This document shows positions 1 through 64,000 of a stretch of 64,000 nucleotides of DNA, one piece after another. Position 1 is the first letter of the stretch. Each line of letters starts with the position of its first letter. Below the pieces are notes generated by a model. The model was not told the origin of the DNA. It searched no databases and worked only from the letters and a program-made list of their open reading frames with translations. Source of the stretch: Flagellimonas meridianipacifica (GTDB lineage: Bacteria; Bacteroidota; Bacteroidia; Flavobacteriales; Flavobacteriaceae); the NCBI RefSeq assembly GCF_003001695.1, contig NZ_PVYX01000001.1, positions 806,001-870,000 on the forward strand, read 5' to 3'. Made by a program: the position numbers and the translations under genes.

Positions 1-157
1 CTTCTGTTTTTGAACCCAAATCTTTCTGAATTTCCTTCAAACGTTCTTCTCTTCTTCCACAGAGTATAAGTCTGAATCCTTCTTTTGCCAATAGATTTGC
101 GGTGGCCTTTCCAATACCGCTGGTTGCACCCGTGATCAATACAGTTCTTTCTTCCAT
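1..157 (-). CDS. Short-chain dehydrogenase/reductase (N-terminal part, cut by window edge)
   Basis: Only the first ~52 residues are in the window; the gene continues past base 1. The ATG at 157 gives MEERTVLITGATSGIGKAT, the classical SDR Rossmann start with the TGxxxGIG nucleotide-binding motif at residues 9-16, followed by the first helix and an Arg-Arg after strand 2, which suggests NADP(H). It lies 10 nt downstream of the aldo-keto reductase stop on the same strand, so the two probably form an oxidoreductase operon. Substrate unknown. Confidence 0.85.
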   Translation of the reverse strand, partial: MEERTVLITGATSGIGKATANLLAKEGFRLILCGRREERLKEIQKDLGSKTE

Positions 158-167
158 TATTTTCCTT

Positions 168-1040
168 TTAGGGTACTTCATGCCCTTGGCTGGCCGCCAA
201 AAGGGTAAACCAATCTTGTAAATCAAGTTCAATATGGGCGGCTTCCGCAGAAGCCGTAATCCTTTCCTTGGTTGTAGTACCAATTACTGGAGATGGTTTT
301 GCTGGGTGTGTCAGCATCCATGCCAAAAGCAACTGGCTTTCCTCAACATTGTATTTCTGTGCCAGTTGTGAAAGAGTTTCCTTAATCTTACCTGTTTGTT
401 CGCTTCTTTCACGAAAAACTTTTCCCAACGGACTCCAAGACATTGCAAAACGATTCTTGCCTATGCAATCGTCGAATGTACCGTCGTACATAGGGTCTAA
501 ATGAGTAATGGAAAACTCAACTTGATTGGCACTTACATCAATATCCTTTTCCAACATGCTGATTTGGGAAGGCGTAAAATTGGAAACACCAAACTGTTTG
601 ATTTTTCCACTATCCAAGAGATGTGTTATGGCTTCGGCAATTTCAGGAGGGTTCATCAACGGGCTGGGCCGATGTATCAGAAACAAATCAAGGTAATCTG
701 TTTTCAATTTTTTGAGTGATTCTTCTGCAGACCAAATAATATAGTCCTTACTGTACTCATAATGTTTCAAACGATTTTTCCGGCCGGTGGTCATTTGTAT
801 ACCACATTTGGTTATCAATTGAATTGAAGACCTGTTTATTCCGCTTTCGGAAAAAGCATTGCCAAAGTCAGTCTCTGTGGTATAATCTCCGTAAATATCT
901 GCATGATCAAAAGTATGGAGCCCGTTCTCAAGACAATGCTCCATCAAATCAATCATACCTGTTTTGGAAAGTTGCTTTCCCCAACTTCCCCATGTCATCG
1001 TTCCCGCTATAATTGGGGAATAGTTTTTAATAGTTTGCAT
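168..1040 (-). CDS. Aldo/keto reductase
   Basis: A 290-residue protein of normal AKR length. The catalytic tetrad can be placed: Asp45 and Tyr50 in FDHADIYG, Lys78 in ITKCG, and His123 in LFLIHRP. The C-terminal part has the usual PVIGTTTKERI cofactor segment. The overall pattern resembles the YdhF-type oxidoreductase branch. NAD(P)H-dependent reduction of a carbonyl is expected; the substrate cannot be told. It is followed 10 nt later by an SDR on the same strand. The start is the ATG at 1040. Confidence 0.9.
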   Translation of the reverse strand: MQTIKNYSPIIAGTMTWGSWGKQLSKTGMIDLMEHCLENGLHTFDHADIYGDYTTETDFGNAFSESGINRSSIQLITKCGIQMTTGRKNRLKHYEYSKDYIIWSAEESLKKLKTDYLDLFLIHRPSPLMNPPEIAEAITHLLDSGKIKQFGVSNFTPSQISMLEKDIDVSANQVEFSITHLDPMYDGTFDDCIGKNRFAMSWSPLGKVFRERSEQTGKIKETLSQLAQKYNVEESQLLLAWMLTHPAKPSPVIGTTTKERITASAEAAHIELDLQDWFTLLAASQGHEVP

Positions 1041-1198
1041 ATAGGGTGAAAGTATAAAAATAAACCCTTAAATACTTCCCAAAACTAAGGGCTTGCCGTT
1101 TTTTTTAACCATTAATTAACAGCCGCTTTTTAAATTAATTTTCATTTTGCAATCCTTAGAAAAAACACTATCATTAACCTTTGCGACAAAAGTTTTGT

Positions 1199-2203
1199 AT
1201 GGAAGAAAACACTACTATTGATATTAGTGCTGTGAATGAGAAAATAACGCATGAAAGTGCTTTTATTGATTTGCTCACCTCGGAAATGAATAAGGCCATA
1301 GTTGGTCAAAAACATATGGTAGAGCGTTTGCTGATAGGTCTTTTGGGCCAAGGTCATATTTTGCTAGAAGGTGTTCCAGGCCTTGCAAAGACACTTGCCA
1401 TCAATACTTTGGCTAAGGCAGTCAAGGGTAGCTTTAGCAGAATTCAGTTTACTCCAGATTTACTTCCGGCAGATGTCGTGGGTACTTTGATATACAACAT
1501 TAAGGAGAATGATTTCTCCATTAAAAAAGGACCTATTTTCGCCAATTTTGTTTTGGCTGATGAGATTAACCGTGCCCCTGCCAAAGTGCAATCCGCTCTG
1601 TTGGAAGCCATGCAGGAAAAGCAGGTAACAATCGGTGATGAAACCTTTATATTGGATAAGCCCTTCTTGGTAATGGCTACCCAAAACCCGGTAGAACAAG
1701 AAGGAACATACCCACTACCTGAAGCTCAAGTAGACCGTTTCATGCTGAAAACCGTGATAGATTATCCCAAATTAAATGAGGAGCAGCTTATTATTCGCCA
1801 GAACCTTCGCAGTACCGCTGGTGAGCCTGTAAACCCGGTGGTAAGCCTAAAACAAATTTTGAGCGCCCAACAGACCGTCCGTGAAGTATACATGGATGAA
1901 AAAATTGAAAAATATATCCTGGACCTGATTTTCGCAACCAGGTATCCAGAAAAATATAACCTCGACCAATTAAAACCCCTAATCAGCTTTGGAGCTTCAC
2001 CCAGGGGAAGTATCAATTTGGCAAATGCTTCCAAATGCTACGCATTTATTAAACGAAGAGGATACGTTATTCCAGAAGATGTTAGAGCCGTGGTTCATGA
2101 TGTGCTGCGACACAGAATTGGAATAACTTATGAAGCTGAAGCAGAAAATGTGACATCTGAAGAAATTATCAACAAGATAGTCAACGAAGTGGAAGTACCT
2201 TAA
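1199..2203 (+). CDS. MoxR-family AAA+ ATPase, first gene of the Bat operon
   Basis: The frame is open from 1181, but the ATG at 1199 (MEENTTIDIS) gives a 334-residue protein of normal MoxR length. Walker A is GVPGLAKT (residues 58-65) and Walker B is VLADE (118-122) followed by INRAP; sensor and arginine-finger regions follow. MoxR proteins are chaperone-like ATPases that act with VWA-domain partners, here encoded directly downstream. A degenerate -7 box (TTAACCTTTG, 1174-1183) lies shortly upstream. No Shine-Dalgarno is seen, as is usual in this phylum. Confidence 0.92.
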   Translation: MEENTTIDISAVNEKITHESAFIDLLTSEMNKAIVGQKHMVERLLIGLLGQGHILLEGVPGLAKTLAINTLAKAVKGSFSRIQFTPDLLPADVVGTLIYNIKENDFSIKKGPIFANFVLADEINRAPAKVQSALLEAMQEKQVTIGDETFILDKPFLVMATQNPVEQEGTYPLPEAQVDRFMLKTVIDYPKLNEEQLIIRQNLRSTAGEPVNPVVSLKQILSAQQTVREVYMDEKIEKYILDLIFATRYPEKYNLDQLKPLISFGASPRGSINLANASKCYAFIKRRGYVIPEDVRAVVHDVLRHRIGITYEAEAENVTSEEIINKIVNEVEVP

Positions 2204-2212
2204 CCCAATGCA

Positions 2213-2286
2213 TAATTAACAATGGACAATTGACCAAGGGCCCAAAACCCTTAAAAAAGAATTGAACATTGTAAAATTGTTAATTA
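2213..2286. repeat. Imperfect inverted repeat between moxR and DUF58 gene
   Basis: The left arm starts TAATTAACAATGG (2213) and the right arm ends AAATTGTTAATTA (2286). The outer 11 bases match as a perfect inverted repeat and inner blocks ACAATTGA / TCAATTC also pair. It fills most of the 88-nt gap and looks like a small palindromic intergenic repeat rather than a terminator, since no T-run follows. Confidence 0.5.
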
Positions 2287-2291
2287 AGCAA

Positions 2292-3158
2292 ATGGATACG
2301 AAAGAACTACTTAAGAAAGTACGGAAAATTGAAATAAAGACCAGACGTCTTTCCGATCATATTTTTGGTGGGGAGTACCACTCTACCTTTAAGGGAAGAG
2401 GTATGACCTTTAGCGAAGTTCGTCAGTATCAATTTGGGGATGATGTTCGGAATATAGATTGGAACGTTACGGCTCGCTACAACGAACCCTTTGTCAAAGT
2501 GTTTGAAGAAGAGAGGGAGCTAACCATGATGCTTATGGTTGATGTGAGTGGTTCCGAGCTTTTTGGTACAGCAAAGCAGTTCAAAAAAGAGGTTATTACC
2601 GAAATATCTGCCACCTTGGCTTTTTCTGCCTTGCAGAATAATGATAAAGTAGGTCTAATCCTGTTTTCAGACGAAGTAGAACTGTTCATCCCTCCAAAAA
2701 AGGGCAAGAGCCATGTATTACGAATTATTCGTGAACTTTTGGAGTTTACTCCAAAAAGCAGTGAGACCAACATCACCGAAGCCTTCAAGTTTTTAACCAA
2801 TGTGATGAAAAAGAAGGCCATTGTTTTCTTGCTTTCAGATTTTATAGCGGATGACTACGATGCAACACTCCGTATTGTGGGAAATAAACATGACGTGACG
2901 GGCATTAGGGTATATGACCAAAAAGAAGAATCCATGCCCAATTTAGGAATGGTCCAAATGCAGGATGCCGAAACTGGAGTGTTGGAGTTGGTCAATACCC
3001 GTTCCAAAAAAGTGCGTAGTGCCTATGGACAATTTCATAAGGATAAAGTGGAATACTTTTCAGATTCTTTTGCCAAATCAGGTAGTGGTATAATCCATTG
3101 CAGGGTAGATGAAAGCTATGTGAAAAAACTATTGGGCTATTTTAAGAGAAGGGGATAA
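2292..3158 (+). CDS. DUF58 domain protein (MoxR partner)
   Basis: The frame is open from a TTG at 2262, but that start lies inside an inverted repeat; the ATG at 2292 (MDTKELLKKV) gives 288 residues. The DUF58 signature is clear: R44 to W57 with QYQFGDD and NIDWNVTAR, then a VWA-like segment with DVSGS (84-88), here as in most DUF58 proteins a variant of the MIDAS motif. DUF58 proteins sit beside MoxR in many bacteria. The stop overlaps the next ATG by one base (TAATG), indicating translational coupling. Confidence 0.9.
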   Translation: MDTKELLKKVRKIEIKTRRLSDHIFGGEYHSTFKGRGMTFSEVRQYQFGDDVRNIDWNVTARYNEPFVKVFEEERELTMMLMVDVSGSELFGTAKQFKKEVITEISATLAFSALQNNDKVGLILFSDEVELFIPPKKGKSHVLRIIRELLEFTPKSSETNITEAFKFLTNVMKKKAIVFLLSDFIADDYDATLRIVGNKHDVTGIRVYDQKEESMPNLGMVQMQDAETGVLELVNTRSKKVRSAYGQFHKDKVEYFSDSFAKSGSGIIHCRVDESYVKKLLGYFKRRG

Positions 3159-4813
3159 TGAAGTTGGTGAAATACATATCGGAAATACAACAGAGTTCAT
3201 TGAAACTTCGGATAGTATGTTTCATGGCTTTTATTCCACTCTTTGGATTTTCCCAAAACACATCTAAAGTCTCTTCAAAAATTGATACTACCTCCATAAG
3301 AATCGGGGAGCAAATCCAGTATATTATTACTGTAGAAACCGATTCCATAAATATTGTTCATTTTCCGGAGGGGCAAACCTTTTCGCCTTTGGAAACGGTT
3401 GAAGCCTTGCTTACCGATACCATCAAAGAGAGTAATCGAGTAAAACTTCAGCGTATTTATGCCCTTACACAATTTGATAGCGGGTCATATACAATTCCGC
3501 CTCAGCGTATTGCCATCAATGAGCAACCCTTCTTCACCGACTCTTTTCAGATAAAGGTTGCGGATGTGGTTGTGGACACCACCAAGCAAAAAATGTATGA
3601 CATCAAACCGCTTATTCAAGTTGATCGCAGTTATGCCAAACTTTGGTGGATCATATTTTGGGTAGTTCTCGCACTGTTGATTATTGGTGGTCTGGTGTAT
3701 TGGTTCTTTTTACGGAAAAAACCTTTGACCGAAGAGGAAAAAGAGGCACTACTGCCTCCGTATGACCGCGCACTTTTAGAACTAAAGCGTTTAGAGAATT
3801 CTAGGTATTTGATTCAAGATGAATACAAAAAATACTACTCTGAGCTAACAGATATTGTTCGGTCTTATTTGGAAGAGGATGTTCAGGTTACCGCATTGGA
3901 AAGTACCACGGACCAGCTTATTACCAAGTTGGAAATGCTGAAAGATTCAGGAGAACTTCAACTTGAAGATGAAACCATAAAACAATTCCAACAAATACTT
4001 AGAACAGCAGATTTGGTGAAGTTTGCTCGTTCCAAACCATCCACTTCAGTAGCTGAACAGGACCGAAAATTAGTGGAGGAAATTGTAGTAAAAACGCATG
4101 ATGCCCTTCCCGAGCCAACCGAAGAAGAGCTTTTATTGAACGAGGAGTATTTGGAAGAATTGGCGAAGAAGAAACAACGTAGGCGAATTTATTGGGCCGC
4201 TGCTATTTTTGCGGGACTTCTTATTTTAGGAACTACATTTTCCCTTATTTTCTTTGGTGCGAAGCAAGTGAGGGATACCGTTTTTGGATACCCCACCAAA
4301 GACCTTCTGGAAGGTGAATGGGTATTTAGTTCCTACGGATATCCTCCAGTGGAATTGGAAACCCCAGATGTTTTGGTTCGTAATGAAGCTGAACTTCCAG
4401 AAGAAGCACAGGAATTGGTAAAAGAGCTTCAAACTTTTCGCTACGGAAGCTATGTAGGCCTTTTTGGTGTAAGCACCAGTTCTGTGACCTATAAAGAACA
4501 AACAGAACCCAATTTTGAGGCTGCAATTGCAGGAACTCTATCCACGTTTGAAGCCTTGGGGCTTAAAAATATTATTACCAAGCAAGAAGAATTTACAACT
4601 AAATCCGGTGTGCAGGGACTTAAAACCTATGGTACTGGAAATTATAAGAATCCATTAAACAATGAATCCAAAAAAGCGAAATACAATATCCTTTCCTTTG
4701 GTGGAAAAGGATTTATGCAACAGGTCATTATCACTTGGGAAGATGGTGATGAATATGCAGAACAAATTGTAGATCGTATATTGGGCTCGCTCGAAGTTAA
4801 AACACAGGCTTAG
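3158..4813 (+). CDS. Bat-operon membrane protein with two TM segments, unknown function
   Basis: A 551-residue protein. A hydrophobic N-terminus (CFMAFIPLFGFSQ) looks like a signal peptide. Residues ~35-145 form a BatD-like beta domain starting at IRIGEQIQY, followed by a TM helix (~165-187), a charged cytoplasmic helical region, a second TM (~347-370), and a C-terminal domain outside the membrane. It sits between the DUF58 and BatA genes, where related Bacteroidota operons also carry an uncharacterised membrane protein. It starts one base inside the preceding stop codon. Role inferred from context only: a component of the same envelope complex. Confidence 0.75.
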   Translation: MKLVKYISEIQQSSLKLRIVCFMAFIPLFGFSQNTSKVSSKIDTTSIRIGEQIQYIITVETDSINIVHFPEGQTFSPLETVEALLTDTIKESNRVKLQRIYALTQFDSGSYTIPPQRIAINEQPFFTDSFQIKVADVVVDTTKQKMYDIKPLIQVDRSYAKLWWIIFWVVLALLIIGGLVYWFFLRKKPLTEEEKEALLPPYDRALLELKRLENSRYLIQDEYKKYYSELTDIVRSYLEEDVQVTALESTTDQLITKLEMLKDSGELQLEDETIKQFQQILRTADLVKFARSKPSTSVAEQDRKLVEEIVVKTHDALPEPTEEELLLNEEYLEELAKKKQRRRIYWAAAIFAGLLILGTTFSLIFFGAKQVRDTVFGYPTKDLLEGEWVFSSYGYPPVELETPDVLVRNEAELPEEAQELVKELQTFRYGSYVGLFGVSTSSVTYKEQTEPNFEAAIAGTLSTFEALGLKNIITKQEEFTTKSGVQGLKTYGTGNYKNPLNNESKKAKYNILSFGGKGFMQQVIITWEDGDEYAEQIVDRILGSLEVKTQA

Positions 4814-4815
4814 AA

Positions 4816-5814
4816 ATGTTTGAGAATGTAGAATTTGCAAATCCACAATTTTTCTGGTTGCTGCTCCTGCTGCCTCTGGCAATTCTATGGTATTTCCTTA
4901 AACGAAAGCAAGAGGTTGCTTCCCTGCGTATTTCAAGTATCAAAGGATTTACTGTAAAAAGTATTATTTCCAAGCTTAGGCCCTTACTTTTTGTACTTCG
5001 CCTTTTGGCCTTGGCGGCCATCATTACAGCTTTGGCACGACCACAGACGGAAGATATTTCGACACGAACCAAGACCACCAAGGGAATCGACATTGTCATG
5101 GCTATTGACGTTTCCAGTAGTATGTTGGCCAAAGACCTAAAACCTGATAGATTGACCGCACTTAAAAAAGTAGCAGCTGATTTTATCAAAAAACGACCCA
5201 ATGACCGCATTGGTTTGGTGGCCTACGCTGGTGAAAGCTATACCAAGACGCCCATCACCAGTGACAAGACCATAGTTTTGAGCGCCCTTAGGCAAATAAC
5301 GCATGGCGAACTTGAAGATGGAACAGCAATTGGTATGGGGTTGGCCACTTCGGTAAACCGACTTAAAGAAAGTAAAGCCATAAGTAAGGTTATTATATTG
5401 CTTACGGATGGTGTGAACAACTCTGGTTTCATTGAACCTTCCACGGCGGCGGATTTAGCGGTAGAATTCGGAATCAAAACCTATACCATTGGTTTGGGCA
5501 CCAATGGAAACGCACTATCTCCAATAGCTTACAACAGGGACGGTTCTTTCAGGTTTGGTATGCGTCAGGTAGAAATTGATGAAAAGCTGTTGGAAGAAAT
5601 AGCCTCTGCAACGGGAGGTAAATACTTCAGGGCAACGGATAATGAGAAGTTGGAAGAAATCTATGACGAAATCAATAAACTTGAAAAAACGGAAATAGAA
5701 GAGTTCAAATATTACAAATACGATGAAAAGTTTAGGCCCTTGGTGCTTCTGGCAGGAGTTTTGCTTCTATTGGAGTGGGGTCTGCGTAGTTCGATATTTA
5801 AAAGCTTCATCTAG
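4816..5814 (+). CDS. batA: VWA-domain membrane protein BatA
   Basis: A 332-residue protein with an N-terminal TM helix (~11-28), a second TM (~56-74), a von Willebrand A domain with the MIDAS motif DVSSS (98-102) in IDIVMAIDVSSSM, a later LTDG metal-binding loop, and a C-terminal hydrophobic anchor (LVLLAGVLLLLEWGL). This layout is typical of BatA, a component of the Bacteroides aerotolerance operon. It begins 2 nt after the upstream stop and ends 5 nt before batB, so it is part of one transcript. Confidence 0.9.
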   Translation: MFENVEFANPQFFWLLLLLPLAILWYFLKRKQEVASLRISSIKGFTVKSIISKLRPLLFVLRLLALAAIITALARPQTEDISTRTKTTKGIDIVMAIDVSSSMLAKDLKPDRLTALKKVAADFIKKRPNDRIGLVAYAGESYTKTPITSDKTIVLSALRQITHGELEDGTAIGMGLATSVNRLKESKAISKVIILLTDGVNNSGFIEPSTAADLAVEFGIKTYTIGLGTNGNALSPIAYNRDGSFRFGMRQVEIDEKLLEEIASATGGKYFRATDNEKLEEIYDEINKLEKTEIEEFKYYKYDEKFRPLVLLAGVLLLLEWGLRSSIFKSFI

Positions 5815-5819
5815 GTACA

Positions 5820-6866
5820 ATGATTCAGTTTGACGAAAAAATATATTTTTATCTCTTAGCCATACTTCCGGTAATGGCAGCAGCTTTCTTTTTTCTTCAA
5901 ATATGGAAAAGAAGAGCCCAAAAACAGTTTGCCGATACACGACTGTTGCGCAGATTGGCTCCGGATAAATCTCAATTCAAGTCCGCATTGAAGCTTTTAT
6001 TTCTTCTGGCAGGATTGGGGTTTTTGATTTTGGGCTTAGTAAATCCCAAAATCGGTACCAAGTTGGAGACTGTAAAACGGGAAGGGGTTGATATTGTATT
6101 TGCCATCGACGTTTCCAAAAGTATGCTTGCTGAGGATATTGCTCCCAATCGTATGGAAAAAGCCAAGAGATTGGTCTCGGAGATTATCAATCAATTGGCC
6201 AGTGACCGAATTGGAATTATAGCCTACGCGGGCCAAGCTTATCCCCAATTGCCCATAACCACCGATTACGGGGCGGCTAAAATGTTCCTTCAAGCCATGA
6301 ACACCAATATGCTTTCCTCCCAAGGAACAGCAATTAATGCGGCCATAGATTTGGCAAGCACCTATTTTGATGACGAAGAGCAAACCAATAGAGTGCTATT
6401 TATTGTTTCTGATGGAGAAGACCACTCTGAGAGAACGACAATCAGTGCGGTTGAAAATGCCACTCAAAACGGTATCAGAATTTTCACCTTGGGGGTTGGA
6501 AAACCCAAAGGTGCACCAATACCCATCAAAAGAAATGGAGTTGTTGAGAGTTTAAAAAAGGATAATCAAGGTGAAGTGGTCATCACCAAATTGAATGAGG
6601 CAGTGCTATCCGAAATAGCAGACGAGGGAAATGGGGTTTATATAAATGGTTCCAATACAGATGAAGCGGTTGAATTCATCAAAGAACAATTGGCCCAAAT
6701 GGATAAAAAAGAATTTGAGGCCAAACAATTTGCAGAATACAAAGACCAATTCCAATGGTTTCTGGCAATCGGTCTGTTCTTTTTATTTTTGGATATCTTC
6801 CTGCTTGATAGAAAAACCAAATGGTTGAAAAAACTTAATCTTTTCAATGAACATGATGATGTATAA
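5820..6866 (+). CDS. batB: VWA-domain membrane protein BatB
   Basis: A 348-residue paralogue of the preceding BatA: TM helices at ~10-27 and ~58-74, a VWA domain with MIDAS DVSKS (97-101), the Thr and SDGED metal-site loops, and a C-terminal TM (WFLAIGLFFLFLDIFLL). The BatA/BatB pair is expected to form a membrane complex worked on by the MoxR ATPase. Its last 20 bases overlap the start of batC. Confidence 0.9.
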   Translation: MIQFDEKIYFYLLAILPVMAAAFFFLQIWKRRAQKQFADTRLLRRLAPDKSQFKSALKLLFLLAGLGFLILGLVNPKIGTKLETVKREGVDIVFAIDVSKSMLAEDIAPNRMEKAKRLVSEIINQLASDRIGIIAYAGQAYPQLPITTDYGAAKMFLQAMNTNMLSSQGTAINAAIDLASTYFDDEEQTNRVLFIVSDGEDHSERTTISAVENATQNGIRIFTLGVGKPKGAPIPIKRNGVVESLKKDNQGEVVITKLNEAVLSEIADEGNGVYINGSNTDEAVEFIKEQLAQMDKKEFEAKQFAEYKDQFQWFLAIGLFFLFLDIFLLDRKTKWLKKLNLFNEHDDV

Positions 6867-7740
6867 GGAGATAGGATTTTTGGGTCTGTTTTTGATATTT
6901 GGGCTTACTACATGGGCCCAAGATGCAGAGGCGGAAAAAGCTGCAGAAAAAGCATTGAAGAACTCTACCAATCTTACTTGGGAGGCCAACAAGGAATTAA
7001 CAGCCAATGATTTTACCGGGGCGGAATCCGATTATAGACGTGCCATTTCCAAAAGCAAAAAAAATGCAGTTGCCCCTTACAATTTAGGCAACGCCTACTA
7101 TAATCGAGAAAGCTTTAGCGAGGCATTTGGCAGATATAAACAGGCTGGGGAAACTGCTACCTCCAAAGATGGAAAGCATAAATCGTTTCACAACATGGGC
7201 AATGTGTTCATGAAAAACAAGGAATACGAAAAAGCCGTCGAAGCCTATAAAGAGGCTCTACGAAACAATCCCAAGGATGAAGAGACTCGATATAATCTGG
7301 CCTTGGCTAAAGAAATGCTAAAAAAGCAACAAGACGAGCAGCAAAACGACCAAGACAAGGACGATAAAGACAAACAGGACCAGCAAGACCAAAAAGACAA
7401 GAATCAGGATCAAAACAACCAGGGGGACAATAACAAGGATAACGAAGGGGAACAGGACCAGGATGAAAATAAGGATCAAGGTGATGAAGGAAAAAATGGG
7501 GACAACAAGCCTGAAGAAAATCAAGAGGGCGAAGGAGATAAGAAAAAGGAACAAGAACAAAAACCCAGCGAAGGAGACCAGCCTGACCAACAGAAACAAC
7601 AACCCAGACCAAATCAACTCTCCAAACAGCAAATCCAGAATTTGCTAGAGGCCATGCAAAACGAAGAGAAAAAGGTGCAGGAAAAAATGGAGGCAAGAAA
7701 GGTTAGAGGTAAGAAAATTAAAAACGAGAAAGATTGGTGA
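6847..7740 (+). CDS. batC: TPR protein BatC with acidic, Gln-rich tail
   Basis: Of several clustered start codons (MNMMMYKEI), the first ATG at 6847 lies inside batB. A signal peptide runs to about TTWAQ. TPR repeats occupy ~residues 35-160 (PYNLGNAYYNR, HNMGNVFMKNKEYEKAVEAY, TRYNLALAKEML). The last ~130 residues are a low-complexity stretch of Asp, Gln, Asn, Glu and Lys ending in a basic coil. This fits BatC, a periplasmic TPR member of the Bat complex. The repetitive DNA here also produces long spurious antisense ORFs. Confidence 0.85.
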   Translation: MNMMMYKEIGFLGLFLIFGLTTWAQDAEAEKAAEKALKNSTNLTWEANKELTANDFTGAESDYRRAISKSKKNAVAPYNLGNAYYNRESFSEAFGRYKQAGETATSKDGKHKSFHNMGNVFMKNKEYEKAVEAYKEALRNNPKDEETRYNLALAKEMLKKQQDEQQNDQDKDDKDKQDQQDQKDKNQDQNNQGDNNKDNEGEQDQDENKDQGDEGKNGDNKPEENQEGEGDKKKEQEQKPSEGDQPDQQKQQPRPNQLSKQQIQNLLEAMQNEEKKVQEKMEARKVRGKKIKNEKDW

Positions 7741-9521
7741 TGTTGAAGTGGGGCGTTTTTTTTACTACAATTTTATCTACTGCCCTCTTTTGGGCATCAG
7801 ACGTAAGTGCCCAAGAAGAAATAACCTTTGAACTCAAATTGAGTAAAGAAAAACTAGGGATAAACGAACGCCTAAGGGCAGAGTTTACCATGAACAAGGA
7901 TGGAGACAATTTCAACCCTCCATCTTTTGAAGGTTTTAAGGTGGTAATGGGGCCGTCTCAATCCATAGCTTCTTCATGGATTAATGGAAAACGCACCTAT
8001 TCCAAAACATATACTTACATATTAGTCCCTACAGCAAGAGGAAGATTTACTATCAAACAGGCTACCATTGAAATTAATGGAGAAACCTACAAAACCCTGT
8101 CCAAAACCGTTGAGGTTACTGCCGCGGTAGACAAGCCGAATGATCAAAAGACAGTAGATGATGTAGCAGATGAAAGCCTACATTTAGTAGCAGAAGTATC
8201 TAAAGGCAATCCATATCTAAACGAAGCGGTAACGGTTATTTACAAACTCTATGTAAGTCCGAACATCAACGTGACCAACTACCGTTCGCTGGACAGCCCC
8301 AAATACAATGATTTTTGGAGCCAAGACATTCCGGTTACCAAGCATACTGCTCAAAATGGAACCTATAAAGGAAAGCCCTATCGCTACGTGGTACTTAAAA
8401 GAGTAGTGCTTTATCCTCAAAAATCAGGTAAATTGGATATAGAGCCCTTGTCTCTTGAGATTTTTGTTGATGTCCCCACTAACCGAAGGGATTTCTTTGG
8501 AGGACGCATTTACACACAGACAAGCAAAACGGTATCTGCTGGTAGAAGAACCCTTACGGTGAAATCCTTACCGGAAGCAGGGAAACCTGCAAACTTTGGG
8601 GGAGCCGTAGGTGATTTTAAATTTCAGGTCACTTCAAGTAAGAAGAGGTTAAACGCTTCAGAATCGCTTCAAGCCAAAGTAGAAGTGTCAGGAAAAGGAA
8701 ATTTGAAACTGTTTCAATTGCCGGAACCTGAGTTACCGAGCTCTCTTGAGGTATACGAGCCTGAATACAACGAAAATGTCCGTACAAACCTTTCGGGTAT
8801 GGAGGGGAAAGTGGCCAACAACTACACTGTGGTTCCCTCTTTTAGGGGAAAATATCCAATCCCCAGTATTTCGTTTAGCTATTTTAATCCCAAGACCTCA
8901 AGGTACGTTACTTTAAACTCTGAAGAAATCAACATCGAAGTTTTGGAAGGTCCTGCGGGAAATAATACGGTTAGCCCTGTAGCTTCCAATGTAAACAAAC
9001 AGCTGGTGGTGCCCACCGGCAAACAGTTTCACTTTATAAAACTACGGCCCAATCTCACTAAAATTGGAACGGATTATTTCTTTGGTTCAAACACTTTTTA
9101 TATTCTGCTTTTTGCGCCAATTCTATTAATTCCTATCGCTGTATTTTCTTTTAAGAAAAGAGAAGCGATTGCAAGTGATATTGAAGGCAATAAAATTAAA
9201 AGAGCAAACCGTCTGGCCAAAAAGTATCTCTCCACAGCTAAAAAGGAATTGGGCAATAAGGAGGCTTTTTATGTGGCTTTAGAAAAAGGCTTGCACAATT
9301 ACTTAAAGGCCAAATTAAAAATTGAGACTTCAGAATTCAGTAAAGAAAAAATCACCTCTATTCTAGATGAAAAACTAGTTGATTCTTTGGACATTGAGGG
9401 TTTTATTAGTTTGTTGACCAACTGTGAAATGGCTAGGTACAGCCCTTTTTCAGATGTACAGATGCAGCAGGATTATGAAAAGGCGAGCGAAGTCATCTCA
9501 AAATTGGATAAACAACTATGA
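7740..9521 (+). CDS. batD: BatD family protein (oxygen tolerance)
   Basis: Frame open from a TTG at 7734; the ATG at 7740 (MLKWGVFFTT) overlaps the batC stop as TGATG, so coupling favours it (593 residues). Signal peptide to about DVSAQ, then beta-rich BatD domains (EITFELKLSKEKLGINERL... at the N-terminus), a TM helix near residues 445-465 (TFYILLFAPILLIPIAVF), and a cytoplasmic helical C-terminus. BatD is the large extracytoplasmic component of the Bat operon. It ends overlapping batE by 4 nt. Confidence 0.9.
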   Translation: MLKWGVFFTTILSTALFWASDVSAQEEITFELKLSKEKLGINERLRAEFTMNKDGDNFNPPSFEGFKVVMGPSQSIASSWINGKRTYSKTYTYILVPTARGRFTIKQATIEINGETYKTLSKTVEVTAAVDKPNDQKTVDDVADESLHLVAEVSKGNPYLNEAVTVIYKLYVSPNINVTNYRSLDSPKYNDFWSQDIPVTKHTAQNGTYKGKPYRYVVLKRVVLYPQKSGKLDIEPLSLEIFVDVPTNRRDFFGGRIYTQTSKTVSAGRRTLTVKSLPEAGKPANFGGAVGDFKFQVTSSKKRLNASESLQAKVEVSGKGNLKLFQLPEPELPSSLEVYEPEYNENVRTNLSGMEGKVANNYTVVPSFRGKYPIPSISFSYFNPKTSRYVTLNSEEINIEVLEGPAGNNTVSPVASNVNKQLVVPTGKQFHFIKLRPNLTKIGTDYFFGSNTFYILLFAPILLIPIAVFSFKKREAIASDIEGNKIKRANRLAKKYLSTAKKELGNKEAFYVALEKGLHNYLKAKLKIETSEFSKEKITSILDEKLVDSLDIEGFISLLTNCEMARYSPFSDVQMQQDYEKASEVISKLDKQL

Positions 9522-10282
9522 TGCAAAGGGTCTTTCTTTTGTGCACGGCACTTTTGGTATTTGCTTGGGGCAACTCTCAAAACAGCCAATTGTTTACGCA
9601 AGCTACGGAACACTATAATAAAGGAGAATATTCCAAGGCCATAGAAAACTACGAGCAAATTTTGAAGGGTGGTAAACACTCACCGGAGCTATATTTCAAT
9701 TTAGCCAATTGTCATTATAAGCTGAATCATATTGGTCCTAGCATTTATTATTACGAAAAAGCATTGCTACTTAATCCAGATGATGGAGAAATAAAGAACA
9801 ATTTAAAGTATGCGCAGAACATGAGGCTCGATGCCGTGGAAGAAATGCCACAAACTGAAATTGGGAAAGCATATACCTCAGTTGTGAACATGTTCTCTTT
9901 TGATGGGTGGGCCTATCTTTCAGTGGTACTAATAATGCTATTTGTGTTGGGTTACTTGGCTTACTACTTCCTTCGCAGCGCTACCCAAAAAAGAATTGCT
10001 TTCGTAACCAGTATTTTTTCTTTAGTTCTGGGACTGCTAACAGTTTTACTGGCTTACCTCCAATACCAGGAATATAAATCCAACAACCCTGCAATTGTCT
10101 TTGCAAAGGAAGTCAAAATCACCTCCGAACCCAATGAGAACAGTGAAACCGTTTTTATTCTTCATGAGGGGACCAAAGTAAATGTGCTGGATGGTTTAAA
10201 CGATTGGCAAAAAATAAAATTGGCCGATGGCCAAACAGGTTGGGTTAAAAATCAAAATGTCAAGTTATTGAAGGATTTTTAA
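9518..10282 (+). CDS. batE: BatE: TPR plus SH3-like domain membrane protein
   Basis: A 254-residue protein starting in an ATGA overlap with batD. Signal peptide (~1-21), TPRs at ~25-100 (EHYNKGEYSKAIENYEQIL; SIYYYEKALLLNP), two TM helices (~130-153 and ~160-183), and a C-terminal bacterial SH3 domain (~190-250) with a GTKVNVLDG...WQKIKL...GWV pattern. This architecture matches BatE, the last gene of the operon. A terminator-like hairpin follows 13 nt downstream. Confidence 0.88.
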   Translation: MMQRVFLLCTALLVFAWGNSQNSQLFTQATEHYNKGEYSKAIENYEQILKGGKHSPELYFNLANCHYKLNHIGPSIYYYEKALLLNPDDGEIKNNLKYAQNMRLDAVEEMPQTEIGKAYTSVVNMFSFDGWAYLSVVLIMLFVLGYLAYYFLRSATQKRIAFVTSIFSLVLGLLTVLLAYLQYQEYKSNNPAIVFAKEVKITSEPNENSETVFILHEGTKVNVLDGLNDWQKIKLADGQTGWVKNQNVKLLKDF

Positions 10283-10295
10283 ACAAAATTTAACT

Positions 10296-10326
10296 AAAAA
10301 CAATAGCTTTGCTATTATTTTTGTTT
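10296..10326 (+). terminator. Rho-independent terminator after the Bat operon
   Basis: A 12-bp stem with one mismatch (AAAAACAATAGC paired with GCTATTATTTTT) around a TTT loop, running into a T-rich tail. It lies 13 nt after the batE stop and marks the end of the operon. Confidence 0.6.
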
Positions 10327-10339
10327 AAAACCGCCTTGT

Positions 10340-10642
10340 TTGAAGAACATTGCTTTTCCCTTAATTGCTCTTTTTCTGGTGTCCTCTATATTGACTCCAT
10401 CGCTACTTCCAATTATTGATGAAGACATTGATATAGTGCTTCTTACAGACACAAACGAGGAAGAAAAGCAAGGTGAAAAAGAATCAGAGAAAAAATTTGA
10501 TGAGAAAGACCTGTTCTTAAACAATTTTCAACATATCTATTCGGATTTAATCCAATCACAAGAGCATACTCATTTGGAGTATGTAGTTCACAATTCTGAT
10601 TTTGTGTTGGATATTCTACTTCCCCCACCTAGGAAAGTATAA
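10340..10642 (+). CDS. Small hypothetical membrane-associated protein upstream of SulP
   Basis: About 100 residues from a TTG at 10340 (MKNIAFPLIALFL). Residues 3-24 are a hydrophobic segment that could be a signal anchor; the middle is acidic and Lys/Glu-rich; the end is FVLDILLPPPRKV. No family is recognised. It sits 80 nt upstream of the SulP-carbonic anhydrase pair on the same strand. The TTG start is a weak point: no ATG is available in frame early enough to keep the hydrophobic segment. Confidence 0.5.
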   Translation: MKNIAFPLIALFLVSSILTPSLLPIIDEDIDIVLLTDTNEEEKQGEKESEKKFDEKDLFLNNFQHIYSDLIQSQEHTHLEYVVHNSDFVLDILLPPPRKV

Positions 10643-10678
10643 ATTAATGCCATACTTTTTAGCAAATTATATCATTCC

Positions 10679-10703
10679 CTCCGAAGAATAGTATACTTCG
10701 GAG
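10679..10703 (+). promoter_or_regulatory. Stem-loop in the leader of the SulP gene
   Basis: A perfect 8-bp stem, CTCCGAAG with CTTCGGAG, around a 9-nt loop, ending 19 nt before the SulP ATG at 10723. There is no T-run after it, so it is not a standard terminator. It could be a regulatory or RNA-stabilising element. Confidence 0.4.
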
Positions 10704-10722
10704 AACAAAACCTAATCACATT

Positions 10723-12342
10723 ATGTTCAAGTATATTAAAAATGACTTGCCGGCAAGTATCGTAGTATTCTTTGTTGCATTGCCTTTATGTTTGGGAATT
10801 GCCCTTGCCAGTGGTGCCCCATTATTTTCAGGCCTGATTGCAGGAATCGTAGGTGGAATAATTGTGGGTGCCCTCAGTGGTTCCCAGATTGGGGTCAGCG
10901 GTCCAGCAGCCGGTCTTGCAGCAATTGTTCTCACAGCTATAGGAACTTTGGGAGGTTTCGAAAATTTTTTGGTTGCTGTAGTTTTGGGCGGTCTCATTCA
11001 AATTTTGTTCAGTATTCTAAAAGCCGGGGTTATTGCCTACTATTTCCCGTCATCGGTTATTAAAGGAATGTTGACCGGAATCGGAATCATAATCATCTTA
11101 AAGCAAATCCCTTACTTCTTTGGTTATGATAAAGACCCGGAAGGCGACTTCGCCTTCTTCCAAATAGACGGGGAGAATACGTTTACGGAAATTTTTAATA
11201 CCATTAGCGGAATCATAAGTGGTAACTTTAGCAACGGCGCTACTATTATTGCGCTAGTGGCCATGGCCATCTTGATTTTATGGAACAATGTACTTTCCAA
11301 AAAAGGAAAAATCTTTCAGCTCATCCAAGGCCCTTTGGTTGCAGTAGTTCTTGGTATAATTTTCTTTGTTCTCACCCAAGGAAATGAAACCTGGGGGATT
11401 TCTGCTGAACATTTGGTGAAGGTTCCCGTTCCCGAAAGTATTGAAACCTTAGGAAGCTTACTGAGTTTTCCCAATTTCTCTGTAATAGGAGATGCACAGA
11501 TATGGATCACAGCATTTACCATAGCCCTGGTGGCCAGTTTAGAAACCTTGCTCTGTGTTGAGGCGACTGATAAACTTGATCCTTACAAAAGAACTACCCC
11601 GACCAATAAGGAGCTTTTTGCACAAGGTATTGGAAATACAGTATCCGGTTTGGTAGGTGGTCTCCCAGTAACCCAGGTTATTGTTCGAAGTTCAGCAAAT
11701 ATTCAATCTGGCGGTAGAACGAAGGCGTCTGCTATAATTCATGGTTTCTTCTTACTGATTTCAGTGGTTCTAATACCGAGGTTATTGAACATGATTCCTC
11801 TCTCCGTTTTAGCGGCAATCCTGTTCATAGTTGGGTACAAACTGGCAAAACCCAAGCTTTTCAAAACCATGTACAATCTGGGGTGGAAGCAGTTCATTCC
11901 ATTTGTAGTTACCGTATTGGGAATTGTTTTTACTGATTTATTGGTTGGAATAGGTCTTGGACTAGGTGTAGGTATAGTGGTCATTTTGATTAAGAGCTAT
12001 CAAAATTCGCACTTCCTGCATATAGAAGATAAAAGTAACGGGGCGCACAAAATTAAGATGACCTTGGCGGAGGAGGTTACTTTTTTCAATAAGGGAGCCA
12101 TTCTAAAGGAGTTGGATAGTCTCCCAGAAAACTCACAACTTGAGTTGGATGTTCGAAATACAAGATATCTGGATAACGATATCATTGAAATACTTGAAGA
12201 TTTCTCGGAGAAAGCTGCCAATAAGAATATTGATATAAAATTAATTTCTGAACGTGGAGTGGTTGAAAATCCAGATAGCTACATTCAATTTTTTAAATTA
12301 GATAAAAATCAAAATCCTCCTAGCGATGATAACACAGACTAA
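10723..12342 (+). CDS. SulP-family anion transporter (likely bicarbonate)
   Basis: A 539-residue inner-membrane protein. The N-terminus (DLPASIVVFFVALPLCLGIALASGAP) is the SulP signature, followed by repeated hydrophobic helices, the Q-x-x-G-x-x-N family region (AQGIGNTVSGLVGGLPVTQVIVRSSANIQSG), and a short cytoplasmic STAS domain from ~residue 440. The STAS part is shorter than in classical sulfate permeases. It overlaps the carbonic anhydrase gene by 17 nt, and SulP-carbonic anhydrase pairing is known for bicarbonate uptake, so HCO3- is the best guess for substrate. Confidence 0.88.
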   Translation: MFKYIKNDLPASIVVFFVALPLCLGIALASGAPLFSGLIAGIVGGIIVGALSGSQIGVSGPAAGLAAIVLTAIGTLGGFENFLVAVVLGGLIQILFSILKAGVIAYYFPSSVIKGMLTGIGIIIILKQIPYFFGYDKDPEGDFAFFQIDGENTFTEIFNTISGIISGNFSNGATIIALVAMAILILWNNVLSKKGKIFQLIQGPLVAVVLGIIFFVLTQGNETWGISAEHLVKVPVPESIETLGSLLSFPNFSVIGDAQIWITAFTIALVASLETLLCVEATDKLDPYKRTTPTNKELFAQGIGNTVSGLVGGLPVTQVIVRSSANIQSGGRTKASAIIHGFFLLISVVLIPRLLNMIPLSVLAAILFIVGYKLAKPKLFKTMYNLGWKQFIPFVVTVLGIVFTDLLVGIGLGLGVGIVVILIKSYQNSHFLHIEDKSNGAHKIKMTLAEEVTFFNKGAILKELDSLPENSQLELDVRNTRYLDNDIIEILEDFSEKAANKNIDIKLISERGVVENPDSYIQFFKLDKNQNPPSDDNTD

Positions 12343-12952
12343 AGAAACACAAGCGGCGCTGACCCCAAATGCGGCATGGGAACTTCTCAAAGAAGGAAAT
12401 AAACGTTTTGTAGAAAAGAAACAGACCTCTAGGGATTTACTACAGCAGGTTAAAGAGACCACATCGGGTCAATATCCCTTTGCCACTATTTTGGGTTGCA
12501 TCGACTCCCGGGTATCTGCCGAACTTATTTTCGATCAGGGCGTGGGAGATATATTCAGCGCAAGGGTAGCCGGTAATATAGTGAATGAAGATATTTTGGG
12601 AAGTATGGAGTTTGCCTGCAAACTTGCGGGAACAAAAATTATTGTAGTTCTGGGGCATACCAGCTGCGGCGCTGTAAAAGGAGCTTGTGATGACGCAAAA
12701 ATGGGTAATCTTACCGAGTTATTGAGTAAAATAAGGCCAGCTGTTGTGGCAGTGGAAGAACCAGCGGATGAATCCCAGCGGAACTCCAAAAACATCAATT
12801 TCGTGAATGCTGTTGCAGAAAAGAATGTTCATATGACCATGGAAAACATCAGAAAGAAAAGTCCTGTTCTAAAGGAAATGGAAGACAATGGGGAGATTCT
12901 TATTATTGGTGGTATGTACGACATTGCCGATGGACAGGTGCACTATTTTTAA
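12326..12952 (+). CDS. Beta-class carbonic anhydrase
   Basis: A 208-residue protein with all beta-class zinc and catalytic residues in place: Cys58-x-Asp60-x-Arg62 in GCIDSRV, and His111-x-x-Cys114 in GHTSCGAVKG. It interconverts CO2 and bicarbonate in the cytoplasm. The ATG lies 17 nt inside the upstream SulP gene, so the two are coupled and probably act as one bicarbonate supply system. A terminator-like hairpin follows ~30 nt downstream. Confidence 0.95.
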   Translation: MITQTKETQAALTPNAAWELLKEGNKRFVEKKQTSRDLLQQVKETTSGQYPFATILGCIDSRVSAELIFDQGVGDIFSARVAGNIVNEDILGSMEFACKLAGTKIIVVLGHTSCGAVKGACDDAKMGNLTELLSKIRPAVVAVEEPADESQRNSKNINFVNAVAEKNVHMTMENIRKKSPVLKEMEDNGEILIIGGMYDIADGQVHYF

Positions 12953-12981
12953 CTTATTCTTTTAAGAATTTCAATTCAATC

Positions 12982-13015
12982 AAGGCCAATGATTATCCTT
13001 TCGTTGGTCTTTTTT
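12982..13015 (+). terminator. Possible terminator after carbonic anhydrase gene
   Basis: An 8-bp stem with one G-T pair (AAGGCCAA with TTGGTCTT), a 14-nt loop and a T6 run. The large loop lowers confidence. Confidence 0.4.
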
Positions 13016-13066
13016 AGTGTCCTAAATTCACTATCTTGGTGGTAATGCTAAACCCAAGCACTGCAT

Positions 13067-14926
13067 ATGTTTAAACATTTCAGGGGTGATTTATTTGGTG
13101 GGGTAACCGCTGGCATAGTAGCTCTACCGTTGGCCCTTGCTTTTGGAGTAAGTTCGGGTTTGGGGCCTAGCGCAGGTCTTTACGGAGCAATTTTTATCAG
13201 TTTTTTTGCGGCACTCTTTGGAGGGACCAATACTCAGATTTCTGGGCCTACAGCCCCAATGACCGCGGTTAGCATGGTGGTCATTGCAAGTATCGTGGCC
13301 ATCAATGACGGTGATGTAGAAAAAGCACTTCCTGCCATACTTACCATCTTCCTATTGGCTGGACTCATGCAAATTGGTTTGGGCCTCATAGGTCTTGGAA
13401 AATATATTAAATACATTCCTTACCCTGTCGTTTCTGGTTTTATGACCGCTATAGGGGTAATCATTTTGGTGACCCAAATTCTTCCAGCTGTAGGTTACTA
13501 TCCAAAAGAGGACGAGGAGTTTGTCGCTCAATATATGGCCGAGGCCGAGGAAGAAATCTTGAAAAACATTTTACAGGAAGAAGCCGGGGAAGGAATTCTA
13601 GTTCTTGAGGATTTTGAAGAAACCATTAAACGCGCCAACAAAATAACTCCAGCAGATATGAATAAGGAAGCCAAAACCCTTGCCGCTAAAGATGCTTCGG
13701 GTGTTTTGGGAACTTTTAAAGTTTTGCCAAGAGCGTTGGGCAACATCAATTGGCTTGAACTCTCGCTTGCAGTGGCCACAATTCTTATCATTTTTGGATT
13801 TAAGAGAATTACTAAATCCATACCAAGCACTTTGGTGGCCCTGTTAGTTGTCTCGGGAATTGCCTATGGTGTTGGATTGGACTACCGTCCCATTGAAAAA
13901 ATTCCAAGCGGTCTCCCTCTACCTAATCTGGAGATTTTCAGCAAATTTTCCCTTGGTTCCATTTCTCCCCATATTTTCACAGCCCTCACACTTGCCTTGC
14001 TAGGGGCAATTGATTCACTGCTAACATCCGTGGTTGCTGATAACATGACGCAGACCAAACATAAACCTAATAAAGAATTGGTAGGGCAAGGAATAGGAAA
14101 CAGCGTTGCCTCCATTTTTGGGGGTATTCCTGGTGCCGGTGCCACAATCCGAACTGTTGTAAATATCAATTCTGGTGGAAAAACCAGATTATCTGGAATG
14201 ATTGCCGGAGTACTATTGCTGATAATTCTTTTGGCACTGGGACCTGTGGCCTCACAAATTCCGGCAGCTGTACTCGCAGGTATTTTAGTTACTGTCGGCA
14301 TTGGAGTAATGGACTATAAAGGACTGAAAGCTATTCCCTATTTGCCAAAAGACATTCACCTTGGCCCACTCAAATTGAGTTCGGAGGTAATTATTATGCT
14401 TACAGTAATGGTACTTTCATCTGTATGGAATCTGGTGTATGCTGTTGGAATTGGATTAGTTTTTGCCTCTCTAATGTTCATGAAAAAAATGGGAGACCTA
14501 ACCGCCAAAAAATCAGAAGTCTTACCGCTTATCGAAGAGAAAGCTTGGGCGGATGAAACCAATTTTCCAAAGAATTTAGCTGAAGAAGTGTTTATTAAAC
14601 ACTTGAATGGACCGCTTTTTTTTGGGTCTACCAGCGATTTCCATCAACTTGCCGAACAGATTCCTGATACTGCCTCGGCGGTAGTGATTCGCATGGCGCG
14701 TATGCAATACATGGACCAGACCGGGCTGTATGCTATGGAAGATGTATTGCAAGACCTTAAAAACAAAGGAATGGATGTACTGTTCGTTGAAATTCTAGAC
14801 CAGCCCATGTATATGATGGAACGTATTGATATTATCCCAGACCTTATCCCTGAAGAACATATTTTCCCTGACTTTGATAGTTGTATGGAATGGATAGAAG
14901 AGCACGTGGAAGATAAGTATCCATAA
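13067..14926 (+). CDS. SulP-family anion transporter with STAS domain
   Basis: A 619-residue paralogue of the SulP protein two genes upstream. N-terminal GDLFGGVTAGIVALPLALAFGVSSG is the family signature; about 11-12 TM helices follow; the conserved VGQGIGNSVASIFGGIPGAGATIRT segment is present; a full-length STAS domain occupies ~residues 505-615. An unusual charged insertion at ~145-210 (many Glu, Lys and Ala) lies between membrane segments. Bicarbonate or sulfate are both possible; nearness to the carbonic anhydrase favours bicarbonate. Confidence 0.88.
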   Translation: MFKHFRGDLFGGVTAGIVALPLALAFGVSSGLGPSAGLYGAIFISFFAALFGGTNTQISGPTAPMTAVSMVVIASIVAINDGDVEKALPAILTIFLLAGLMQIGLGLIGLGKYIKYIPYPVVSGFMTAIGVIILVTQILPAVGYYPKEDEEFVAQYMAEAEEEILKNILQEEAGEGILVLEDFEETIKRANKITPADMNKEAKTLAAKDASGVLGTFKVLPRALGNINWLELSLAVATILIIFGFKRITKSIPSTLVALLVVSGIAYGVGLDYRPIEKIPSGLPLPNLEIFSKFSLGSISPHIFTALTLALLGAIDSLLTSVVADNMTQTKHKPNKELVGQGIGNSVASIFGGIPGAGATIRTVVNINSGGKTRLSGMIAGVLLLIILLALGPVASQIPAAVLAGILVTVGIGVMDYKGLKAIPYLPKDIHLGPLKLSSEVIIMLTVMVLSSVWNLVYAVGIGLVFASLMFMKKMGDLTAKKSEVLPLIEEKAWADETNFPKNLAEEVFIKHLNGPLFFGSTSDFHQLAEQIPDTASAVVIRMARMQYMDQTGLYAMEDVLQDLKNKGMDVLFVEILDQPMYMMERIDIIPDLIPEEHIFPDFDSCMEWIEEHVEDKYP

Positions 14927-15098
14927 CCTATCAATCTGCTTATAACTTTTAATCCTATTAAGGCTTAATTCCAATACCATACGGGACAAAGCTTTCATTT
15001 TTTGCTTTTGGGATTGTAATACATTTGAGGAGCTTAGCGGTATCGTTTTCTTGTAGCTATTCCCAATTCCAACCATTATGTTTTCAGAGACAATTTGC

Positions 15099-15106
15099 TA
15101 CCTTTG
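15099..15106 (+). promoter_or_regulatory. -7 promoter box for pheS
   Basis: TACCTTTG matches the Bacteroidota -7 consensus TAnnTTTG and lies 22 nt upstream of the chosen pheS ATG. The -33 region (TTAT at 15076) is a poor match. Confidence 0.5.
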
Positions 15107-15128
15107 TCGATTGACAATCCAATCACCA

Positions 15129-16148
15129 ATGATTGACACGCTTAAACAACACTTGGCTGAAGTAGAGGCTTTTTCATCCACCTCGAAAGACGAAATAGAA
15201 GCATTCCGAATTAAATATTTAGGAAAAAAAGGGCTTTTAAACTCCTTTTTCGCTGAATTCAAGAATGTGCCCAACGGGCAAAAGAAAGAATTCGGTCAGG
15301 CTATCAATCAATTAAAGACTTCAGCAAACGAGAAGGTAAATACTTTAAAGCAAGCTGTTGAAAATCAATCAGAGACGCAAGGAAAGTATGGTGATCTTAC
15401 ACGTCCGGGTGAACCCATAGAAATTGGTGCGAGGCATCCCATTTCAATAGTTAAAAATAGAATAATCAACATCTTTTCGCGTATTGGATTCAATGTTTCT
15501 GAGGGTCCCGAGATAGAAGATGATTGGCATAACTTTACCGCTTTAAATCTGCCCGAATATCACCCTGCACGTGATATGCAGGATACATTCTTTATTCAAA
15601 CCGACCCAGATATTTTGCTTCGTACCCACACCTCATCGGTACAGGTAAGGTACATGGAAAACAACCGGCCCCCCATTCGCACCATATCCCCTGGACGTGT
15701 GTATAGAAATGAGGCTATTTCGGCAAGATCCCATTGCTTCTTCCATCAGGTTGAGGGACTTTATGTGGACAAAGATGTGTCTTTCGCAGATTTGAAACAG
15801 ACTTTGCAATATTTCACTTCAGAAATGTTTGGAAAGTCAAAAATCAGGCTGAGGCCTTCCTATTTCCCTTTCACCGAACCCAGTGCCGAAGTAGATGTAT
15901 ATTGGGGATTGGAAACGGAAACAGATTATAAAATGACCAAGGGAACAGGTTGGCTCGAAATTATGGGATGTGGTATGGTAGACCCCAATGTTTTGCAAAA
16001 CTGTGGTATTGACCCTGAGGTTTATTCCGGTTTTGCTTTTGGAATGGGTATTGACAGAATTGCATTATTGCTGCATCAAATTCCAGATATCCGATTGTTG
16101 AGTGAAAACGATATTCGCTTCCTTGATCAGTTCAAAAGCTCCCTGTAA
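15129..16148 (+). CDS. pheS: Phenylalanine--tRNA ligase alpha subunit
   Basis: The frame is open from 15078, but that part covers the -7 box; the ATG at 15129 (MIDTLKQHL) gives 339 residues, the usual PheS length. An N-terminal coiled-coil tRNA-binding region (~1-90) is followed by the class II synthetase core, with PGRVYRNEA-type motif 2 residues, EGLYVD, and the C-terminal GFAFGMGIDRIALL motif 3. It works as an alpha2-beta2 complex with PheT, which is not in the window. Separated pheS and pheT are common in this group. Confidence 0.96.
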   Translation: MIDTLKQHLAEVEAFSSTSKDEIEAFRIKYLGKKGLLNSFFAEFKNVPNGQKKEFGQAINQLKTSANEKVNTLKQAVENQSETQGKYGDLTRPGEPIEIGARHPISIVKNRIINIFSRIGFNVSEGPEIEDDWHNFTALNLPEYHPARDMQDTFFIQTDPDILLRTHTSSVQVRYMENNRPPIRTISPGRVYRNEAISARSHCFFHQVEGLYVDKDVSFADLKQTLQYFTSEMFGKSKIRLRPSYFPFTEPSAEVDVYWGLETETDYKMTKGTGWLEIMGCGMVDPNVLQNCGIDPEVYSGFAFGMGIDRIALLLHQIPDIRLLSENDIRFLDQFKSSL

Positions 16149-16163
16149 CATCTAGATTGAAAA

Positions 16164-16580
16164 ATGTCGAATTCTTTGTTTAGTAAAGCAATAACAGCAC
16201 TATTCTATATTTTTCTGCTAGTTACAGTAACTTCTTGCTCTAAAAATGATGATCAGGGTTTGTTCTCACCTCCTCAATGGCTGATAGGGACATGGGATAG
16301 AATAGAGGATATTGAAGCAGGACCATTATTTCCGGTAAGGCTGGTCATTACCTCTGATAATATAATTTCGACAAATGAAGATGGAAGCTTTGATGATTTT
16401 TCTGCTTTGGCAAGAAGCATGGAAAGACCAAATTATAGTGAAAGAACTATAGATGAGAACAACTATACTGCTTCTGTAAGCCTTTTACCGAATAGACCAG
16501 GTTCTGGAGTTTCCTTGCAATTTAGAAGACTGTCGGACAATGAAATGACTACGAGCTTACTCCGTTTTCGCAAAAGATAA
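16164..16580 (+). CDS. Small predicted lipoprotein
   Basis: A 138-residue protein with a signal peptide and lipobox (TVTSC, Cys26), so it is probably lipid-anchored in the envelope. The mature part begins SKNDDQG, followed by LIGTWDRIED, which resembles the opening strand of small lipocalin-like Bacteroidota lipoproteins. No specific family is certain. It starts 15 nt after pheS and may be co-transcribed. The following 262 nt up to 16842 contain no gene or strong signal that I can see. Confidence 0.7.
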   Translation: MSNSLFSKAITALFYIFLLVTVTSCSKNDDQGLFSPPQWLIGTWDRIEDIEAGPLFPVRLVITSDNIISTNEDGSFDDFSALARSMERPNYSERTIDENNYTASVSLLPNRPGSGVSLQFRRLSDNEMTTSLLRFRKR

Positions 16581-16842
16581 AACAAGTCTCTTTCTTTAAA
16601 ATATCATCTATTTCAAATAGTGGATAGAATGGAGATTTCAAAATATATTATTCATTTTAAAGCAGTTCAAATCCTCCCTTTAGTTTGTTTAACAACACCA
16701 CGATGTTCAATGAAGGTACTTTTTTGGGCCCATTTTTTTTGAAGTTGACATTTTAGTCCCCTGATTTTTACGGAATTGTCATAGGATACAAGCGCCTAAG
16801 CTATTAATTTAGAGGTGATTGCTAATTCAAAAAAGACCATCT

Positions 16843-18036
16843 ATGACCACCAAAAACATTTCCAGAAGAGATTGGCTTAAAAAAGGCGCCATTACGGCCG
16901 GAGGAATTCTTGCTACTCCTTATTTAGGATACTCTGAAAACCTAAAAGCTCCATTGGTTCTTGATACGAATGGAGATGCTGTCTACAGCCCTTTTTTCAA
17001 AGAGTATTTACCAAAAGATATTAGGGAATTTCCTTCTTTTGAAGCCAAATTGAATGCAAATGAAAATCCATATGGACCATCGCCAAAAGCCTTGGAAGCA
17101 TTTAAAAATGCAGCATCCGGTGGAAATAGGTACGCATGGAAAGAACTCTTTCAATTGGTTGACAAAATAGCTGATTTTGAGGGAGTAAGTGCAAAGAATA
17201 TAATGATGGGCCCGGGTTCTTCTGACCTTTTGGAAAAAACGGCCATGGTGTTGTTCATGAATGGTGGAAACGTAGTATCTGCCGATCCTGCATATATGTC
17301 ACTAATACGAGTTGCTGAATCTGTAGGTGCCACTTGGAAGCCCGTTCCACTAAAGAAGGATTGGTCTCATGACTTAAAAGCCATGGAGGCCGCTGTTGAC
17401 TCAGACACAAAATTGGTGTATATCTGTAATCCCAACAATCCTACGGGTACCATTACCGATCACGAAGAAATGGTTGATTTTTGTTCCAGAGTCTCCGAAA
17501 AGGCTCCAGTCTTTGTGGACGAAGCCTATCTGGCTTTTATGGGAGAAGGTTTGAAGAAAAGTATGGTTTCCCTAATCAATGAAGGTAAAAACGTAATCAT
17601 TGCCCGTACATTTTCAAAAATCCATGGAATGGCCGGATTGCGTGTAGGTTATATTGTAGGCCAAGAATCTACTTTAGGTCAACTGCAGAAAATAACAAGA
17701 GGTGGAATGGGAATATCATATCCATCTGTATTTGCGGCAATGGCGGCAATGGACGATACATCCTTTTTGGACAGTTCAAGGGAATTGAATGTAAAATGTA
17801 GGGAATATGTGTATTCCAGTTTAGATTCCATGGGCTTCGATTACGTAAAATCCCATACCAGCTTCATGATATTCCCTATTGAAATGGCTGGAAAAGATTT
17901 TCTAGAGAAAATGACCGACTTAAAAGTTGGCGTAAGGGCATTCCATTTTATGGATAAAGATTGGTGCCGAGTAAGCATGGGTACCATGGATGAAATGAAA
18001 CTTTTTACAGACGCAATCTCCAAAGTTCTAGTCTAG
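16843..18036 (+). CDS. Tat-exported HisC-like PLP aminotransferase
   Basis: The ATG at 16843 (frame open from a TTG at 16819) gives 397 residues. The N-terminus carries a twin-arginine signal, SRRDWLKKG followed by a hydrophobic AITAGGILATP stretch, so export is predicted. The rest is a fold-type I aminotransferase similar to histidinol-phosphate aminotransferase: NPNNPTG, VDEAYLAF, and the PLP lysine Lys259 in TFSKIHGMAGLRVGY. An exported aminotransferase of this kind is unusual; the substrate is unknown. An AEC permease starts 6 nt downstream and may be functionally linked. Confidence 0.85.
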   Translation: MTTKNISRRDWLKKGAITAGGILATPYLGYSENLKAPLVLDTNGDAVYSPFFKEYLPKDIREFPSFEAKLNANENPYGPSPKALEAFKNAASGGNRYAWKELFQLVDKIADFEGVSAKNIMMGPGSSDLLEKTAMVLFMNGGNVVSADPAYMSLIRVAESVGATWKPVPLKKDWSHDLKAMEAAVDSDTKLVYICNPNNPTGTITDHEEMVDFCSRVSEKAPVFVDEAYLAFMGEGLKKSMVSLINEGKNVIIARTFSKIHGMAGLRVGYIVGQESTLGQLQKITRGGMGISYPSVFAAMAAMDDTSFLDSSRELNVKCREYVYSSLDSMGFDYVKSHTSFMIFPIEMAGKDFLEKMTDLKVGVRAFHFMDKDWCRVSMGTMDEMKLFTDAISKVLV

Positions 18037-18042
18037 CGTTTC

Positions 18043-19170
18043 ATGGACTCCGGATTATATAAGACAATTACGTTTGTATGCTTTATCCTTATTGGTGTTT
18101 TTCTAAAAAACAAAATCAAATCCAAGGATGAGCGCAGTGGCATAAAGGCAATTATCTTGAACCTGGCATTGCCTGCCACAATTTTCATAGCCTTATTGGG
18201 TGTGAAAGTGGAGTGGAGCTTATTGTTCCTTCCTATCATGGCCTTAGCGCTCAACGTAGTTTTGTTTCTTGCAATCCCTTTCGTCCTTCCTCTGGTGGGT
18301 ATAGAAAAAGATTCTCCAGAGTTCCGAACCGCAAGGCTGCTCATCCCTTCGCTGGCTCCAGGTCTTTCATGTTTCCCTTTTGTGCTTGAATTCTTAGGCG
18401 AAAATGCTTTAGCTAAAGTGGCTATGGCCGATTTGGGAAACAAAATTTTTGTGTTGGTCATTCTTTATGTTGTTGCCATGAATTGGCACTACCAACTCAG
18501 AAGTAAGGCCAAGAAAGGTAATGGAAAGTTGATGTCATTATTGAAAGTGCTTGTTTCGGAACCGGTAAACATATTTATAATTGCTGCGCTAATACTACTG
18601 GTATTTGGGTTTACTATGGATACCTTACCCGTTTTGTTCAGTGACATCCTGAAAAAACTGAGCTTGATTATGACTCCATTGGTTCTGTTGTTCATTGGGT
18701 TGGGAATCAAACTTAAAAGAAAACAGTTTTTTCAAGTGTTTTCCATGTTGTGCATTCGTGCAGGGTTGGTATTTGTTTTGGGAGGAATATTTATCCTATT
18801 TTCCGGATTAAAATCCATAGAAAACATTCTTTTATTGTTGGCATTTGGTTTGAGCTCATGTAGCTTTTGGCCCTACGCCCATATTTCCGCGGTGGAACAT
18901 CTTGAAGTTGAAGATACCCAAAAACGTACTTTTGATAGTGATTTTGCCCTTAACATTTTGGCGCTTTCCTTTCCGTTATCGACTGTTCTAATTCTTGGAG
19001 TACTCAACACTGGAACTTTCTTTACCACCAATATTAATATCTTACTCGTTGGTGGAGTCCTGTTTGCCATTGGTTTAGTTTACCCCATTTTGAACGGGCT
19101 GAACAAAAAAGTATCACTTACTAAAATGGGTAAGGCGAAAATAAAAAGAACTGCCCCCGAACATATATAA
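18043..19170 (+). CDS. AEC-family permease
   Basis: A 375-residue membrane protein with ~10 hydrophobic helices. The pattern (an early KAIILNLALPATIF-type segment, and a second half with PLVLLFIGLGIKLKRKQF) fits the auxin efflux carrier/AEC family, whose bacterial members move small carboxylates such as malate. It starts 6 nt after the aminotransferase, so co-transcription is likely. Substrate not determinable. Confidence 0.72.
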   Translation: MDSGLYKTITFVCFILIGVFLKNKIKSKDERSGIKAIILNLALPATIFIALLGVKVEWSLLFLPIMALALNVVLFLAIPFVLPLVGIEKDSPEFRTARLLIPSLAPGLSCFPFVLEFLGENALAKVAMADLGNKIFVLVILYVVAMNWHYQLRSKAKKGNGKLMSLLKVLVSEPVNIFIIAALILLVFGFTMDTLPVLFSDILKKLSLIMTPLVLLFIGLGIKLKRKQFFQVFSMLCIRAGLVFVLGGIFILFSGLKSIENILLLLAFGLSSCSFWPYAHISAVEHLEVEDTQKRTFDSDFALNILALSFPLSTVLILGVLNTGTFFTTNINILLVGGVLFAIGLVYPILNGLNKKVSLTKMGKAKIKRTAPEHI

Positions 19171-19175
19171 TGGAA

Positions 19176-19667
19176 CTATCTTAATGGATAGCCCTTTGCG
19201 GCCCACCAAGGATGCACTTCTATTTCTAACCTCTCGGCTTTTACCATAGGGTCCAGGTTTGCTAAACTATCAGCCATTTTTAAGGTAGGTACGTTATAAA
19301 TGGTAATCCCCCGTATTTCTCCATCATCTCCAAAAGGGCCTGAAATATCAGCATAGCCTTCGTCATACATTCTTTTGAGATGAGTCAAGTGCAATATTTG
19401 CAAACTGTCCAATTCCGATTTGCTTTGATTTCTATTAGGACCTGTCTTTAAAAAGGCCATAAAATACTGTTGCATCAAAATGGTGTCCTTGGTCTCCTCA
19501 TCTACAAAATCGAAAATCTGATACCCCTCATTGGTCAATTTCGCTTTCAATTGGGAAGTACTTTCCTCTTTGGGCATTTCCTCTTCCACAGGTTTAGGAG
19601 TTACTCCCTGCTTGCAAGAAAAGATGATAAAACATGCCAAAAAACATAGAATTCTTACATTTTCCAT
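19176..19667 (-). CDS. YCII-domain lipoprotein
   Basis: A 163-residue protein with a lipobox (IIFSC, Cys18) and a charged linker. The C-terminal half has a YCII/EthD-like alpha-beta fold (MQQYFMAFLKTGPNR ... HLTHLKRMYDEGYADISGPFGDDGEIRGITIY ... DPMVKAERLEIEVHPW). The small YCII domain has an Asp-His pair in many members; function here is unknown. It overlaps the CYTH gene by 13 nt and is the second gene of that pair. Confidence 0.72.
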   Translation of the reverse strand: MENVRILCFLACFIIFSCKQGVTPKPVEEEMPKEESTSQLKAKLTNEGYQIFDFVDEETKDTILMQQYFMAFLKTGPNRNQSKSELDSLQILHLTHLKRMYDEGYADISGPFGDDGEIRGITIYNVPTLKMADSLANLDPMVKAERLEIEVHPWWAAKGYPLR

Positions 19668-20134
19668 TGGTTGTACGGTTTTTGAATAAGTTGTGAATTA
19701 TAATATGCCACCTTTCCAGTGACCTCCTCTCCAAGCCAACCTGGCTTTTCAAAGGTTTCGTTTTCGTTTTTCAACTCGATTTCAGCAATTACCAATCCTA
19801 AATTATCTCCCGCAAACTCATCAATCTCAAAAAGCTTTCCTTCAAAATCCACTTCATATCGATACTTGTCAATAATTCCTGGCTCACATAGTTTCATTAG
19901 GGAGAGCGCTTCCTCTTTTTCAATTTCCTTTTCCCACTCATATCTTGAGGTTCCAGATACATTGGATTTTCCCTTTACCGTCAAAAAACCAACTTCTCCT
20001 GTTACTCGAACCCGAACGGTTCTCTCAGGATGGGTGTTCAAAAAACCTTGTATAATTCTGGTTTTTGACAAAGCCTGCTCTCTATATTCATCGGATTTCA
20101 CCAAAAACTTGCGTTCAATTTCCAAATGTTCCAT
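19655..20134 (-). CDS. CYTH-domain protein (triphosphate tunnel enzyme)
   Basis: The frame is open from 20188 but the ATG at 20134 gives MEHLEIERKFLVKS, the canonical CYTH opening with the ExExK signature (159 residues). Basic and acidic tunnel residues follow (TVRVRVTG, LTVKGK, YEWEKEIE, DKYRYEVDFEGKLFEIDEFAGDN, AEIEL). Such proteins hydrolyse inorganic triphosphate or related substrates. The start is only 28 nt from the start of the divergent dinB gene, so the promoters must overlap coding ends or be very compact. Confidence 0.9.
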   Translation of the reverse strand: MEHLEIERKFLVKSDEYREQALSKTRIIQGFLNTHPERTVRVRVTGEVGFLTVKGKSNVSGTSRYEWEKEIEKEEALSLMKLCEPGIIDKYRYEVDFEGKLFEIDEFAGDNLGLVIAEIELKNENETFEKPGWLGEEVTGKVAYYNSQLIQKPYNQWKM

Positions 20135-20162
20135 CCTATTAAATATAGCCATAAATTTGAGT

Positions 20163-21272
20163 GTGGCCTTTGATTTTCCATTACGCAAGATAATCCATGT
20201 GGATATGGATGCATTTTATGCATCTGTTGAACAACACGATAATCCTGAGTTGAAAGGGAAACCTGTTGCGGTAGGTGGCGGGTCCAAAAGAGGTGTTGTC
20301 TCTGCGGCGAGCTATGAAGCCCGCAAGTATGGAGTACGAAGTGCCATGTCCGGTTATATTGCCAAGAAAAACTGTCCTGACCTTATTTTTGTCAGACCTC
20401 GTTTTGACCGGTACAAGGAAATATCTCTTCAAGTGCGAAATATTTTCTTTGAGTATACCGATTTGGTGGAGCCCCTCTCCTTGGATGAGGCGTATTTGGA
20501 CGTTACCCAAAACAAAAAAGGCAATCCTTCAGCTACGTTGATTGCCAAAGAGATTCGACAAAAAATATTGGATAAGACTGGATTGACCGCCTCAGCTGGA
20601 ATTTCAATCAACAAATTTATTGCGAAGGTAGCGAGCGATATCAACAAACCCAACGGCCAAAAAACCATCAATCCTGAGGAAGTTATCACCTTTCTTGAAA
20701 ACTTGGACATCCGAAAGTTCTACGGGGTGGGAAAAGTCACAGCTGAAAAAATGTACAAACTCGGCATCTTTACTGGAAGCGACCTCAAACAAAAATCGTT
20801 GGAGTTTTTGGATGAGACCTTCGGAAAAAGTGGACGATATTATTACCATGTGGTCAGAGGTATACATACCAGTGAAGTGAAACCGCATCGCATTCCGAAA
20901 TCTGTCGGTGCCGAACGCACTTTCTCTGAAAATCTGAGCAGTGAGATTTTTATGTTGGAAAGGCTTGAAAATATCGCTTCGGAACTTGAAAGAAGGCTTC
21001 AAAAATCTAAAATTGCCGGTAAAACGGTCACCTTAAAAATAAAATACAGTGATTTTACACTAAATACCCGAAGCAAGACCCTCCCTTATTATATTTCCAA
21101 CAAGAGTCTAATATTGGAAACCGCCAAAGAGCTGTTGTACCAGGCCCCTCTTAAGGACTCTGTTCGGTTGTTGGGAATTTCTTTGGGTAACCTAAACACT
21201 GAAAAGGAACAGGCAGAAGAAGAAAAGAAGGAGAAAGACGAAATTCTGGTCCAGCTACGCTTTGATTTTTAG
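20163..21272 (+). CDS. dinB: DNA polymerase IV (Y-family)
   Basis: The open frame begins at 19719, but the first 148 codons overlap the CYTH gene and are not Pol IV-like. The GTG at 20163 is chosen: it gives AFDFPLRKIIHVDMDAFYASVEQ, with Asp14 and Asp16 of the metal site, then SLDEAYLD with Asp108 and Glu109. Helix-hairpin-helix and little-finger domains follow (GVGKVTAEKMYKLGI; VGAERTF). Length 369 is normal. It performs translesion synthesis. The GTG start is an inference; no ATG precedes the conserved motif nearby. Confidence 0.92.
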   Translation: MAFDFPLRKIIHVDMDAFYASVEQHDNPELKGKPVAVGGGSKRGVVSAASYEARKYGVRSAMSGYIAKKNCPDLIFVRPRFDRYKEISLQVRNIFFEYTDLVEPLSLDEAYLDVTQNKKGNPSATLIAKEIRQKILDKTGLTASAGISINKFIAKVASDINKPNGQKTINPEEVITFLENLDIRKFYGVGKVTAEKMYKLGIFTGSDLKQKSLEFLDETFGKSGRYYYHVVRGIHTSEVKPHRIPKSVGAERTFSENLSSEIFMLERLENIASELERRLQKSKIAGKTVTLKIKYSDFTLNTRSKTLPYYISNKSLILETAKELLYQAPLKDSVRLLGISLGNLNTEKEQAEEEKKEKDEILVQLRFDF

Positions 21273-21273
21273 G

Positions 21274-21729
21274 TCAAACCCCATTGGTTGAGAAAACTGT
21301 AATCAACCAGACAATTAAGGACGAGAAAAAAATTCCAGTCATATTTGCAAAAAAGGCTTGTTTTCTTTCAATTTTAAACAGATAAGATGCTATACTCCCT
21401 GCATATACTCCCGTACCGGGCAGAGGAATCATAACAAATAGCACCAAGCCCAAAAAACCAAACTTTTCAATTTTCTCTCCCGAACCGGTTTTGGCCCTTT
21501 TCGCGATGAAAAGTGCAGATTTTTTATAGAATCTCCACTTCAAAAAATATCGGTTGATTTTATCCAGGAAAAACATCATTAAAGGGAATACAGCAATGTT
21601 TGCCAGAAAACAAAAAATAAATACGACGTATTCGTTGAGTCCCTTCATGATACCATAAGGTATACCGACCTTTGCCTCCCCAAATGGGGATAAGCTCCAC
21701 AACATTGCCAGTATTAAATCCAGTATCAC
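21274..21729 (-). CDS. Small multidrug export (COG2426-type) membrane protein
   Basis: A 151-residue integral membrane protein starting at a GTG (21729). The pattern SLSPFGEAKVGIPYGI near the N-terminus, FLGLVLFVMIPLPGTGVYAGS in the middle, and several TM helices fit the Sm_multidrug_ex family, which is related to SNARE-associated/DedA-type folds. Actual export activity is not established for most members. It ends 1 nt after dinB, convergently. Confidence 0.75.
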   Translation of the reverse strand: MILDLILAMLWSLSPFGEAKVGIPYGIMKGLNEYVVFIFCFLANIAVFPLMMFFLDKINRYFLKWRFYKKSALFIAKRAKTGSGEKIEKFGFLGLVLFVMIPLPGTGVYAGSIASYLFKIERKQAFFANMTGIFFSSLIVWLITVFSTNGV

Positions 21730-21933
21730 AGCTTTTTTTTGAACTGCAAAAATACTTATGAAAAATTCTTTTTCTTTTTACTGAAGCATTAAAAAAAATA
21801 TAAAATTTGACAGCCCTGGGTGGATAACTTTCCCGATGAGAGAACTGTATGATTGGCTCGCAATAAAGCACCTATATATTGTTCCTGCTGTTCACATGTA
21901 AAACCCCCAACTGTCTTTTTTTATCTTTATGCT

Positions 21934-22515
21934 ATGCAGAAATCAACCTTACATGAAAAAATCATCTCTACCGCAGGAGATTTGTTTTATACAAATGGAT
22001 ATAACTCCACAGGTATAAATGAGATAATAAACAAGTGTGGTATTGCAAAGGCTACGCTATATAGCCACTTTAAATCCAAAGAAGATATTTGCATAGCATA
22101 TTTGACTCAAAGGCATGAAGAATTTCTAGACGATTTGAAACAATATGTAAGTCGAAGGAAAAAAGGCAAGAACCAACTTTTGGCCATCTTTGATTACCTA
22201 ACCGATTTATACAGAGAAGATACCTTTTTTGGATGCTGGGCCTTAAAGACCCTAGGTGAACTCTCAGCTAAACAGAAGCGTATTTTTTCCACCATACAAA
22301 AACACAAAAAGGAGTTGTTGCTTTATTTAGGGGATGTTGTACTGGAAAACATCCATAACGTTTCCAAAGCGGAAGTGGAAAAGGTTTCCGGCGGGATATA
22401 TATGTTGTATGACAGTGCCATTACCGAAGCCTATTTGCACAAAAATGCCTGGCCCATCTATCTGGCCAAAACCATAGCTCCATCTTTTTTTTCCAACTTG
22501 GACATGAAGTCATAA
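21934..22515 (+). CDS. TetR-family transcriptional regulator
   Basis: The frame is open from 21853 but the ATG at 21934 (MQKSTLHEKIIS) gives 193 residues. The N-terminal helix-turn-helix is textbook: AGDLFYTNGYNSTGINEIINKCGIAKATLYSHFKSKEDI. A larger ligand-binding helical domain follows with a Trp-Ala-Leu region (FGCWALKTLGE). A TATCTTTA box ends 4 nt before the ATG, so the mRNA may be nearly leaderless. It converges on the cupredoxin/AhpD pair. Confidence 0.9.
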   Translation: MQKSTLHEKIISTAGDLFYTNGYNSTGINEIINKCGIAKATLYSHFKSKEDICIAYLTQRHEEFLDDLKQYVSRRKKGKNQLLAIFDYLTDLYREDTFFGCWALKTLGELSAKQKRIFSTIQKHKKELLLYLGDVVLENIHNVSKAEVEKVSGGIYMLYDSAITEAYLHKNAWPIYLAKTIAPSFFSNLDMKS

Positions 22516-22548
22516 AAAAAGCGCACCCTATATAGGCGCGCCTTTTCA
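22516..22548. terminator. Possible bidirectional terminator between tetR and cupredoxin gene
   Basis: An A-rich start, a GC-rich imperfect stem (GCGCACCCTAT against ATAGGCGCGCC) and a TTTT tail, placed between two convergent genes. Pairing has a bulge. Confidence 0.45.
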
Positions 22549-22568
22549 AACTAAAAGCATTCAATTTG

Positions 22569-22958
22569 CTATTTTACTATCAACGTATTGTCGGTAGAAG
22601 TTGGGTTCAAAGGACAGAAGTAAACATACTCACCTTTTTCCAGTTTAGTAGCTTTTGATGTTTGAGATGCACCAGTTTTTACTGGTTGAGTCACATAAGC
22701 TGTTTGAATGTGATTTTCAGGTTTGCTGACATCCAATCCTTTTTTTACCAATACAAAACCAACATCATGACCTACACCATTATTGGAAATGTCAAAAACA
22801 TAGGTTCCTTCCGAAACTGTAATTTGTTTCTGGGTAAATTCACCAGAAGTCTGTTCCAAAGCTATGGTCTTCACAGCCTTGTCCTTCATTGCATCTTGTG
22901 CCTCAGCTGTAAAAAGGGCTCCAAAAGCGAATACTAAAACTAAAATTGCGTTTTTCAT
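22569..22958 (-). CDS. Cupredoxin-like secreted protein, copper ligands incomplete
   Basis: A 129-residue protein with a signal peptide (cleavage near FTAEAQ). The mature part folds like plastocyanin: YVFDISNNGVGHDVGFVL with His64, and EKGEYVYFCPLNPTS with Cys115. Type 1 copper sites normally have a second His and often a Met after the Cys; here the tail PLNPTSTDNTLIVK has neither. So it may bind copper differently or not at all. It lies downstream of the AhpD-like gene on the same strand, 37 nt apart. Confidence 0.8.
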   Translation of the reverse strand: MKNAILVLVFAFGALFTAEAQDAMKDKAVKTIALEQTSGEFTQKQITVSEGTYVFDISNNGVGHDVGFVLVKKGLDVSKPENHIQTAYVTQPVKTGASQTSKATKLEKGEYVYFCPLNPTSTDNTLIVK

Positions 22959-22995
22959 TTTTCTATGATTTAAATTGGGTTTTATCTTTTCAGAA

Positions 22996-23541
22996 TTATA
23001 CTGTTGCTTCCAAAGGTTGTGCTACTGGAAAGTCTACAGGTACATTCGTAGTTTTGTGGATATAGTTAGAAATCGTTTTATCACCTACCAAAACGATGGT
23101 ATCAATCATGTTTTCTTTGGTCCAACCAGCGTTGAAAAAGTTGTCTACAACCTCGCTATCCGTGGCTCCTCTATTCTCCGTAATATTTCTGGCCAATCTT
23201 GCCAAAGCATCCAATTTATTGTCAAAAGATGCCTCGCCTGCTCTTAGTTCAAGAATTTGCTCGTCTGTGAAACCGTTCATTTTTCCAATAGCGGTGTGCG
23301 CAGACAAACAGTAAATACAGTTATTTACTTGGCTTACGGCTAGGTTTACTACTTCTTTTTGTTTGGCATTCAAAGAAGTCTTGGCATTGGATAATGTCAA
23401 ATAGTTTCCTAGTGCATTTTCAGAATGTGCATAGGTTGCAAAAAGATTGGGAACAAAGCCAACAGCTTTTTCCAAATTATCGAATATAGCTTGATTGTTG
23501 CTGCTTACTTCTTCTCTTGTGGGTACATTAAAATTGCTCAT
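22996..23541 (-). CDS. Carboxymuconolactone decarboxylase family (AhpD-like) protein
   Basis: A 181-residue helical protein with the AhpD redox signature CIYCLSAH (Cys75, Cys78, His82). Such proteins act as peroxidase partners or disulfide reductases. It is first in a pair with the cupredoxin-like gene. The 286-nt gap upstream (23542-23827) is AT-rich and shows no gene; it must hold the promoter of this gene. Confidence 0.87.
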   Translation of the reverse strand: MSNFNVPTREEVSSNNQAIFDNLEKAVGFVPNLFATYAHSENALGNYLTLSNAKTSLNAKQKEVVNLAVSQVNNCIYCLSAHTAIGKMNGFTDEQILELRAGEASFDNKLDALARLARNITENRGATDSEVVDNFFNAGWTKENMIDTIVLVGDKTISNYIHKTTNVPVDFPVAQPLEATV

Positions 23542-23827
23542 AATCGTAATAATTATAAAATGTGTTATTGTTTAAAATTGAATATTGGATACAAAGGGTT
23601 TTTCAGCATCACAATAAAAATCATGATGATGTTTTTGCTCACAATGTGTTTTTGGTGAGATGGTTTGGAATTCAGACTTTCTGTTATTCCCGAAAATCTC
23701 TATTAAGTTGAAAATTGACTTTTCCGATGTTTTCATCTTTACCTTTCTTTTAATTTCTGAGCAAAGATGCGGTGAAAGTCAAGGTGAGTGTTAGCAACAA
23801 TTTCCCGACCGCTTGTCGAAATTTCCC

Positions 23828-24676
23828 TTAAGCAGCTATTACCTTGTTTTCTCGATATTCCGAAGGGGTCATATGCGTCATTTTCTTGAAGAATTTGCTA
23901 AAATGCGCAGGGTCGTTGAAGCCTAGTTCGTATGCTATTTCCTGATTCTGCATATCCGTAAAATGCATCATCCTTTTCGCTTCGAGAGCAATACGGTCCA
24001 AAATAATTTGTTGTGGAGGCTTTTGGTTGTAGATGGAAAACAAATTAGAAAGGGTTTTGGGGGATTTGAAAAGGAGTTCCGCATATTCACTTACCTTTCT
24101 TTTGCTCCTGTAATGTAAGTCAACCAGAAAATTGAACTTTCTTATGGTATCGATTTGTTCATTGTTCAAAGTCTTCACTATGAGTTGTTCCTTGGCCAAA
24201 CGTGTGCTCATGATAATCAGTCTTTTCAATAACATTTGAAGCATATCTCCTTGAATGTTATCTGGTGTTCCAAATTCTTCGGTAAAAACCTCGTGCCACA
24301 AATCAAATTTCCTTTTCTGATTTTCCTTGACAGCAATAATGGGGATATCCTGTGTCCCAAAAAACAAAATTCCATTACAGGATACTTCACTATCATGGTC
24401 AGCAATGCAATAAAACTCCCTATTGAACAAGATTCCCGTTATGGGTAATTCCGATTTTTCAAAACTTACTTTATGCAAATAGGTAATGGTCATCAAATGA
24501 TTGGGGGGTAACTCCACCGGAATATTATCTACGGTAAAATCAACAGGTTTTTCATTTCTATTCCATAAAAATTTGATGGTGTTTTGGGTTATTGAAAAGT
24601 GATTAATATTCTTTTGAATGTTATCCGTAAAACCAATTATGGATCCTAATTTTGAATCTTGATATTCGTATTTCAT
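23828..24676 (-). CDS. AraC-family transcriptional regulator
   Basis: The ATG at 24676 (second residue pair after a TTG in the same frame) gives 282 residues. The last ~100 residues hold the two helix-turn-helix units: YAELLFKSPKTLSNLFSIYNQKPP and QEIAYELGFNDPAHFSKFFKKMTHMTPSEYR. The N-terminal half is a cupin-like sensor. It is transcribed divergently from the PAS-domain gene at 24851 and away from the AhpD gene. Confidence 0.9.
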   Translation of the reverse strand: MKYEYQDSKLGSIIGFTDNIQKNINHFSITQNTIKFLWNRNEKPVDFTVDNIPVELPPNHLMTITYLHKVSFEKSELPITGILFNREFYCIADHDSEVSCNGILFFGTQDIPIIAVKENQKRKFDLWHEVFTEEFGTPDNIQGDMLQMLLKRLIIMSTRLAKEQLIVKTLNNEQIDTIRKFNFLVDLHYRSKRKVSEYAELLFKSPKTLSNLFSIYNQKPPQQIILDRIALEAKRMMHFTDMQNQEIAYELGFNDPAHFSKFFKKMTHMTPSEYRENKVIAA

Positions 24677-24850
24677 GTCCAAAATAGTTTTGTTTAATGT
24701 TTTGAAAAACCCTGAATTTATTACAGTTTGTCCCCATTTCTTGTTGATGCTTACAGGGATTTTACAGTTAATTTCACTAAAATGATTAAACAGAAATGTT
24801 AATATATTATTTAGATTTCTGCGCGAGTTAAACTTTTTATAGTATTGAAT

Positions 24851-25372
24851 ATGGAAAGTACCAAATTTTACGATGAGGCATTATGCAAGTTCTACGGAAA
24901 ATTAGAGATAAATAGCTATCCTCTTAGTTCGTTGGACATTTATGCACAGCACTTTAATAAGGTATGTAAAAACCTAAGTGACATTAAAAGTTTGGCTACT
25001 TTGGCCAGACAGCAGGATTGGAATAAAGGTATCTCGCTCCGTGAGGAGATTTTGGACAAAGACCACGTTGTAGTGGTAACTGACCCTAAACTGAACATTG
25101 TTTATGCCACCCAAAACATTTTTTCAATGAATGGGTATTCCCCGGAAGAAATTATTGGAAACAAGCCAAAGATGTTTCAGGGAGAAAAAACATGTCAGGA
25201 AACGTCGAAACAGATTTCAGCGGCTATTAAGCAACTCCTTCCTTTTGAAGCTACCATTACCAATTACCGTAAAAATGGCTCAATCTACAATTGTTGGATA
25301 AAAGGACAACCTATTTTCAACAGAAAAGGTAAGGTTGTTAACTTTATAGCTTTTGAAAAAGAGGTTGCCTAA
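24851..25372 (+). CDS. PAS-domain protein, LOV-like but without the flavin cysteine
   Basis: The ATG at 24851 gives 173 residues. After ~65 residues without known features comes one PAS domain (~67-170): VVVVTDPKLNIVYATQN, GYSPEEIIGN, and the FQG...TITNYRKNGSIYNCWIKGQPIFN core typical of PAS domains close to LOV. In photoactive LOV domains this site reads GxNCRFLQ; here it is GNKPKMFQG (103-111) with no Cys. No output domain follows. It is divergent from the AraC gene, with a 174-nt shared control region. Confidence 0.8.
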   Translation: MESTKFYDEALCKFYGKLEINSYPLSSLDIYAQHFNKVCKNLSDIKSLATLARQQDWNKGISLREEILDKDHVVVVTDPKLNIVYATQNIFSMNGYSPEEIIGNKPKMFQGEKTCQETSKQISAAIKQLLPFEATITNYRKNGSIYNCWIKGQPIFNRKGKVVNFIAFEKEVA

Positions 25373-25387
25373 TTATTTACTAGTCGT

Positions 25388-26830
25388 CTAAACGGGACAG
25401 CTCTCTATTTCCGTAACCCTCAATGTGTTTACCATACCCTTGTCTTTAATAGGCATGGCCGCTAGGCTTATTAGCATATCCCCAACATCTAAAAACCCTT
25501 TCTTACAAGCGATGTTATTCACATCCTCAATGGTCTCATCGGTTGTAACATATTTATCGTAGTAAAAAGCCTTTACGCCCCACAACAAATTCAATTGGGT
25601 AAGGATCCTCTTGTTGGAAGTAAAAACCAAAATATGCGCACTGGGTCTCCATGCCGATATTTGAAACGCCGTGTATCCACTATTGGTAAGAGTGGATATG
25701 GCCTGTGCCTGTATCTCGTTGGCCATTAAAGCTGCATGGTAGCAAACAGATTTTGTAATATATCTTTTGGTTCTGATGTGCGGCGGAGTCTGCGGAACAT
25801 TGATTAGGGCAGAACCTTCAACACTTATCAGAATACTGGACATTTTCTCGATTACCTGAACAGGATAATTACCTACAGATGTTTCTCCAGAAAGCATTAC
25901 GGCATCTGCTCCGTCCATAACGGAATTTGCCACATCGTTTACCTCTGCACGTGTTGGTGTTAAGCTTGTAATCATCGTCTCCATCATCTGAGTGGCGATG
26001 ATAACCGGTATTCTCGCTTTTTTAGCACGTAGTACCAGTTGCTTTTGTATCAAAGGCACTTCGTGCGCGGGAACTTCCACTCCCAAATCACCACGTGCTA
26101 CCATCAAACCGTCGCAGTAGGCTACAATCTTATCGATGTTATCAACCGCCTCTGGTTTTTCAATTTTGGCAACTATCGGTATTTTATGTTCGGAATGCTG
26201 ATTAATCAGGTTTTGCAAATCGATTAAGTCTTGACTATGCCTTACAAATGACAGTGCAATCCAATCCACTTCTTGAGAGATTGCAAAAACAGCATCAACA
26301 ATATCTTTTTCGGTAAGAGCAGGAAGCGAAATAGCCGTATTGGGCAAATTCACTCCTTTTTTAGATTTCAAGGGACCCCCTTGGATTACCTCAGCGGTCA
26401 CTTCGTCGACACCATTTGTGGATTTTACCTCAAAGATTAACTTACCGTCGTCCAAGAGTATTCTTTCGCCAGGTTTTACATCTTTCGGAAAACTGGCGTA
26501 ATTCATGTAAACTCGCTCAGCACTTCCTTCAAAAGGTTCTCCAGTTGCAAACTTCACGGTATCTCCAGGAGCTACCACTGCTTCTCCTCCCATAACACCA
26601 ACTCTCAATTTTGGTCCTTGCAAATCAGCAAGTATAGAGGTGTTCATGTCAAGTTCATCGTTGAGTTCACGTATCATTTTGATACGTTCGGCAACATCAT
26701 CATGAGAAGCGTGTGAGAAATTGATTCTAAATACATCAACACCCGCCAATATCATCTGCTTAAGAGTTTCTTTCTTGCTGGTGGCAGGACCTAGTGTTGC
26801 TACAACCTTGGTCTTCTTTCTTGTTGGCAT
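25388..26830 (-). CDS. pyk: Pyruvate kinase
   Basis: A 480-residue protein with the full pattern: TKVVATLGPAT at the N-terminus, FRINFSHAS, the IAKIEKPEAV catalytic lysine segment, VARGDLGVE for metal and phosphate, and ATQMMETM. It turns phosphoenolpyruvate and ADP into pyruvate and ATP. It begins 2 nt after the IPExxxVDY gene, so the two are co-transcribed, at the end of the acpP-fabF-rnc group. Confidence 0.97.
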   Translation of the reverse strand: MPTRKKTKVVATLGPATSKKETLKQMILAGVDVFRINFSHASHDDVAERIKMIRELNDELDMNTSILADLQGPKLRVGVMGGEAVVAPGDTVKFATGEPFEGSAERVYMNYASFPKDVKPGERILLDDGKLIFEVKSTNGVDEVTAEVIQGGPLKSKKGVNLPNTAISLPALTEKDIVDAVFAISQEVDWIALSFVRHSQDLIDLQNLINQHSEHKIPIVAKIEKPEAVDNIDKIVAYCDGLMVARGDLGVEVPAHEVPLIQKQLVLRAKKARIPVIIATQMMETMITSLTPTRAEVNDVANSVMDGADAVMLSGETSVGNYPVQVIEKMSSILISVEGSALINVPQTPPHIRTKRYITKSVCYHAALMANEIQAQAISTLTNSGYTAFQISAWRPSAHILVFTSNKRILTQLNLLWGVKAFYYDKYVTTDETIEDVNNIACKKGFLDVGDMLISLAAMPIKDKGMVNTLRVTEIESCPV

Positions 26831-26832
26831 TC

Positions 26833-27294
26833 CTAAAAGATTAAATTGCTTTTCGATTTTAATGCGTTTGGGTCTATGGAGTATGCTGTAACTATATTGG
26901 GCATAGCATTGATAGCCTTTACCGTTTTGTCCATTATCCCCATGTCATCCGTGTCAATCCTCAAAAAATAATCCACCTCTTTATGTTCAGAAACCAAAAA
27001 ATCTGTCTTCTGGGAAACATCATTGGTGAAGAGGCCTTCGGAAATTCCTATTTCCTGATCACAACTGTTTGTAAAAAGCACCCAATAATTCTGGTTGATT
27101 TCGTCTTCCCAATCAAACATTGAAAATAAGAGATTTTCACCATAGCTTAGGTCGTTATCTGTTCTCTTCAACTGCAATTCGCAACCTTTGTTAAGTGAAT
27201 AGGCTAACGAAAAATCTTCCATACCACTATGGATGGCAATTAACTGAAAATCATCATCGTAATACGCCTCTATTATTTTTCGAGTGGCTGACAT
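26833..27294 (-). CDS. IPExxxVDY family protein
   Basis: A 153-residue protein. The family is named for a short C-terminal motif; here it reads VSEHKEVDYFLRI, keeping the VDY. It is a Bacteroidota family of unknown function, normally found between rnc and pyk, as here. No membrane segment or signal is seen. The 111 nt upstream hold no gene; a TATATTTA box (27311-27318 on this strand) may be a promoter. Confidence 0.8.
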   Translation of the reverse strand: MSATRKIIEAYYDDDFQLIAIHSGMEDFSLAYSLNKGCELQLKRTDNDLSYGENLLFSMFDWEDEINQNYWVLFTNSCDQEIGISEGLFTNDVSQKTDFLVSEHKEVDYFLRIDTDDMGIMDKTVKAINAMPNIVTAYSIDPNALKSKSNLIF

Positions 27295-27405
27295 GTCCTA
27301 AATGCGAACTGTAAATATAGTCTTAATACGCAATACAGCCTAGCTATATATAAAGCAACGCATGGAAAAAATTACGAAAACGTTTGAGTTTACCTTTTTT
27401 TAAAG

Positions 27406-28143
27406 TTAGGACACATCGATACGGCTTTGGAGTGCGAAGTATGCTCGTTTCGATGCTTTTTCCTCCGCTTTCTTTTTGGAAGTGGCTCTGGCTTTGGCCA
27501 TAATCTTGTTGCCAATGGTAAGTTTTACAGCAAAATGCTTGTATTCATCGTTGCCGGTATCTTCATAAACTTCATAGTTGAAAGGTTTTTTTTGCTTTTG
27601 GCACCATTCAATTACCAAACTTTTGTAACTGATGACTTTTCCTTCCAACTGTTCAATATCCACATAGGGATTGATGACTCGGTCATAGATAAATCGTTCA
27701 CAATAGCTGTATCCTCTATCCAAGTAAATTGCCCCCACCAAGGCTTCAAAAACATTACCATGAATATTATCCCCAAAATGGGATTTGGGAATCCGACTTT
27801 CCACGTGCTCCAACAGTCCTAAATCCTTACCCAATTCATTCAGGTGTTTTCGGCTTACTATCTTGGAACGCATTTTAGTTAGATAGCCTTCATCACCTCC
27901 TGGAACCTCATTGTATAAGTGCTTTGAGATGATGGTTCCGAGCATCGCGTCCCCTAAAAATTCAAGTCTTTCGTAATTCTTGGGATTCCCTTCTTCATCT
28001 TTTATGTTCATGGACCTATGAAGAAAAGCTCTCTTGAATATCTCAGTGTTTTTAGGTTTAAACCCTAATATTTTTTTCATCGCCAAAAAAAAATCCCCAT
28101 CCGTTTTCGGTGGGGAGTTAAATATTTTTGACGTTAATCTCAT
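27406..28143 (-). CDS. rnc: Ribonuclease III
   Basis: A 245-residue protein with the catalytic signature ERLEFLGDAMLG, the later EALVGAIYLDRGY acidic segment, and a C-terminal double-strand RNA-binding domain ending FAVKLTIGNKIMAKARATSKKKAEEKASKRAYFAL. It cleaves structured RNA such as rRNA precursors. The ATG at 28143 lies 12 nt after the fabF stop; an alternative ATG 21 codons in is less likely because relatives carry a similar N-terminal extension. Confidence 0.96.
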   Translation of the reverse strand: MRLTSKIFNSPPKTDGDFFLAMKKILGFKPKNTEIFKRAFLHRSMNIKDEEGNPKNYERLEFLGDAMLGTIISKHLYNEVPGGDEGYLTKMRSKIVSRKHLNELGKDLGLLEHVESRIPKSHFGDNIHGNVFEALVGAIYLDRGYSYCERFIYDRVINPYVDIEQLEGKVISYKSLVIEWCQKQKKPFNYEVYEDTGNDEYKHFAVKLTIGNKIMAKARATSKKKAEEKASKRAYFALQSRIDVS

Positions 28144-28155
28144 GCTTTGGCTTCG

Positions 28156-29403
28156 CTATATTTTTTTAAAAAGTACACAAGCATTATGACCCCCAAAACC
28201 GAACGTATTGCTCATGGCAATTTTTACATCTCGCTCTTGAGCTTTGTTCAATGTGAGGTTGAGGGAAGCATCAATTTCTTCATCTACCACGCTATGGTTT
28301 ATGGTAGGTGGTACCATTCCATGCTCAATGGCCAGAATGGAGGCGATGGCTTCAATGGCTCCAGCCGCACCAAGCAAGTGACCGGTCATGGACTTTGTAG
28401 AATTGATATTGATATTGGATGCATGATCTCCAAAAACCTTGGAAATAGCTTTCAATTCAGCGACATCACCAAGAGGGGTTGACGTTCCGTGCGTATTGAT
28501 GGCATCTACATCTTCTGGTTTCAATCCTGCATTTTCCAAGCAATTTTCCATAACCCGAACCACGCCAATTCCTTCAGGATGCGGTGCTGTCATGTGATGG
28601 GCATCACTGGAAAGTCCTCCGCCCAAAACCTCAGCATATATTTTTGCTCCACGAGCTTTGGCATGTTCGTATTCTTCCAAAATAAGTGCTCCAGCTCCCT
28701 CACCTAAAACAAAACCATCCCTTGTGGCATCAAAAGGTCTGGAAGCGGTTTCTGGACTTTCATTTCTTGTGGAAAGTGCGTGCATGGCATTGAATCCTCC
28801 CATACCTGCAATGGTTACGGCGGCTTCACTTCCACCGGTAACGATTACATCACAATGCCCCAAACGAATATAGTTCAAGGCATCAATAAGTGCGTTGGCC
28901 GAAGAGGCACATGCCGAGACCGTGGTATAATTTGGTCCCATAAATCCATGCTTTATGGAAATGTTTCCAGGAGCGATATCCGCAATCATCTTTGGAATAA
29001 AGAAAGGATTGAACCTTGGGGTTCCGTCTCCATTGGCAAAACCAATCACTTCGTTCTGAAAAGTTTCAAGACCTCCAATTCCAGCGCCCCAAACAACACC
29101 TACCCTAAATTTATCTATTTCGTCCAGATTAAGGCCAGAGTCCTGAATAGCTTCATCCGAAGAAACCAAGGCGTACTGTGCAAAACGGTCTAGTTTTCTA
29201 GCTTCCTTTCTGTCAAAAAAATCCTGTGGATTATATCCTTTAAGTTCACAAGCAAATTTGGTCTTGAACTTTTCTGTGTCGAAATATGTAATGGGTGCCG
29301 AACCGCTAACGCCATTCTTTAGTCCTTCCCAATAAGCTTCTAAATTATTACCTATGGGGGTCAGTGCTCCCATTCCGGTAACTACTACACGCTTTAACTG
29401 CAT
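28156..29403 (-). CDS. fabF: 3-oxoacyl-ACP synthase II
   Basis: A 415-residue condensing enzyme. The catalytic triad is visible: Cys165 in TVSACASSAN, a His in NTHGTSTPLGD, and a His in KSMTGHLLGAAG. It elongates acyl chains on ACP. It follows acpP by 100 nt with a strong hairpin between, and precedes rnc closely. Confidence 0.97.
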   Translation of the reverse strand: MQLKRVVVTGMGALTPIGNNLEAYWEGLKNGVSGSAPITYFDTEKFKTKFACELKGYNPQDFFDRKEARKLDRFAQYALVSSDEAIQDSGLNLDEIDKFRVGVVWGAGIGGLETFQNEVIGFANGDGTPRFNPFFIPKMIADIAPGNISIKHGFMGPNYTTVSACASSANALIDALNYIRLGHCDVIVTGGSEAAVTIAGMGGFNAMHALSTRNESPETASRPFDATRDGFVLGEGAGALILEEYEHAKARGAKIYAEVLGGGLSSDAHHMTAPHPEGIGVVRVMENCLENAGLKPEDVDAINTHGTSTPLGDVAELKAISKVFGDHASNININSTKSMTGHLLGAAGAIEAIASILAIEHGMVPPTINHSVVDEEIDASLNLTLNKAQERDVKIAMSNTFGFGGHNACVLFKKI

Positions 29404-29432
29404 TGAACTATGTTTTACCCTTAAAAACCTAA

Positions 29433-29477
29433 ATTAAAAAAAAATTATCCATGCGATTTGGTATCGCATGGATAATT
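29433..29477 (-). terminator. Perfect hairpin terminator between acpP and fabF
   Basis: On the minus strand a 15-bp perfect stem (AATTATCCATGCGAT with its complement), a 5-nt loop and a run of T follow the acpP stop. It should end most acpP transcripts and lower fabF output relative to ACP. Confidence 0.8.
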
Positions 29478-29503
29478 TACATCATTTGATAAAATATCAT
29501 AAA

Positions 29504-29737
29504 TTATTTAGCTTCTTCAATATAGCTAATGGCTTGACCAACTGTAGCAATATTTTCGGCCTGATCATCAGGTATTTGGATGTCAAATTCTTTTTCAAAC
29601 TCCATGATAAGCTCCACAGTATCCAAGGAATCCGCACCTAAATCGTTGGTAAAGCTAGCTTCAGCTACTACTTCATTCTCATCTACACCTAGTTTATCAA
29701 CGATGATAGCCTTAACTCTTGATGCAATGTCTGACAT
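29504..29737 (-). CDS. acpP: Acyl carrier protein
   Basis: A 77-residue acidic protein with the phosphopantetheine site [12 protein letters not shown] (Ser37). It carries acyl intermediates in fatty acid synthesis. A TATTTTTG -7 box is found upstream and a strong terminator downstream, so it probably has its own abundant transcript. purN is divergent. Confidence 0.97.
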
Positions 29738-29770
29738 AATTATATTGGTTTTAAAAATTTAAATCGTTGG

Positions 29771-29778
29771 CAAAAATA
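29771..29778 (-). promoter_or_regulatory. -7 promoter box for acpP
   Basis: TATTTTTG on the minus strand matches TAnnTTTG and ends 33 nt before the acpP ATG. No good -33 TTTG lies at 19 nt. Confidence 0.5.
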
Positions 29779-29897
29779 TAAAACTTTGGATTAAATACAC
29801 TATTTGTCGATAAATTGTGCTCAAATCAAACTTCTTACAAATGAGAACGTTACTTTAGCCTTTTGAACTTTGCCCATTCAAAATTGTACTTATTTAG

Positions 29898-30479
29898 ATG
29901 AAACGAATAGTAATTCTTGCCTCTGGCAATGGTTCCAATGCCGAACGGATTTCCACCTATTTTGAAGATAAAGAAGGTATAGAAGTTGCCGCTATTTTAA
30001 CCAACAAAAGTACGGCAAAGGTGCTTGAGCGTGCTAAAAGGCTTCAAATTCCTGCATTTTACTTCAACAAAACGGCGTTTTCCAATTCCGATGCCGTAGT
30101 GGGGTTATTACGTTCTCTCAAACCGGATATTATAGTCTTGGCTGGTTTCCTTTGGAAGGTACCTCTGAATATAATAAGAGCATTTCCCGGAAGGATTATA
30201 AACATTCACCCCGCCCTCCTACCCAAGTACGGTGGTAAGGGAATGTATGGTGACCATGTACACCAAGCCGTAAAGACCAATAACGAAACTGAAACTGGGA
30301 TAACCATCCATTATGTTAATGAGCATTACGATAAAGGAGCGATCATACATCAAGCTAAAGTTGGAATTGAACCTTCAGATGATATTGACGGTATTGCCAA
30401 TAAGGTACATCAGTTGGAATACGAGTATTTCCCAAAAATCATTGAAGACCTATTAAATTCGCAAAATGGCGAAGACTAA
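29898..30479 (+). CDS. purN: Phosphoribosylglycinamide formyltransferase
   Basis: A 193-residue protein starting MKRIVILASGNGSNAERI, with the catalytic motif INIHPALLPKYGGKGMYG (Asn and His) and the later Asp in HYDKGAIIHQ. It formylates GAR in purine synthesis. It is divergent from acpP and overlaps the rnhA gene by 14 nt. Confidence 0.96.
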   Translation: MKRIVILASGNGSNAERISTYFEDKEGIEVAAILTNKSTAKVLERAKRLQIPAFYFNKTAFSNSDAVVGLLRSLKPDIIVLAGFLWKVPLNIIRAFPGRIINIHPALLPKYGGKGMYGDHVHQAVKTNNETETGITIHYVNEHYDKGAIIHQAKVGIEPSDDIDGIANKVHQLEYEYFPKIIEDLLNSQNGED

Positions 30480-31101
30480 AAAGTTCTATGTGGTCTGGAA
30501 GGGTAAAAAACCCGGAATCTATGAATCTTGGTCCGATTGCAAGGCTCAAATAGAGGGCTACCAAGGCGCTCAATACAAAGCCTTTTTGGAATTCTCCGAA
30601 GCAAAAAAAGCATATAAGGGCGAATACAAGGATTATAAAGGAACAAACACCAAAAAGAAAACACTATCCAAAGCAGAACTGCTCCGCATCGGTGAACCCA
30701 ATTACAACTCCATTTCCGTTGATGCTGCATCCAGCGGAAACCCAGGAAAAGTAGAATATCAAGGTGTTGATACTAAAACCAAAAAGGTGTTTTTTAAACA
30801 GGGTCCCTTTGACCAAGGCACAAACAACATAGGTGAATTCTTAGCCATAGTCCACGGTCTTGCTTTTCTAAAAAAGAAAGGTAGTTCCAGAATATTATAT
30901 TCAGATTCTAAAATAGCCATGGGTTGGGTAAAAAAGAAAAGATGCGGCACAAAACTTACTAAGACCAAAAAAAACGAAGAGCTTTTTCATTTAATCTCTC
31001 GAGCAGAAGAATGGTTACGTGAGAATACGTACGATACTATATTGGTTAAATGGGAAACCAAAGCATGGGGAGAAATCCCAGCGGATTATGGAAGGAAATA
31101 A
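30466..31101 (+). CDS. rnhA: Viroplasmin-domain ribonuclease H
   Basis: A 211-residue protein. Residues ~5-48 are the viroplasmin (caulimovirus VI) domain that binds RNA-DNA hybrids (FYVVWKGKKPGIYESWSDC ... GYQGAQYKAF). The C-terminal RNase H fold starts SVDAASSGNPG (first Asp), continues with NNIGEFLAIVHGL (Glu) and LYSDSKIAMGWV (Asp). It removes RNA from hybrids. Starts inside purN. Confidence 0.9.
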   Translation: MAKTKKFYVVWKGKKPGIYESWSDCKAQIEGYQGAQYKAFLEFSEAKKAYKGEYKDYKGTNTKKKTLSKAELLRIGEPNYNSISVDAASSGNPGKVEYQGVDTKTKKVFFKQGPFDQGTNNIGEFLAIVHGLAFLKKKGSSRILYSDSKIAMGWVKKKRCGTKLTKTKKNEELFHLISRAEEWLRENTYDTILVKWETKAWGEIPADYGRK

Positions 31102-31163
31102 TGACAAATCAATTCCCTTTCACCAAATGTATTTATGAATGTTTCAAATGCAATATGTAACCG

Positions 31164-31171
31164 TATATTTG
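31164..31171 (+). promoter_or_regulatory. -7 promoter box for the PfkB kinase gene
   Basis: TATATTTG matches TAnnTTTG and ends 16 nt before the ATG at 31188, giving a very short leader. The -33 region holds only TTTC. Confidence 0.5.
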
Positions 31172-31187
31172 CAGCAAAATTTTGTGA

Positions 31188-32114
31188 ATGGGCAAATTAT
31201 TGATTGTTGGATCAATCGCTTTTGATGAAATAGAAACCCCTTTTGGAAAAACGGGAAAAATATTGGGCGGTGCGGCTACATTTATAGGTTTGGCCGCCGG
31301 TCAGTTTAGGGTTGATGCAGGTGTCGTTTCCGTAGTAGGGGATGATTTGCCGGAGGAATACCTTAACCTTTTGAAGGAAAGAGATATTGATGTAACCGGT
31401 GTTGAAGTAATCCAAGGAGGAAAAACCTTTTATTGGAAGGGAAAATATCACAACGACCTCAATTCCAGGGATACCTTGGTAACGGAATTGAATACTTTGG
31501 GTGATTTCGACCCTGTGGTCCCAGAAGATTTCAAAGACGCGGATGTCGTCATGCTCGGGAACTTGCACCCCAATATTCAATTGAGTGTAATTCGGCAAAT
31601 GAAGGTTCGACCAAAGCTTACCGTTCTGGATACCATGAACTTTTGGATGGACAACACTTGGGATGAATTAATGGAAGTCATCAAATTGATAGATGTCATC
31701 ACAATTAATGATGAAGAAGCTAGACAGCTGACGGGAGAGCATTCCTTGGTGAAGGCAGCAGCTAAGATTCAAAATATGGGGCCAAAATATGTGGTCATAA
31801 AAAAAGGAGAGCACGGAGCGCTTCTTTTCCATAAGGAATACATCTTTTTTGCCCCTGCGCTTCCTTTGGAAGAGGTTTTTGACCCAACAGGAGCGGGAGA
31901 TACTTTTGCAGGTGGGTTTGCAGGATATTTGGCGCAGACCAAAAACATTTCGTTTGAAAGTTTAAAAAATGCCATAGTTCAAGGTTCCAATTTGGCATCG
32001 TTCTGTGTAGAACGCTTTGGTACCGAACGCATGCTCGACTTAGAAAAACATGAGGTCGACCTGCGATTGGCGCAGTTTAAAGAATTAACACAATTCAATA
32101 TAGAATTAACATAA
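31188..32114 (+). CDS. PfkB-family sugar/nucleoside kinase
   Basis: A 308-residue ribokinase-like protein. The start LLIVGSIAFDEIETPFG and the early LGGAATFIGLAAG fit the PfkB N-terminal motif, and DPTGAGDTFAGGFAGYL near the end contains the catalytic Asp and anion hole. Substrate unknown; its place between purine genes and a PurF paralogue suggests a ribosyl or nucleoside substrate, which is inference only. It ends with a strong terminator. Confidence 0.88.
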   Translation: MGKLLIVGSIAFDEIETPFGKTGKILGGAATFIGLAAGQFRVDAGVVSVVGDDLPEEYLNLLKERDIDVTGVEVIQGGKTFYWKGKYHNDLNSRDTLVTELNTLGDFDPVVPEDFKDADVVMLGNLHPNIQLSVIRQMKVRPKLTVLDTMNFWMDNTWDELMEVIKLIDVITINDEEARQLTGEHSLVKAAAKIQNMGPKYVVIKKGEHGALLFHKEYIFFAPALPLEEVFDPTGAGDTFAGGFAGYLAQTKNISFESLKNAIVQGSNLASFCVERFGTERMLDLEKHEVDLRLAQFKELTQFNIELT

Positions 32115-32118
32115 GTGT

Positions 32119-32153
32119 GGCCCTGAGAATTCTCAGGGCCTTTTTATTTTTTT
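32119..32153 (+). terminator. Terminator after the PfkB kinase gene
   Basis: A 22-nt perfect palindrome (32119-32140, with CCCTGAGAATTCTCAGGG at its centre) followed by TTTTTATTTTTTT. It ends 3 nt before the next ATG, leaving almost no room for a separate leader of the downstream gene. Confidence 0.75.
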
Positions 32154-32156
32154 GCT

Positions 32157-34055
32157 ATGAGTGATCCTATTAAGCACGAATGCGGAATATCACTGGTCCG
32201 TTTGCTTAAACCTCTTGAATACTACAAGGAAAAATATGGTACGGCATTTTATGGGGTGAACAAAATGTACCTCATGATGGAAAAACAGCATAACCGAGGA
32301 CAGGATGGTGCTGGATTTGCAAGTATAAAATTGGATATGAACCCAGGAGAGCGGTATATGAGCAGGGTTCGGTCCATACAACAACAACCCATCCAAGATA
32401 TTTTTGCCCAAATCAATGATCGTATAAACAATGTTTTGGCAGAGCATCCCGAGTTTGAAGATGACGTGCAACTGCAAAAGAAGAACATCCCATACATTGG
32501 TGAGCTTCTATTGGGACATGTACGTTATGGCACGTTTGGTAAAAATAGCATCGAAAGCGTACACCCTTTTTTAAGGCAGAACAATTGGATGCATCGTAAC
32601 CTTATTGTGGCCGGAAACTTTAACATGACAAATGTTACAGAGCTTTTCGAAAATCTTGTGGAACTCGGACAGCATCCAAAGGAATTGGCAGATACTATTA
32701 CCGTAATGGAAAAAATTGGCCATTTCTTGGATGATGCCGTAGCCAAAATCTACAAGGATATTAAAAAAGAAGGGTATAGCAAAAGAGAAGCCTCTCCAAT
32801 TATTGCCAAGAGACTCAATGTTGCCAAAATACTACGCAAATCATCCAAAAATTGGGATGGTGGTTATGCTATGGCCGGGCTATTGGGCCATGGTGATGCC
32901 TTTGTGTTTCGTGATCCTGCAGGTATTCGCCCGGCTTACTATTACAAAGACGATGAAATAGTGGTAGTTGCTTCGGAAAGGCCAGCCATACAAACCGTAT
33001 TCAATGTTCCCTTTGAACAAGTACAGGAACTTGACCCGGGGCATGCTATAATAATAAAGAAAAAGGGGAGCGTCCATCTAGAGCAAATTATTGAACCCAA
33101 AGAAAGAAAGGCCTGTTCTTTTGAGCGTATTTATTTTTCTAGGGGAAGTGACCAAGAAATCTATCAAGAGCGAAAAATGCTTGGCAAACTGGTTTTTCCT
33201 CAAATCTTGAAAACTATTAATGACGATTTGACGAATACCGTTTTTTCATATATCCCAAATACCGCTGAAACTTCCTTTTTGGGAATGGTCAAAGAAGCCC
33301 AGAATTATTTGAATCGTAAAAAGGAAGAACAGATTTTGTCTTTGGGAAACAATATTACCCGAGCGAAACTGAACGCTATTTTAGATGTAAGACCACGTAT
33401 AGAGAAAGTGGCTATAAAGGATGCCAAACTTAGGACCTTCATTACTCAAGACAGTAGTCGTGACGATTTGGTTACCCATGTTTATGATATTTCGTACGGC
33501 TCTGTGAAGCCCAACGACAACTTGGTCATTATAGATGATAGTATTGTACGTGGTACTACCCTTAAAAAAAGTATCCTTAAGATTTTGGACCGATTGAATC
33601 CGAAAAAAATTGTGGTCGTTTCATCCGCTCCGCAAATTCGCTATCCTGATTGTTATGGTATCGATATGGCTAAATTGGAAGACTTTGTAGCTTTTAGAGC
33701 TGCATTGGAGCTGCATAAAGAAAGAGGTACTATGTCCATTGTCGATGACATCTATCAAAAATGTATTGAACATAAAAATTCAAAAGATACTGAAGCCGTC
33801 AACCACGTTAAAGAATTTTACGCTCCATTCAGCGCTCAAGAGGTTTCTCAAAAAATCGGAGAGATATTAAAACCCGAAGTAATCAAAGCAGAGGTAGAAA
33901 TCATTTACCAGGGCATTGATAATCTTCATAAAGCGTGTCCACAAAATTTAGGAGATTGGTATTTCACTGGAGATTATCCAACGCCTGGTGGAAACAGAGT
34001 TGTGAACAGGGCTTTTATCAATTTCTACGAGGGCAAAAACGAAAGGGCATATTAA
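32157..34055 (+). CDS. PurF-like amidophosphoribosyltransferase (long paralogue)
   Basis: A 632-residue protein, longer than the usual ~470-510 of PurF. The N-terminal class II glutamine amidotransferase domain has Cys9 after an eight-residue leader (MSDPIKHECGIS), then GHVRYGTFG. The phosphoribosyltransferase domain carries the PRPP signature LVIIDDSIVRGTT (~456-468). Insertions with many charged residues account for the extra length. Canonical PurF makes phosphoribosylamine from PRPP and glutamine; whether this long form does the same is not proved. A terminator lies 3 nt upstream. Confidence 0.85.
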   Translation: MSDPIKHECGISLVRLLKPLEYYKEKYGTAFYGVNKMYLMMEKQHNRGQDGAGFASIKLDMNPGERYMSRVRSIQQQPIQDIFAQINDRINNVLAEHPEFEDDVQLQKKNIPYIGELLLGHVRYGTFGKNSIESVHPFLRQNNWMHRNLIVAGNFNMTNVTELFENLVELGQHPKELADTITVMEKIGHFLDDAVAKIYKDIKKEGYSKREASPIIAKRLNVAKILRKSSKNWDGGYAMAGLLGHGDAFVFRDPAGIRPAYYYKDDEIVVVASERPAIQTVFNVPFEQVQELDPGHAIIIKKKGSVHLEQIIEPKERKACSFERIYFSRGSDQEIYQERKMLGKLVFPQILKTINDDLTNTVFSYIPNTAETSFLGMVKEAQNYLNRKKEEQILSLGNNITRAKLNAILDVRPRIEKVAIKDAKLRTFITQDSSRDDLVTHVYDISYGSVKPNDNLVIIDDSIVRGTTLKKSILKILDRLNPKKIVVVSSAPQIRYPDCYGIDMAKLEDFVAFRAALELHKERGTMSIVDDIYQKCIEHKNSKDTEAVNHVKEFYAPFSAQEVSQKIGEILKPEVIKAEVEIIYQGIDNLHKACPQNLGDWYFTGDYPTPGGNRVVNRAFINFYEGKNERAY

Positions 34056-34149
34056 CACTACGATTAACAATAAGTTAATGTGTGCATTTCGTCGATGAAA
34101 CCTGCATATTGTCGGGTTTTTGGCAATCACGTAAATGTCAAACCTACTT

Positions 34150-34231
34150 TAGTATTGCCATAGCATAAGTAGGTTAAGTTCATGGTAAGATTTGGGGCAA
34201 AAAAGGTGGAAAATTTTCCACCTTTTTTATT
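34150..34231 (+). ncRNA. Tandem small RNA unit, copy 1
   Basis: A 39-nt core at 34158-34196 (starts CCATAGCATAAGTAGG, ends ATGGTAAGATTTGGG) is followed by a 30-nt perfect palindrome (34199-34228: AAAAAAGGTGGAAAA and its complement) ending in T6. A near -7 box, TAGTATTG (34150-34157), directly precedes the core. No ORF of coding quality covers it. The three copies fill most of the 660-nt stretch between the PurF-like gene and sodA. Transcript bounds are estimates. Confidence 0.7.
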
Positions 34232-34361
34232 TTCCATCCAACTTTCTTTTCTCTTCGTAGTCCTTTTCCTTGGCATTCGTGTCTTCTCTCGACTCATATG
34301 GTAATTCAACCAAATTACTGGGGTTTCGTCTAAAAGCTTTTCATCTACAACAGGGTCACCT

Positions 34362-34446
34362 TACTTTTGGAGAACCATAGCATAAGTAGGTTAAGTTCAT
34401 GGTAAGATTTGGGGTAAGAAGGCGGAACAATGTTCCGTCTTCTTTG
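34362..34446 (+). ncRNA. Tandem small RNA unit, copy 2
   Basis: The core at 34375-34413 is identical to copy 1. The terminator hairpin (34416-34444) has a different sequence, AAGAAGGCGGAACA paired with TGTTCCGTCTTCTT, so pairing is kept while bases change. A perfect -7 box TACTTTTG lies at 34362-34369, five bases further from the core than in copies 1 and 3. Confidence 0.7.
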
Positions 34447-34549
34447 TATTTGAACCCCAAGGTTTTAAGGTTTTCTACCTTTTGTTTTTCACTCCTCAAA
34501 TCAAAAATTTCTTTAAAAACTTTTGTTATTTCTCACAATACCAGTAATT

Positions 34550-34631
34550 TAGTTTTGCCATAGCATAAGTAGGTTAAGTTTATGGTAAGATTTGGGACGA
34601 AAAGGGTGGGAGCTTTCCCGCCCTTTTCTAT
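34550..34631 (+). ncRNA. Tandem small RNA unit, copy 3
   Basis: The core at 34558-34596 differs from copy 1 by one base (C to T before ATGG). The terminator hairpin (34600-34627) is AAAAGGGTGGGA paired with TCCCGCCCTTTT, again a new sequence with kept pairing. A perfect -7 box TAGTTTTG is at 34550-34557. Sequence between the copies is unrelated, so the repeat is the RNA unit and not a simple long duplication. Confidence 0.7.
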
Positions 34632-34648
34632 TTGCGAAGTTTTACAAT

Positions 34649-34690
34649 AAAAAAGCCCGGTAATCTTACTGATTATCGGGCTGCTTTTTT
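34649..34690 (-). terminator. Terminator after sodA
   Basis: A-run, stem AGCCCGGTAATC with GATTATCGGGCT (one mismatch), and T-run; symmetrical, so it can work from both sides. It follows the sodA stop on the minus strand by ~26 nt. Confidence 0.7.
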
Positions 34691-34715
34691 AAGATAGAAT
34701 CCTTTCTAAACCTGC

Positions 34716-35324
34716 TTATTTGTTGGCATTGTAATACTCAGAAACTTTATCCCAGTTAATTACATTGAAAAAAGCCGAAATGTAATCTGGTCTTCTGTTT
34801 TGATAGTTAAGGTAGTATGCGTGTTCCCAAACATCCAATCCCAAAATTGGGTATCCTTCACATCCAGTATCAGGCATTAGTGGATTATCCTGATTGGGAG
34901 TAGAGCAAACCTCCAACTTTCCCCCTTTATGAACACAAAGCCAAGCCCATCCAGAGCCGAATCGGGTTCCTGCGGCCGAAGTAAATTTCTCCTTAAAGCT
35001 ATCAAAAGAACCAAAGGCCTCGTCAATAGCGGAAGCCAAATCACCTGAAGGAGCTCCTCCTCCATTCGGGGACATTACTTCCCAAAACAAACAGTGGTTA
35101 TAAAAACCTCCTCCGTTATTTCTTACTGCTCCGTTGGACATGTCCATGCCAGACAAAATATCTTCAATACTCTTACCTTCCAAATCGGTTCCGGCGATTG
35201 CGCCATTTAATTTTGTGGTATACCCATTATGGTGCTTTGTATGGTGGATTTCCATAGTGCGGGCATCTATATGAGGCTCTAGCGCATCGTACGCATAGGG
35301 CAAATTAGGTAATTCAAAAGCCAT
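34716..35324 (-). CDS. sodA: Superoxide dismutase (Fe/Mn)
   Basis: A 202-residue protein of normal length. Metal ligands can be placed: His in [13 protein letters not shown], His in [11 protein letters not shown], and Asp and His in [16 protein letters not shown]. It converts superoxide to peroxide and oxygen. Mn versus Fe use cannot be settled by eye. A TATTTTTA box (35360-35367, minus strand) may be its -7 element. Confidence 0.95.
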
Positions 35325-35440
35325 AATTATATCATTTTTAAGTTATTAATTGCTTCCTGTAAAAATACGGTTTTATCGTCTATTTCATGGCAATCCAATA
35401 TTAAGTTAAGAAGGGTTATGCGTAATTTGCAAAAAAACTT

Positions 35441-38400
35441 TTGAAGGATTCCAACTTTGTCATCTATAATGCTTCAGCCGGTTCTGGTAAGACGTATGCG
35501 CTGACCAAAAAGTACCTTCAATTATTACTTTCCGGAAATTCTTCCACCCGCTTCAAAAGAATGCTGGCCATCACCTTTACAAATAAGGCGGTCGGTGAGA
35601 TGAAATCTAGAATCTTGGACAGCCTTTTTAGGTTCTCGCAACCTGATATCTTAGAAAACGAGAATGATATGTTCAAGGAACTTTGTGTCGAAATTGCTCT
35701 TAGTCCGCAACAAATGCAGAAGCGATGTGCCTATTTATTGAAGCAAATTTTGCATAACTATGCTTTCTTTGAGATTTCCACAATTGATAAATTTAACCAC
35801 AAACTGATTAAAACCTTTGCAAGAGATCTCCAGCTTTCACAAAACTTTGAGGTGGAATTGGATGTAGCTGTTCTTTTGGAGAAAGCAATTTCCAATTTAT
35901 TGGAACGAACAGGGGAAAACGATGACCTAACGCGCGCCTTACTTGATTTTTCGCTGGAAAAAATTGAGGAAAACAAGAGTTGGAACATTGTATTTGACCT
36001 CATGGAAAGCGGAAAGCTGTTGTTTCAGGAAAACCACTTTTCTCATTTAGAAAAACTTAAAGAAACATCGATAGCTGACTTTAAAGCAGCGCAGACCCAT
36101 ATTGCTTCCCATGTTGCACAGCTTGACAAAGAAATGGTGTCCTTGGCTAAACTTGCTTTGGAAAAAATCGAGACCCTTGGCTTTCTACCTGAAGATTTCC
36201 CTAGAAAAACACTTCCAAATCATTTTAAAAGGATAGCTGATGGCGAATACACCCCGAAAGCACTCTACAATAATAAGCTGGAAGAAAACTTGATTCAGGG
36301 TAAAATTCTTAAGGCGAATGATTCAAGGGATACCACAGAACTTTCATCATTTCTACTTGAACACTTTCTTGGCCTAAAAAAAACAATTTACGCCCGAGCT
36401 TTTCTGAAAAATGTTTACTCCAATATTGTTCCGCTAACCGTACTCAATGAAATATCCAAAGAGGTAAAAAGACTGGAAGAAGAAAATGATACTATTCCTA
36501 TTTCTGCTTTGAATCAATTGATTTCAAAAGAAATCAAAAACCAACCTGTTCCTTTCATCTACGAGCGGCTTGGGGAAAAATACCGCCACTATTTTGTTGA
36601 TGAGTTTCAAGACACCTCTAAAATGCAATGGGACAATATGGTTCCTCTAATATCCAATGCTCTTGAAAGCCAAGGGGAACAGGAAAAGCAAGGTTCATTG
36701 TTCCTTGTAGGTGATGTAAAGCAGGCTATCTATCGTTGGCGGGGAGGAAATACGGAACAGTTTTTGGATTTATTGGATTCCCAGGAAAACCCTTTTGTAA
36801 TTGCTCCCCATATAGCCCATCTGGACACCAACTGGAGAAGCTCTTCAAAAATCATAGATTTCAACAATGCTTTTTTCTCCTACTCAGCGAATCTTCTTAA
36901 AAATGATTCATACAGAGATTTATTTCTCAAAAGCTGCGTTCAAAAACATAACAGCTCTATTGGAGGCTATGTGAATATTTCCATGGTAGAGAATACAGAA
37001 AAAGACGAACTGTATTGCAATAAGGTCTTGGACATTGTTTTGGAATTGATTTCGAACGGATACAATTATCGAGACATCTGCATTTTGGTCAGAGACAACA
37101 CCAAAGGAGCACTTTTGGCCAATCATCTTTCTGAACAGAACATTCCTATTATATCTTCTGATTCACTTTTACTGGCTCAAAATAGAGTGGTGTCTTTTCT
37201 AATTTCATTACTGCAACTGATGGACAACCCAAGGGATAAAGTCTTTGGTTATGAGGTGCTATCGTTCCTATGTGATTTTAAAAAGTTAGAAAACAAACAC
37301 GATTTTATTGCTGCCCATATTGACTCCTCCAAAAGCTACCTATCAGAAGAATATGGTTTCATCTTGGAAAGCCTCTCCAATAAATCTGTATTTGAAATAC
37401 TGGAGCATGCCATTTTGAAAATCGGGATTTCTCAAGGCTCTGAAGCATACATTACCTTTTTAATGGACGAAGTGCTGGAAGTGGAAAGAAAAAATGGTCC
37501 TGGTATTCCAGCTTTTATGGAACATTGGGAACGGAAAAAGGAGTCGCTTTCCGTTGCAGCACCGGATTCTGTGGATGCCATCAAGATAATGACCATCCAT
37601 AAGTCGAAAGGGTTGGAGTTTCCTGTGGTGATTTATCCCTTTGCCAATTCCAAAATCAATGATAAGAGAAAAAAAATCTGGGTGAATTCTCAAGGTATGG
37701 ATTTGAATCTAGGTCTTCTTGAAAACGTATTAATGAATGTTACCGCAGATATGCGGATGTATCCCCAAAATGCGCAACAAGCCTACTTGGAAGAAGAACA
37801 CAAAACCCAGATGGATACTATGAATGTTCTTTATGTTGCTCTTACCAGGGCTGAAAAAGCACTGTATATCTTAACCGAAAAAGTAAAACATACCTCTGAA
37901 CTGGAAAATGCCAACACCTATGCTCAACTGTTCCAACTTTATTTGCAAAACGAAAACCTGTATGATGAAGAAAAGAACGAGTATGCTTTTGGCAAACTCC
38001 CCAAACCTTCAATTCTAAATTCAAAAGAAAGTCCTGCAAGTTTTAACATCTCATACCATACCCGAGCTTTTATGGAGAATGATTACTCAATTGCAACCAT
38101 TCAGGGCCAGTTATGGGGCACGGAGGCAGGTGAAGCCATTGAACTTGGGAACCTCGTCCATTATGCCTTATCAGAAATAACCTATCTTGAGGATATGGCC
38201 AATGTTTTGGAACAACTAGAGTTAAAAGCGGTTTTTCAAGCTTATGATTTTAAGAAAGTGGCCGAGTACATAAAAGAAACGGTAAATCATCCATTGATTG
38301 CACCCTATTTCTCGAAACCCTATACCATATATAATGAACAAGAGATTTTAATGTCAGATGGGCAGAAACTTCGTCCTGATAAAATTGCAGTTTTAGAAAA

Positions 38401-38557
38401 TGAAGCCACTATATTGGACTTTAAAACCGGTAAACCAACTGATAAACACAAAATCCAAATAACAAGATATGGTGAAGCCCTAAAAACTATGGGATTCTCA
38501 ATTAAGAACACTATTATTGTATACATTGGTGAAGAGATTCAACCGCTCTTCCTTTAA
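35441..38557 (+). CDS. AddA/RecB-like UvrD helicase-nuclease
   Basis: A 1038-residue protein from a TTG start ([18 protein letters not shown]); no ATG precedes the Walker A. Walker A is NASAGSGKT (~9-17); helicase motif II is [10 protein letters not shown]; motif III-IV region [14 protein letters not shown]; motif [16 protein letters not shown]. The C-terminus has a PD-(D/E)xK nuclease core, with His in NLVHYAL, then RPDKIAVL and ILDFKTGK. It is the likely AddA partner of the nuclease at 41315 in double-strand break repair. kbl follows after 14 nt. Confidence 0.9.
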
Positions 38558-38571
38558 ACATTAAATTTACC

Positions 38572-39765
38572 ATGTACGGAAAAATTAAAACCCATCTCTC
38601 GCAGGAACTGGAATCCATAAAAGAAGCTGGATTATTCAAGAAAGAACGTATTATTACATCACCCCAAGACGCTGTCATAAAGATTTCAACAGGTCAGGAG
38701 GTCATTAACTTTTGTGCCAACAACTACTTGGGCCTATCCTCTCACCCTGAAGTAATTCAAGCAGCAAAAGACACCTTGGATTCCCATGGATTTGGAATGT
38801 CTTCCGTTCGGTTTATTTGCGGCACTCAGGACATCCATAAACAATTGGAACGGGAAATAGCCAACTTTTATGGTACAGAGGACACCATTTTATATGCTGC
38901 TGCCTTTGATGCCAATGGCGGTGTCTTCGAACCATTGCTTACCGCTGAAGATGCCATCATATCAGACTCGCTCAACCATGCATCCATTATTGATGGTGTT
39001 AGATTGTGTAAAGCAAAAAGATATCGGTATGCCAATAACGATATGGCAGATCTAGAAACTCAATTAAAACAGAGTCAAGAAGATGGTGCTCGGTTTAAGA
39101 TTATAGTCACAGATGGGGTATTTTCCATGGATGGTTTATTGGCCCCTTTGGACAAGATTTGTGATTTGGCTGACAAGTATGACGCGATGATCATGATAGA
39201 CGAATGTCATTCTGCAGGTTTTATAGGAGCTACAGGACGAGGGACTTTAGAAGAAAAGGGTGTGATGGACAGGATTGACATTATAACTGGAACACTGGGG
39301 AAAGCACTAGGAGGCGCCATGGGGGGTTATACCACCGGGAAAAAAGAAATCATTGAAATGTTACGCCAGCGTTCCCGGCCGTATTTGTTTTCCAATTCTT
39401 TGGCACCTGCTATAGTAGGCGCATCCATAAAGGTATTTCAACTTTTGTCTGATGATACTTCATTAAGGGATAAGTTGCAAGAGAACACTACCTATTTTAA
39501 AGAAGGCCTTAAAAAAGCGGGATTCGATATTATTGACGGTGAATCGGCTATCGTTCCTGTAATGCTCTATGACGCAAAGTTATCCCAACAAATGGCCGAC
39601 TTGCTGTTGGAAGAAGATATTTATGTAATCGGATTCTTTTATCCTGTAGTGCCCAAAGGAAAAGCAAGAATACGGGTACAATTGTCAGCAGCACATAAAA
39701 GGGAACATTTGGATAAAGCCATAGCCGCATTTATCAAAGTAGGTCAAACTCTAAAAATCGTTTAA
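38572..39765 (+). CDS. kbl: Glycine C-acetyltransferase (2-amino-3-ketobutyrate CoA ligase)
   Basis: A 397-residue alpha-oxoamine synthase, the exact usual length for Kbl. Features include [54 protein letters not shown], and the PLP lysine in [15 protein letters not shown]. It cleaves 2-amino-3-oxobutyrate with CoA to glycine and acetyl-CoA in threonine breakdown. It is tightly downstream of the AddA-like gene, which has no obvious functional link. Confidence 0.93.
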
Positions 39766-39813
39766 CTGCACTCTTTTACCCATGTAATACGTTAAAAAAA
39801 ATGAAAAATTGAT

Positions 39814-39844
39814 TTTGTTAATAGTTCTTAACAACTTACATTTG
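39814..39844 (+). promoter_or_regulatory. Consensus Bacteroidota promoter for the OmpA-family gene
   Basis: TTTG (39814-39817), a 19-nt spacer and TACATTTG (39837-39844): a perfect fit to TTTG-N19-TAnnTTTG. It lies 34 nt before the ATG at 39879 and is the strongest promoter match found in the window. Confidence 0.8.
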
Positions 39845-39878
39845 CAGCTGATAAACACTTAAACTTAAAATTTTGAAC

Positions 39879-41249
39879 ATGAAACATCTGAGCAAATTAT
39901 TGGTTGTTGCCCTTGTATTTGTAGGGTTCAACAACATCCAAGCGCAAGACGAAAATAATCCATGGCAAATTAGTTTTGGTATCAATGCGATAGACGTATT
40001 CCCTACCAATGACGAAGAAGCCTTGACTAATTTCGGTTTCCAAGCAGGTGGTCTTTTTGACGAATACTTTAATGCAAATGACCATTGGAACATCTTGCCT
40101 TCCGTTTCCACTGTCTCTGTAGGGCGTTACATTGGCGATGGTTTTTCTGTTGGTGTTAGAGGTTCTTTAAATAGAATTGAAAATCTAGGAGATGTCAGCG
40201 TGGACGATTTGTCCTTTTATGCAGTTGACGGTACCATCAAATACAATTTTTTGAAAAACACTACTATTGATCCATTCGCGGAGATAGGTGGTGGTTACAC
40301 TTGGGTTGATGAAATTGGTGCAGGTACTGTAAATGGAGGTGTTGGTGTTAACATTTGGTTCACTGATAACCTTGGATTTATGTTGCAGACTCAGTACAAA
40401 CATGTTTTTGAAGATAATGTTCCTATCCATTTCCAACACTTGGCAGGCTTGAATATCCGTTTTGGAGGTACTGATACTGATGGAGATGGTATCTATGATA
40501 GAGACGATGCTTGTCCTGAAGTTGCTGGTCTTCCTGAGTTTAATGGATGTCCTGATTCTGATGGTGATGGTATCGAAGATGGCAAAGATAGTTGTCCAAA
40601 TGAAGCTGGTACAGCTGAAATGAACGGTTGTCCTGATTCTGACGGTGATGGTATCGCGGATAAAGACGATGCTTGTCCTAACGAAGCTGGTTTAGCTGCA
40701 TTAAGCGGTTGTCCTGATGCTGATGGCGACGGTGTTGCTGATAAAGACGATGCTTGTCCTAACGAAGCTGGTCCTGCTGAAAACAAAGGATGCCCATGGC
40801 CAGATAGAGACGGTGACGGAGTATTGGATAAAGATGATCAATGTCCTGATGTTGCTGGAACGGTTGCTAACAATGGATGCCCAGAAGTTACTGAAGAAGT
40901 TCAAAAGCAATTGAACGATTACGCTAGAACTATTTTGTTCGATACTGGAAAATCTTCCATTAAAGCTGAGTCAACTACAGTAATGGTAGACATCATTCAA
41001 ATTTTGAATGAATATCCTAACGCTAAGTTTACAGTTGAAGGTCACACTGATAGTGTAGGTAGTGCAAAAACTAACCAGAGACTTTCTGAAGAGCGCGCTA
41101 ATTCAGTAAGAGATTTCCTTATCGATAAAGGAATCGGAGCTGATAGGTTGACAGCTATAGGATATGGTGAAGACAAGCCAATTGCTACCAACAACACAAG
41201 ATCAGGTAGAACACAAAACAGAAGGGTTGAAATCAACCTAGTTAAATAA
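39879..41249 (+). CDS. OmpA-family outer membrane protein with TSP3 calcium repeats
   Basis: The ATG at 39879 (frame open from a TTG two codons earlier) gives 456 residues. Signal peptide to about NIQAQ; an N-terminal beta-barrel (~20-195); five thrombospondin type 3 repeats (~199-334) of the DxDGDGxxDxxDxCP type; and a C-terminal OmpA peptidoglycan-binding domain (~345-456) with EGHTDSVGS and RRVEINLVK. It should span the outer membrane and bind peptidoglycan. The consensus promoter, strong terminator and GGT/GCT-rich codons suggest high expression. Confidence 0.94.
40473..40884 (+). repeat. In-gene tandem TSP3 repeats
   Basis: Five repeats of ~81 nt encode Asp-rich calcium loops. The third and fourth share an almost unchanged stretch (GATAAAGACGATGCTTGTCC onwards at ~40660 and ~40741), pointing to recent copying or gene conversion. 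The antisense strand shows a spurious long ORF. Confidence 0.85.
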
Positions 41250-41273
41250 TACGTTAGAAAATTAATTTTCTAT

Positions 41274-41308
41274 AAAAAGGCTCTGCACATGCAGGGCCTT
41301 TTTTATTT
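41274..41308 (+). terminator. Terminator after the OmpA-family gene
   Basis: AAAAAGGCTCTGCA and TGCAGGGCCTTTTTT form a GC-rich stem followed by further T. It lies 24 nt after the stop and just before the next gene. Confidence 0.75.
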
Positions 41309-41314
41309 TTGGTC

Positions 41315-44041
41315 ATGCACCAATCGTTTATTGAATTCGTTCTTCAGGATTTAACCAAAAATGGTTCTTCAATTGAACACAACACCTATATTCTTCCCAG
41401 TAAACGATCAGGAGTTTTTCTCAAACACCATTTAAGCGAGATACTCAACAAAAACATTTTCACCCCACCTATTTCTTCTATAGAAGACTTTGTTCAAGAA
41501 GTCTCTGGATTGAAAAAGGCATCAAATATCGAACTCCTATTGATCCTATATGAATCATACAAAACTTTGCCTATTAAAGATTTGGATGATTTCGATACTT
41601 TCTTAAAATGGGGAGAAACTATACTACAGGACTTTAACGAAATAGACAGGTACCTATTACCCGCAAACGAGATTCTAAACTATCTAAAATCAATCAAAGA
41701 ACTCGATCATTGGTCATTACAACCCAAGAAAACCAGATTGGTTAAAGAGTATTTGGACTTTTGGGAAAATATAGAATCCCTATATCATGATTTCAGCAAA
41801 AGGTTGATTACCAAAAAAATAGCACACCAAGGCCTTATCTACAGAATCGCAGCTCAAAACATTGCTAAATACACCGAGGAAAACATTAAAAGCCCTATCG
41901 TCTTTTTGGGCTTTAATGCACTTAACTCTGCTGAATCAGAAATAATCCAACATCTTCTTGCCCATACTGAATGTGAGGTATATTGGGATATTGATTTGTA
42001 CTTTTTGGATGATCCCATACATGATGCTGGTCTATTTATAAGACGATATATCTCCGAATGGCCATATTATGTTAAAAACAACCCGAAAGGTATTCATAAC
42101 CGTTTTTTATCAGACAAGACCATAGAAATCACTGGAGTGCCAAAGAGCGTCTCACAAACAAAATATGTTGGAGAAATACTTAAGGAGAGAGCAGCCATAA
42201 AATCAGCTTCTTCAGATAATCTGGCTGTTGTACTTGCTGACGAGTCTTTGCTATTTCCGATGACCAAGGCAGTTCCAACCGAGATTGAAAACATAAACAT
42301 AACTATGGGTATATCCTTAAAGAACACCCTCTTGTATTCCCTTTTTGTTTCTGTTTTTGAGTTGGTTGAAGACACAACGAACAAGGGATGGTTTTATAAA
42401 AACGTATTGAATTTGCTGAGCAACCCCTACTTCAAAATTATCAGCGAGGATAGTAAAGTACATTTTTCGGATAATATTATACAATCATTAAAAACCAACA
42501 ATACAACCTATGTACAACCGAAGGCTTTATCGCTCTATCTAGCCCAATATGATATTGACCCAAACTTGTTTCCAGATGAAGCTATGGTTCCCAACTCCAT
42601 AATCGAATATTGCTTATTCATAATTTCTCGTTTAAAAGAGATTTTTCAAAAGGAAAAAAACGCGGTAGAGCTACAATACGTGTACACTTTTTATAATCTA
42701 TTCCATCAACTGAAAACACAGATAAACGCCATCGGTTTTATCAAAAACATTAAAACCGTACATAGCTTTTTTAAACAATTGGCAACCACAGAAAGCATTG
42801 ATTTCATTGGCTCACCTATCGGAGGTTTGCAGCTAATGGGTGTTTTGGAAAGTCGAACTTTGGACTTTGAAACAGTAATTATTACTTCGGTGAATGAAGG
42901 AATACTTCCAGCGGGAAAAAACAATAGTTCATTCATTCCTTTTGATGTGAAAAGAGAATATGGTCTTCCTACATATAAAGAAAAGGATGCGATTTACACC
43001 TATCATTTTTACCGCTTAATTCAACGCGCAAAAAATGTCTACATTATCTACAATACAGAACCTGATGTTCTGGAAGGTGGCGAAAGAAGCAGATTGATTT
43101 CCCAATTGTTGACAGACCATAATCTAAAATCCGTTGTTTCCCATAAAATAGCAACTCCAAGAATCCACATTGAACCACAAAATAAGGAGCAAATAACAAA
43201 AACCTCGCTTTTACTTTCCAGTTTAGAAGCTTTGGGTAGTAAAGGGTATTCCCCAACATCTTTGAGTAACTATATAAGAAACCCTATAGATTTTTATAAA
43301 AAGCATGTCTTACAGCTTCCAGATTCCATTGAAATTCAAGAGAGCATTGCGGCAAACACTTTTGGAACAATTATTCATGAAGCACTTTTTCTACTTTACC
43401 AACCCTATTTGGGCACTATCCTGAATAAGGAAAGTATCACTTTGATTCGTAGCCATATAAGACCTACCATAAAAAAATCGTTCAGCACACATTTGCCTAG
43501 TGCAGATACAGAAAAAGGGAGATATCTTTTGATATTCCACGTCATAGAACGCTATATTCAGAACTTCATCAAGATGGAATCCCAACTGGTAGAGAAACAT
43601 CAAATAAAGCTATTACATCTTGAGGAACGATTTGAAACTACCTTAAATTTCAACGAAATATCCCATCCGATTACACTTAAAGGATTTATAGATAGAATAG
43701 ATGAATTCGATGGAACAATCCGTGTAATTGACTACAAAACAGGTAATACGGAATCAAGGGATGTACGGATAAAAGAATGGGAAGAGCTTATTTTAAACGA
43801 TAAAAAAAGTAAAGCCTTTCAACTTTTATGCTATGCATATCTTCTCAATAAGCATAATGGAAGTAGCACTGTTACAGCAGGTATTTATGCCATAAAGAAT
43901 TTAAAGAATGGACTCCTCCAGTTTTCATTCAACAACAATCCTATAATAAATGAAAGTGTTTTGGAAGAATTCCAAAATCAACTGAAAGCACTTATCATGG
44001 AGATTTACAATCCTGAGATTCCCTTTACGGATAAAAATTGA
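41315..44041 (+). CDS. AddB-like PD-(D/E)xK nuclease
   Basis: The ATG at 41315 (a TTG lies two codons upstream) gives 908 residues. The N-terminus ILPSKRSGVFLKHHL is a degenerate ATP-binding region as in AddB; TLDFETVIITSVNEGILP and FYRLIQRAKNVYIIYN are relics of helicase motifs. The C-terminal nuclease has GTIIHEALF, LKGFIDRIDEF and IRVIDYKTGN. No Fe-S cysteine set is evident by eye. It should pair with the AddA-like protein at 35441, though kbl and ompA lie between them. The stop is 2 nt from that of the convergent SDR. Confidence 0.85.
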   Translation: MHQSFIEFVLQDLTKNGSSIEHNTYILPSKRSGVFLKHHLSEILNKNIFTPPISSIEDFVQEVSGLKKASNIELLLILYESYKTLPIKDLDDFDTFLKWGETILQDFNEIDRYLLPANEILNYLKSIKELDHWSLQPKKTRLVKEYLDFWENIESLYHDFSKRLITKKIAHQGLIYRIAAQNIAKYTEENIKSPIVFLGFNALNSAESEIIQHLLAHTECEVYWDIDLYFLDDPIHDAGLFIRRYISEWPYYVKNNPKGIHNRFLSDKTIEITGVPKSVSQTKYVGEILKERAAIKSASSDNLAVVLADESLLFPMTKAVPTEIENINITMGISLKNTLLYSLFVSVFELVEDTTNKGWFYKNVLNLLSNPYFKIISEDSKVHFSDNIIQSLKTNNTTYVQPKALSLYLAQYDIDPNLFPDEAMVPNSIIEYCLFIISRLKEIFQKEKNAVELQYVYTFYNLFHQLKTQINAIGFIKNIKTVHSFFKQLATTESIDFIGSPIGGLQLMGVLESRTLDFETVIITSVNEGILPAGKNNSSFIPFDVKREYGLPTYKEKDAIYTYHFYRLIQRAKNVYIIYNTEPDVLEGGERSRLISQLLTDHNLKSVVSHKIATPRIHIEPQNKEQITKTSLLLSSLEALGSKGYSPTSLSNYIRNPIDFYKKHVLQLPDSIEIQESIAANTFGTIIHEALFLLYQPYLGTILNKESITLIRSHIRPTIKKSFSTHLPSADTEKGRYLLIFHVIERYIQNFIKMESQLVEKHQIKLLHLEERFETTLNFNEISHPITLKGFIDRIDEFDGTIRVIDYKTGNTESRDVRIKEWEELILNDKKSKAFQLLCYAYLLNKHNGSSTVTAGIYAIKNLKNGLLQFSFNNNPIINESVLEEFQNQLKALIMEIYNPEIPFTDKN

Positions 44042-44043
44042 AG

Positions 44044-44754
44044 CTATTTCAAATCAGGTCGGGAGGGTCTCACCTCAATCTTACTGGGTAAGGTTCTCGG
44101 GTGCATTTTTAGCAAATCAATCACTATTTGCCCAATGTCTTCCGACTGTATTTTCCATGCATCCTTCTCAGAAGGTTGGTTGTTATTAAAATAGGTGGCA
44201 ACGGAACCGGGCATAATGGTACTTACCTTGATATTGTACTTTCTCAAATCCAACATGGCTGCCTGCGTAAAACCTACCACACCGAACTTAGTGGCGTTAT
44301 AACCAGCACCCTGGGCAAAAAAATTGGTCCCTGCCAGGCTCGCCAAAGTAATATAATAGCCCTCTGAAGCTTTAAGAGCTTCTACCGAGGCCTTGAGTGT
44401 ATAAAATACCCCATTTAGGTTTGTATTGATCATTTGGTTCCACTTGTCCAATTCCATCTCATCAATTGGCGCAAAATGACCAACCCCAGCGTTCGCTAAG
44501 ACTACATCAAGCTGGCCCCACTTCTCAATAACATCCTTCACTGCTTTGACTTCATCTTCAAAAACAGATACGTCCGAAGTTATCCCTAAGACATTATCAG
44601 AATTGCCCAAAGTTTCTATTGCCGTGGAGAGGCTACTTGGGTTCCTGCCACTTATGGCCACCTTCATGCCTTGATCAAGTAAAGCCTTGGCAACACCCAA
44701 TCCTATCCCTTTTGATCCACCTGTAATGTACGCTACCTTTCCTTTTAAATCCAT
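44044..44754 (-). CDS. SDR-family oxidoreductase
   Basis: A 236-residue classical SDR: TGGSKGIGLG nucleotide-binding motif (~10-19), NAGVGH after strand 4, catalytic Ser in ITLASLAG and YNATKFG carrying the Tyr and Lys. A variant SG-R after strand 2 (ISGRNPSS) suggests NADPH. Substrate unknown. A TAATTTTG -7 box (44759-44766, minus) ends 4 nt before the ATG, so the message may be leaderless. Confidence 0.92.
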   Translation of the reverse strand: MDLKGKVAYITGGSKGIGLGVAKALLDQGMKVAISGRNPSSLSTAIETLGNSDNVLGITSDVSVFEDEVKAVKDVIEKWGQLDVVLANAGVGHFAPIDEMELDKWNQMINTNLNGVFYTLKASVEALKASEGYYITLASLAGTNFFAQGAGYNATKFGVVGFTQAAMLDLRKYNIKVSTIMPGSVATYFNNNQPSEKDAWKIQSEDIGQIVIDLLKMHPRTLPSKIEVRPSRPDLK

Positions 44755-44772
44755 ATTCCAAAATTAGAAGTA

Positions 44773-44806
44773 AACAAAAAAACCACCCTTAGAGTCAGGT
44801 GGTTTA
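44773..44806 (-). terminator. Terminator after tRNA-Gly
   Basis: On the minus strand, AAACCACC pairs with GGTGGTTT and a T7 run follows, directly after the tRNA 3' end. Confidence 0.7.
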
Positions 44807-44807
44807 G

Positions 44808-44881
44808 TGGAGAATACCGGATTCGAACCGGTGGCCTCTTGCCTGCCAGGCAAGCGCTCTAGCCAACTGAGCTAATCCCCC
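44808..44881 (-). tRNA. tRNA-Gly (anticodon GCC)
   Basis: A 74-nt cloverleaf: acceptor GGGGGAT pairs with ATTCTCC (two G-U pairs), D-arm GCTC...GAGC, anticodon stem CTTGC/GCAAG around loop CTGCCAG (anticodon GCC), and T-arm ACCGG TTCGAAT CCGGT. The CCA end is not encoded. Confidence 0.95.
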
Positions 44882-44936
44882 AAGCGAGCGCAAAGGAAAC
44901 ACATTTTGAGAAAGTTTCAAAATGTAGGGGCGAGCC

Positions 44937-45734
44937 TTAATCCTTTTTAACGCTTAATATCAAAACCGGTATTGGAACAAAAAATTCAGATTTCGGAATG
45001 GTATTCTTCTCCCAAAGTTTTTTGAAAAAGCCTCTTTTTCTTCTAAAGACGCAAATCAAATCCGGTTGTTGATTTTGATAATATTCCAATACCCCCAAAT
45101 AGGTGTTTGCATTCTCCGAGATGATAAGCTGTTTGCTCAAATCCAAAAGAGCTGTGTTCACCTTGAGATCGTCTTCCGAATACCCTGGCCTTTTAACCAA
45201 TAGCAGGTTAACATCCGATATAAATTTATCCTTTATGGAAATCAATGGGTTTAAGACACGGTTACGTTTCAAGATACCCGAACCAAAAGCAGTCATAATA
45301 TTCTGAATGGGCTTGAATTCTGTTCCTTTTGGAACAATCAGGGTTGGAATGTTGGTTTGTTTAACAATTCGTCCAGAGGTGTGACCCAAATATAATTCCT
45401 CCTTGATATCATTGCTTTTCGGGGCGATGATGATCAAATCAATCCCCAATTCTTTGTTGATATCGTTAAGCCCATCAATTATGTCACCGTTATAAGTGGC
45501 AATTTTAATCTCGACATTGTTCGTATTGACACTAGCTATGATCTCCTTAATATGTTCCTTGCTGCTCTTTGCAACCTTTTCTTCAATGTTTGCCAGACTT
45601 CCTGAGGCAGAGGATACCGAAAAGACATCCATAACAAAAACCTGAGCGCCAAAATTGCCTGCAAAATCGATTGCGTATTGCAGGGTGTTGGAAGCATTAG
45701 GAGAAGTTCCAATGGGTACCAGTATATTATTCAT
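44937..45734 (-). CDS. Tandem universal stress protein
   Basis: A 265-residue protein with one clear UspA domain (~1-140), NILVPIGTSPNASNTLQYAIDFA, and the closing LYLGHTSGRIVKQTNIPTLIVP with the ATP-binding G-x9-G(S/T) relic (GHTSGR). A second, more divergent domain follows. Cytoplasmic stress protein of unknown partner. It is divergent from the GNAT gene at 45788. Confidence 0.88.
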   Translation of the reverse strand: MNNILVPIGTSPNASNTLQYAIDFAGNFGAQVFVMDVFSVSSASGSLANIEEKVAKSSKEHIKEIIASVNTNNVEIKIATYNGDIIDGLNDINKELGIDLIIIAPKSNDIKEELYLGHTSGRIVKQTNIPTLIVPKGTEFKPIQNIMTAFGSGILKRNRVLNPLISIKDKFISDVNLLLVKRPGYSEDDLKVNTALLDLSKQLIISENANTYLGVLEYYQNQQPDLICVFRRKRGFFKKLWEKNTIPKSEFFVPIPVLILSVKKD

Positions 45735-45787
45735 TGTTTGGTGGTTGTGATTATACCTTAAATTTACAACTTAATTGTACCGAATCA

Positions 45788-46288
45788 ATGATACGACACG
45801 CAAAGTTACCTGAAATTAAGGACATTCTGCAGGTTGCTAGAGCTTGTGCCCTAAAAATGGTTGACAATGGGATTTATCAATGGAATGAGCATTATCCCAA
45901 GGAGCAAGCTTTTCTTAATGATCTTAACAGAAATGAACTCTATGTGAATGAGCATAACGGTCAAATAATAGGAGCCATCGTTGTATCAACACATATGGAT
46001 GAAGAATATTTTCCGATAAAATGGCTGACACCCAACGGAAACAATACCTATATTCATCGGGTATGTATTCATCCGGAATTTCAAGGAAAAGGATTTGCCC
46101 AAACCATGATGGATTTTGCTGAAGATTTTTCCAAAACCAACGGGTTCGCTTCCGTTCGGCTCGATACCTTTTCCCAAAACAAACGTAACCAGCATTTTTA
46201 TGAACAACGTGGCTATCAAAAACTAGGGAATATCTTTTTTCCCAAACAAAGTGAACACCCTTTTCACTGCTACGAACTTGTTTTGTAA
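45788..46288 (+). CDS. GNAT-family N-acetyltransferase
   Basis: The frame is open from 45734 but the ATG at 45788 (MIRHAKLPEIKD) fits a GNAT start (166 residues). Acetyl-CoA binding motif A is IHRVCIHPEFQGKGFAQTMMDFAE, followed by VRLDTFSQNKRNQHFYEQRGYQKLG. Substrate unknown. A MATE transporter starts 12 nt later on the same strand. Confidence 0.9.
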   Translation: MIRHAKLPEIKDILQVARACALKMVDNGIYQWNEHYPKEQAFLNDLNRNELYVNEHNGQIIGAIVVSTHMDEEYFPIKWLTPNGNNTYIHRVCIHPEFQGKGFAQTMMDFAEDFSKTNGFASVRLDTFSQNKRNQHFYEQRGYQKLGNIFFPKQSEHPFHCYELVL

Positions 46289-46300
46289 TCTGTACGTGTA

Positions 46301-47635
46301 TTGAAGACTCAAATCAATTTTAAATCCATCAATCAACTGGCCGTACCAGCAACAATTTCTGGTATAGCAGAGCCTTTGTTGTCTATTACGGATACCGCCA
46401 TAGTTGGAAACATTCCTGTAAACGGTTTGGAATCCTTGGCGGCGGCTGGAATTGTAGGTTCTTTTTTGTCTATGCTCATTTGGGTTTTAGGACAAACGCG
46501 AAGTTCCATTTCCGCCATAATCTCTCAGTATTTAGGCGCTGGAAAATTGAAAGAGGTAGAAAACCTTCCCGCCCAGGCCATCTTTTTTAATGTATCTCTT
46601 AGTGTTGTTATTTTATTGTCCACAGTCTTCTTTATAGAGGATATTTTCAGATTATTTGAAGCAAAAGGAAAAATATTGGAACTCTGCGTTTCTTACTATG
46701 CCATTCGTGTTTGGGGATTCCCTTTGACCTTGTTCACTTTTGCAATCTTTGGGATTTTTAGGGGGTTGCAGAACACCTTTTATCCCATGATAATCGCACT
46801 TATTGGGGCAGTTTTGAATGTAATTTTAGATTTCATTCTTGTTTATGGAATAGAAGGATGGATTCCAGCCATGTATCTGGAAGGTGCAGCTTGGGCCAGC
46901 CTTATCTCACAGGCGGTAATGGCCCTATCTGTTTTCATATTACTGTTGAAGAAAACTACTATACGACTACGGCTAACGTTTCCTTTGAACAAAGAGATAA
47001 ATAGGCTTATAGTAATGAGCTTAAATCTGTTTGTAAGGGCTTTGGCTTTGAATGCCGCTCTAATTATTGCCGTAAGGGAGGCCACAGCATTAGGAGACAA
47101 ATACATTGGAGCACACACCATAGCGATCAACCTTTGGTTGTTCGCTGCTTTTTTCATTGATGGATATGGTGCCGCTGGAAACAGTATGGGTGGGAAACTT
47201 TTGGGTGCAAAAGATTACGATGGCCTTTGGAAGCTGGCCAAAAAAATTATTCAATATGGACTCATTGTTAGTGTAGTCATTATGCTGACCGGCTTTGTTT
47301 TTTATTACTCCATTGGAAAATTGTTCTCCAATGAAACTGTGGTTTTAGAAACTTTTTACAGCATTTTCTTTATCATGATTCTTGGGTTGCCCATGAATAC
47401 CTTGGCTTTTGTGTATGATGGCCTTTTTAAAGGGCTTGGCGAGATGAAATACCTTAGAAACGTTCTCCTTGCAGCAACCTTTCTCGGGTTTATTCCCGCT
47501 TTATATTTGGGTAAGTTCTTAGGCTGGGGATTTTATGCCATTTGGATTGCTTTTGCGGTTTGGATGGCAATTCGAGGATTTTCCTTGGTTTGGAAATTTA
47601 GAAGAAAATTCAGGCCCTTGGTGCAAAACCTTTAA
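46301..47635 (+). CDS. MATE-family efflux transporter
   Basis: A 444-residue protein with 12 predicted TM helices from a TTG start (MKTQINFKSINQLAVPATISG). INQLAVPATISGIAEPLLSITDTAIVGN is the MATE/DinF-type opening. Members export drugs or cations using Na+ or H+. The TTG is chosen because no in-frame ATG precedes the first helix. Twelve nt after the GNAT gene. Confidence 0.88.
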   Translation: MKTQINFKSINQLAVPATISGIAEPLLSITDTAIVGNIPVNGLESLAAAGIVGSFLSMLIWVLGQTRSSISAIISQYLGAGKLKEVENLPAQAIFFNVSLSVVILLSTVFFIEDIFRLFEAKGKILELCVSYYAIRVWGFPLTLFTFAIFGIFRGLQNTFYPMIIALIGAVLNVILDFILVYGIEGWIPAMYLEGAAWASLISQAVMALSVFILLLKKTTIRLRLTFPLNKEINRLIVMSLNLFVRALALNAALIIAVREATALGDKYIGAHTIAINLWLFAAFFIDGYGAAGNSMGGKLLGAKDYDGLWKLAKKIIQYGLIVSVVIMLTGFVFYYSIGKLFSNETVVLETFYSIFFIMILGLPMNTLAFVYDGLFKGLGEMKYLRNVLLAATFLGFIPALYLGKFLGWGFYAIWIAFAVWMAIRGFSLVWKFRRKFRPLVQNL

Positions 47636-47665
47636 TTTTGATTCCAGTTTTAATACATATACCCT

Positions 47666-48433
47666 ATGTCAACCGATAGAACCGACGGAAGCCTGTACAC
47701 TTCAATTCAAAATAAGGTCGCGACTGTTGAATTTGGTCATCCAGCCAGCAACTCGTTCACTTCTAAACTGCTGGAACGTCTTACCAAAGAGCTATATGCT
47801 TTGGGCAAGGATAGTGAAGTTTCCATAATTGTTTTGAAGTCCGAAGGTGAACGTGCATTTTGTGCCGGAGCCTCATTTGATGAATTGGTTGCTATATCCA
47901 ATTTGGAAGAGGGAAAAGCTTTTTTCAGTGGTTTCGCCAATGTCATCAATGCAATGCGAAGCTGCGGAAAGATAATTGTTGGTCGGGTCCAAGGGAAAAC
48001 TGTAGGAGGCGGAGTGGGTTTAGCGGCTGCTTGCGATTATGTCTTTGCCACGGAAGCGGCTTCTGTCAAACTCTCTGAGGTTTCCATAGGAATTGGTCCA
48101 TTGGTAATCGCGCCGGCCGTGGAACGTAAAATTCAAAAGTCAGGTTTGGCGGAACTTTCCCTGAATCCTACGGAGTGGAAAAATGCCTATTGGGCTCAGG
48201 AAAAGGGTTTATTTTCTAAGGTTTTTGATTCCATTTCTGAAATGGATAAAGAGTTGGATTTACATATTTCCAAACTAGCTTCTTATAATCCAGAAGCTCT
48301 AGCCGAAATGAAGCAGGTACTCTGGGAAGGGACCGAACATTGGGATGAGCTTTTGTTGAAAAGAGCAGCCGCTTCAGGTAAGCTTTCCCTTTCCCCAGAG
48401 ACCAAACAAACCTTGGATAAATTCAAAAAATAA
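47666..48433 (+). CDS. Enoyl-CoA hydratase/isomerase family protein
   Basis: A 255-residue crotonase-fold protein. Oxyanion-hole regions are SEGERAFCAGASFDEL and GKTVGGGVGLAAACDYVFA. The usual catalytic Glu positions are not both obvious: the later segment is VSIGIGPLVIAPAVERKI, so the exact reaction is uncertain (hydratase, isomerase or another crotonase). Relatives in this family take part in phenylacetate or fatty acid breakdown. Confidence 0.87.
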   Translation: MSTDRTDGSLYTSIQNKVATVEFGHPASNSFTSKLLERLTKELYALGKDSEVSIIVLKSEGERAFCAGASFDELVAISNLEEGKAFFSGFANVINAMRSCGKIIVGRVQGKTVGGGVGLAAACDYVFATEAASVKLSEVSIGIGPLVIAPAVERKIQKSGLAELSLNPTEWKNAYWAQEKGLFSKVFDSISEMDKELDLHISKLASYNPEALAEMKQVLWEGTEHWDELLLKRAAASGKLSLSPETKQTLDKFKK

Positions 48434-48436
48434 CCC

Positions 48437-48550
48437 ATGGATATCCTAAATTTCTTGAATAGTGATATTGTATTTCCGATAGTGGCTTTTTTGGTCATCG
48501 TGGTCTATCTCGTTACTAGAATACGAAACCGAAGAAGATTCAAAAGGTAG
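48437..48550 (+). CDS. 37-residue single-TM small protein
   Basis: ATG at 48437, TAG at 48548-48550. The peptide is MDILNFLNSDIVF, then a hydrophobic helix PIVAFLVIVVYLVT, then a strongly basic tail RIRNRRRFKR. This is a clean positive-inside single-pass membrane protein. It lies 3 nt after the hydratase stop and 4 nt before the next ATG, so it fits the operon exactly. Function unknown. Confidence 0.6.
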   Translation: MDILNFLNSDIVFPIVAFLVIVVYLVTRIRNRRRFKR

Positions 48551-48554
48551 GTTA

Positions 48555-48983
48555 ATGTCCAAAAACAAATCATCTATGTGGATTTTGCTATATAGTTTCT
48601 TTTTTGCTCTGGGTTGTTTTTTAATGTATTCCGCATATACACAATATCAAAAAACAGAACTGCTTTTGGAAAAAGGTGTACGAACAACTGCTACAGTCAA
48701 GGAGTTGCTCGTATCTTCCAGTAGTGATGGAACCACTTATGCCCCAGTTTTTGAGTTTAAAGACCGTCAAAGAAACATTCACTCCTACACCAGTAAAATC
48801 TATTCTAGTCCACCAGCCTATGATATTGGTGAAAAGGTAAAAATAGTCTATAGTCCAAAAGACAAGCAAAATGTAAAGACTATATCCTTTTGGGGATTAT
48901 ACCGGGGCATGGTTATATTGGGCATGATAGCCTCTCCACTCCTTGTTATTGGTGGATGTTACCTTTGGTATATCTACTTTTAA
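48555..48983 (+). CDS. DUF3592-type membrane protein
   Basis: A 142-residue protein with TM helices at ~8-26 and ~112-138 and a beta-rich loop between: TTATVKELLVSSSSDGTTYAPVFEFKD, then IGEKVKIVYSPKDKQNV. That pattern fits DUF3592, a family of unknown function in the membrane. Same transcript as the preceding small protein. Confidence 0.72.
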   Translation: MSKNKSSMWILLYSFFFALGCFLMYSAYTQYQKTELLLEKGVRTTATVKELLVSSSSDGTTYAPVFEFKDRQRNIHSYTSKIYSSPPAYDIGEKVKIVYSPKDKQNVKTISFWGLYRGMVILGMIASPLLVIGGCYLWYIYF

Positions 48984-49006
48984 TGCCATAACCGTATCTT
49001 TATTCC

Positions 49007-49786
49007 GTGAAGAAACTTCAACTTCCTTCGGGTAAAAAAATCTACTTTGCTAGTGACAATCACTTGGGAGCACCCACATCCAAGGACAGTTTACCTCGTG
49101 AGAAGAAATTCGTTTCATGGTTGAATAGCATTAAAAAGGATGCAGGAGCAATTTTTTTGCTTGGTGATCTTTTCGATTTTTGGTTCGAATACAAAACCGT
49201 TGTTCCAAGAGGATTCACTCGTATTTTGGGGAAATTGGCCGAGCTGACTGATGCTGGAATCCCTATTTTCTATTTTGTAGGGAACCATGACCTATGGATG
49301 AATGGCTATTTTGAAGAGGAATTGAACATTCCGGTGTTTCATAAACCTCAACAATATTTGGTTAACGAAACCACTTCTTTTTTTATTGGACATGGTGACG
49401 GCCTAGGTCCAGACGATAAAGGATTCAAGCGCATGAAAAAAGTGTTTACTAACCCAGTGGCACAGTGGTTTTTCAGGTGGTTACATCCTGATTGGGGCGT
49501 TCGCTTGGCGCAACACTTATCCATAAATAACAAAATCATTTCTGGTGAGGCAGATGCCAAATTTTTGGGAGAGGACAAGGAATGGCTGGTTCAATACGCC
49601 AAACGAAAATTGGAACAACAACACTATGACCATTTCATTTTTGGGCACCGACATCTTCCTTTGGAAATCCAGCTGAATGAAAATTCCAGGTACACTAATC
49701 TTGGAGATTGGATAAGTTATTTCACTTATGCGGTTTTCGATGGAGAGAAATTGACTCTAGAAAAATTTCGGAATTCGTCACCCTGA
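49007..49786 (+). CDS. UDP-2,3-diacylglucosamine diphosphatase (LpxH-like)
   Basis: A 259-residue metallophosphoesterase from a GTG start. All five metal motifs are present: ASDNHLG (where most LpxH have SDxH), GDLFDFW, GNHD, GHGDG and FGHRHLP. LpxH cleaves UDP-diacylglucosamine to lipid X for lipid A. A TATCTTTA box ends 5 nt before the GTG, so the leader would be very short. The stop codon lies inside a palindromic repeat. Confidence 0.87.
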   Translation: MKKLQLPSGKKIYFASDNHLGAPTSKDSLPREKKFVSWLNSIKKDAGAIFLLGDLFDFWFEYKTVVPRGFTRILGKLAELTDAGIPIFYFVGNHDLWMNGYFEEELNIPVFHKPQQYLVNETTSFFIGHGDGLGPDDKGFKRMKKVFTNPVAQWFFRWLHPDWGVRLAQHLSINNKIISGEADAKFLGEDKEWLVQYAKRKLEQQHYDHFIFGHRHLPLEIQLNENSRYTNLGDWISYFTYAVFDGEKLTLEKFRNSSP

Positions 49787-49804
49787 ACTTGTTTCAGGGT
49801 CTCA
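49779..49804. repeat. Palindromic repeat CCCTGAACTTGTTTCAGGG type
   Basis: CCCTGAA (49781-49787) pairs with TTCAGGG (49793-49799) around a 5-nt loop, overlapping the lpxH stop. This kind of short palindrome is common at gene ends in flavobacterial genomes (general knowledge; copy number here not checked). Confidence 0.5.
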
Positions 49805-49831
49805 TTATTCAGGTCTCAAATCCTAATAGCA

Positions 49832-51088
49832 TTACTCATTCTCCTGCTCTTCAACATCCGCTGTTAAATCCAGCTTTCTGAATTTGGGGAAGAACGCAGC
49901 CATCCCTCCTACGGTCAATAGAGTCATACAACCACCAAAAACCACTGCAGGAACCGTACCGAGGATTTTAGCGGCAAGACCACTTTCAAAAGCGCCCAGT
50001 TCATTAGATGATCCCACAAAAATGGAATTCACAGAGGCCACCCGACCTCTCATATTATCCGGTGTTTTTAATTGAAGAATCGTTTGACGGATAATCATGG
50101 ACACGCCATCAACAGCACCACTTAAGAACAACGCGGCAACTGAAATCCAAAAAATCTTGGATACCCCAAAGACGATGATACAGACTCCAAATCCGAACAC
50201 GGCCCACAATAATTTTTTACCCGCCTTCTTGTGGAGTGGAAATCTGGTGGAACCCAACATGGTAATGGATGCACCTACGGCTGGCGCTGCGCGCAAAATC
50301 CCAAATCCTTCTGAACCTACATGAAGTATATCCTGAGCATAAATGGGCAATAAAGCCACTGCGCCTCCAAACAGGACGGCAATCATATCCAAAGTCAATG
50401 CGCCGAAAATAGCTTTGCTGTTGAAAACAAACTTCAACCCATCTTTTAAACTTTGTAGAATAGGCTCTCCAATTTTTGGATTGAGAATGGGTTTTCTAGG
50501 AATTCGGAACAAAAATAAAAGTGCCATCAGCGAAAAACCAAAAATCACACACATGGACCAATGCACTCCAATCCAGCTAATAGAGAACCCTGCTAAAGCT
50601 GGGCCCAGCACCGATGCTAATTGCCAGGTGGAACTGCTCCAGGTGGCTGCATTCGGATAAATCCTTTTAGGAACAATCAAGGCAATCAAAGAGAAAATAG
50701 TTGGCCCAATAAATGCACGGACCAAACCCCCTAAAAACACCAAAGCGTAAATGGAATATAAAATGGTTTTAGAGGACAACGATTCTTCCAAATCAGGGTC
50801 ACTCAGAAAAAATAGCCCCAAACTGACCACCGAAAATCCAAGAATACATTTTATAAGCAAATCACGTTTTTCTGTTTGGTCCACCACATGACCCGCGAAA
50901 AGTGCTGTGCCCACTGCGGGAATCACCTCCATCAAACCAATAATTCCTAAAGAAAGGGGGTCCTTGGTCAATGAATATACCTGCCACTCAATCACAATAA
51001 ACTGCATGGACCAAGCAAAGACCATGGCAAAACGAACCAGTAGAAAAATGTTGAATTCCTTATATCGGAGTGCAGCGTATGGATCCAT
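49832..51088 (-). CDS. MFS transporter
   Basis: A 418-residue protein with 12 TM helices. Residues 1-30 (YAALRYKEFNIFLLVRFAMVFAWSMQ) and VVDQTEKRDLLIKC after helix 2 fit MFS_3/enterobactin exporter-like members. Substrate unknown. It starts 5 nt after recJ on the same strand. Confidence 0.9.
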   Translation of the reverse strand: MDPYAALRYKEFNIFLLVRFAMVFAWSMQFIVIEWQVYSLTKDPLSLGIIGLMEVIPAVGTALFAGHVVDQTEKRDLLIKCILGFSVVSLGLFFLSDPDLEESLSSKTILYSIYALVFLGGLVRAFIGPTIFSLIALIVPKRIYPNAATWSSSTWQLASVLGPALAGFSISWIGVHWSMCVIFGFSLMALLFLFRIPRKPILNPKIGEPILQSLKDGLKFVFNSKAIFGALTLDMIAVLFGGAVALLPIYAQDILHVGSEGFGILRAAPAVGASITMLGSTRFPLHKKAGKKLLWAVFGFGVCIIVFGVSKIFWISVAALFLSGAVDGVSMIIRQTILQLKTPDNMRGRVASVNSIFVGSSNELGAFESGLAAKILGTVPAVVFGGCMTLLTVGGMAAFFPKFRKLDLTADVEEQENE

Positions 51089-51093
51089 TAAAG

Positions 51094-52803
51094 CTATCGA
51101 ATGTCCCTAAGTTTCAACTGCAAGCTAACATTTCCATTCCATTCATTCTCATCCAAAGAGAAAACAATGTCAAAAGGGTTGTTATTTGTGATTTTATCCT
51201 TGCATTTTCCTAAGTTAAATCCGATGGCATCAAAAGACTTCTCGATAGTACTCGAAGTGATATCTGCGTTCTGGGAAACCCTGCACTTTAAATGTTTTTC
51301 ATCTTCGCCCACGCACTTTCCATAACCCGTATCTTTTACTTGTGAGGTCATAAAAACAGGAGTCATGTTTCCTGGTCCAAAAGGTGCAAATTGTTTTAAT
51401 ATCCGATAGAGCTTGGGTGTAATCTCATTGAGTTCGATTTCAGCATCAATGGAAATTTCAGGTTCCAAAAGGGTCGTGTCTATGGTTGATGCTACTACGG
51501 TTTCAAATTGCTGTTTGAATTTTTTATACTGGCTCTCCAAAAGGGTTAAGCCCGCCGCGTATTTGTGTCCTCCAAACTGCTCCAAGGTGTCCGAACAAGC
51601 ATCTAAAGCATTATAGACATCAAACCCCTTTACGGAACGGGCTGAAGCTGCCAACTTATTCCCACTTTTAGTGAAAACCAAAGTAGGTCGATAATACGTT
51701 TCTGTCAATCTGGATGCCACGATTCCGATTACGCCTTTATGCCAGTTTTCGTTATAGACAACCGAGGTAAACTTGTCTTCTTCTTTGTTCTCTCGAATCT
51801 GAATTAAGGCTTCCTTGGTAATTTCTTGATCTAACTGCCTTCTGTTCATATTGAACCGTTCAATTTCCCCAGCCCATTTTTGGGCAGCTTCCAAATTGTC
51901 CTCAACCAATAATTGAACGGCATGTTCTCCATGCTTCATACGCCCTGCAGCATTAATGCGAGGTGCAATCACAAAAACAACATCCGAAATACTGAGCTCT
52001 TTCTTTTTCAATTGTCCAATAATGGCCTTAAAACCCACTCTGGGAGCCGTGTTGATGACCTTCAAACCAAAATAGGCCAAAACCCTATTCTCTCCGGTCA
52101 TTGGAACTATATCCGCAGCAATGGCAGTGGCCACCAAATCCAAATAGGGCACTAAGTCTTCTAGGGTTTCTCCTCTTCTTTCAGCTAGTGCTTGAATCAA
52201 TTTAAAACCAACTCCGCAACCGCACAATTCTTTATATGGGTATTCGCAATCTTCCCGTTTTGGGTCCAAAACGGCAACAGCCTCGGGTAAAATCTCTCCT
52301 GGTCGGTGATGGTCGCAGATTATAAAGTCTATTCCTTTTTCGTTCGCATATTTCACTTTATCAATTGCCTTTACCCCACAGTCCAAAGCAATAATCAACG
52401 TAAAATCATTGTCAGAAGCGAAATCAATACCCTGAAAAGAAACCCCATATCCTTCAGAATATCGGTCTGGAATATAGGTAGCCATATTTGGGTATGTCTC
52501 TTTAAGAAATGATGACATTAAAGCTACCGAAGTGGTTCCATCTACATCGTAATCCCCATAAACTAAAATATTCTCTCCGGCTTCTATGGCTTTTTCGATT
52601 CGTTCCACGGCTTTATCCATATCCTTCATAAGAAATGGCGAGTGGATGTCCTCCAAACTAGGTCTAAAGAATTTTTTCGCCTTTTCATAATTGGAGACAC
52701 CCCTTTGCAGCAACAAATGAGCAATCAATTTATCCACCTTGAGGGATTCAGAAAGGGAATTGATTTCTTGAGGTGAAGGATTCGGTTTTAGGGTCCAGCG
52801 CAT
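51094..52803 (-). CDS. recJ: Single-stranded-DNA-specific exonuclease RecJ
   Basis: The ATG at 52803 gives 569 residues (a TTG two codons upstream is less likely). DHH phosphoesterase motifs: LVYGDYDVDGTTSVAL, ALDCGVKA, DHHRPGE; DHHA1 and OB domains follow, with FGGHKYAAGLTL. It degrades single-stranded DNA 5' to 3' in recombination and mismatch repair. Confidence 0.95.
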   Translation of the reverse strand: MRWTLKPNPSPQEINSLSESLKVDKLIAHLLLQRGVSNYEKAKKFFRPSLEDIHSPFLMKDMDKAVERIEKAIEAGENILVYGDYDVDGTTSVALMSSFLKETYPNMATYIPDRYSEGYGVSFQGIDFASDNDFTLIIALDCGVKAIDKVKYANEKGIDFIICDHHRPGEILPEAVAVLDPKREDCEYPYKELCGCGVGFKLIQALAERRGETLEDLVPYLDLVATAIAADIVPMTGENRVLAYFGLKVINTAPRVGFKAIIGQLKKKELSISDVVFVIAPRINAAGRMKHGEHAVQLLVEDNLEAAQKWAGEIERFNMNRRQLDQEITKEALIQIRENKEEDKFTSVVYNENWHKGVIGIVASRLTETYYRPTLVFTKSGNKLAASARSVKGFDVYNALDACSDTLEQFGGHKYAAGLTLLESQYKKFKQQFETVVASTIDTTLLEPEISIDAEIELNEITPKLYRILKQFAPFGPGNMTPVFMTSQVKDTGYGKCVGEDEKHLKCRVSQNADITSSTIEKSFDAIGFNLGKCKDKITNNNPFDIVFSLDENEWNGNVSLQLKLRDIR

Positions 52804-52881
52804 AATCAATTTTGATTTGGGTCGGCGTCAGTTCGAGTATTTCCGTAGTGTTTTACACGAAGGAAATGTATCGAGAACACC

Positions 52882-53172
52882 TTAATGAAATTTCTTTCTT
52901 GATAGATTAGGTAATGCTTCATAGGTATTATTAATCAGGGCTTCTTTTTTAATTCTTGACCACTTCTTGATTTGTTTCTCCTTTTCTATGGCTAAACTAA
53001 TGTCATTAAATTCAGCATAGAAAACCAAGACCACGGGTCTTCTGAAAAAAGTATAACTTTTTCTGTGTTTTCCTTCCTGATGTTCTTGTATTCGCTTCTC
53101 AAGATTAGAGGTTACTCCTGTATAGTAGGTGTTGTCAGAACATCTCAGCATGTATACATAAGACTTTTTCAT
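52882..53172 (-). CDS. GIY-YIG domain small nuclease-like protein
   Basis: The ATG at 53172 (MKKSYVYMLRCSDNTYYTGVT) gives 96 residues. The GIY-YIG core is visible as YVYML...YYTGVTSNLEKRIQEHQEGK, with a later Glu in EKQIKKWSRIKKEALI. This is the common YhbQ/UPF0213-like stand-alone type, found in many copies in Bacteroidota. Role unproved. Confidence 0.87.
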   Translation of the reverse strand: MKKSYVYMLRCSDNTYYTGVTSNLEKRIQEHQEGKHRKSYTFFRRPVVLVFYAEFNDISLAIEKEKQIKKWSRIKKEALINNTYEALPNLSRKKFH

Positions 53173-53297
53173 ATTAGGTGTAGGCACTTCTCGATACAAT
53201 TCTGACTTTGTCAGAACCACTCGAAGTGACGTTAACTTATGTAAGGCTGAAAAGTATTTCTAAATGTAAGGTATTTCTTGAACTTGCTCTTGAGTTT

Positions 53298-53732
53298 TTA
53301 AACCTCAACCTCCTTATGATGAAAAAACGTCTTAATCTCCAATTCCGCAAAACGACGGAACATTTCCATAACCCCACAGTATTTTTCTACAGATAAGTCT
53401 ACTGCTTTTTGGAGTTTGTCTTCATTAAGATTGCTCCCATGAAAATGATATTCAATGACCACTGAATCGTAATATTTGGGATGCTCTTCCGTGAGATTGG
53501 CAATAGTCTCCATTTGAAAATCATCCACTTCCAATTTCATTTTTTTGATGAGCGAGGCCACATCCAAGCCTGAACAACCAGCCAAAGATGAAAGCATCAG
53601 CGCTTTGGGCCGTAATCCTTCCCCTGCTCCCCCATTCTCAGGTCCAGCATCAATCTTGATAGAAAGCCCTGAGGGATTGTTGCTTTCAAAAGCCATTTCA
53701 CCGAGCCACTTGGTGCTAATATGATTTGTCAT
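53298..53732 (-). CDS. OsmC-family protein
   Basis: A 144-residue protein with the OsmC pattern: PKALMLSSLAGCSGLDVASLIKK with the first redox Cys, and VDLSVEKYCGVMEMFR with the second. OsmC/Ohr proteins reduce organic hydroperoxides. It is divergent from an AhpD-like gene, and both may respond to oxidative stress. Confidence 0.9.
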   Translation of the reverse strand: MTNHISTKWLGEMAFESNNPSGLSIKIDAGPENGGAGEGLRPKALMLSSLAGCSGLDVASLIKKMKLEVDDFQMETIANLTEEHPKYYDSVVIEYHFHGSNLNEDKLQKAVDLSVEKYCGVMEMFRRFAELEIKTFFHHKEVEV

Positions 53733-53761
53733 GATAGTAAATTTTCGTTTCTTGTAACTTT

Positions 53762-53769
53762 CAAAAATA
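53762..53769 (-). promoter_or_regulatory. -7 promoter box for the OsmC gene
   Basis: TATTTTTG on the minus strand matches TAnnTTTG and ends 29 nt before the ATG. Its upstream part overlaps the start of the divergent AhpD-like gene. Confidence 0.45.
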
Positions 53770-53787
53770 CGATTAAAAACTGCACCT

Positions 53788-54390
53788 ATGGCCCTTGTAA
53801 ATCCGTTGGACCCGAATCATGATCCAGATACCAAAAAACTAGCTGAATTCTTTAATGAAACCTTGGGGTTCTGTCCTAATTCAGTGCTCACCATGCAGCA
53901 CCGACCTGCTATTTCAAAAGCGTTCATCAACCTGAACAAGGCAGTTATGGCCAATGAGGGAAGGGTTACCTCAGCGCTTAAACGGATGATTGCTTGGGTA
54001 AGCAGTAATGCCACTGGGTGTCGCTATTGCCAAGCCCATGCCATACGAGCGGCAGAACGCTACGGCGCGGAACAGGAACAATTGGATAACATTTGGGAAT
54101 ATAGAACCCACTCGGCTTTCTCTGAGGCGGAACGCGCGGCTCTCGATTTTTCTTTAGCGGCATCTCAAGTACCCAATGCAGTAAACGCTGAAATAAAAGA
54201 GCGGCTGTACCAGCACTGGAACGAAGGTGAGATTGTGGAAATGCTTGGGGTGATTTCTTTGTTTGGTTACCTGAACCGTTGGAACGATTCCATGGGGACT
54301 TCTATTGAAGATGGAGCGGTTGATAGTGCCGAACAGTATTTGGGCAAAACGGGTTGGGAAAAAGGGAAGCATGATGGGAGCAAATATTAA
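53788..54390 (+). CDS. AhpD-like peroxidase-related protein (CMD family)
   Basis: A 200-residue helical protein with the redox motif GCRYCQAHAIRAAER (Cys78, Cys81, His84). The pattern fits uncharacterised peroxidase-related AhpD proteins. It is divergent from the OsmC gene with a 55-nt control region, and converges on the OLD-type gene. Confidence 0.88.
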   Translation: MALVNPLDPNHDPDTKKLAEFFNETLGFCPNSVLTMQHRPAISKAFINLNKAVMANEGRVTSALKRMIAWVSSNATGCRYCQAHAIRAAERYGAEQEQLDNIWEYRTHSAFSEAERAALDFSLAASQVPNAVNAEIKERLYQHWNEGEIVEMLGVISLFGYLNRWNDSMGTSIEDGAVDSAEQYLGKTGWEKGKHDGSKY

Positions 54391-54397
54391 ACGGCAT

Positions 54398-55927
54398 TCA
54401 GGCTTCTATAAAGTTGTAGAGTCCTTCAATAATTTCTTTTAGAGTATTATTTTCTTTCACCAGTTGTTCGTATTCTATTTGATACTCTAAAAAGTAATTG
54501 CACAATTTAAGTTTATAATCATTTTTTAAAGTCCCTGATTTTGCCAGAAATGCTTTTTGGTCTTTTTCTGGAATTTTAACGTTTTTGAACATCTTTTTAT
54601 AGAAGAATCCAAGACGCTCATTAGAATAATCTTCTTTTGAAAACTCTATTCCTTCTAGTTTATCGTGATGTACCTCTTTGACCAATAAATGGGAAAAACC
54701 TTTAATGACTTCCATTGGTAGTAAATTCTCAATTTCAACTACGATGGTATTCAGATATTTGAAATTATCCTTTTCGCTAGATAACTCTTCTAAGATTTTC
54801 CTCCTTTTCCCTTTTTTACTACTGCCCTTAGCTAAATCAGAATCGGCTAATAGCAATATTTTATTTGAAAGTGAAAAAGCTTTAATGTGTTCTGGCACTT
54901 TTTCATAATTAATCTCCTCTCCATTTTTATCAAACAAATAATGTGCTATTAGATTGCCTCCATATTCGAAAAACGCAAAGTCTATATCTTCTTTTAAAAG
55001 TTTTTTTCCTTCCAATTTGTTATAAAGCCTTAGCCATTTTGCGACATACTTTCTATCTGTTGGACCTTCAACCCATAAAGATGTATTGGAAAGAAAAACT
55101 GAAGAAGTATTAACCCCTAAAACATCCAAAATTGTTTTATTGGGTTTTACATTTGTTTTCACTTCATATTTTTCCACACTTTTTTTCTCAAATTGAAAAA
55201 TTGAAATTTTTTCCATTTCCAGAGTTAGGTCCAAAAAATGATTTGAATGAGTGGTGAAAAAATATCTTAAGTTTTTGCCTTTCAGAAAATCGTCATTAAT
55301 TAAGGTTTCAATAAAAATCCTCTGAAGGCCCGGGTGAAGATGGGTTTCTGGTTCTTCTATAAAAAACCAAGTGTTTGGTAAGGCAGTAAATATTGGAAAT
55401 AGAAGTGAAATTATAGATTGTATACCATCACCAATATCGTGAATCTTTCTTTCCTCTCCATCTACTAAAAATCTAATATTCTTTTCTCCTATATGAGAGA
55501 TTATTTCCAAAGCTTTTTTTTCGAAAAAATGTCTGGATAAGAAATTTTCGAACTTCTCAAAATTTTTTCTAATTCTCTTTTCGTCATTTCTGATTTTTAA
55601 AATTTTCTCAAAAAGATCTAGTCCAGTAAAAACATTTTCTTTATCTAAACCATAAAGTTCTCTGGTCGTTTCTTCAAAAACTTTAGAATCAATTAGGCTA
55701 CTTGTCTTTATGCTTCTAAGGATTGGTATATAAACCTTTTCCTTCGGTTGATTCAAGCTCACAAACCCTATCTCTTTTTTTAATGACTCAACAATTGAAA
55801 AGAGACTTTTTCGTTTGGATAGTGCCAACTTTCTATTCCTTTGAGAGATACCTATATCTGGGATATCTAATCTTTTAATCAATCTTAAATCATCATATTT
55901 GGTCTTTATAATTTCATCTAACTGCAT
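54398..55927 (-). pseudogene. OLD-type ATPase/TOPRIM nuclease, C-terminal part of a frameshifted gene
   Basis: A 509-residue ORF from an internal ATG. It carries an ABC signature-like segment (IHDIGDGIQSI), Walker B WFFIEEPETHLHPG, a D-loop His region FFTTHSNHFLDL, and then a TOPRIM domain: VEGPTDRKYVAKWL and LLLADSDLAK. It has no Walker A; that lies in the ORF just upstream in another frame. Joined, they make a ~650-residue OLD-family ATP-dependent endonuclease, a type often linked to phage defence. A fused PARIS-like (AriA-AriB) protein is another possibility. By eye it is more AT-rich than its neighbours. Confidence 0.8.
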
Positions 55928-55979
55928 CTCACAACTTGACCAGTTCAGTATTAGATTTCTATAACCATTGTTTATCTGT

Positions 55980-56345
55980 TTAACTTTTCGTATAATTTGT
56001 TCCGTCTCCCCCGCTTACTTGATAATCAAGTCGGTTTATTTCCGAAATACTCTTTGAACCCCATTCTTCAACTTCATTAAACAAATCTTCAATGCTTTTC
56101 TTTTCAGAAGAAATCTCATAATTCAATCTATCCGATTGAAGTAATCCTCTTAAAAATCTACTCTTACCCGAATTGTTGGTGCCAACGAAGAGATTGATTA
56201 TAGAAAAAGGGCCAAAAAAATCTATTCTTTCTTCAGAATTAGTAGATGAGATTTTCAGCTCATCTGAATAATAGATACAATTAGATAAATCTTCGCCAAA
56301 TTCCTTTGGCAATTGTCCATCTCCAAATAAAAACTTCAAATACAT
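55980..56345 (-). pseudogene. OLD-type ATPase, N-terminal part (Walker A) of the frameshifted gene
   Basis: Starting at the ATG at 56345 (a TTG at 56363 is the alternative), this ORF gives ~121 residues with the Walker A FVGTNNSGKSRFLRG. It stops at 55980 in a frame one base off from the downstream ORF. Removing one G from the G5 run at 56008-56012 would continue the reading as SGETEQIIRKVKQINNGY and on into the ATPase at 55927 without a stop. So one extra base splits the gene, or the protein is made by a rare frameshift. Confidence 0.75.
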
Positions 56346-56465
56346 ATAAGAAATGTACTTCAAAAATTACATTTATTTATTACTTTAAGAATTTTTCTTG
56401 ACCTGCATCAAGTTTTACATCATCATCCTGCCTGAACTTTGCTGTAATCAAAAAAACGAACAGTT

Positions 56466-57047
56466 ATGGCAAGCTTAATATTGACCTCCGAAAATCAGAT
56501 TCAACGACTAAACGGCATCCTGACCAGGATTGAAACCATTTCAAAACTGGATGTAGAAAAACTTACCACGTCGCCCAGACCAAAATCATGGAATGTAGTT
56601 GAGGTAATTGAACACCTCAACATGGCGTATCGTATTTATGTGCCTAAAATTGATGATACGCTTGCCAAATCTCCAGATATACAAAAAGAAACGGAAGGGT
56701 TTAAAGCTAGAGGATGGCAAAAGTTTGTGATTCAAGGGCAGCTATCAAAAGATGGTAAGCGCAAAATGAAAATGAAGACCTTAAAGCGTTTCACCCCAAT
56801 ATTCGCGGCCTCCGACCTAACCCAAGAAAAAATTGATGAAGTGTTTGCCAATTTTTTTGAACTCAACAATCATCTAAAGCAGTCCATTTTGAGTAGCCGA
56901 AGCAAAGATGTGTCGAAGAAAAAATTCTCCTCGGCCATTGGCCCTATTGTGAATTTTTATTTACCCGAAGCTTTTGAGTTTTTGCTTTGCCATATGGAGC
57001 GCCACATGGTACAGATTGATGAGATTTTAGAGTCAAAGCGGCTTTAA
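56466..57047 (+). CDS. DinB_2-superfamily protein
   Basis: A 193-residue four-helix protein. The typical metal-site histidines appear in WNVVEVIEHLNMAYRIY and in the C-terminal LLCHMERHMVQIDEIL. Such proteins are metal-dependent, some working as thiol transferases; function here is unknown. It overlaps the convergent haloperoxidase gene by 15 nt at the 3' ends. Confidence 0.87.
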   Translation: MASLILTSENQIQRLNGILTRIETISKLDVEKLTTSPRPKSWNVVEVIEHLNMAYRIYVPKIDDTLAKSPDIQKETEGFKARGWQKFVIQGQLSKDGKRKMKMKTLKRFTPIFAASDLTQEKIDEVFANFFELNNHLKQSILSSRSKDVSKKKFSSAIGPIVNFYLPEAFEFLLCHMERHMVQIDEILESKRL

Positions 57048-58346
57048 AAAGTTATCCGAAGCATAGTTCCCAATTTTAGCACCTAACTTATTCCCTTCTT
57101 CAGAATCGTATCGAAAATGAATACCGAGATACACCCTGGACATGGATGCTTCCAAACCCGCTTCGGAGAAGCTATTGAAGTTTCGTGTGGGTGGGTCCAT
57201 CTTCATGCGTCCTGAGAAAAAACCTGCACTGTCCACTTCCTTTTGTACCATGGTAAATTTATAGTCATCCCCTTTTCCAAAGGTGTTGGCCAAAACCGTC
57301 ATGGCGGCCGTACTTGCCGTTCCGTGGGCGGATGGATACGACGGAAAGGGATAGGTATGTTTGTGTAGGTTGTTCCATTCTACCTCCGGTTCTGTGTTAT
57401 CATTTCCATCATGGGCTGCCCAACGAATGGCGGTATATGGCCTCCAATGGTTATAATGGAACTTGTTATAAAACACATTCACATAGCCATCAAATATTAC
57501 CATATTCATAAGGGCAAAACTGCGTGCAGCATCCCAAAGGTTTGGGTTCTCTTTTTTTATCAGGTCGCGGAGTAGCTTATTGTGGGAGCTTTCTCCAAAT
57601 TCTTTCCACCACATGGCTAGATGGGCTTCGTCTTTTGTTCTGGTTTTACTATCATACCTACCTAATTCTTTCACCTCATTAAAGGCTTTGGTATACGCCT
57701 CGCTGTTGATTTCTGGCGGTGGAGGGGCTTTAAAATGGTCATAATTTGGTAGTAAGAATGGCTTTATTACGGCAAGACCCGCCCCAAAAATAAATCCTTC
57801 CGGAGTACCACTATGCTCATTGAATTCGGCATACACACCAGGTGCCATGGGATGAAATGTATAATCGGCTTGGCCATTCCATTTATCGCCCTCCCGTTTT
57901 TTCAGTATGGCTTCCGCTGCATCTTCACCTAGTGTTTTGCCCTTGGCCTTGGTTTCTGAATCTTCAACATTGGAAAGATGTTTATCCAGAATCTTTTTGA
58001 AGGCCTCTTTTTTATCGGGATATTGATTGATGGCCACCGAATAGGCTGCATAAGCAGCGGCTGCTATGGGATTTGCATCTGGCGCTTCGGTATGGTATGC
58101 GTAATATTCATATTTGGGCACAATACTGTTCAATGCGTCGTGCATGGCAACATGCATCATTGATGCCGAACGCACACCTTTCATCGTGAGCAAATTGTCC
58201 TCAGCGATTGCTGTTTCGATGATCAGTTGATTAAAGTCCGATGCCAAGCTGGCATTGTAATCTTCAATACGCACATCCTGAGAGGTACAGCTTTGAAACG
58301 TAAACAGTACCATTAAAACTATTATGATAAGCGTTGTGGATTTCAT
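57033..58346 (-). CDS. Vanadium-dependent haloperoxidase-type lipoprotein (PAP2 superfamily)
   Basis: A 437-residue protein with a lipobox (FQSC, Cys20). All three vanadate-binding blocks fit: K-x6-RP as Lys295...Arg302-Pro303, PSAH at 338-341 (PSGH in most), and SR-x5-H-x3-D as Ser403, Arg404, His410 and Asp414. These enzymes oxidise halides with H2O2; similar folds are acid phosphatases, so phosphatase activity is the alternative. Envelope location suggests acting outside the cytoplasm. Downstream of an AraC regulator on the same strand. Confidence 0.9.
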   Translation of the reverse strand: MKSTTLIIIVLMVLFTFQSCTSQDVRIEDYNASLASDFNQLIIETAIAEDNLLTMKGVRSASMMHVAMHDALNSIVPKYEYYAYHTEAPDANPIAAAAYAAYSVAINQYPDKKEAFKKILDKHLSNVEDSETKAKGKTLGEDAAEAILKKREGDKWNGQADYTFHPMAPGVYAEFNEHSGTPEGFIFGAGLAVIKPFLLPNYDHFKAPPPPEINSEAYTKAFNEVKELGRYDSKTRTKDEAHLAMWWKEFGESSHNKLLRDLIKKENPNLWDAARSFALMNMVIFDGYVNVFYNKFHYNHWRPYTAIRWAAHDGNDNTEPEVEWNNLHKHTYPFPSYPSAHGTASTAAMTVLANTFGKGDDYKFTMVQKEVDSAGFFSGRMKMDPPTRNFNSFSEAGLEASMSRVYLGIHFRYDSEEGNKLGAKIGNYASDNFLKPL

Positions 58347-58433
58347 GATTGGATATTTTTAATGTTTACGGCAAGTTAGAACACGATGTGCTGAAAATAT
58401 ATTCCAGAAAACTCAAAAAATGTTCTAAAAATG

Positions 58434-59327
58434 TCAAGCCACAACCGCCTGTTGCTCTAGCATTCTTTTGTACCGTAGAGGGGGATGCTGGTAGTGCTCT
58501 CTAAAGCACTTGATGAAATGGGAAGTGTTTTCAAAACCAATATCCAAAGCTATTTCATTGATGTTCTTGTCGGAAGTTTCCAATAAGAACTTTCCATATT
58601 CAACCCTTCTTTTCTTTATCCATTTTGCGGGGGTCATGTTATATATTTTGTAGAAGTCACGGTTAAAGGTTGCTAAGCTCCTACCACTGAGTTTGGCCAG
58701 TTCCTTGAGTTTTAAATTGAACATAAAATGTTCCTCCATGATGGGTTTCAAACTGCGCTTACCATCTGTGTTTAATTTATTAAAATAGCCCGTAGCCAAC
58801 GGATTATGCCCACTCGTGGCAATGTTCACAATGAGTTCTTTGAACTTGATGGTCAAAAGACTTTTGGAGGGTGGGTTTTCCAAGGAAAAATAGCCCAACA
58901 AGGTGTCAAAATAATCTTTTAAGGTCTTGTTCAAGTTGAGGCGAATGACCGAATCCGTATAGGCTGCAGTGCCGGCACTATGATTCATTCCACATTCTTC
59001 TTTCATTACCGAAGCAATAAATTCATCAGGGACCATAATGAGCAAAGCGCAGAAGTCGCCATTAAGGATTTTATAGACTCTATGTGCTCCTTTCTTAAGA
59101 AATGCCGCATCGCCAGCCTTTAAAACGTATTCTTCATGGGGTGTTTTCCAACGACCCCCACCTACAAACACATAACAGAAATAATTGGTCTTTATCCAAT
59201 AATCCACTGGCGAACCTTCAATGGGACAATCGTAGGCGGTAAATAACAAATCGTCCACTTTAAACTGTTTGAAAAGGGGGTTCCCATCCACAAATTCATA
59301 AAAGTGTACCATGTCTTTTCGTCTCAT
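58434..59327 (-). CDS. AraC-family transcriptional regulator
   Basis: A 297-residue protein from the ATG at 59327 (a second ATG five codons on is possible). N-terminal cupin-like sensor (~25-130); C-terminal HTH pair: LKELAKLSGRSLATFNRDFYKIYNMTPAKWIKK and INEIALDIGFENTSHFIKCFREHY. It may regulate the haloperoxidase gene 87 nt downstream (inference). The 151 nt upstream to 59478 contain no gene. Confidence 0.9.
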   Translation of the reverse strand: MRRKDMVHFYEFVDGNPLFKQFKVDDLLFTAYDCPIEGSPVDYWIKTNYFCYVFVGGGRWKTPHEEYVLKAGDAAFLKKGAHRVYKILNGDFCALLIMVPDEFIASVMKEECGMNHSAGTAAYTDSVIRLNLNKTLKDYFDTLLGYFSLENPPSKSLLTIKFKELIVNIATSGHNPLATGYFNKLNTDGKRSLKPIMEEHFMFNLKLKELAKLSGRSLATFNRDFYKIYNMTPAKWIKKRRVEYGKFLLETSDKNINEIALDIGFENTSHFIKCFREHYQHPPLRYKRMLEQQAVVA

Positions 59328-59478
59328 GGGCTTTTGTTTTTTTATTATACCTCAATTAAATGCATTGTTGGACTGGTTGCCAACACTTAAACGCTGTCTC
59401 GTACCAAAAGGGGGAAGTTTCGGGTACATCAAGGTACAATTTTTCTGTAAAAAGCTCAAGATTAAGGTTTTGGGAATT

Positions 59479-60081
59479 CTATTGGTAAAACACCTCAACG
59501 TCTGGGAAAGTATGCTGTATTTTTTGGTACTGCTCCAAGGTCATTCGCCAAATCATGGTGTCTCGGGGTTCACCCTCTGGGGAAGTGGTGGTGTTTTGGA
59601 GTATCTCGGCCAAATCAAAACCCAGTTTTTTTGGGATTTTTAGACTGCCCACATTCTCGGGGTCGCAACGAATTTCAATGGTGTTTACGGCATGATGTTC
59701 AAAGCCCACTTTAATCAACGCTTGGGTGCTCTCCGTAGCGTAGCCTTGGCTTGTATATTTTGAGTTTATCCAATACCCAATTTCGCGAGCGTCTGCACCT
59801 ATTCGGGTATGCAATCCCGTGGAGCCGATTAAGACGTCTTCTTGTTTATTGAAAATCCCAAAGGTGTAATCGATGTTTTCCAGAAACTCCTGTTCAAACT
59901 TTTCCAAAAGCTCTTGTTTGGATTCCAAGCTGGATGGCTCGGCTTGCGCCCAGGGCATCCACTTTTTTAGGTCGTCCAAGCTCTGGGTGATGGCCTCCAA
60001 AAGTATGGAAGCGTCGCTGGGATGGTAACAGCGAATCAGTAACCTTTGGGTATGTATTCCATAGGGGATTTGCTTTTTCAT
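59479..60081 (-). CDS. RimJ/RimL-type GNAT acetyltransferase
   Basis: A 200-residue protein: TQRLLIRCYHPSDASILLEAI, IGSTGLHTRIGADAREIGYWINSKYTSQGYATESTQALI with the acetyl-CoA loop, and ENVGSLKIPKKLGF. This is the Rim-type subgroup, which acetylates protein N-termini or small molecules. It starts 6 nt after the unknown 533-residue gene. Confidence 0.9.
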   Translation of the reverse strand: MKKQIPYGIHTQRLLIRCYHPSDASILLEAITQSLDDLKKWMPWAQAEPSSLESKQELLEKFEQEFLENIDYTFGIFNKQEDVLIGSTGLHTRIGADAREIGYWINSKYTSQGYATESTQALIKVGFEHHAVNTIEIRCDPENVGSLKIPKKLGFDLAEILQNTTTSPEGEPRDTMIWRMTLEQYQKIQHTFPDVEVFYQ

Positions 60082-60087
60082 GGGGCT

Positions 60088-61689
60088 TTAAACCAATTCC
60101 TCTCCTTTCAAAAGACGTTCAATATTGTTTTTAGTGTCCGTGTTCGGTTCAACTTTTTTTAGCTGTTTTATTTTTTCAGTTATTTCCTCTGACCAATTCT
60201 CCTCTTTCCATTTATCCAAAGCTCGGATTGCCATATTTCTATTTCGAGTAACAGGACTATCTAATCCAACCAGAATGAGCCTTTCTCCTTTCCTAGGGTA
60301 TTTTCCCAAAAAAGTAAGTATGTAATCCAATGAAGAATGCTTATCATAGTCTTCGCCAAATCCCATCGAATCTTGTGGTCCTGAGCCCAAAAATTCTAGT
60401 GGCAGATTGCTTATAGCAAAATCGATAATCTCATCTACTTTATTTTCTTTGGCATTTTCCGTTACATCATACCAAGCTGAACTGTCTAATGCGTTTTGTT
60501 TTAGTTTAGTCCAAACGGAATTCCAGATGTCAATCCCAAGTCTATGCGCTGCCTGTTTACCGTTCCAATATTCAATGTTGTCAGAGCCTTTTAGAGCACT
60601 ATTAACTTCTGCTGTCCAATCTTTTGAGTTTAAAAGTTCATTAATATCTATGAGACAATTGGATAAATCATTTTGATTCCAGTTTTTAAGTGTTTCATTT
60701 TCTTCTGGTGATTCTTCTAGGTAATCTTTAATTCTATTAAGAGTTACATAGTTAGAAATGTTGAGATTTCGCGTTTTAGAATGCCTGATAAAACTCTCAA
60801 TTGCTTCACCGCGATCATCATAACCTGACATTCCAACCGCTGGTCCTTCATCCAGTAAAGCGATAATTATGTCCCCAGCGGAAACATAAAGTTTTTCATC
60901 AATAGATTTAGTGCGTAGCTTTTCATTTAGCATACCATTTTTGGCACAGGTTAAAGCTAAATACTCATACATGATATTGTTTTTATATCCCTCCAACAGA
61001 AGCCAATCTCTAATTTCGCTGGTTAGCTCCATTTCAGCTAGTCTGTCTACTAACTGAATTTTGCCCCAACCATCAACTTGCTTTGCAAGTTCCCACAAAT
61101 CGAAGACTAGATTGTCTGATAAATTCGAAAGTGCAACCGTGGAAAAAACCGTAAACTCGTCATGAAGTCCCAATATTTTTATATCATCTATTGGCATTTT
61201 ATTTTGGCACAATCCAAGAATCGCAATTCCAAATTTTACCGAATTGCGATTATTTGTTTTAGTAGCCAGTTTATGGGCATAATTGAACAAATGCGGTTCT
61301 ATCGGAAACGAACTTTGCCCTATTTTTTGTAAAAACTCATCTATAATACCAATTACACTTTCATTCTCCGTAATTTCTCTATAGAAGTCGGACTTACTTT
61401 GATTATCTCCCTTTCTTGCAATTTTTCCAATTAAAGTTACAAGTTGTTTTATTCTTAATTTGGATTCTTGCGATTCATCAGCTCCAAACATTGCATCCAC
61501 TAAACCTGGAGCAAACTTTACTTCATTCTCTTTCCTCTTTTCGTCAGGTAAGGTTTCAGCCGAATCATTTAATGAACCATCTTCACTAATATTACTTTTT
61601 AAGTGTTCAAGAATCGATTTATCCGTTTCCCAATCAAGAATTTCTTTTGGTTCTTCGCTATTCAATAAATTTTTAATCCAATCAATCAT
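60088..61689 (-). CDS. Orphan 533-residue protein, probably helical repeat
   Basis: Not recognised as a known family. An N-terminal acidic region (~1-75) is followed by a long helix-rich sequence with regular Leu, Trp and Ala spacing (LFNYAHKLATKTNNRN, FGIAILGLCQNKMP, DLWELAKQVDGWGKIQLVDRLAEM) that looks like HEAT/ARM-type repeats. No TM, signal or catalytic motif is evident. It lies in a run with GNAT downstream and an orphan plus Abi-alpha upstream, which hints at an accessory function. Confidence 0.75.
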   Translation of the reverse strand: MIDWIKNLLNSEEPKEILDWETDKSILEHLKSNISEDGSLNDSAETLPDEKRKENEVKFAPGLVDAMFGADESQESKLRIKQLVTLIGKIARKGDNQSKSDFYREITENESVIGIIDEFLQKIGQSSFPIEPHLFNYAHKLATKTNNRNSVKFGIAILGLCQNKMPIDDIKILGLHDEFTVFSTVALSNLSDNLVFDLWELAKQVDGWGKIQLVDRLAEMELTSEIRDWLLLEGYKNNIMYEYLALTCAKNGMLNEKLRTKSIDEKLYVSAGDIIIALLDEGPAVGMSGYDDRGEAIESFIRHSKTRNLNISNYVTLNRIKDYLEESPEENETLKNWNQNDLSNCLIDINELLNSKDWTAEVNSALKGSDNIEYWNGKQAAHRLGIDIWNSVWTKLKQNALDSSAWYDVTENAKENKVDEIIDFAISNLPLEFLGSGPQDSMGFGEDYDKHSSLDYILTFLGKYPRKGERLILVGLDSPVTRNRNMAIRALDKWKEENWSEEITEKIKQLKKVEPNTDTKNNIERLLKGEELV

Positions 61690-61752
61690 TCAATGTTTTT
61701 TTCTAGAATAAAGAACAAAAATTAAGGTGCACCTCTTTTTAATGAAATTAAA

Positions 61753-61784
61753 CCTTTTCAATCTAAAGCTCAAGATTGACCTTT
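61753..61784. repeat. 32-nt direct repeat, copy 1
   Basis: Begins CCTTTTCAATCTAAAGCTCA; the match at 62210-62241 differs at one base. This copy overlaps the 3' end of the 128-residue orphan gene and supplies its last codons and stop. Confidence 0.7.
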
Positions 61785-62156
61785 ATTTCTCCAGTCTTGG
61801 TATTCTTCCCAATCATTCTGGCGGATTTCTTCTTTCTCTTCTTCTGTCATGTTGTTTTTGTCAGACCAACTAAATTGCATTGAGCGAGGGAATTCTGCGT
61901 AGGCGATGACATCTCTGGGGTCTGCATTGGCCTGTTTAATCAGTTCTCTTATTTTGTTAAAATCACCTTCCGCTAACTTAAGGATTGCTGCTTTCGTCCT
62001 ATTGGTACTTATCCAAAATTTCTGAAGTCCTGAAAACTTATTCTCAACTTCTCTCGCTCTTTCAGGAAACTCTCTTGAAATCAAGAATTCTATTTCACCC
62101 TCTTCGAAACTTGATATTCTTTGACTTCTTTTCTTCTTGTTCCCTTTTCGACTCAT
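61770..62156 (-). CDS. Orphan 128-residue basic/acidic protein
   Basis: No family recognised. The N-terminus is very basic (MSRKGNKKKRSQR), the middle has a helical region (EGEIEFLISREFPERAREVENKF, RTKAAILKLAEGDFNKIRELIKQ) and the end is acidic (MTEEEKEEIRQNDWEEYQDW). Cytoplasmic. Located between a HEAT-like orphan and the Abi-alpha gene. Confidence 0.65.
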   Translation of the reverse strand: MSRKGNKKKRSQRISSFEEGEIEFLISREFPERAREVENKFSGLQKFWISTNRTKAAILKLAEGDFNKIRELIKQANADPRDVIAYAEFPRSMQFSWSDKNNMTEEEKEEIRQNDWEEYQDWRNKGQS

Positions 62157-62209
62157 TTAAAATGCTCTACAACTTTTTAAAACATGGTTCGTCTTATTGA
62201 AGAGTTACT

Positions 62210-62241
62210 CCTTTTCAATCTAAAGCTCAATATTGACCTTT
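62210..62241. repeat. 32-nt direct repeat, copy 2
   Basis: Copy of 61753-61784 with one mismatch, 457 nt away, just downstream of the Abi-alpha stop on the minus strand. It may be the leftover 3' end of a duplicated gene or a mobile repeat. Confidence 0.7.
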
Positions 62242-62272
62242 GCTGAGATTACTGGTATTTTTAGGAAAAGTT

Positions 62273-62960
62273 TTATTCGAATATTTGCCTTGCCAATTCT
62301 ACACCGAAAAGTGAAAACCTAAACTTGTCTGATGCAACTATTACAGAATAAATATCCTCTTCTTCAATATACTCGTCAGAACGTTTTTTAATCTCTTCGT
62401 GGAGTTTTGGTGGTTGTTCTTCAATTAATCGTAATCTTAAAAGATTATCAATTAAAAGTCCTCTAGTAGCTAGCTGAGTTCGGCCATTTCTTTCCAATTC
62501 TGCTCTTTCGAAATAGGGTCTGTCTCCGCTTGACATTAAAAAACTATTGCTGTAAATAAAATGTAAAATATAAACTTCATTTACAGAAAGTTGATTTAGA
62601 ATTTGAATAAAAATGTTGCTCGTATCAAACTGATTGTTTGGATTCATGGTATTGGCTAGAAGTTTTGCCCAACTGTCCTGCATTATTTCGTCTTCTTCGA
62701 ATGAGGCATGTTCCAGTAGCGTGGTGACATCTTTTATTGATATTTTCTTCGGAGTTTCTATTCCTTTGGACTTTAGATATTCCTTAGCTTTAGTTATGAT
62801 ATTGACTTGGTTCTTAAACCTCCAGTATTTCACCTTGTCTGTGAAAATCCCCGTTCCCTCCATAAAAGGTCCAGCAATTAACTTTTCAATAAAATCAAGA
62901 GCCTTTTTCAGCAGCCATTCCAATTCCTTTTGCTAATTCCGAGTTTTCACCTTCTCCCAT
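62273..62960 (-). pseudogene. Abi-alpha (DUF4393-type) protein, frameshifted near the N-terminus
   Basis: The long ORF (62273-62923, TTG start) matches the Abi-alpha pattern: LIAGPFMEGTGIFTDKVKYWRFKNQV, then LLEHASFEEDEIMQDSWAKLLAN, and a C-terminal winged-helix-like region. It has no ATG; a stop lies four codons upstream. The natural start seems to be the ATG at 62960 (MGEGENSELAKGIGMAAEK) in another frame. Removing one A from the A5 run at 62904-62908 joins the two as AAEKALDFIEKL. Abi-alpha is named from abortive infection genes; activity here is unknown and the gene may be inactive. Confidence 0.75.
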
Positions 62961-63079
62961 AATGTTATTAATAAATTAAGCTCGACAACTTGGATATACT
63001 TTCTTTAAATGAAACATATTAACCTATCCGTGAATTTACCCGTTTTGTCTCAAATTTCCCACCATTCCACTTTAAACTA

Positions 63080-63208
63080 TATCTTTGAAGTGCGAAACAC
63101 ATCTTTATTCTTACGCCTACAACCTCTCGTGTCGTAACAGATAAAATTGGATAGGCAAATGGGTGCGAGTCCCTAGACCAATCAAGGCGTAGCTTTGATG
63201 TGTTTCGC
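63080..63208 (+). ncRNA. Structured leader or small RNA with nested inverted repeats
   Basis: A perfect -7 box, TATCTTTG (63080-63087), is followed at once by the arm GCGAAACACATC (63092-63103), whose exact complement GATGTGTTTCGC is at 63197-63208. Inside it, TACGCCT (63112-63118) pairs with AGGCGTA (63185-63191), ATTGG/CCAAT pair, and GGG TGCGAGT CCC forms a hairpin. The element is ~117 nt and ends 41 nt before the ATG at 63250. The GGTGCGAGTCC loop is also seen in group II intron domain I and in cobalamin riboswitches, but the rest does not fit either well. Confidence 0.6.
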
Positions 63209-63249
63209 GGTGACCTATCCTCATTTATTCACTTTTTTATCACTTTCTT

Positions 63250-63525
63250 ATGCGAAACACAGAAGGTTATCGGTCATGCCCGCATTGTAATGCGACCATG
63301 GCTAAAACGCTGAATCCAGCACAGCGCAAATTGTTGGACTATGTAGATGCCCTAGATGGCCCAGACCGGGTAAAGGCCCTACAATGGGTACACGATGTGG
63401 CCCTGTACGAATCTCACGAACCCTTGTACCGAGAAGAAAAAGAGGCCCTCTACCAAGTAAAGGTACTTTGGGAGCTTATTGAGGCTACCCTTCCTTCGTA
63501 CAAGACTTCGGAAGGGGAGAAATGA
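63250..63525 (+). CDS. Small hypothetical protein with one CxxC
   Basis: 91 residues from the ATG at 63250, with CPHC at 10-13 and then a helical body (LNPAQRKLLDYVDALDGPDRVKALQWVHDV). A second ATG at 63298 would drop the CxxC and give 75 residues. No family recognised. The first codons overlap a third copy of TGCGAAACACA seen in the upstream structured element, which favours the 63250 start as a regulated site or is chance. Confidence 0.6.
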   Translation: MRNTEGYRSCPHCNATMAKTLNPAQRKLLDYVDALDGPDRVKALQWVHDVALYESHEPLYREEKEALYQVKVLWELIEATLPSYKTSEGEK

Positions 63526-63533
63526 GTTTGTAT

Positions 63534-63580
63534 TTTCATCCTGAGCAGGTCTTTTTGCGCTTGCTCAGGATGAAATTTTT
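63534..63580 (+). terminator. Hairpin terminator / palindromic repeat after the small CxxC gene
   Basis: A perfect 14-bp stem (TTTCATCCTGAGCA with its complement at 63562-63575), 14-nt loop and T5 tail. It also resembles the CCTGA palindromic repeat at 49779. Confidence 0.6.
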
Positions 63581-63597
63581 ATGGCTACTGAACTACT

Positions 63598-64000
63598 TTA
63601 ATTCGTTAAGGCTGGCAAAATGTACTCTTGTAAAATATCGCGGGGCTGGTTGCCTTTTCGGTTTCTAAAATTCCCCGAAGTGACCACCACCACAGCTTCC
63701 AACTGCGGAAGGATAAAGATAAACTGCCCGCCAGCGCCCCGGGCTTCAATGGCGGCCATGGGCTTTCCGTTTACCTCGTAGCTATCGTGCCACCAGAGAT
63801 AACCGTATTCATTTTTGTCTCGGGTATCCTGCAGTCGCCCATACTTCCCAAACGATTCAGCCACCCAGGCCGAAGAGATAACTTGTTTTCCGTTCCATTG
63901 GCCTTGGTTCAAAAACAATTGTCCAAATTTGAGCAGGTCCCTTGAGGTCAATAGCATCCCACCACCAAAATACGGCACGCGCTCCGTGTCATCCGTCTGG
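63598..64000 (-). CDS. Beta-lactamase-like serine hydrolase (C-terminal part, cut by window edge)
   Basis: The reading frame is open to the window end (upstream residues QTDDTER before VPYFGGG), so the gene starts beyond base 64000. The visible ~133 residues match the C-terminal half of class C/serine hydrolases: GGGMLLTSRDLLKFGQLFLNQGQWNGKQVIS, YGYLWWHDSYEV, and ARGAGGQFIFILPQLEAVVVVTSG, where GAGGQ stands in for the third-motif loop (HTGG/KTG in lactamases). Catalytic SxxK is outside the window. Substrate unknown. Confidence 0.87.
   Translation of the reverse strand, partial: QTDDTERVPYFGGGMLLTSRDLLKFGQLFLNQGQWNGKQVISSAWVAESFGKYGRLQDTRDKNEYGYLWWHDSYEVNGKPMAAIEARGAGGQFIFILPQLEAVVVVTSGNFRNRKGNQPRDILQEYILPALTN

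Follow-up and report, generated by a model that had tools for sequence, protein, structure and literature searches.

A 64,000-nt stretch of a Flagellimonas/Allomuricauda genome (hereafter the window) carries three near-identical short units on its plus strand, and the question raised by this locus is whether they are genes for small RNAs and, if so, on what these RNAs would act. The units occupy the 660-nt gap between an ORF at 32157-34055 (plus strand), which by its sequence is presumably a purF homologue, and an ORF at 34716-35324 (minus strand), presumably a sodA-like superoxide dismutase. An earlier note on this DNA had read them as three paralogous small RNAs acting through a shared core. 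This reading is supported here, at a length of about 73 nt, by recurrence across the family, by terminators that stay paired and by matching sites at start codons, and we consider it quite likely that the units are sibling genes of base-pairing sRNAs that would repress the translation of envelope genes.

Architecture of the array

Each unit consists of a core followed by a terminator. Unit 1 spans 34158-34230 (core 34158-34196, stem-loop 34199-34228), unit 2 spans 34375-34446 (core 34375-34413, stem-loop 34416-34444) and unit 3 spans 34558-34631 (core 34558-34596, stem-loop 34599-34628). The 39-nt core, CCATAGCATAAGTAGGTTAAGTTYATGGTAAGATTTGGG, is identical in units 1 and 2 and carries a single C-to-T change at 34581 in unit 3, all of which agrees with the positions and copies reported in the earlier note. 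A repeat search groups the units into one family of 83-nt copies, in which two copies match the reference copy at 81% and 86% identity, and the remaining repeats within 33400-35400 are 12-21 nt long. No fourth copy of the unit was detected in the same genome by blastn at E ≤ 0.001; the fourth match obtained there is the palindromic terminator of unit 1 in reverse reading.

Folding assigns a 13-bp terminator hairpin to every unit and yields z-scores against shuffled sequences of -3.3, -3.6 and -4.0. A terminator scan reports the terminators of units 1 and 2, and that of unit 3 is absent from its list. The shared core had been thought to be single-stranded, which holds in prediction for GUAGG in a hairpin loop and for the linker behind the hairpin, less clearly so in unit 3, and does not hold for core nt 1-28, which are predicted to form this hairpin in each unit. 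No compensatory change occurs among 16 distinct diverged cores, so that the 5' hairpin stays a prediction. Here, two stretches deserve attention as candidate seeds: the loop AGTAGGTTAA of unit 1 (34169-34178, plus strand, with its equivalent in units 2 and 3), which complements TTAACCTACT, and the linker ATTTGGGG of unit 1 (34190-34197, plus strand), a candidate second seed. By eye, DNA resembling CCCAAATC is seen 3' of several terminators, in the window at 34447-34462 and also in loci L072-L082; it is complementary to the linker GATTTGGGG and could extend the hairpin in read-through transcripts.

The order of a -7 type box, core and hairpin described for each unit in the earlier note can be retraced, with the boxes read by sequence. 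Unit 2 has a putative box that matches TAnnTTTG exactly (TACTTTTG, 34362-34369), and units 1 and 3 have similar boxes with one mismatch each (TACTTTAG, 34145-34152; TAATTTAG, 34545-34552) as well as alternative box candidates (TAGTATTG, 34150-34157; TAGTTTTG, 34550-34557), all on the plus strand. Between box and core lies a spacer of 5 nt in all three units. Given a register of -12 to -5 for the flavobacterial sigma-A box, as reported in a study of Flavobacterium psychrophilum (PMC9723704), the predicted transcript would start 1 nt 5' of each core. A scan for E. coli-type promoters finds nothing at the units, as is expected for promoters of the flavobacterial type. Each copy would have a promoter of its own in addition to the terminator that is present.

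Conservation and copy types in Flavobacteriaceae

Absence or lost pairing in close relatives, which the earlier note had named as evidence against its reading, is not what the genus presents. A unit match at E below 1e-9 occurs in 34 of 35 other genomes, one of these matches being a fragment at a contig edge (G014), and the sole exception is a genome that is 83% complete (G007; match at E = 0.012). The covariance search of related genomes suggested in the same note extends this to the family: a covariance model, which contains three wrong terminator pairs from RNAalifold and is mainly a core profile (R1), matches 204 of 249 sampled genomes, representing 194 of 235 genera with one to seven matches each, and leaves 45 genomes unmatched, and blastn with unit 3 matches 198 of the 249. 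In samples of the order (26 of 196 genomes) and the phylum (23 of 247), searched under stricter filters by which weak matches can be lost, every match falls into the same family. Among the matches listed, holders include Maribacter, Zobellia, Arenibacter, Robiginitalea, Eudoraea and Cellulophaga. Of 202 loci, 176 have a purF homologue next to the array and 176 a sodA homologue; in this set, chosen mostly through a promoter pattern, many loci stop short of the neighbor and some share a genome. The purF neighbor is kept in distant genera at 60-75% identity. Neither exact pattern nor blastn searches found viral, plasmid or phage copies of the unit.

Across 645 distinct unit windows, picked by a fixed core pattern that misses more diverged units, only 20 core sequences occur, and two of them make up 540 windows. 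The terminators behave differently: a stem of at least 8 bp is kept in 639 of 642 units across 151 different left arms, so that hairpins differing in sequence yet remaining paired, first noted for the three units of the window, turn out to be a general property. Cores start sharply at the expected transcript start and the boxes keep their register relative to the core. Invariant cores combined with varied, still-paired terminators point to selection on an RNA whose core is functional and whose terminator can be exchanged.

The copies also fall into types according to their place in the array. The first type carries GGGGCAAAA 3' of the core (unit 1), the middle type GGGG[AT]A 3' of the core (unit 2) and the last type a T at core position 24 together with GGGACGA 3' of the core (unit 3). 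Promoters of the types were compared in 231 units from 85 loci chosen by the core alone, repeating an earlier comparison made partly on loci picked by promoter pattern. GGGAC follows the core in 39 units, each of which closes its array and has the T at position 24. Over the 22 columns preceding the last-type box, the information content is 35.8 bits in these 39 units and 33.9 bits in 12 non-redundant units, as against 4.0 and 7.8 bits in the other two types, which indicates that the last copy has a conserved control region of its own. In the window, this region is placed by alignment at 34503-34555 (plus strand) and holds TTTTGTTATTTCTCACAATACCAG and the box TAATTTAG. In the same genome, an exact match to the last-copy promoter is confined to the array, and a search allowing up to three mismatches gives no sign of a regulon (six sites, array included, against five for the reversed control).

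Some further observations concern the surroundings of the units. A second conserved intergenic element of the genus lies behind a DUF3078 gene (L128:1047-1200; C1, about 1151546-1151700, in the genome of the window), with relatives in L129-L135 and L138-L140. This related locus, about 311 kb from the array, was initially assumed to be a fourth copy and then rejected as such. It carries the motif CCA..AAGTAGGTTAAG..ATGG in the same sense as the unit, a stretch resembling GAATTTGGGG upstream and what may be a 14-codon ORF, has no Rfam match, and may be a derived sibling RNA. Its pattern is found exactly in this genome only among 249 family genomes, a search that would miss diverged forms, and a one-mismatch site occurs in another genus (G141:C29:183530-183551). 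In L379, L380, L381, L382 and L383, inserts of several kb with lipoprotein-like genes separate the first and second unit, the one in L381 matching the polymorphic-toxin domain Tox-MPTase3, and wide gaps are also seen in L221, L247 and L255. In addition, parts of the 3' half of the unit, 15-22 nt long (GGTAAGATTTGGGA or longer), recur elsewhere in relatives (L147 near 1007-1060, L142 near 1090-1115, L141 near 1050-1110). The fragment in L147 adjoins a phage-type integrase gene, and the unit may serve mobile elements as an attachment site.

Loop-complementary sites at start codons

The earlier note had also proposed looking for targets complementary to the core, and loop-matching sites are indeed found at start codons, beyond what random positions give. 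When the loop complement TTAACCTACTT was searched in eight genomes of the genus with no position required, 53 matches were obtained, of which 25 belong to units, 8 to the related locus and 20 to other places. Eight of these 20 lie in sense at a start codon and represent five gene groups, four of them falling in one orthologous gene; the share expected at start codons is about 2% by our own arithmetic, based on how densely genes are packed in the window (60 ORFs in 64 kb).

A second search looked for TTAACCTACT followed by a nearby ATG in 30 genomes of the genus and returned 68 rows, or 66 distinct sites. Fifteen of the 66 were set aside as the antisense string of the related locus (nine of them read, six judged by the string). 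Among the remaining 51, 34 lie at starts of four recurrent families and are spread over 25 of the 30 genomes. Of these sites, 18 belong to a small lipoprotein-like protein, 9 to one PorP/SprF protein and 3 to a second, and 4 to a TonB-receptor-like protein. The other 17 are inside genes, without an ORF, or doubtful. Family names follow Pfam and NCBIfam, with two assignments being our own reading: the TonB-receptor-like protein is matched in its carboxypeptidase-regulatory domain alone, and the protein called a lipoprotein matches no family. Under a strict rule that demands an ORF of at least 80 aa and excludes sites within a 150-aa frame, 24 of the 51 sites pass, compared with 34 of 3040 randomly chosen positions that have an ATG at equal distance. 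The step from 34 family starts to 24 is made up of one contig-edge ORF and ten sites with a frame open upstream, minus one passing site outside the families. Any single target family is matched in at most 17 of the 30 genomes, in searches that require an exact match, so that the species kept are selected for the site and orthologs lacking it stand outside the counts.

In the genome of the window, the PorP/SprF site (C1:983886) precedes the start codon by 5 nt, and the gene directly upstream has a 3' end that resembles a T9SS type B sorting domain. A PorP/SprF gene of another genus (L420) has the equivalent site and likewise directly follows a gene with such a 3' end. These two are among the 6 of 12 sites at ORF starts in a 70-genome family sample, in which exact 11-nt sites before an ATG occur in 11 genomes; the other four belong to a CAP-domain protein, a lipoprotein-like protein, a choice-of-anchor L protein and a small ORF. 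One site of this sample (L419) resembles a unit in reverse. Two further candidates were rejected, namely a site over codons 4-7 of an ORF in the genome of the window (L360), which may be a chance product of a common signal-peptide start, and a site 21 nt inside an ORF (L361), which was left out of the count. Within the window itself, the best duplex of the loop with a target is weaker than the mean best duplex of shuffled loops.

Predicted duplexes reach -32.3 kcal/mol for the PorP/SprF mRNA of the same genome and -35.5 kcal/mol for the lipoprotein mRNA of G009, and in the lipoprotein mRNAs the predicted pairing spans nearly the whole core. In all 18 lipoprotein leaders tested (17 of the 18 lipoprotein sites and one from G035), the loop site is preceded at no more than 25 nt by CCC[AG]A[AT], which matches the linker GAUUUGGGG. 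Measured against shuffles, linker pairing reaches or approaches significance in three lipoprotein leaders (0.003-0.06) and is mixed for the receptor-like gene, and for PorP/SprF such pairing of the second seed does not reach significance.

Known RNAs, competing explanations and a proposed role

None of 4227 Rfam families matches the units at its cut-off, and the sole match in the window is a tRNA elsewhere. The best weak match in the region is STnc40 (31 bits against a cut-off of 45, E = 0.0019), which concerns unit 1 only, occurs also on the reverse strand of its terminator and was taken as chance. A link to Flavo-1, which the earlier note had raised, finds no backing: this motif of Weinberg et al. 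is likewise found in flavobacteria, but its covariance model matches the units neither at the cut-off nor among 39 weaker matches up to E = 10. The closest analogy is offered by FopS (RF04319), reported as a family of paralogous Bacteroides sRNAs that represses envelope (SusC) mRNAs at their 5' ends (PMC11697453). Both would be multicopy Bacteroidota sRNAs with a conserved seed near the 5' end and a terminator hairpin, traits common to many sRNAs, whereas the units differ in standing in tandem beside purF, in a core that is near-identical across the family and in a seed placed in a predicted hairpin loop. Membership in RF04319 was rejected (19.9 bits against a cut-off of 56, E = 1.5), and the best reading is that the units would act like FopS while belonging outside its Rfam family.

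Among flavobacterial sRNAs, the F. psychrophilum study reports 85 new RNAs (PMC9723704). Its Rfp RNAs include Rfp18, which shows conservation within its genus and whose predicted partners are mRNAs encoding secreted proteases and an adhesin. Rfp18 pairs through a third stem-loop, whereas the units have two; one of the 85 new RNAs may be the RNA considered here. Among the open-access papers listed by the searches, no description of this RNA appeared, and a search with the letters of the core returned two unrelated matches. In other phyla, the Neisseria siblings and Listeria LhrC1-5 are several near-identical sRNAs with one seed, as the units would be. The LhrC copies of Listeria stand in tandem.

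Other functions for the array can be weighed against these data. If the RNAs were protein decoys or parts of an RNP, in the manner of CsrB, the core would bind a protein and the copies would titrate it. This would fit a core conserved over its whole length, far beyond the needs of a 7-12 nt seed, and the same-sense motif at the second locus of the genus; however, it leaves unexplained the antisense copies of the loop at the start codons of four recurrent families, and the near-whole-core pairing predicted in lipoprotein mRNAs would also explain the conservation of the core. We hold a decoy to be unlikely. A distinctly lower probability is given to an element that works as DNA only, be it as a terminator array, an attachment site or a repeat, with no functional RNA. 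Such an element would agree with the mobile-element insertions between units 1 and 2 in some species and with the unit fragments that adjoin an integrase gene in a relative, but not with terminators that change their sequence while keeping their pairing, with boxes that hold register and cores that begin sharply where transcripts should, or with the lack of phage, plasmid and viral copies in the searches made. A short peptide read from AUGGUAAGAUUUGGGG within the core is very improbable: an AUG does lie within the conserved core, yet many units are without one A after AUGGUA (GGTAAGATTT vs GGTAGATTT), which shifts the frame, and the frame enters the variable terminator.

Under the preferred explanation, the three units would be sibling genes of one trans-acting sRNA of about 73 nt, each transcribed from its own promoter and ended by an intrinsic terminator. 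The RNA would present the loop AGUAGGUUAAG and, behind the hairpin, the open linker GAUUUGGGG. In the cell, the loop would pair with sites of the type TTAACCTACT located shortly before the start codons of envelope mRNAs, which encode a small lipoprotein, a TonB-receptor-like protein and two PorP/SprF partners of type IX secretion, and would block the initiation of translation; repression as the outcome is inferred from the position of the sites upstream of start codons. On the lipoprotein mRNA, the linker would also pair with the upstream CCCAAAT element. Several copies would provide dose as well as separate control, the last copy answering to its own conserved promoter. A wider proposal, to which we give an even chance, is that the whole core of about 39 nt, comprising loop, linker and 5' end, is one antisense guide for mRNAs encoding type IX secretion partners and further envelope proteins, and that the array is a core post-transcriptional regulator of the Flavobacteriaceae surface, absent from Rfam, with position-specific copy types, the last on a dedicated, strongly conserved promoter for a separate signal.

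Flavobacteriaceae are gliding, polysaccharide-degrading bacteria, and judging from the match of part of their sequence to start sites of surface-protein mRNAs, these sRNAs probably control the surface display of flavobacteria. The units would constitute a new RNA family for Rfam. An array conserved nearly letter for letter in most sampled genera, together with predicted sites on PorP/SprF mRNAs, makes a post-transcriptional control of type IX secretion and gliding directly testable. If the guide proposal is true, a separate signal acting through the promoter of the last copy could set surface composition, adhesion and gliding.
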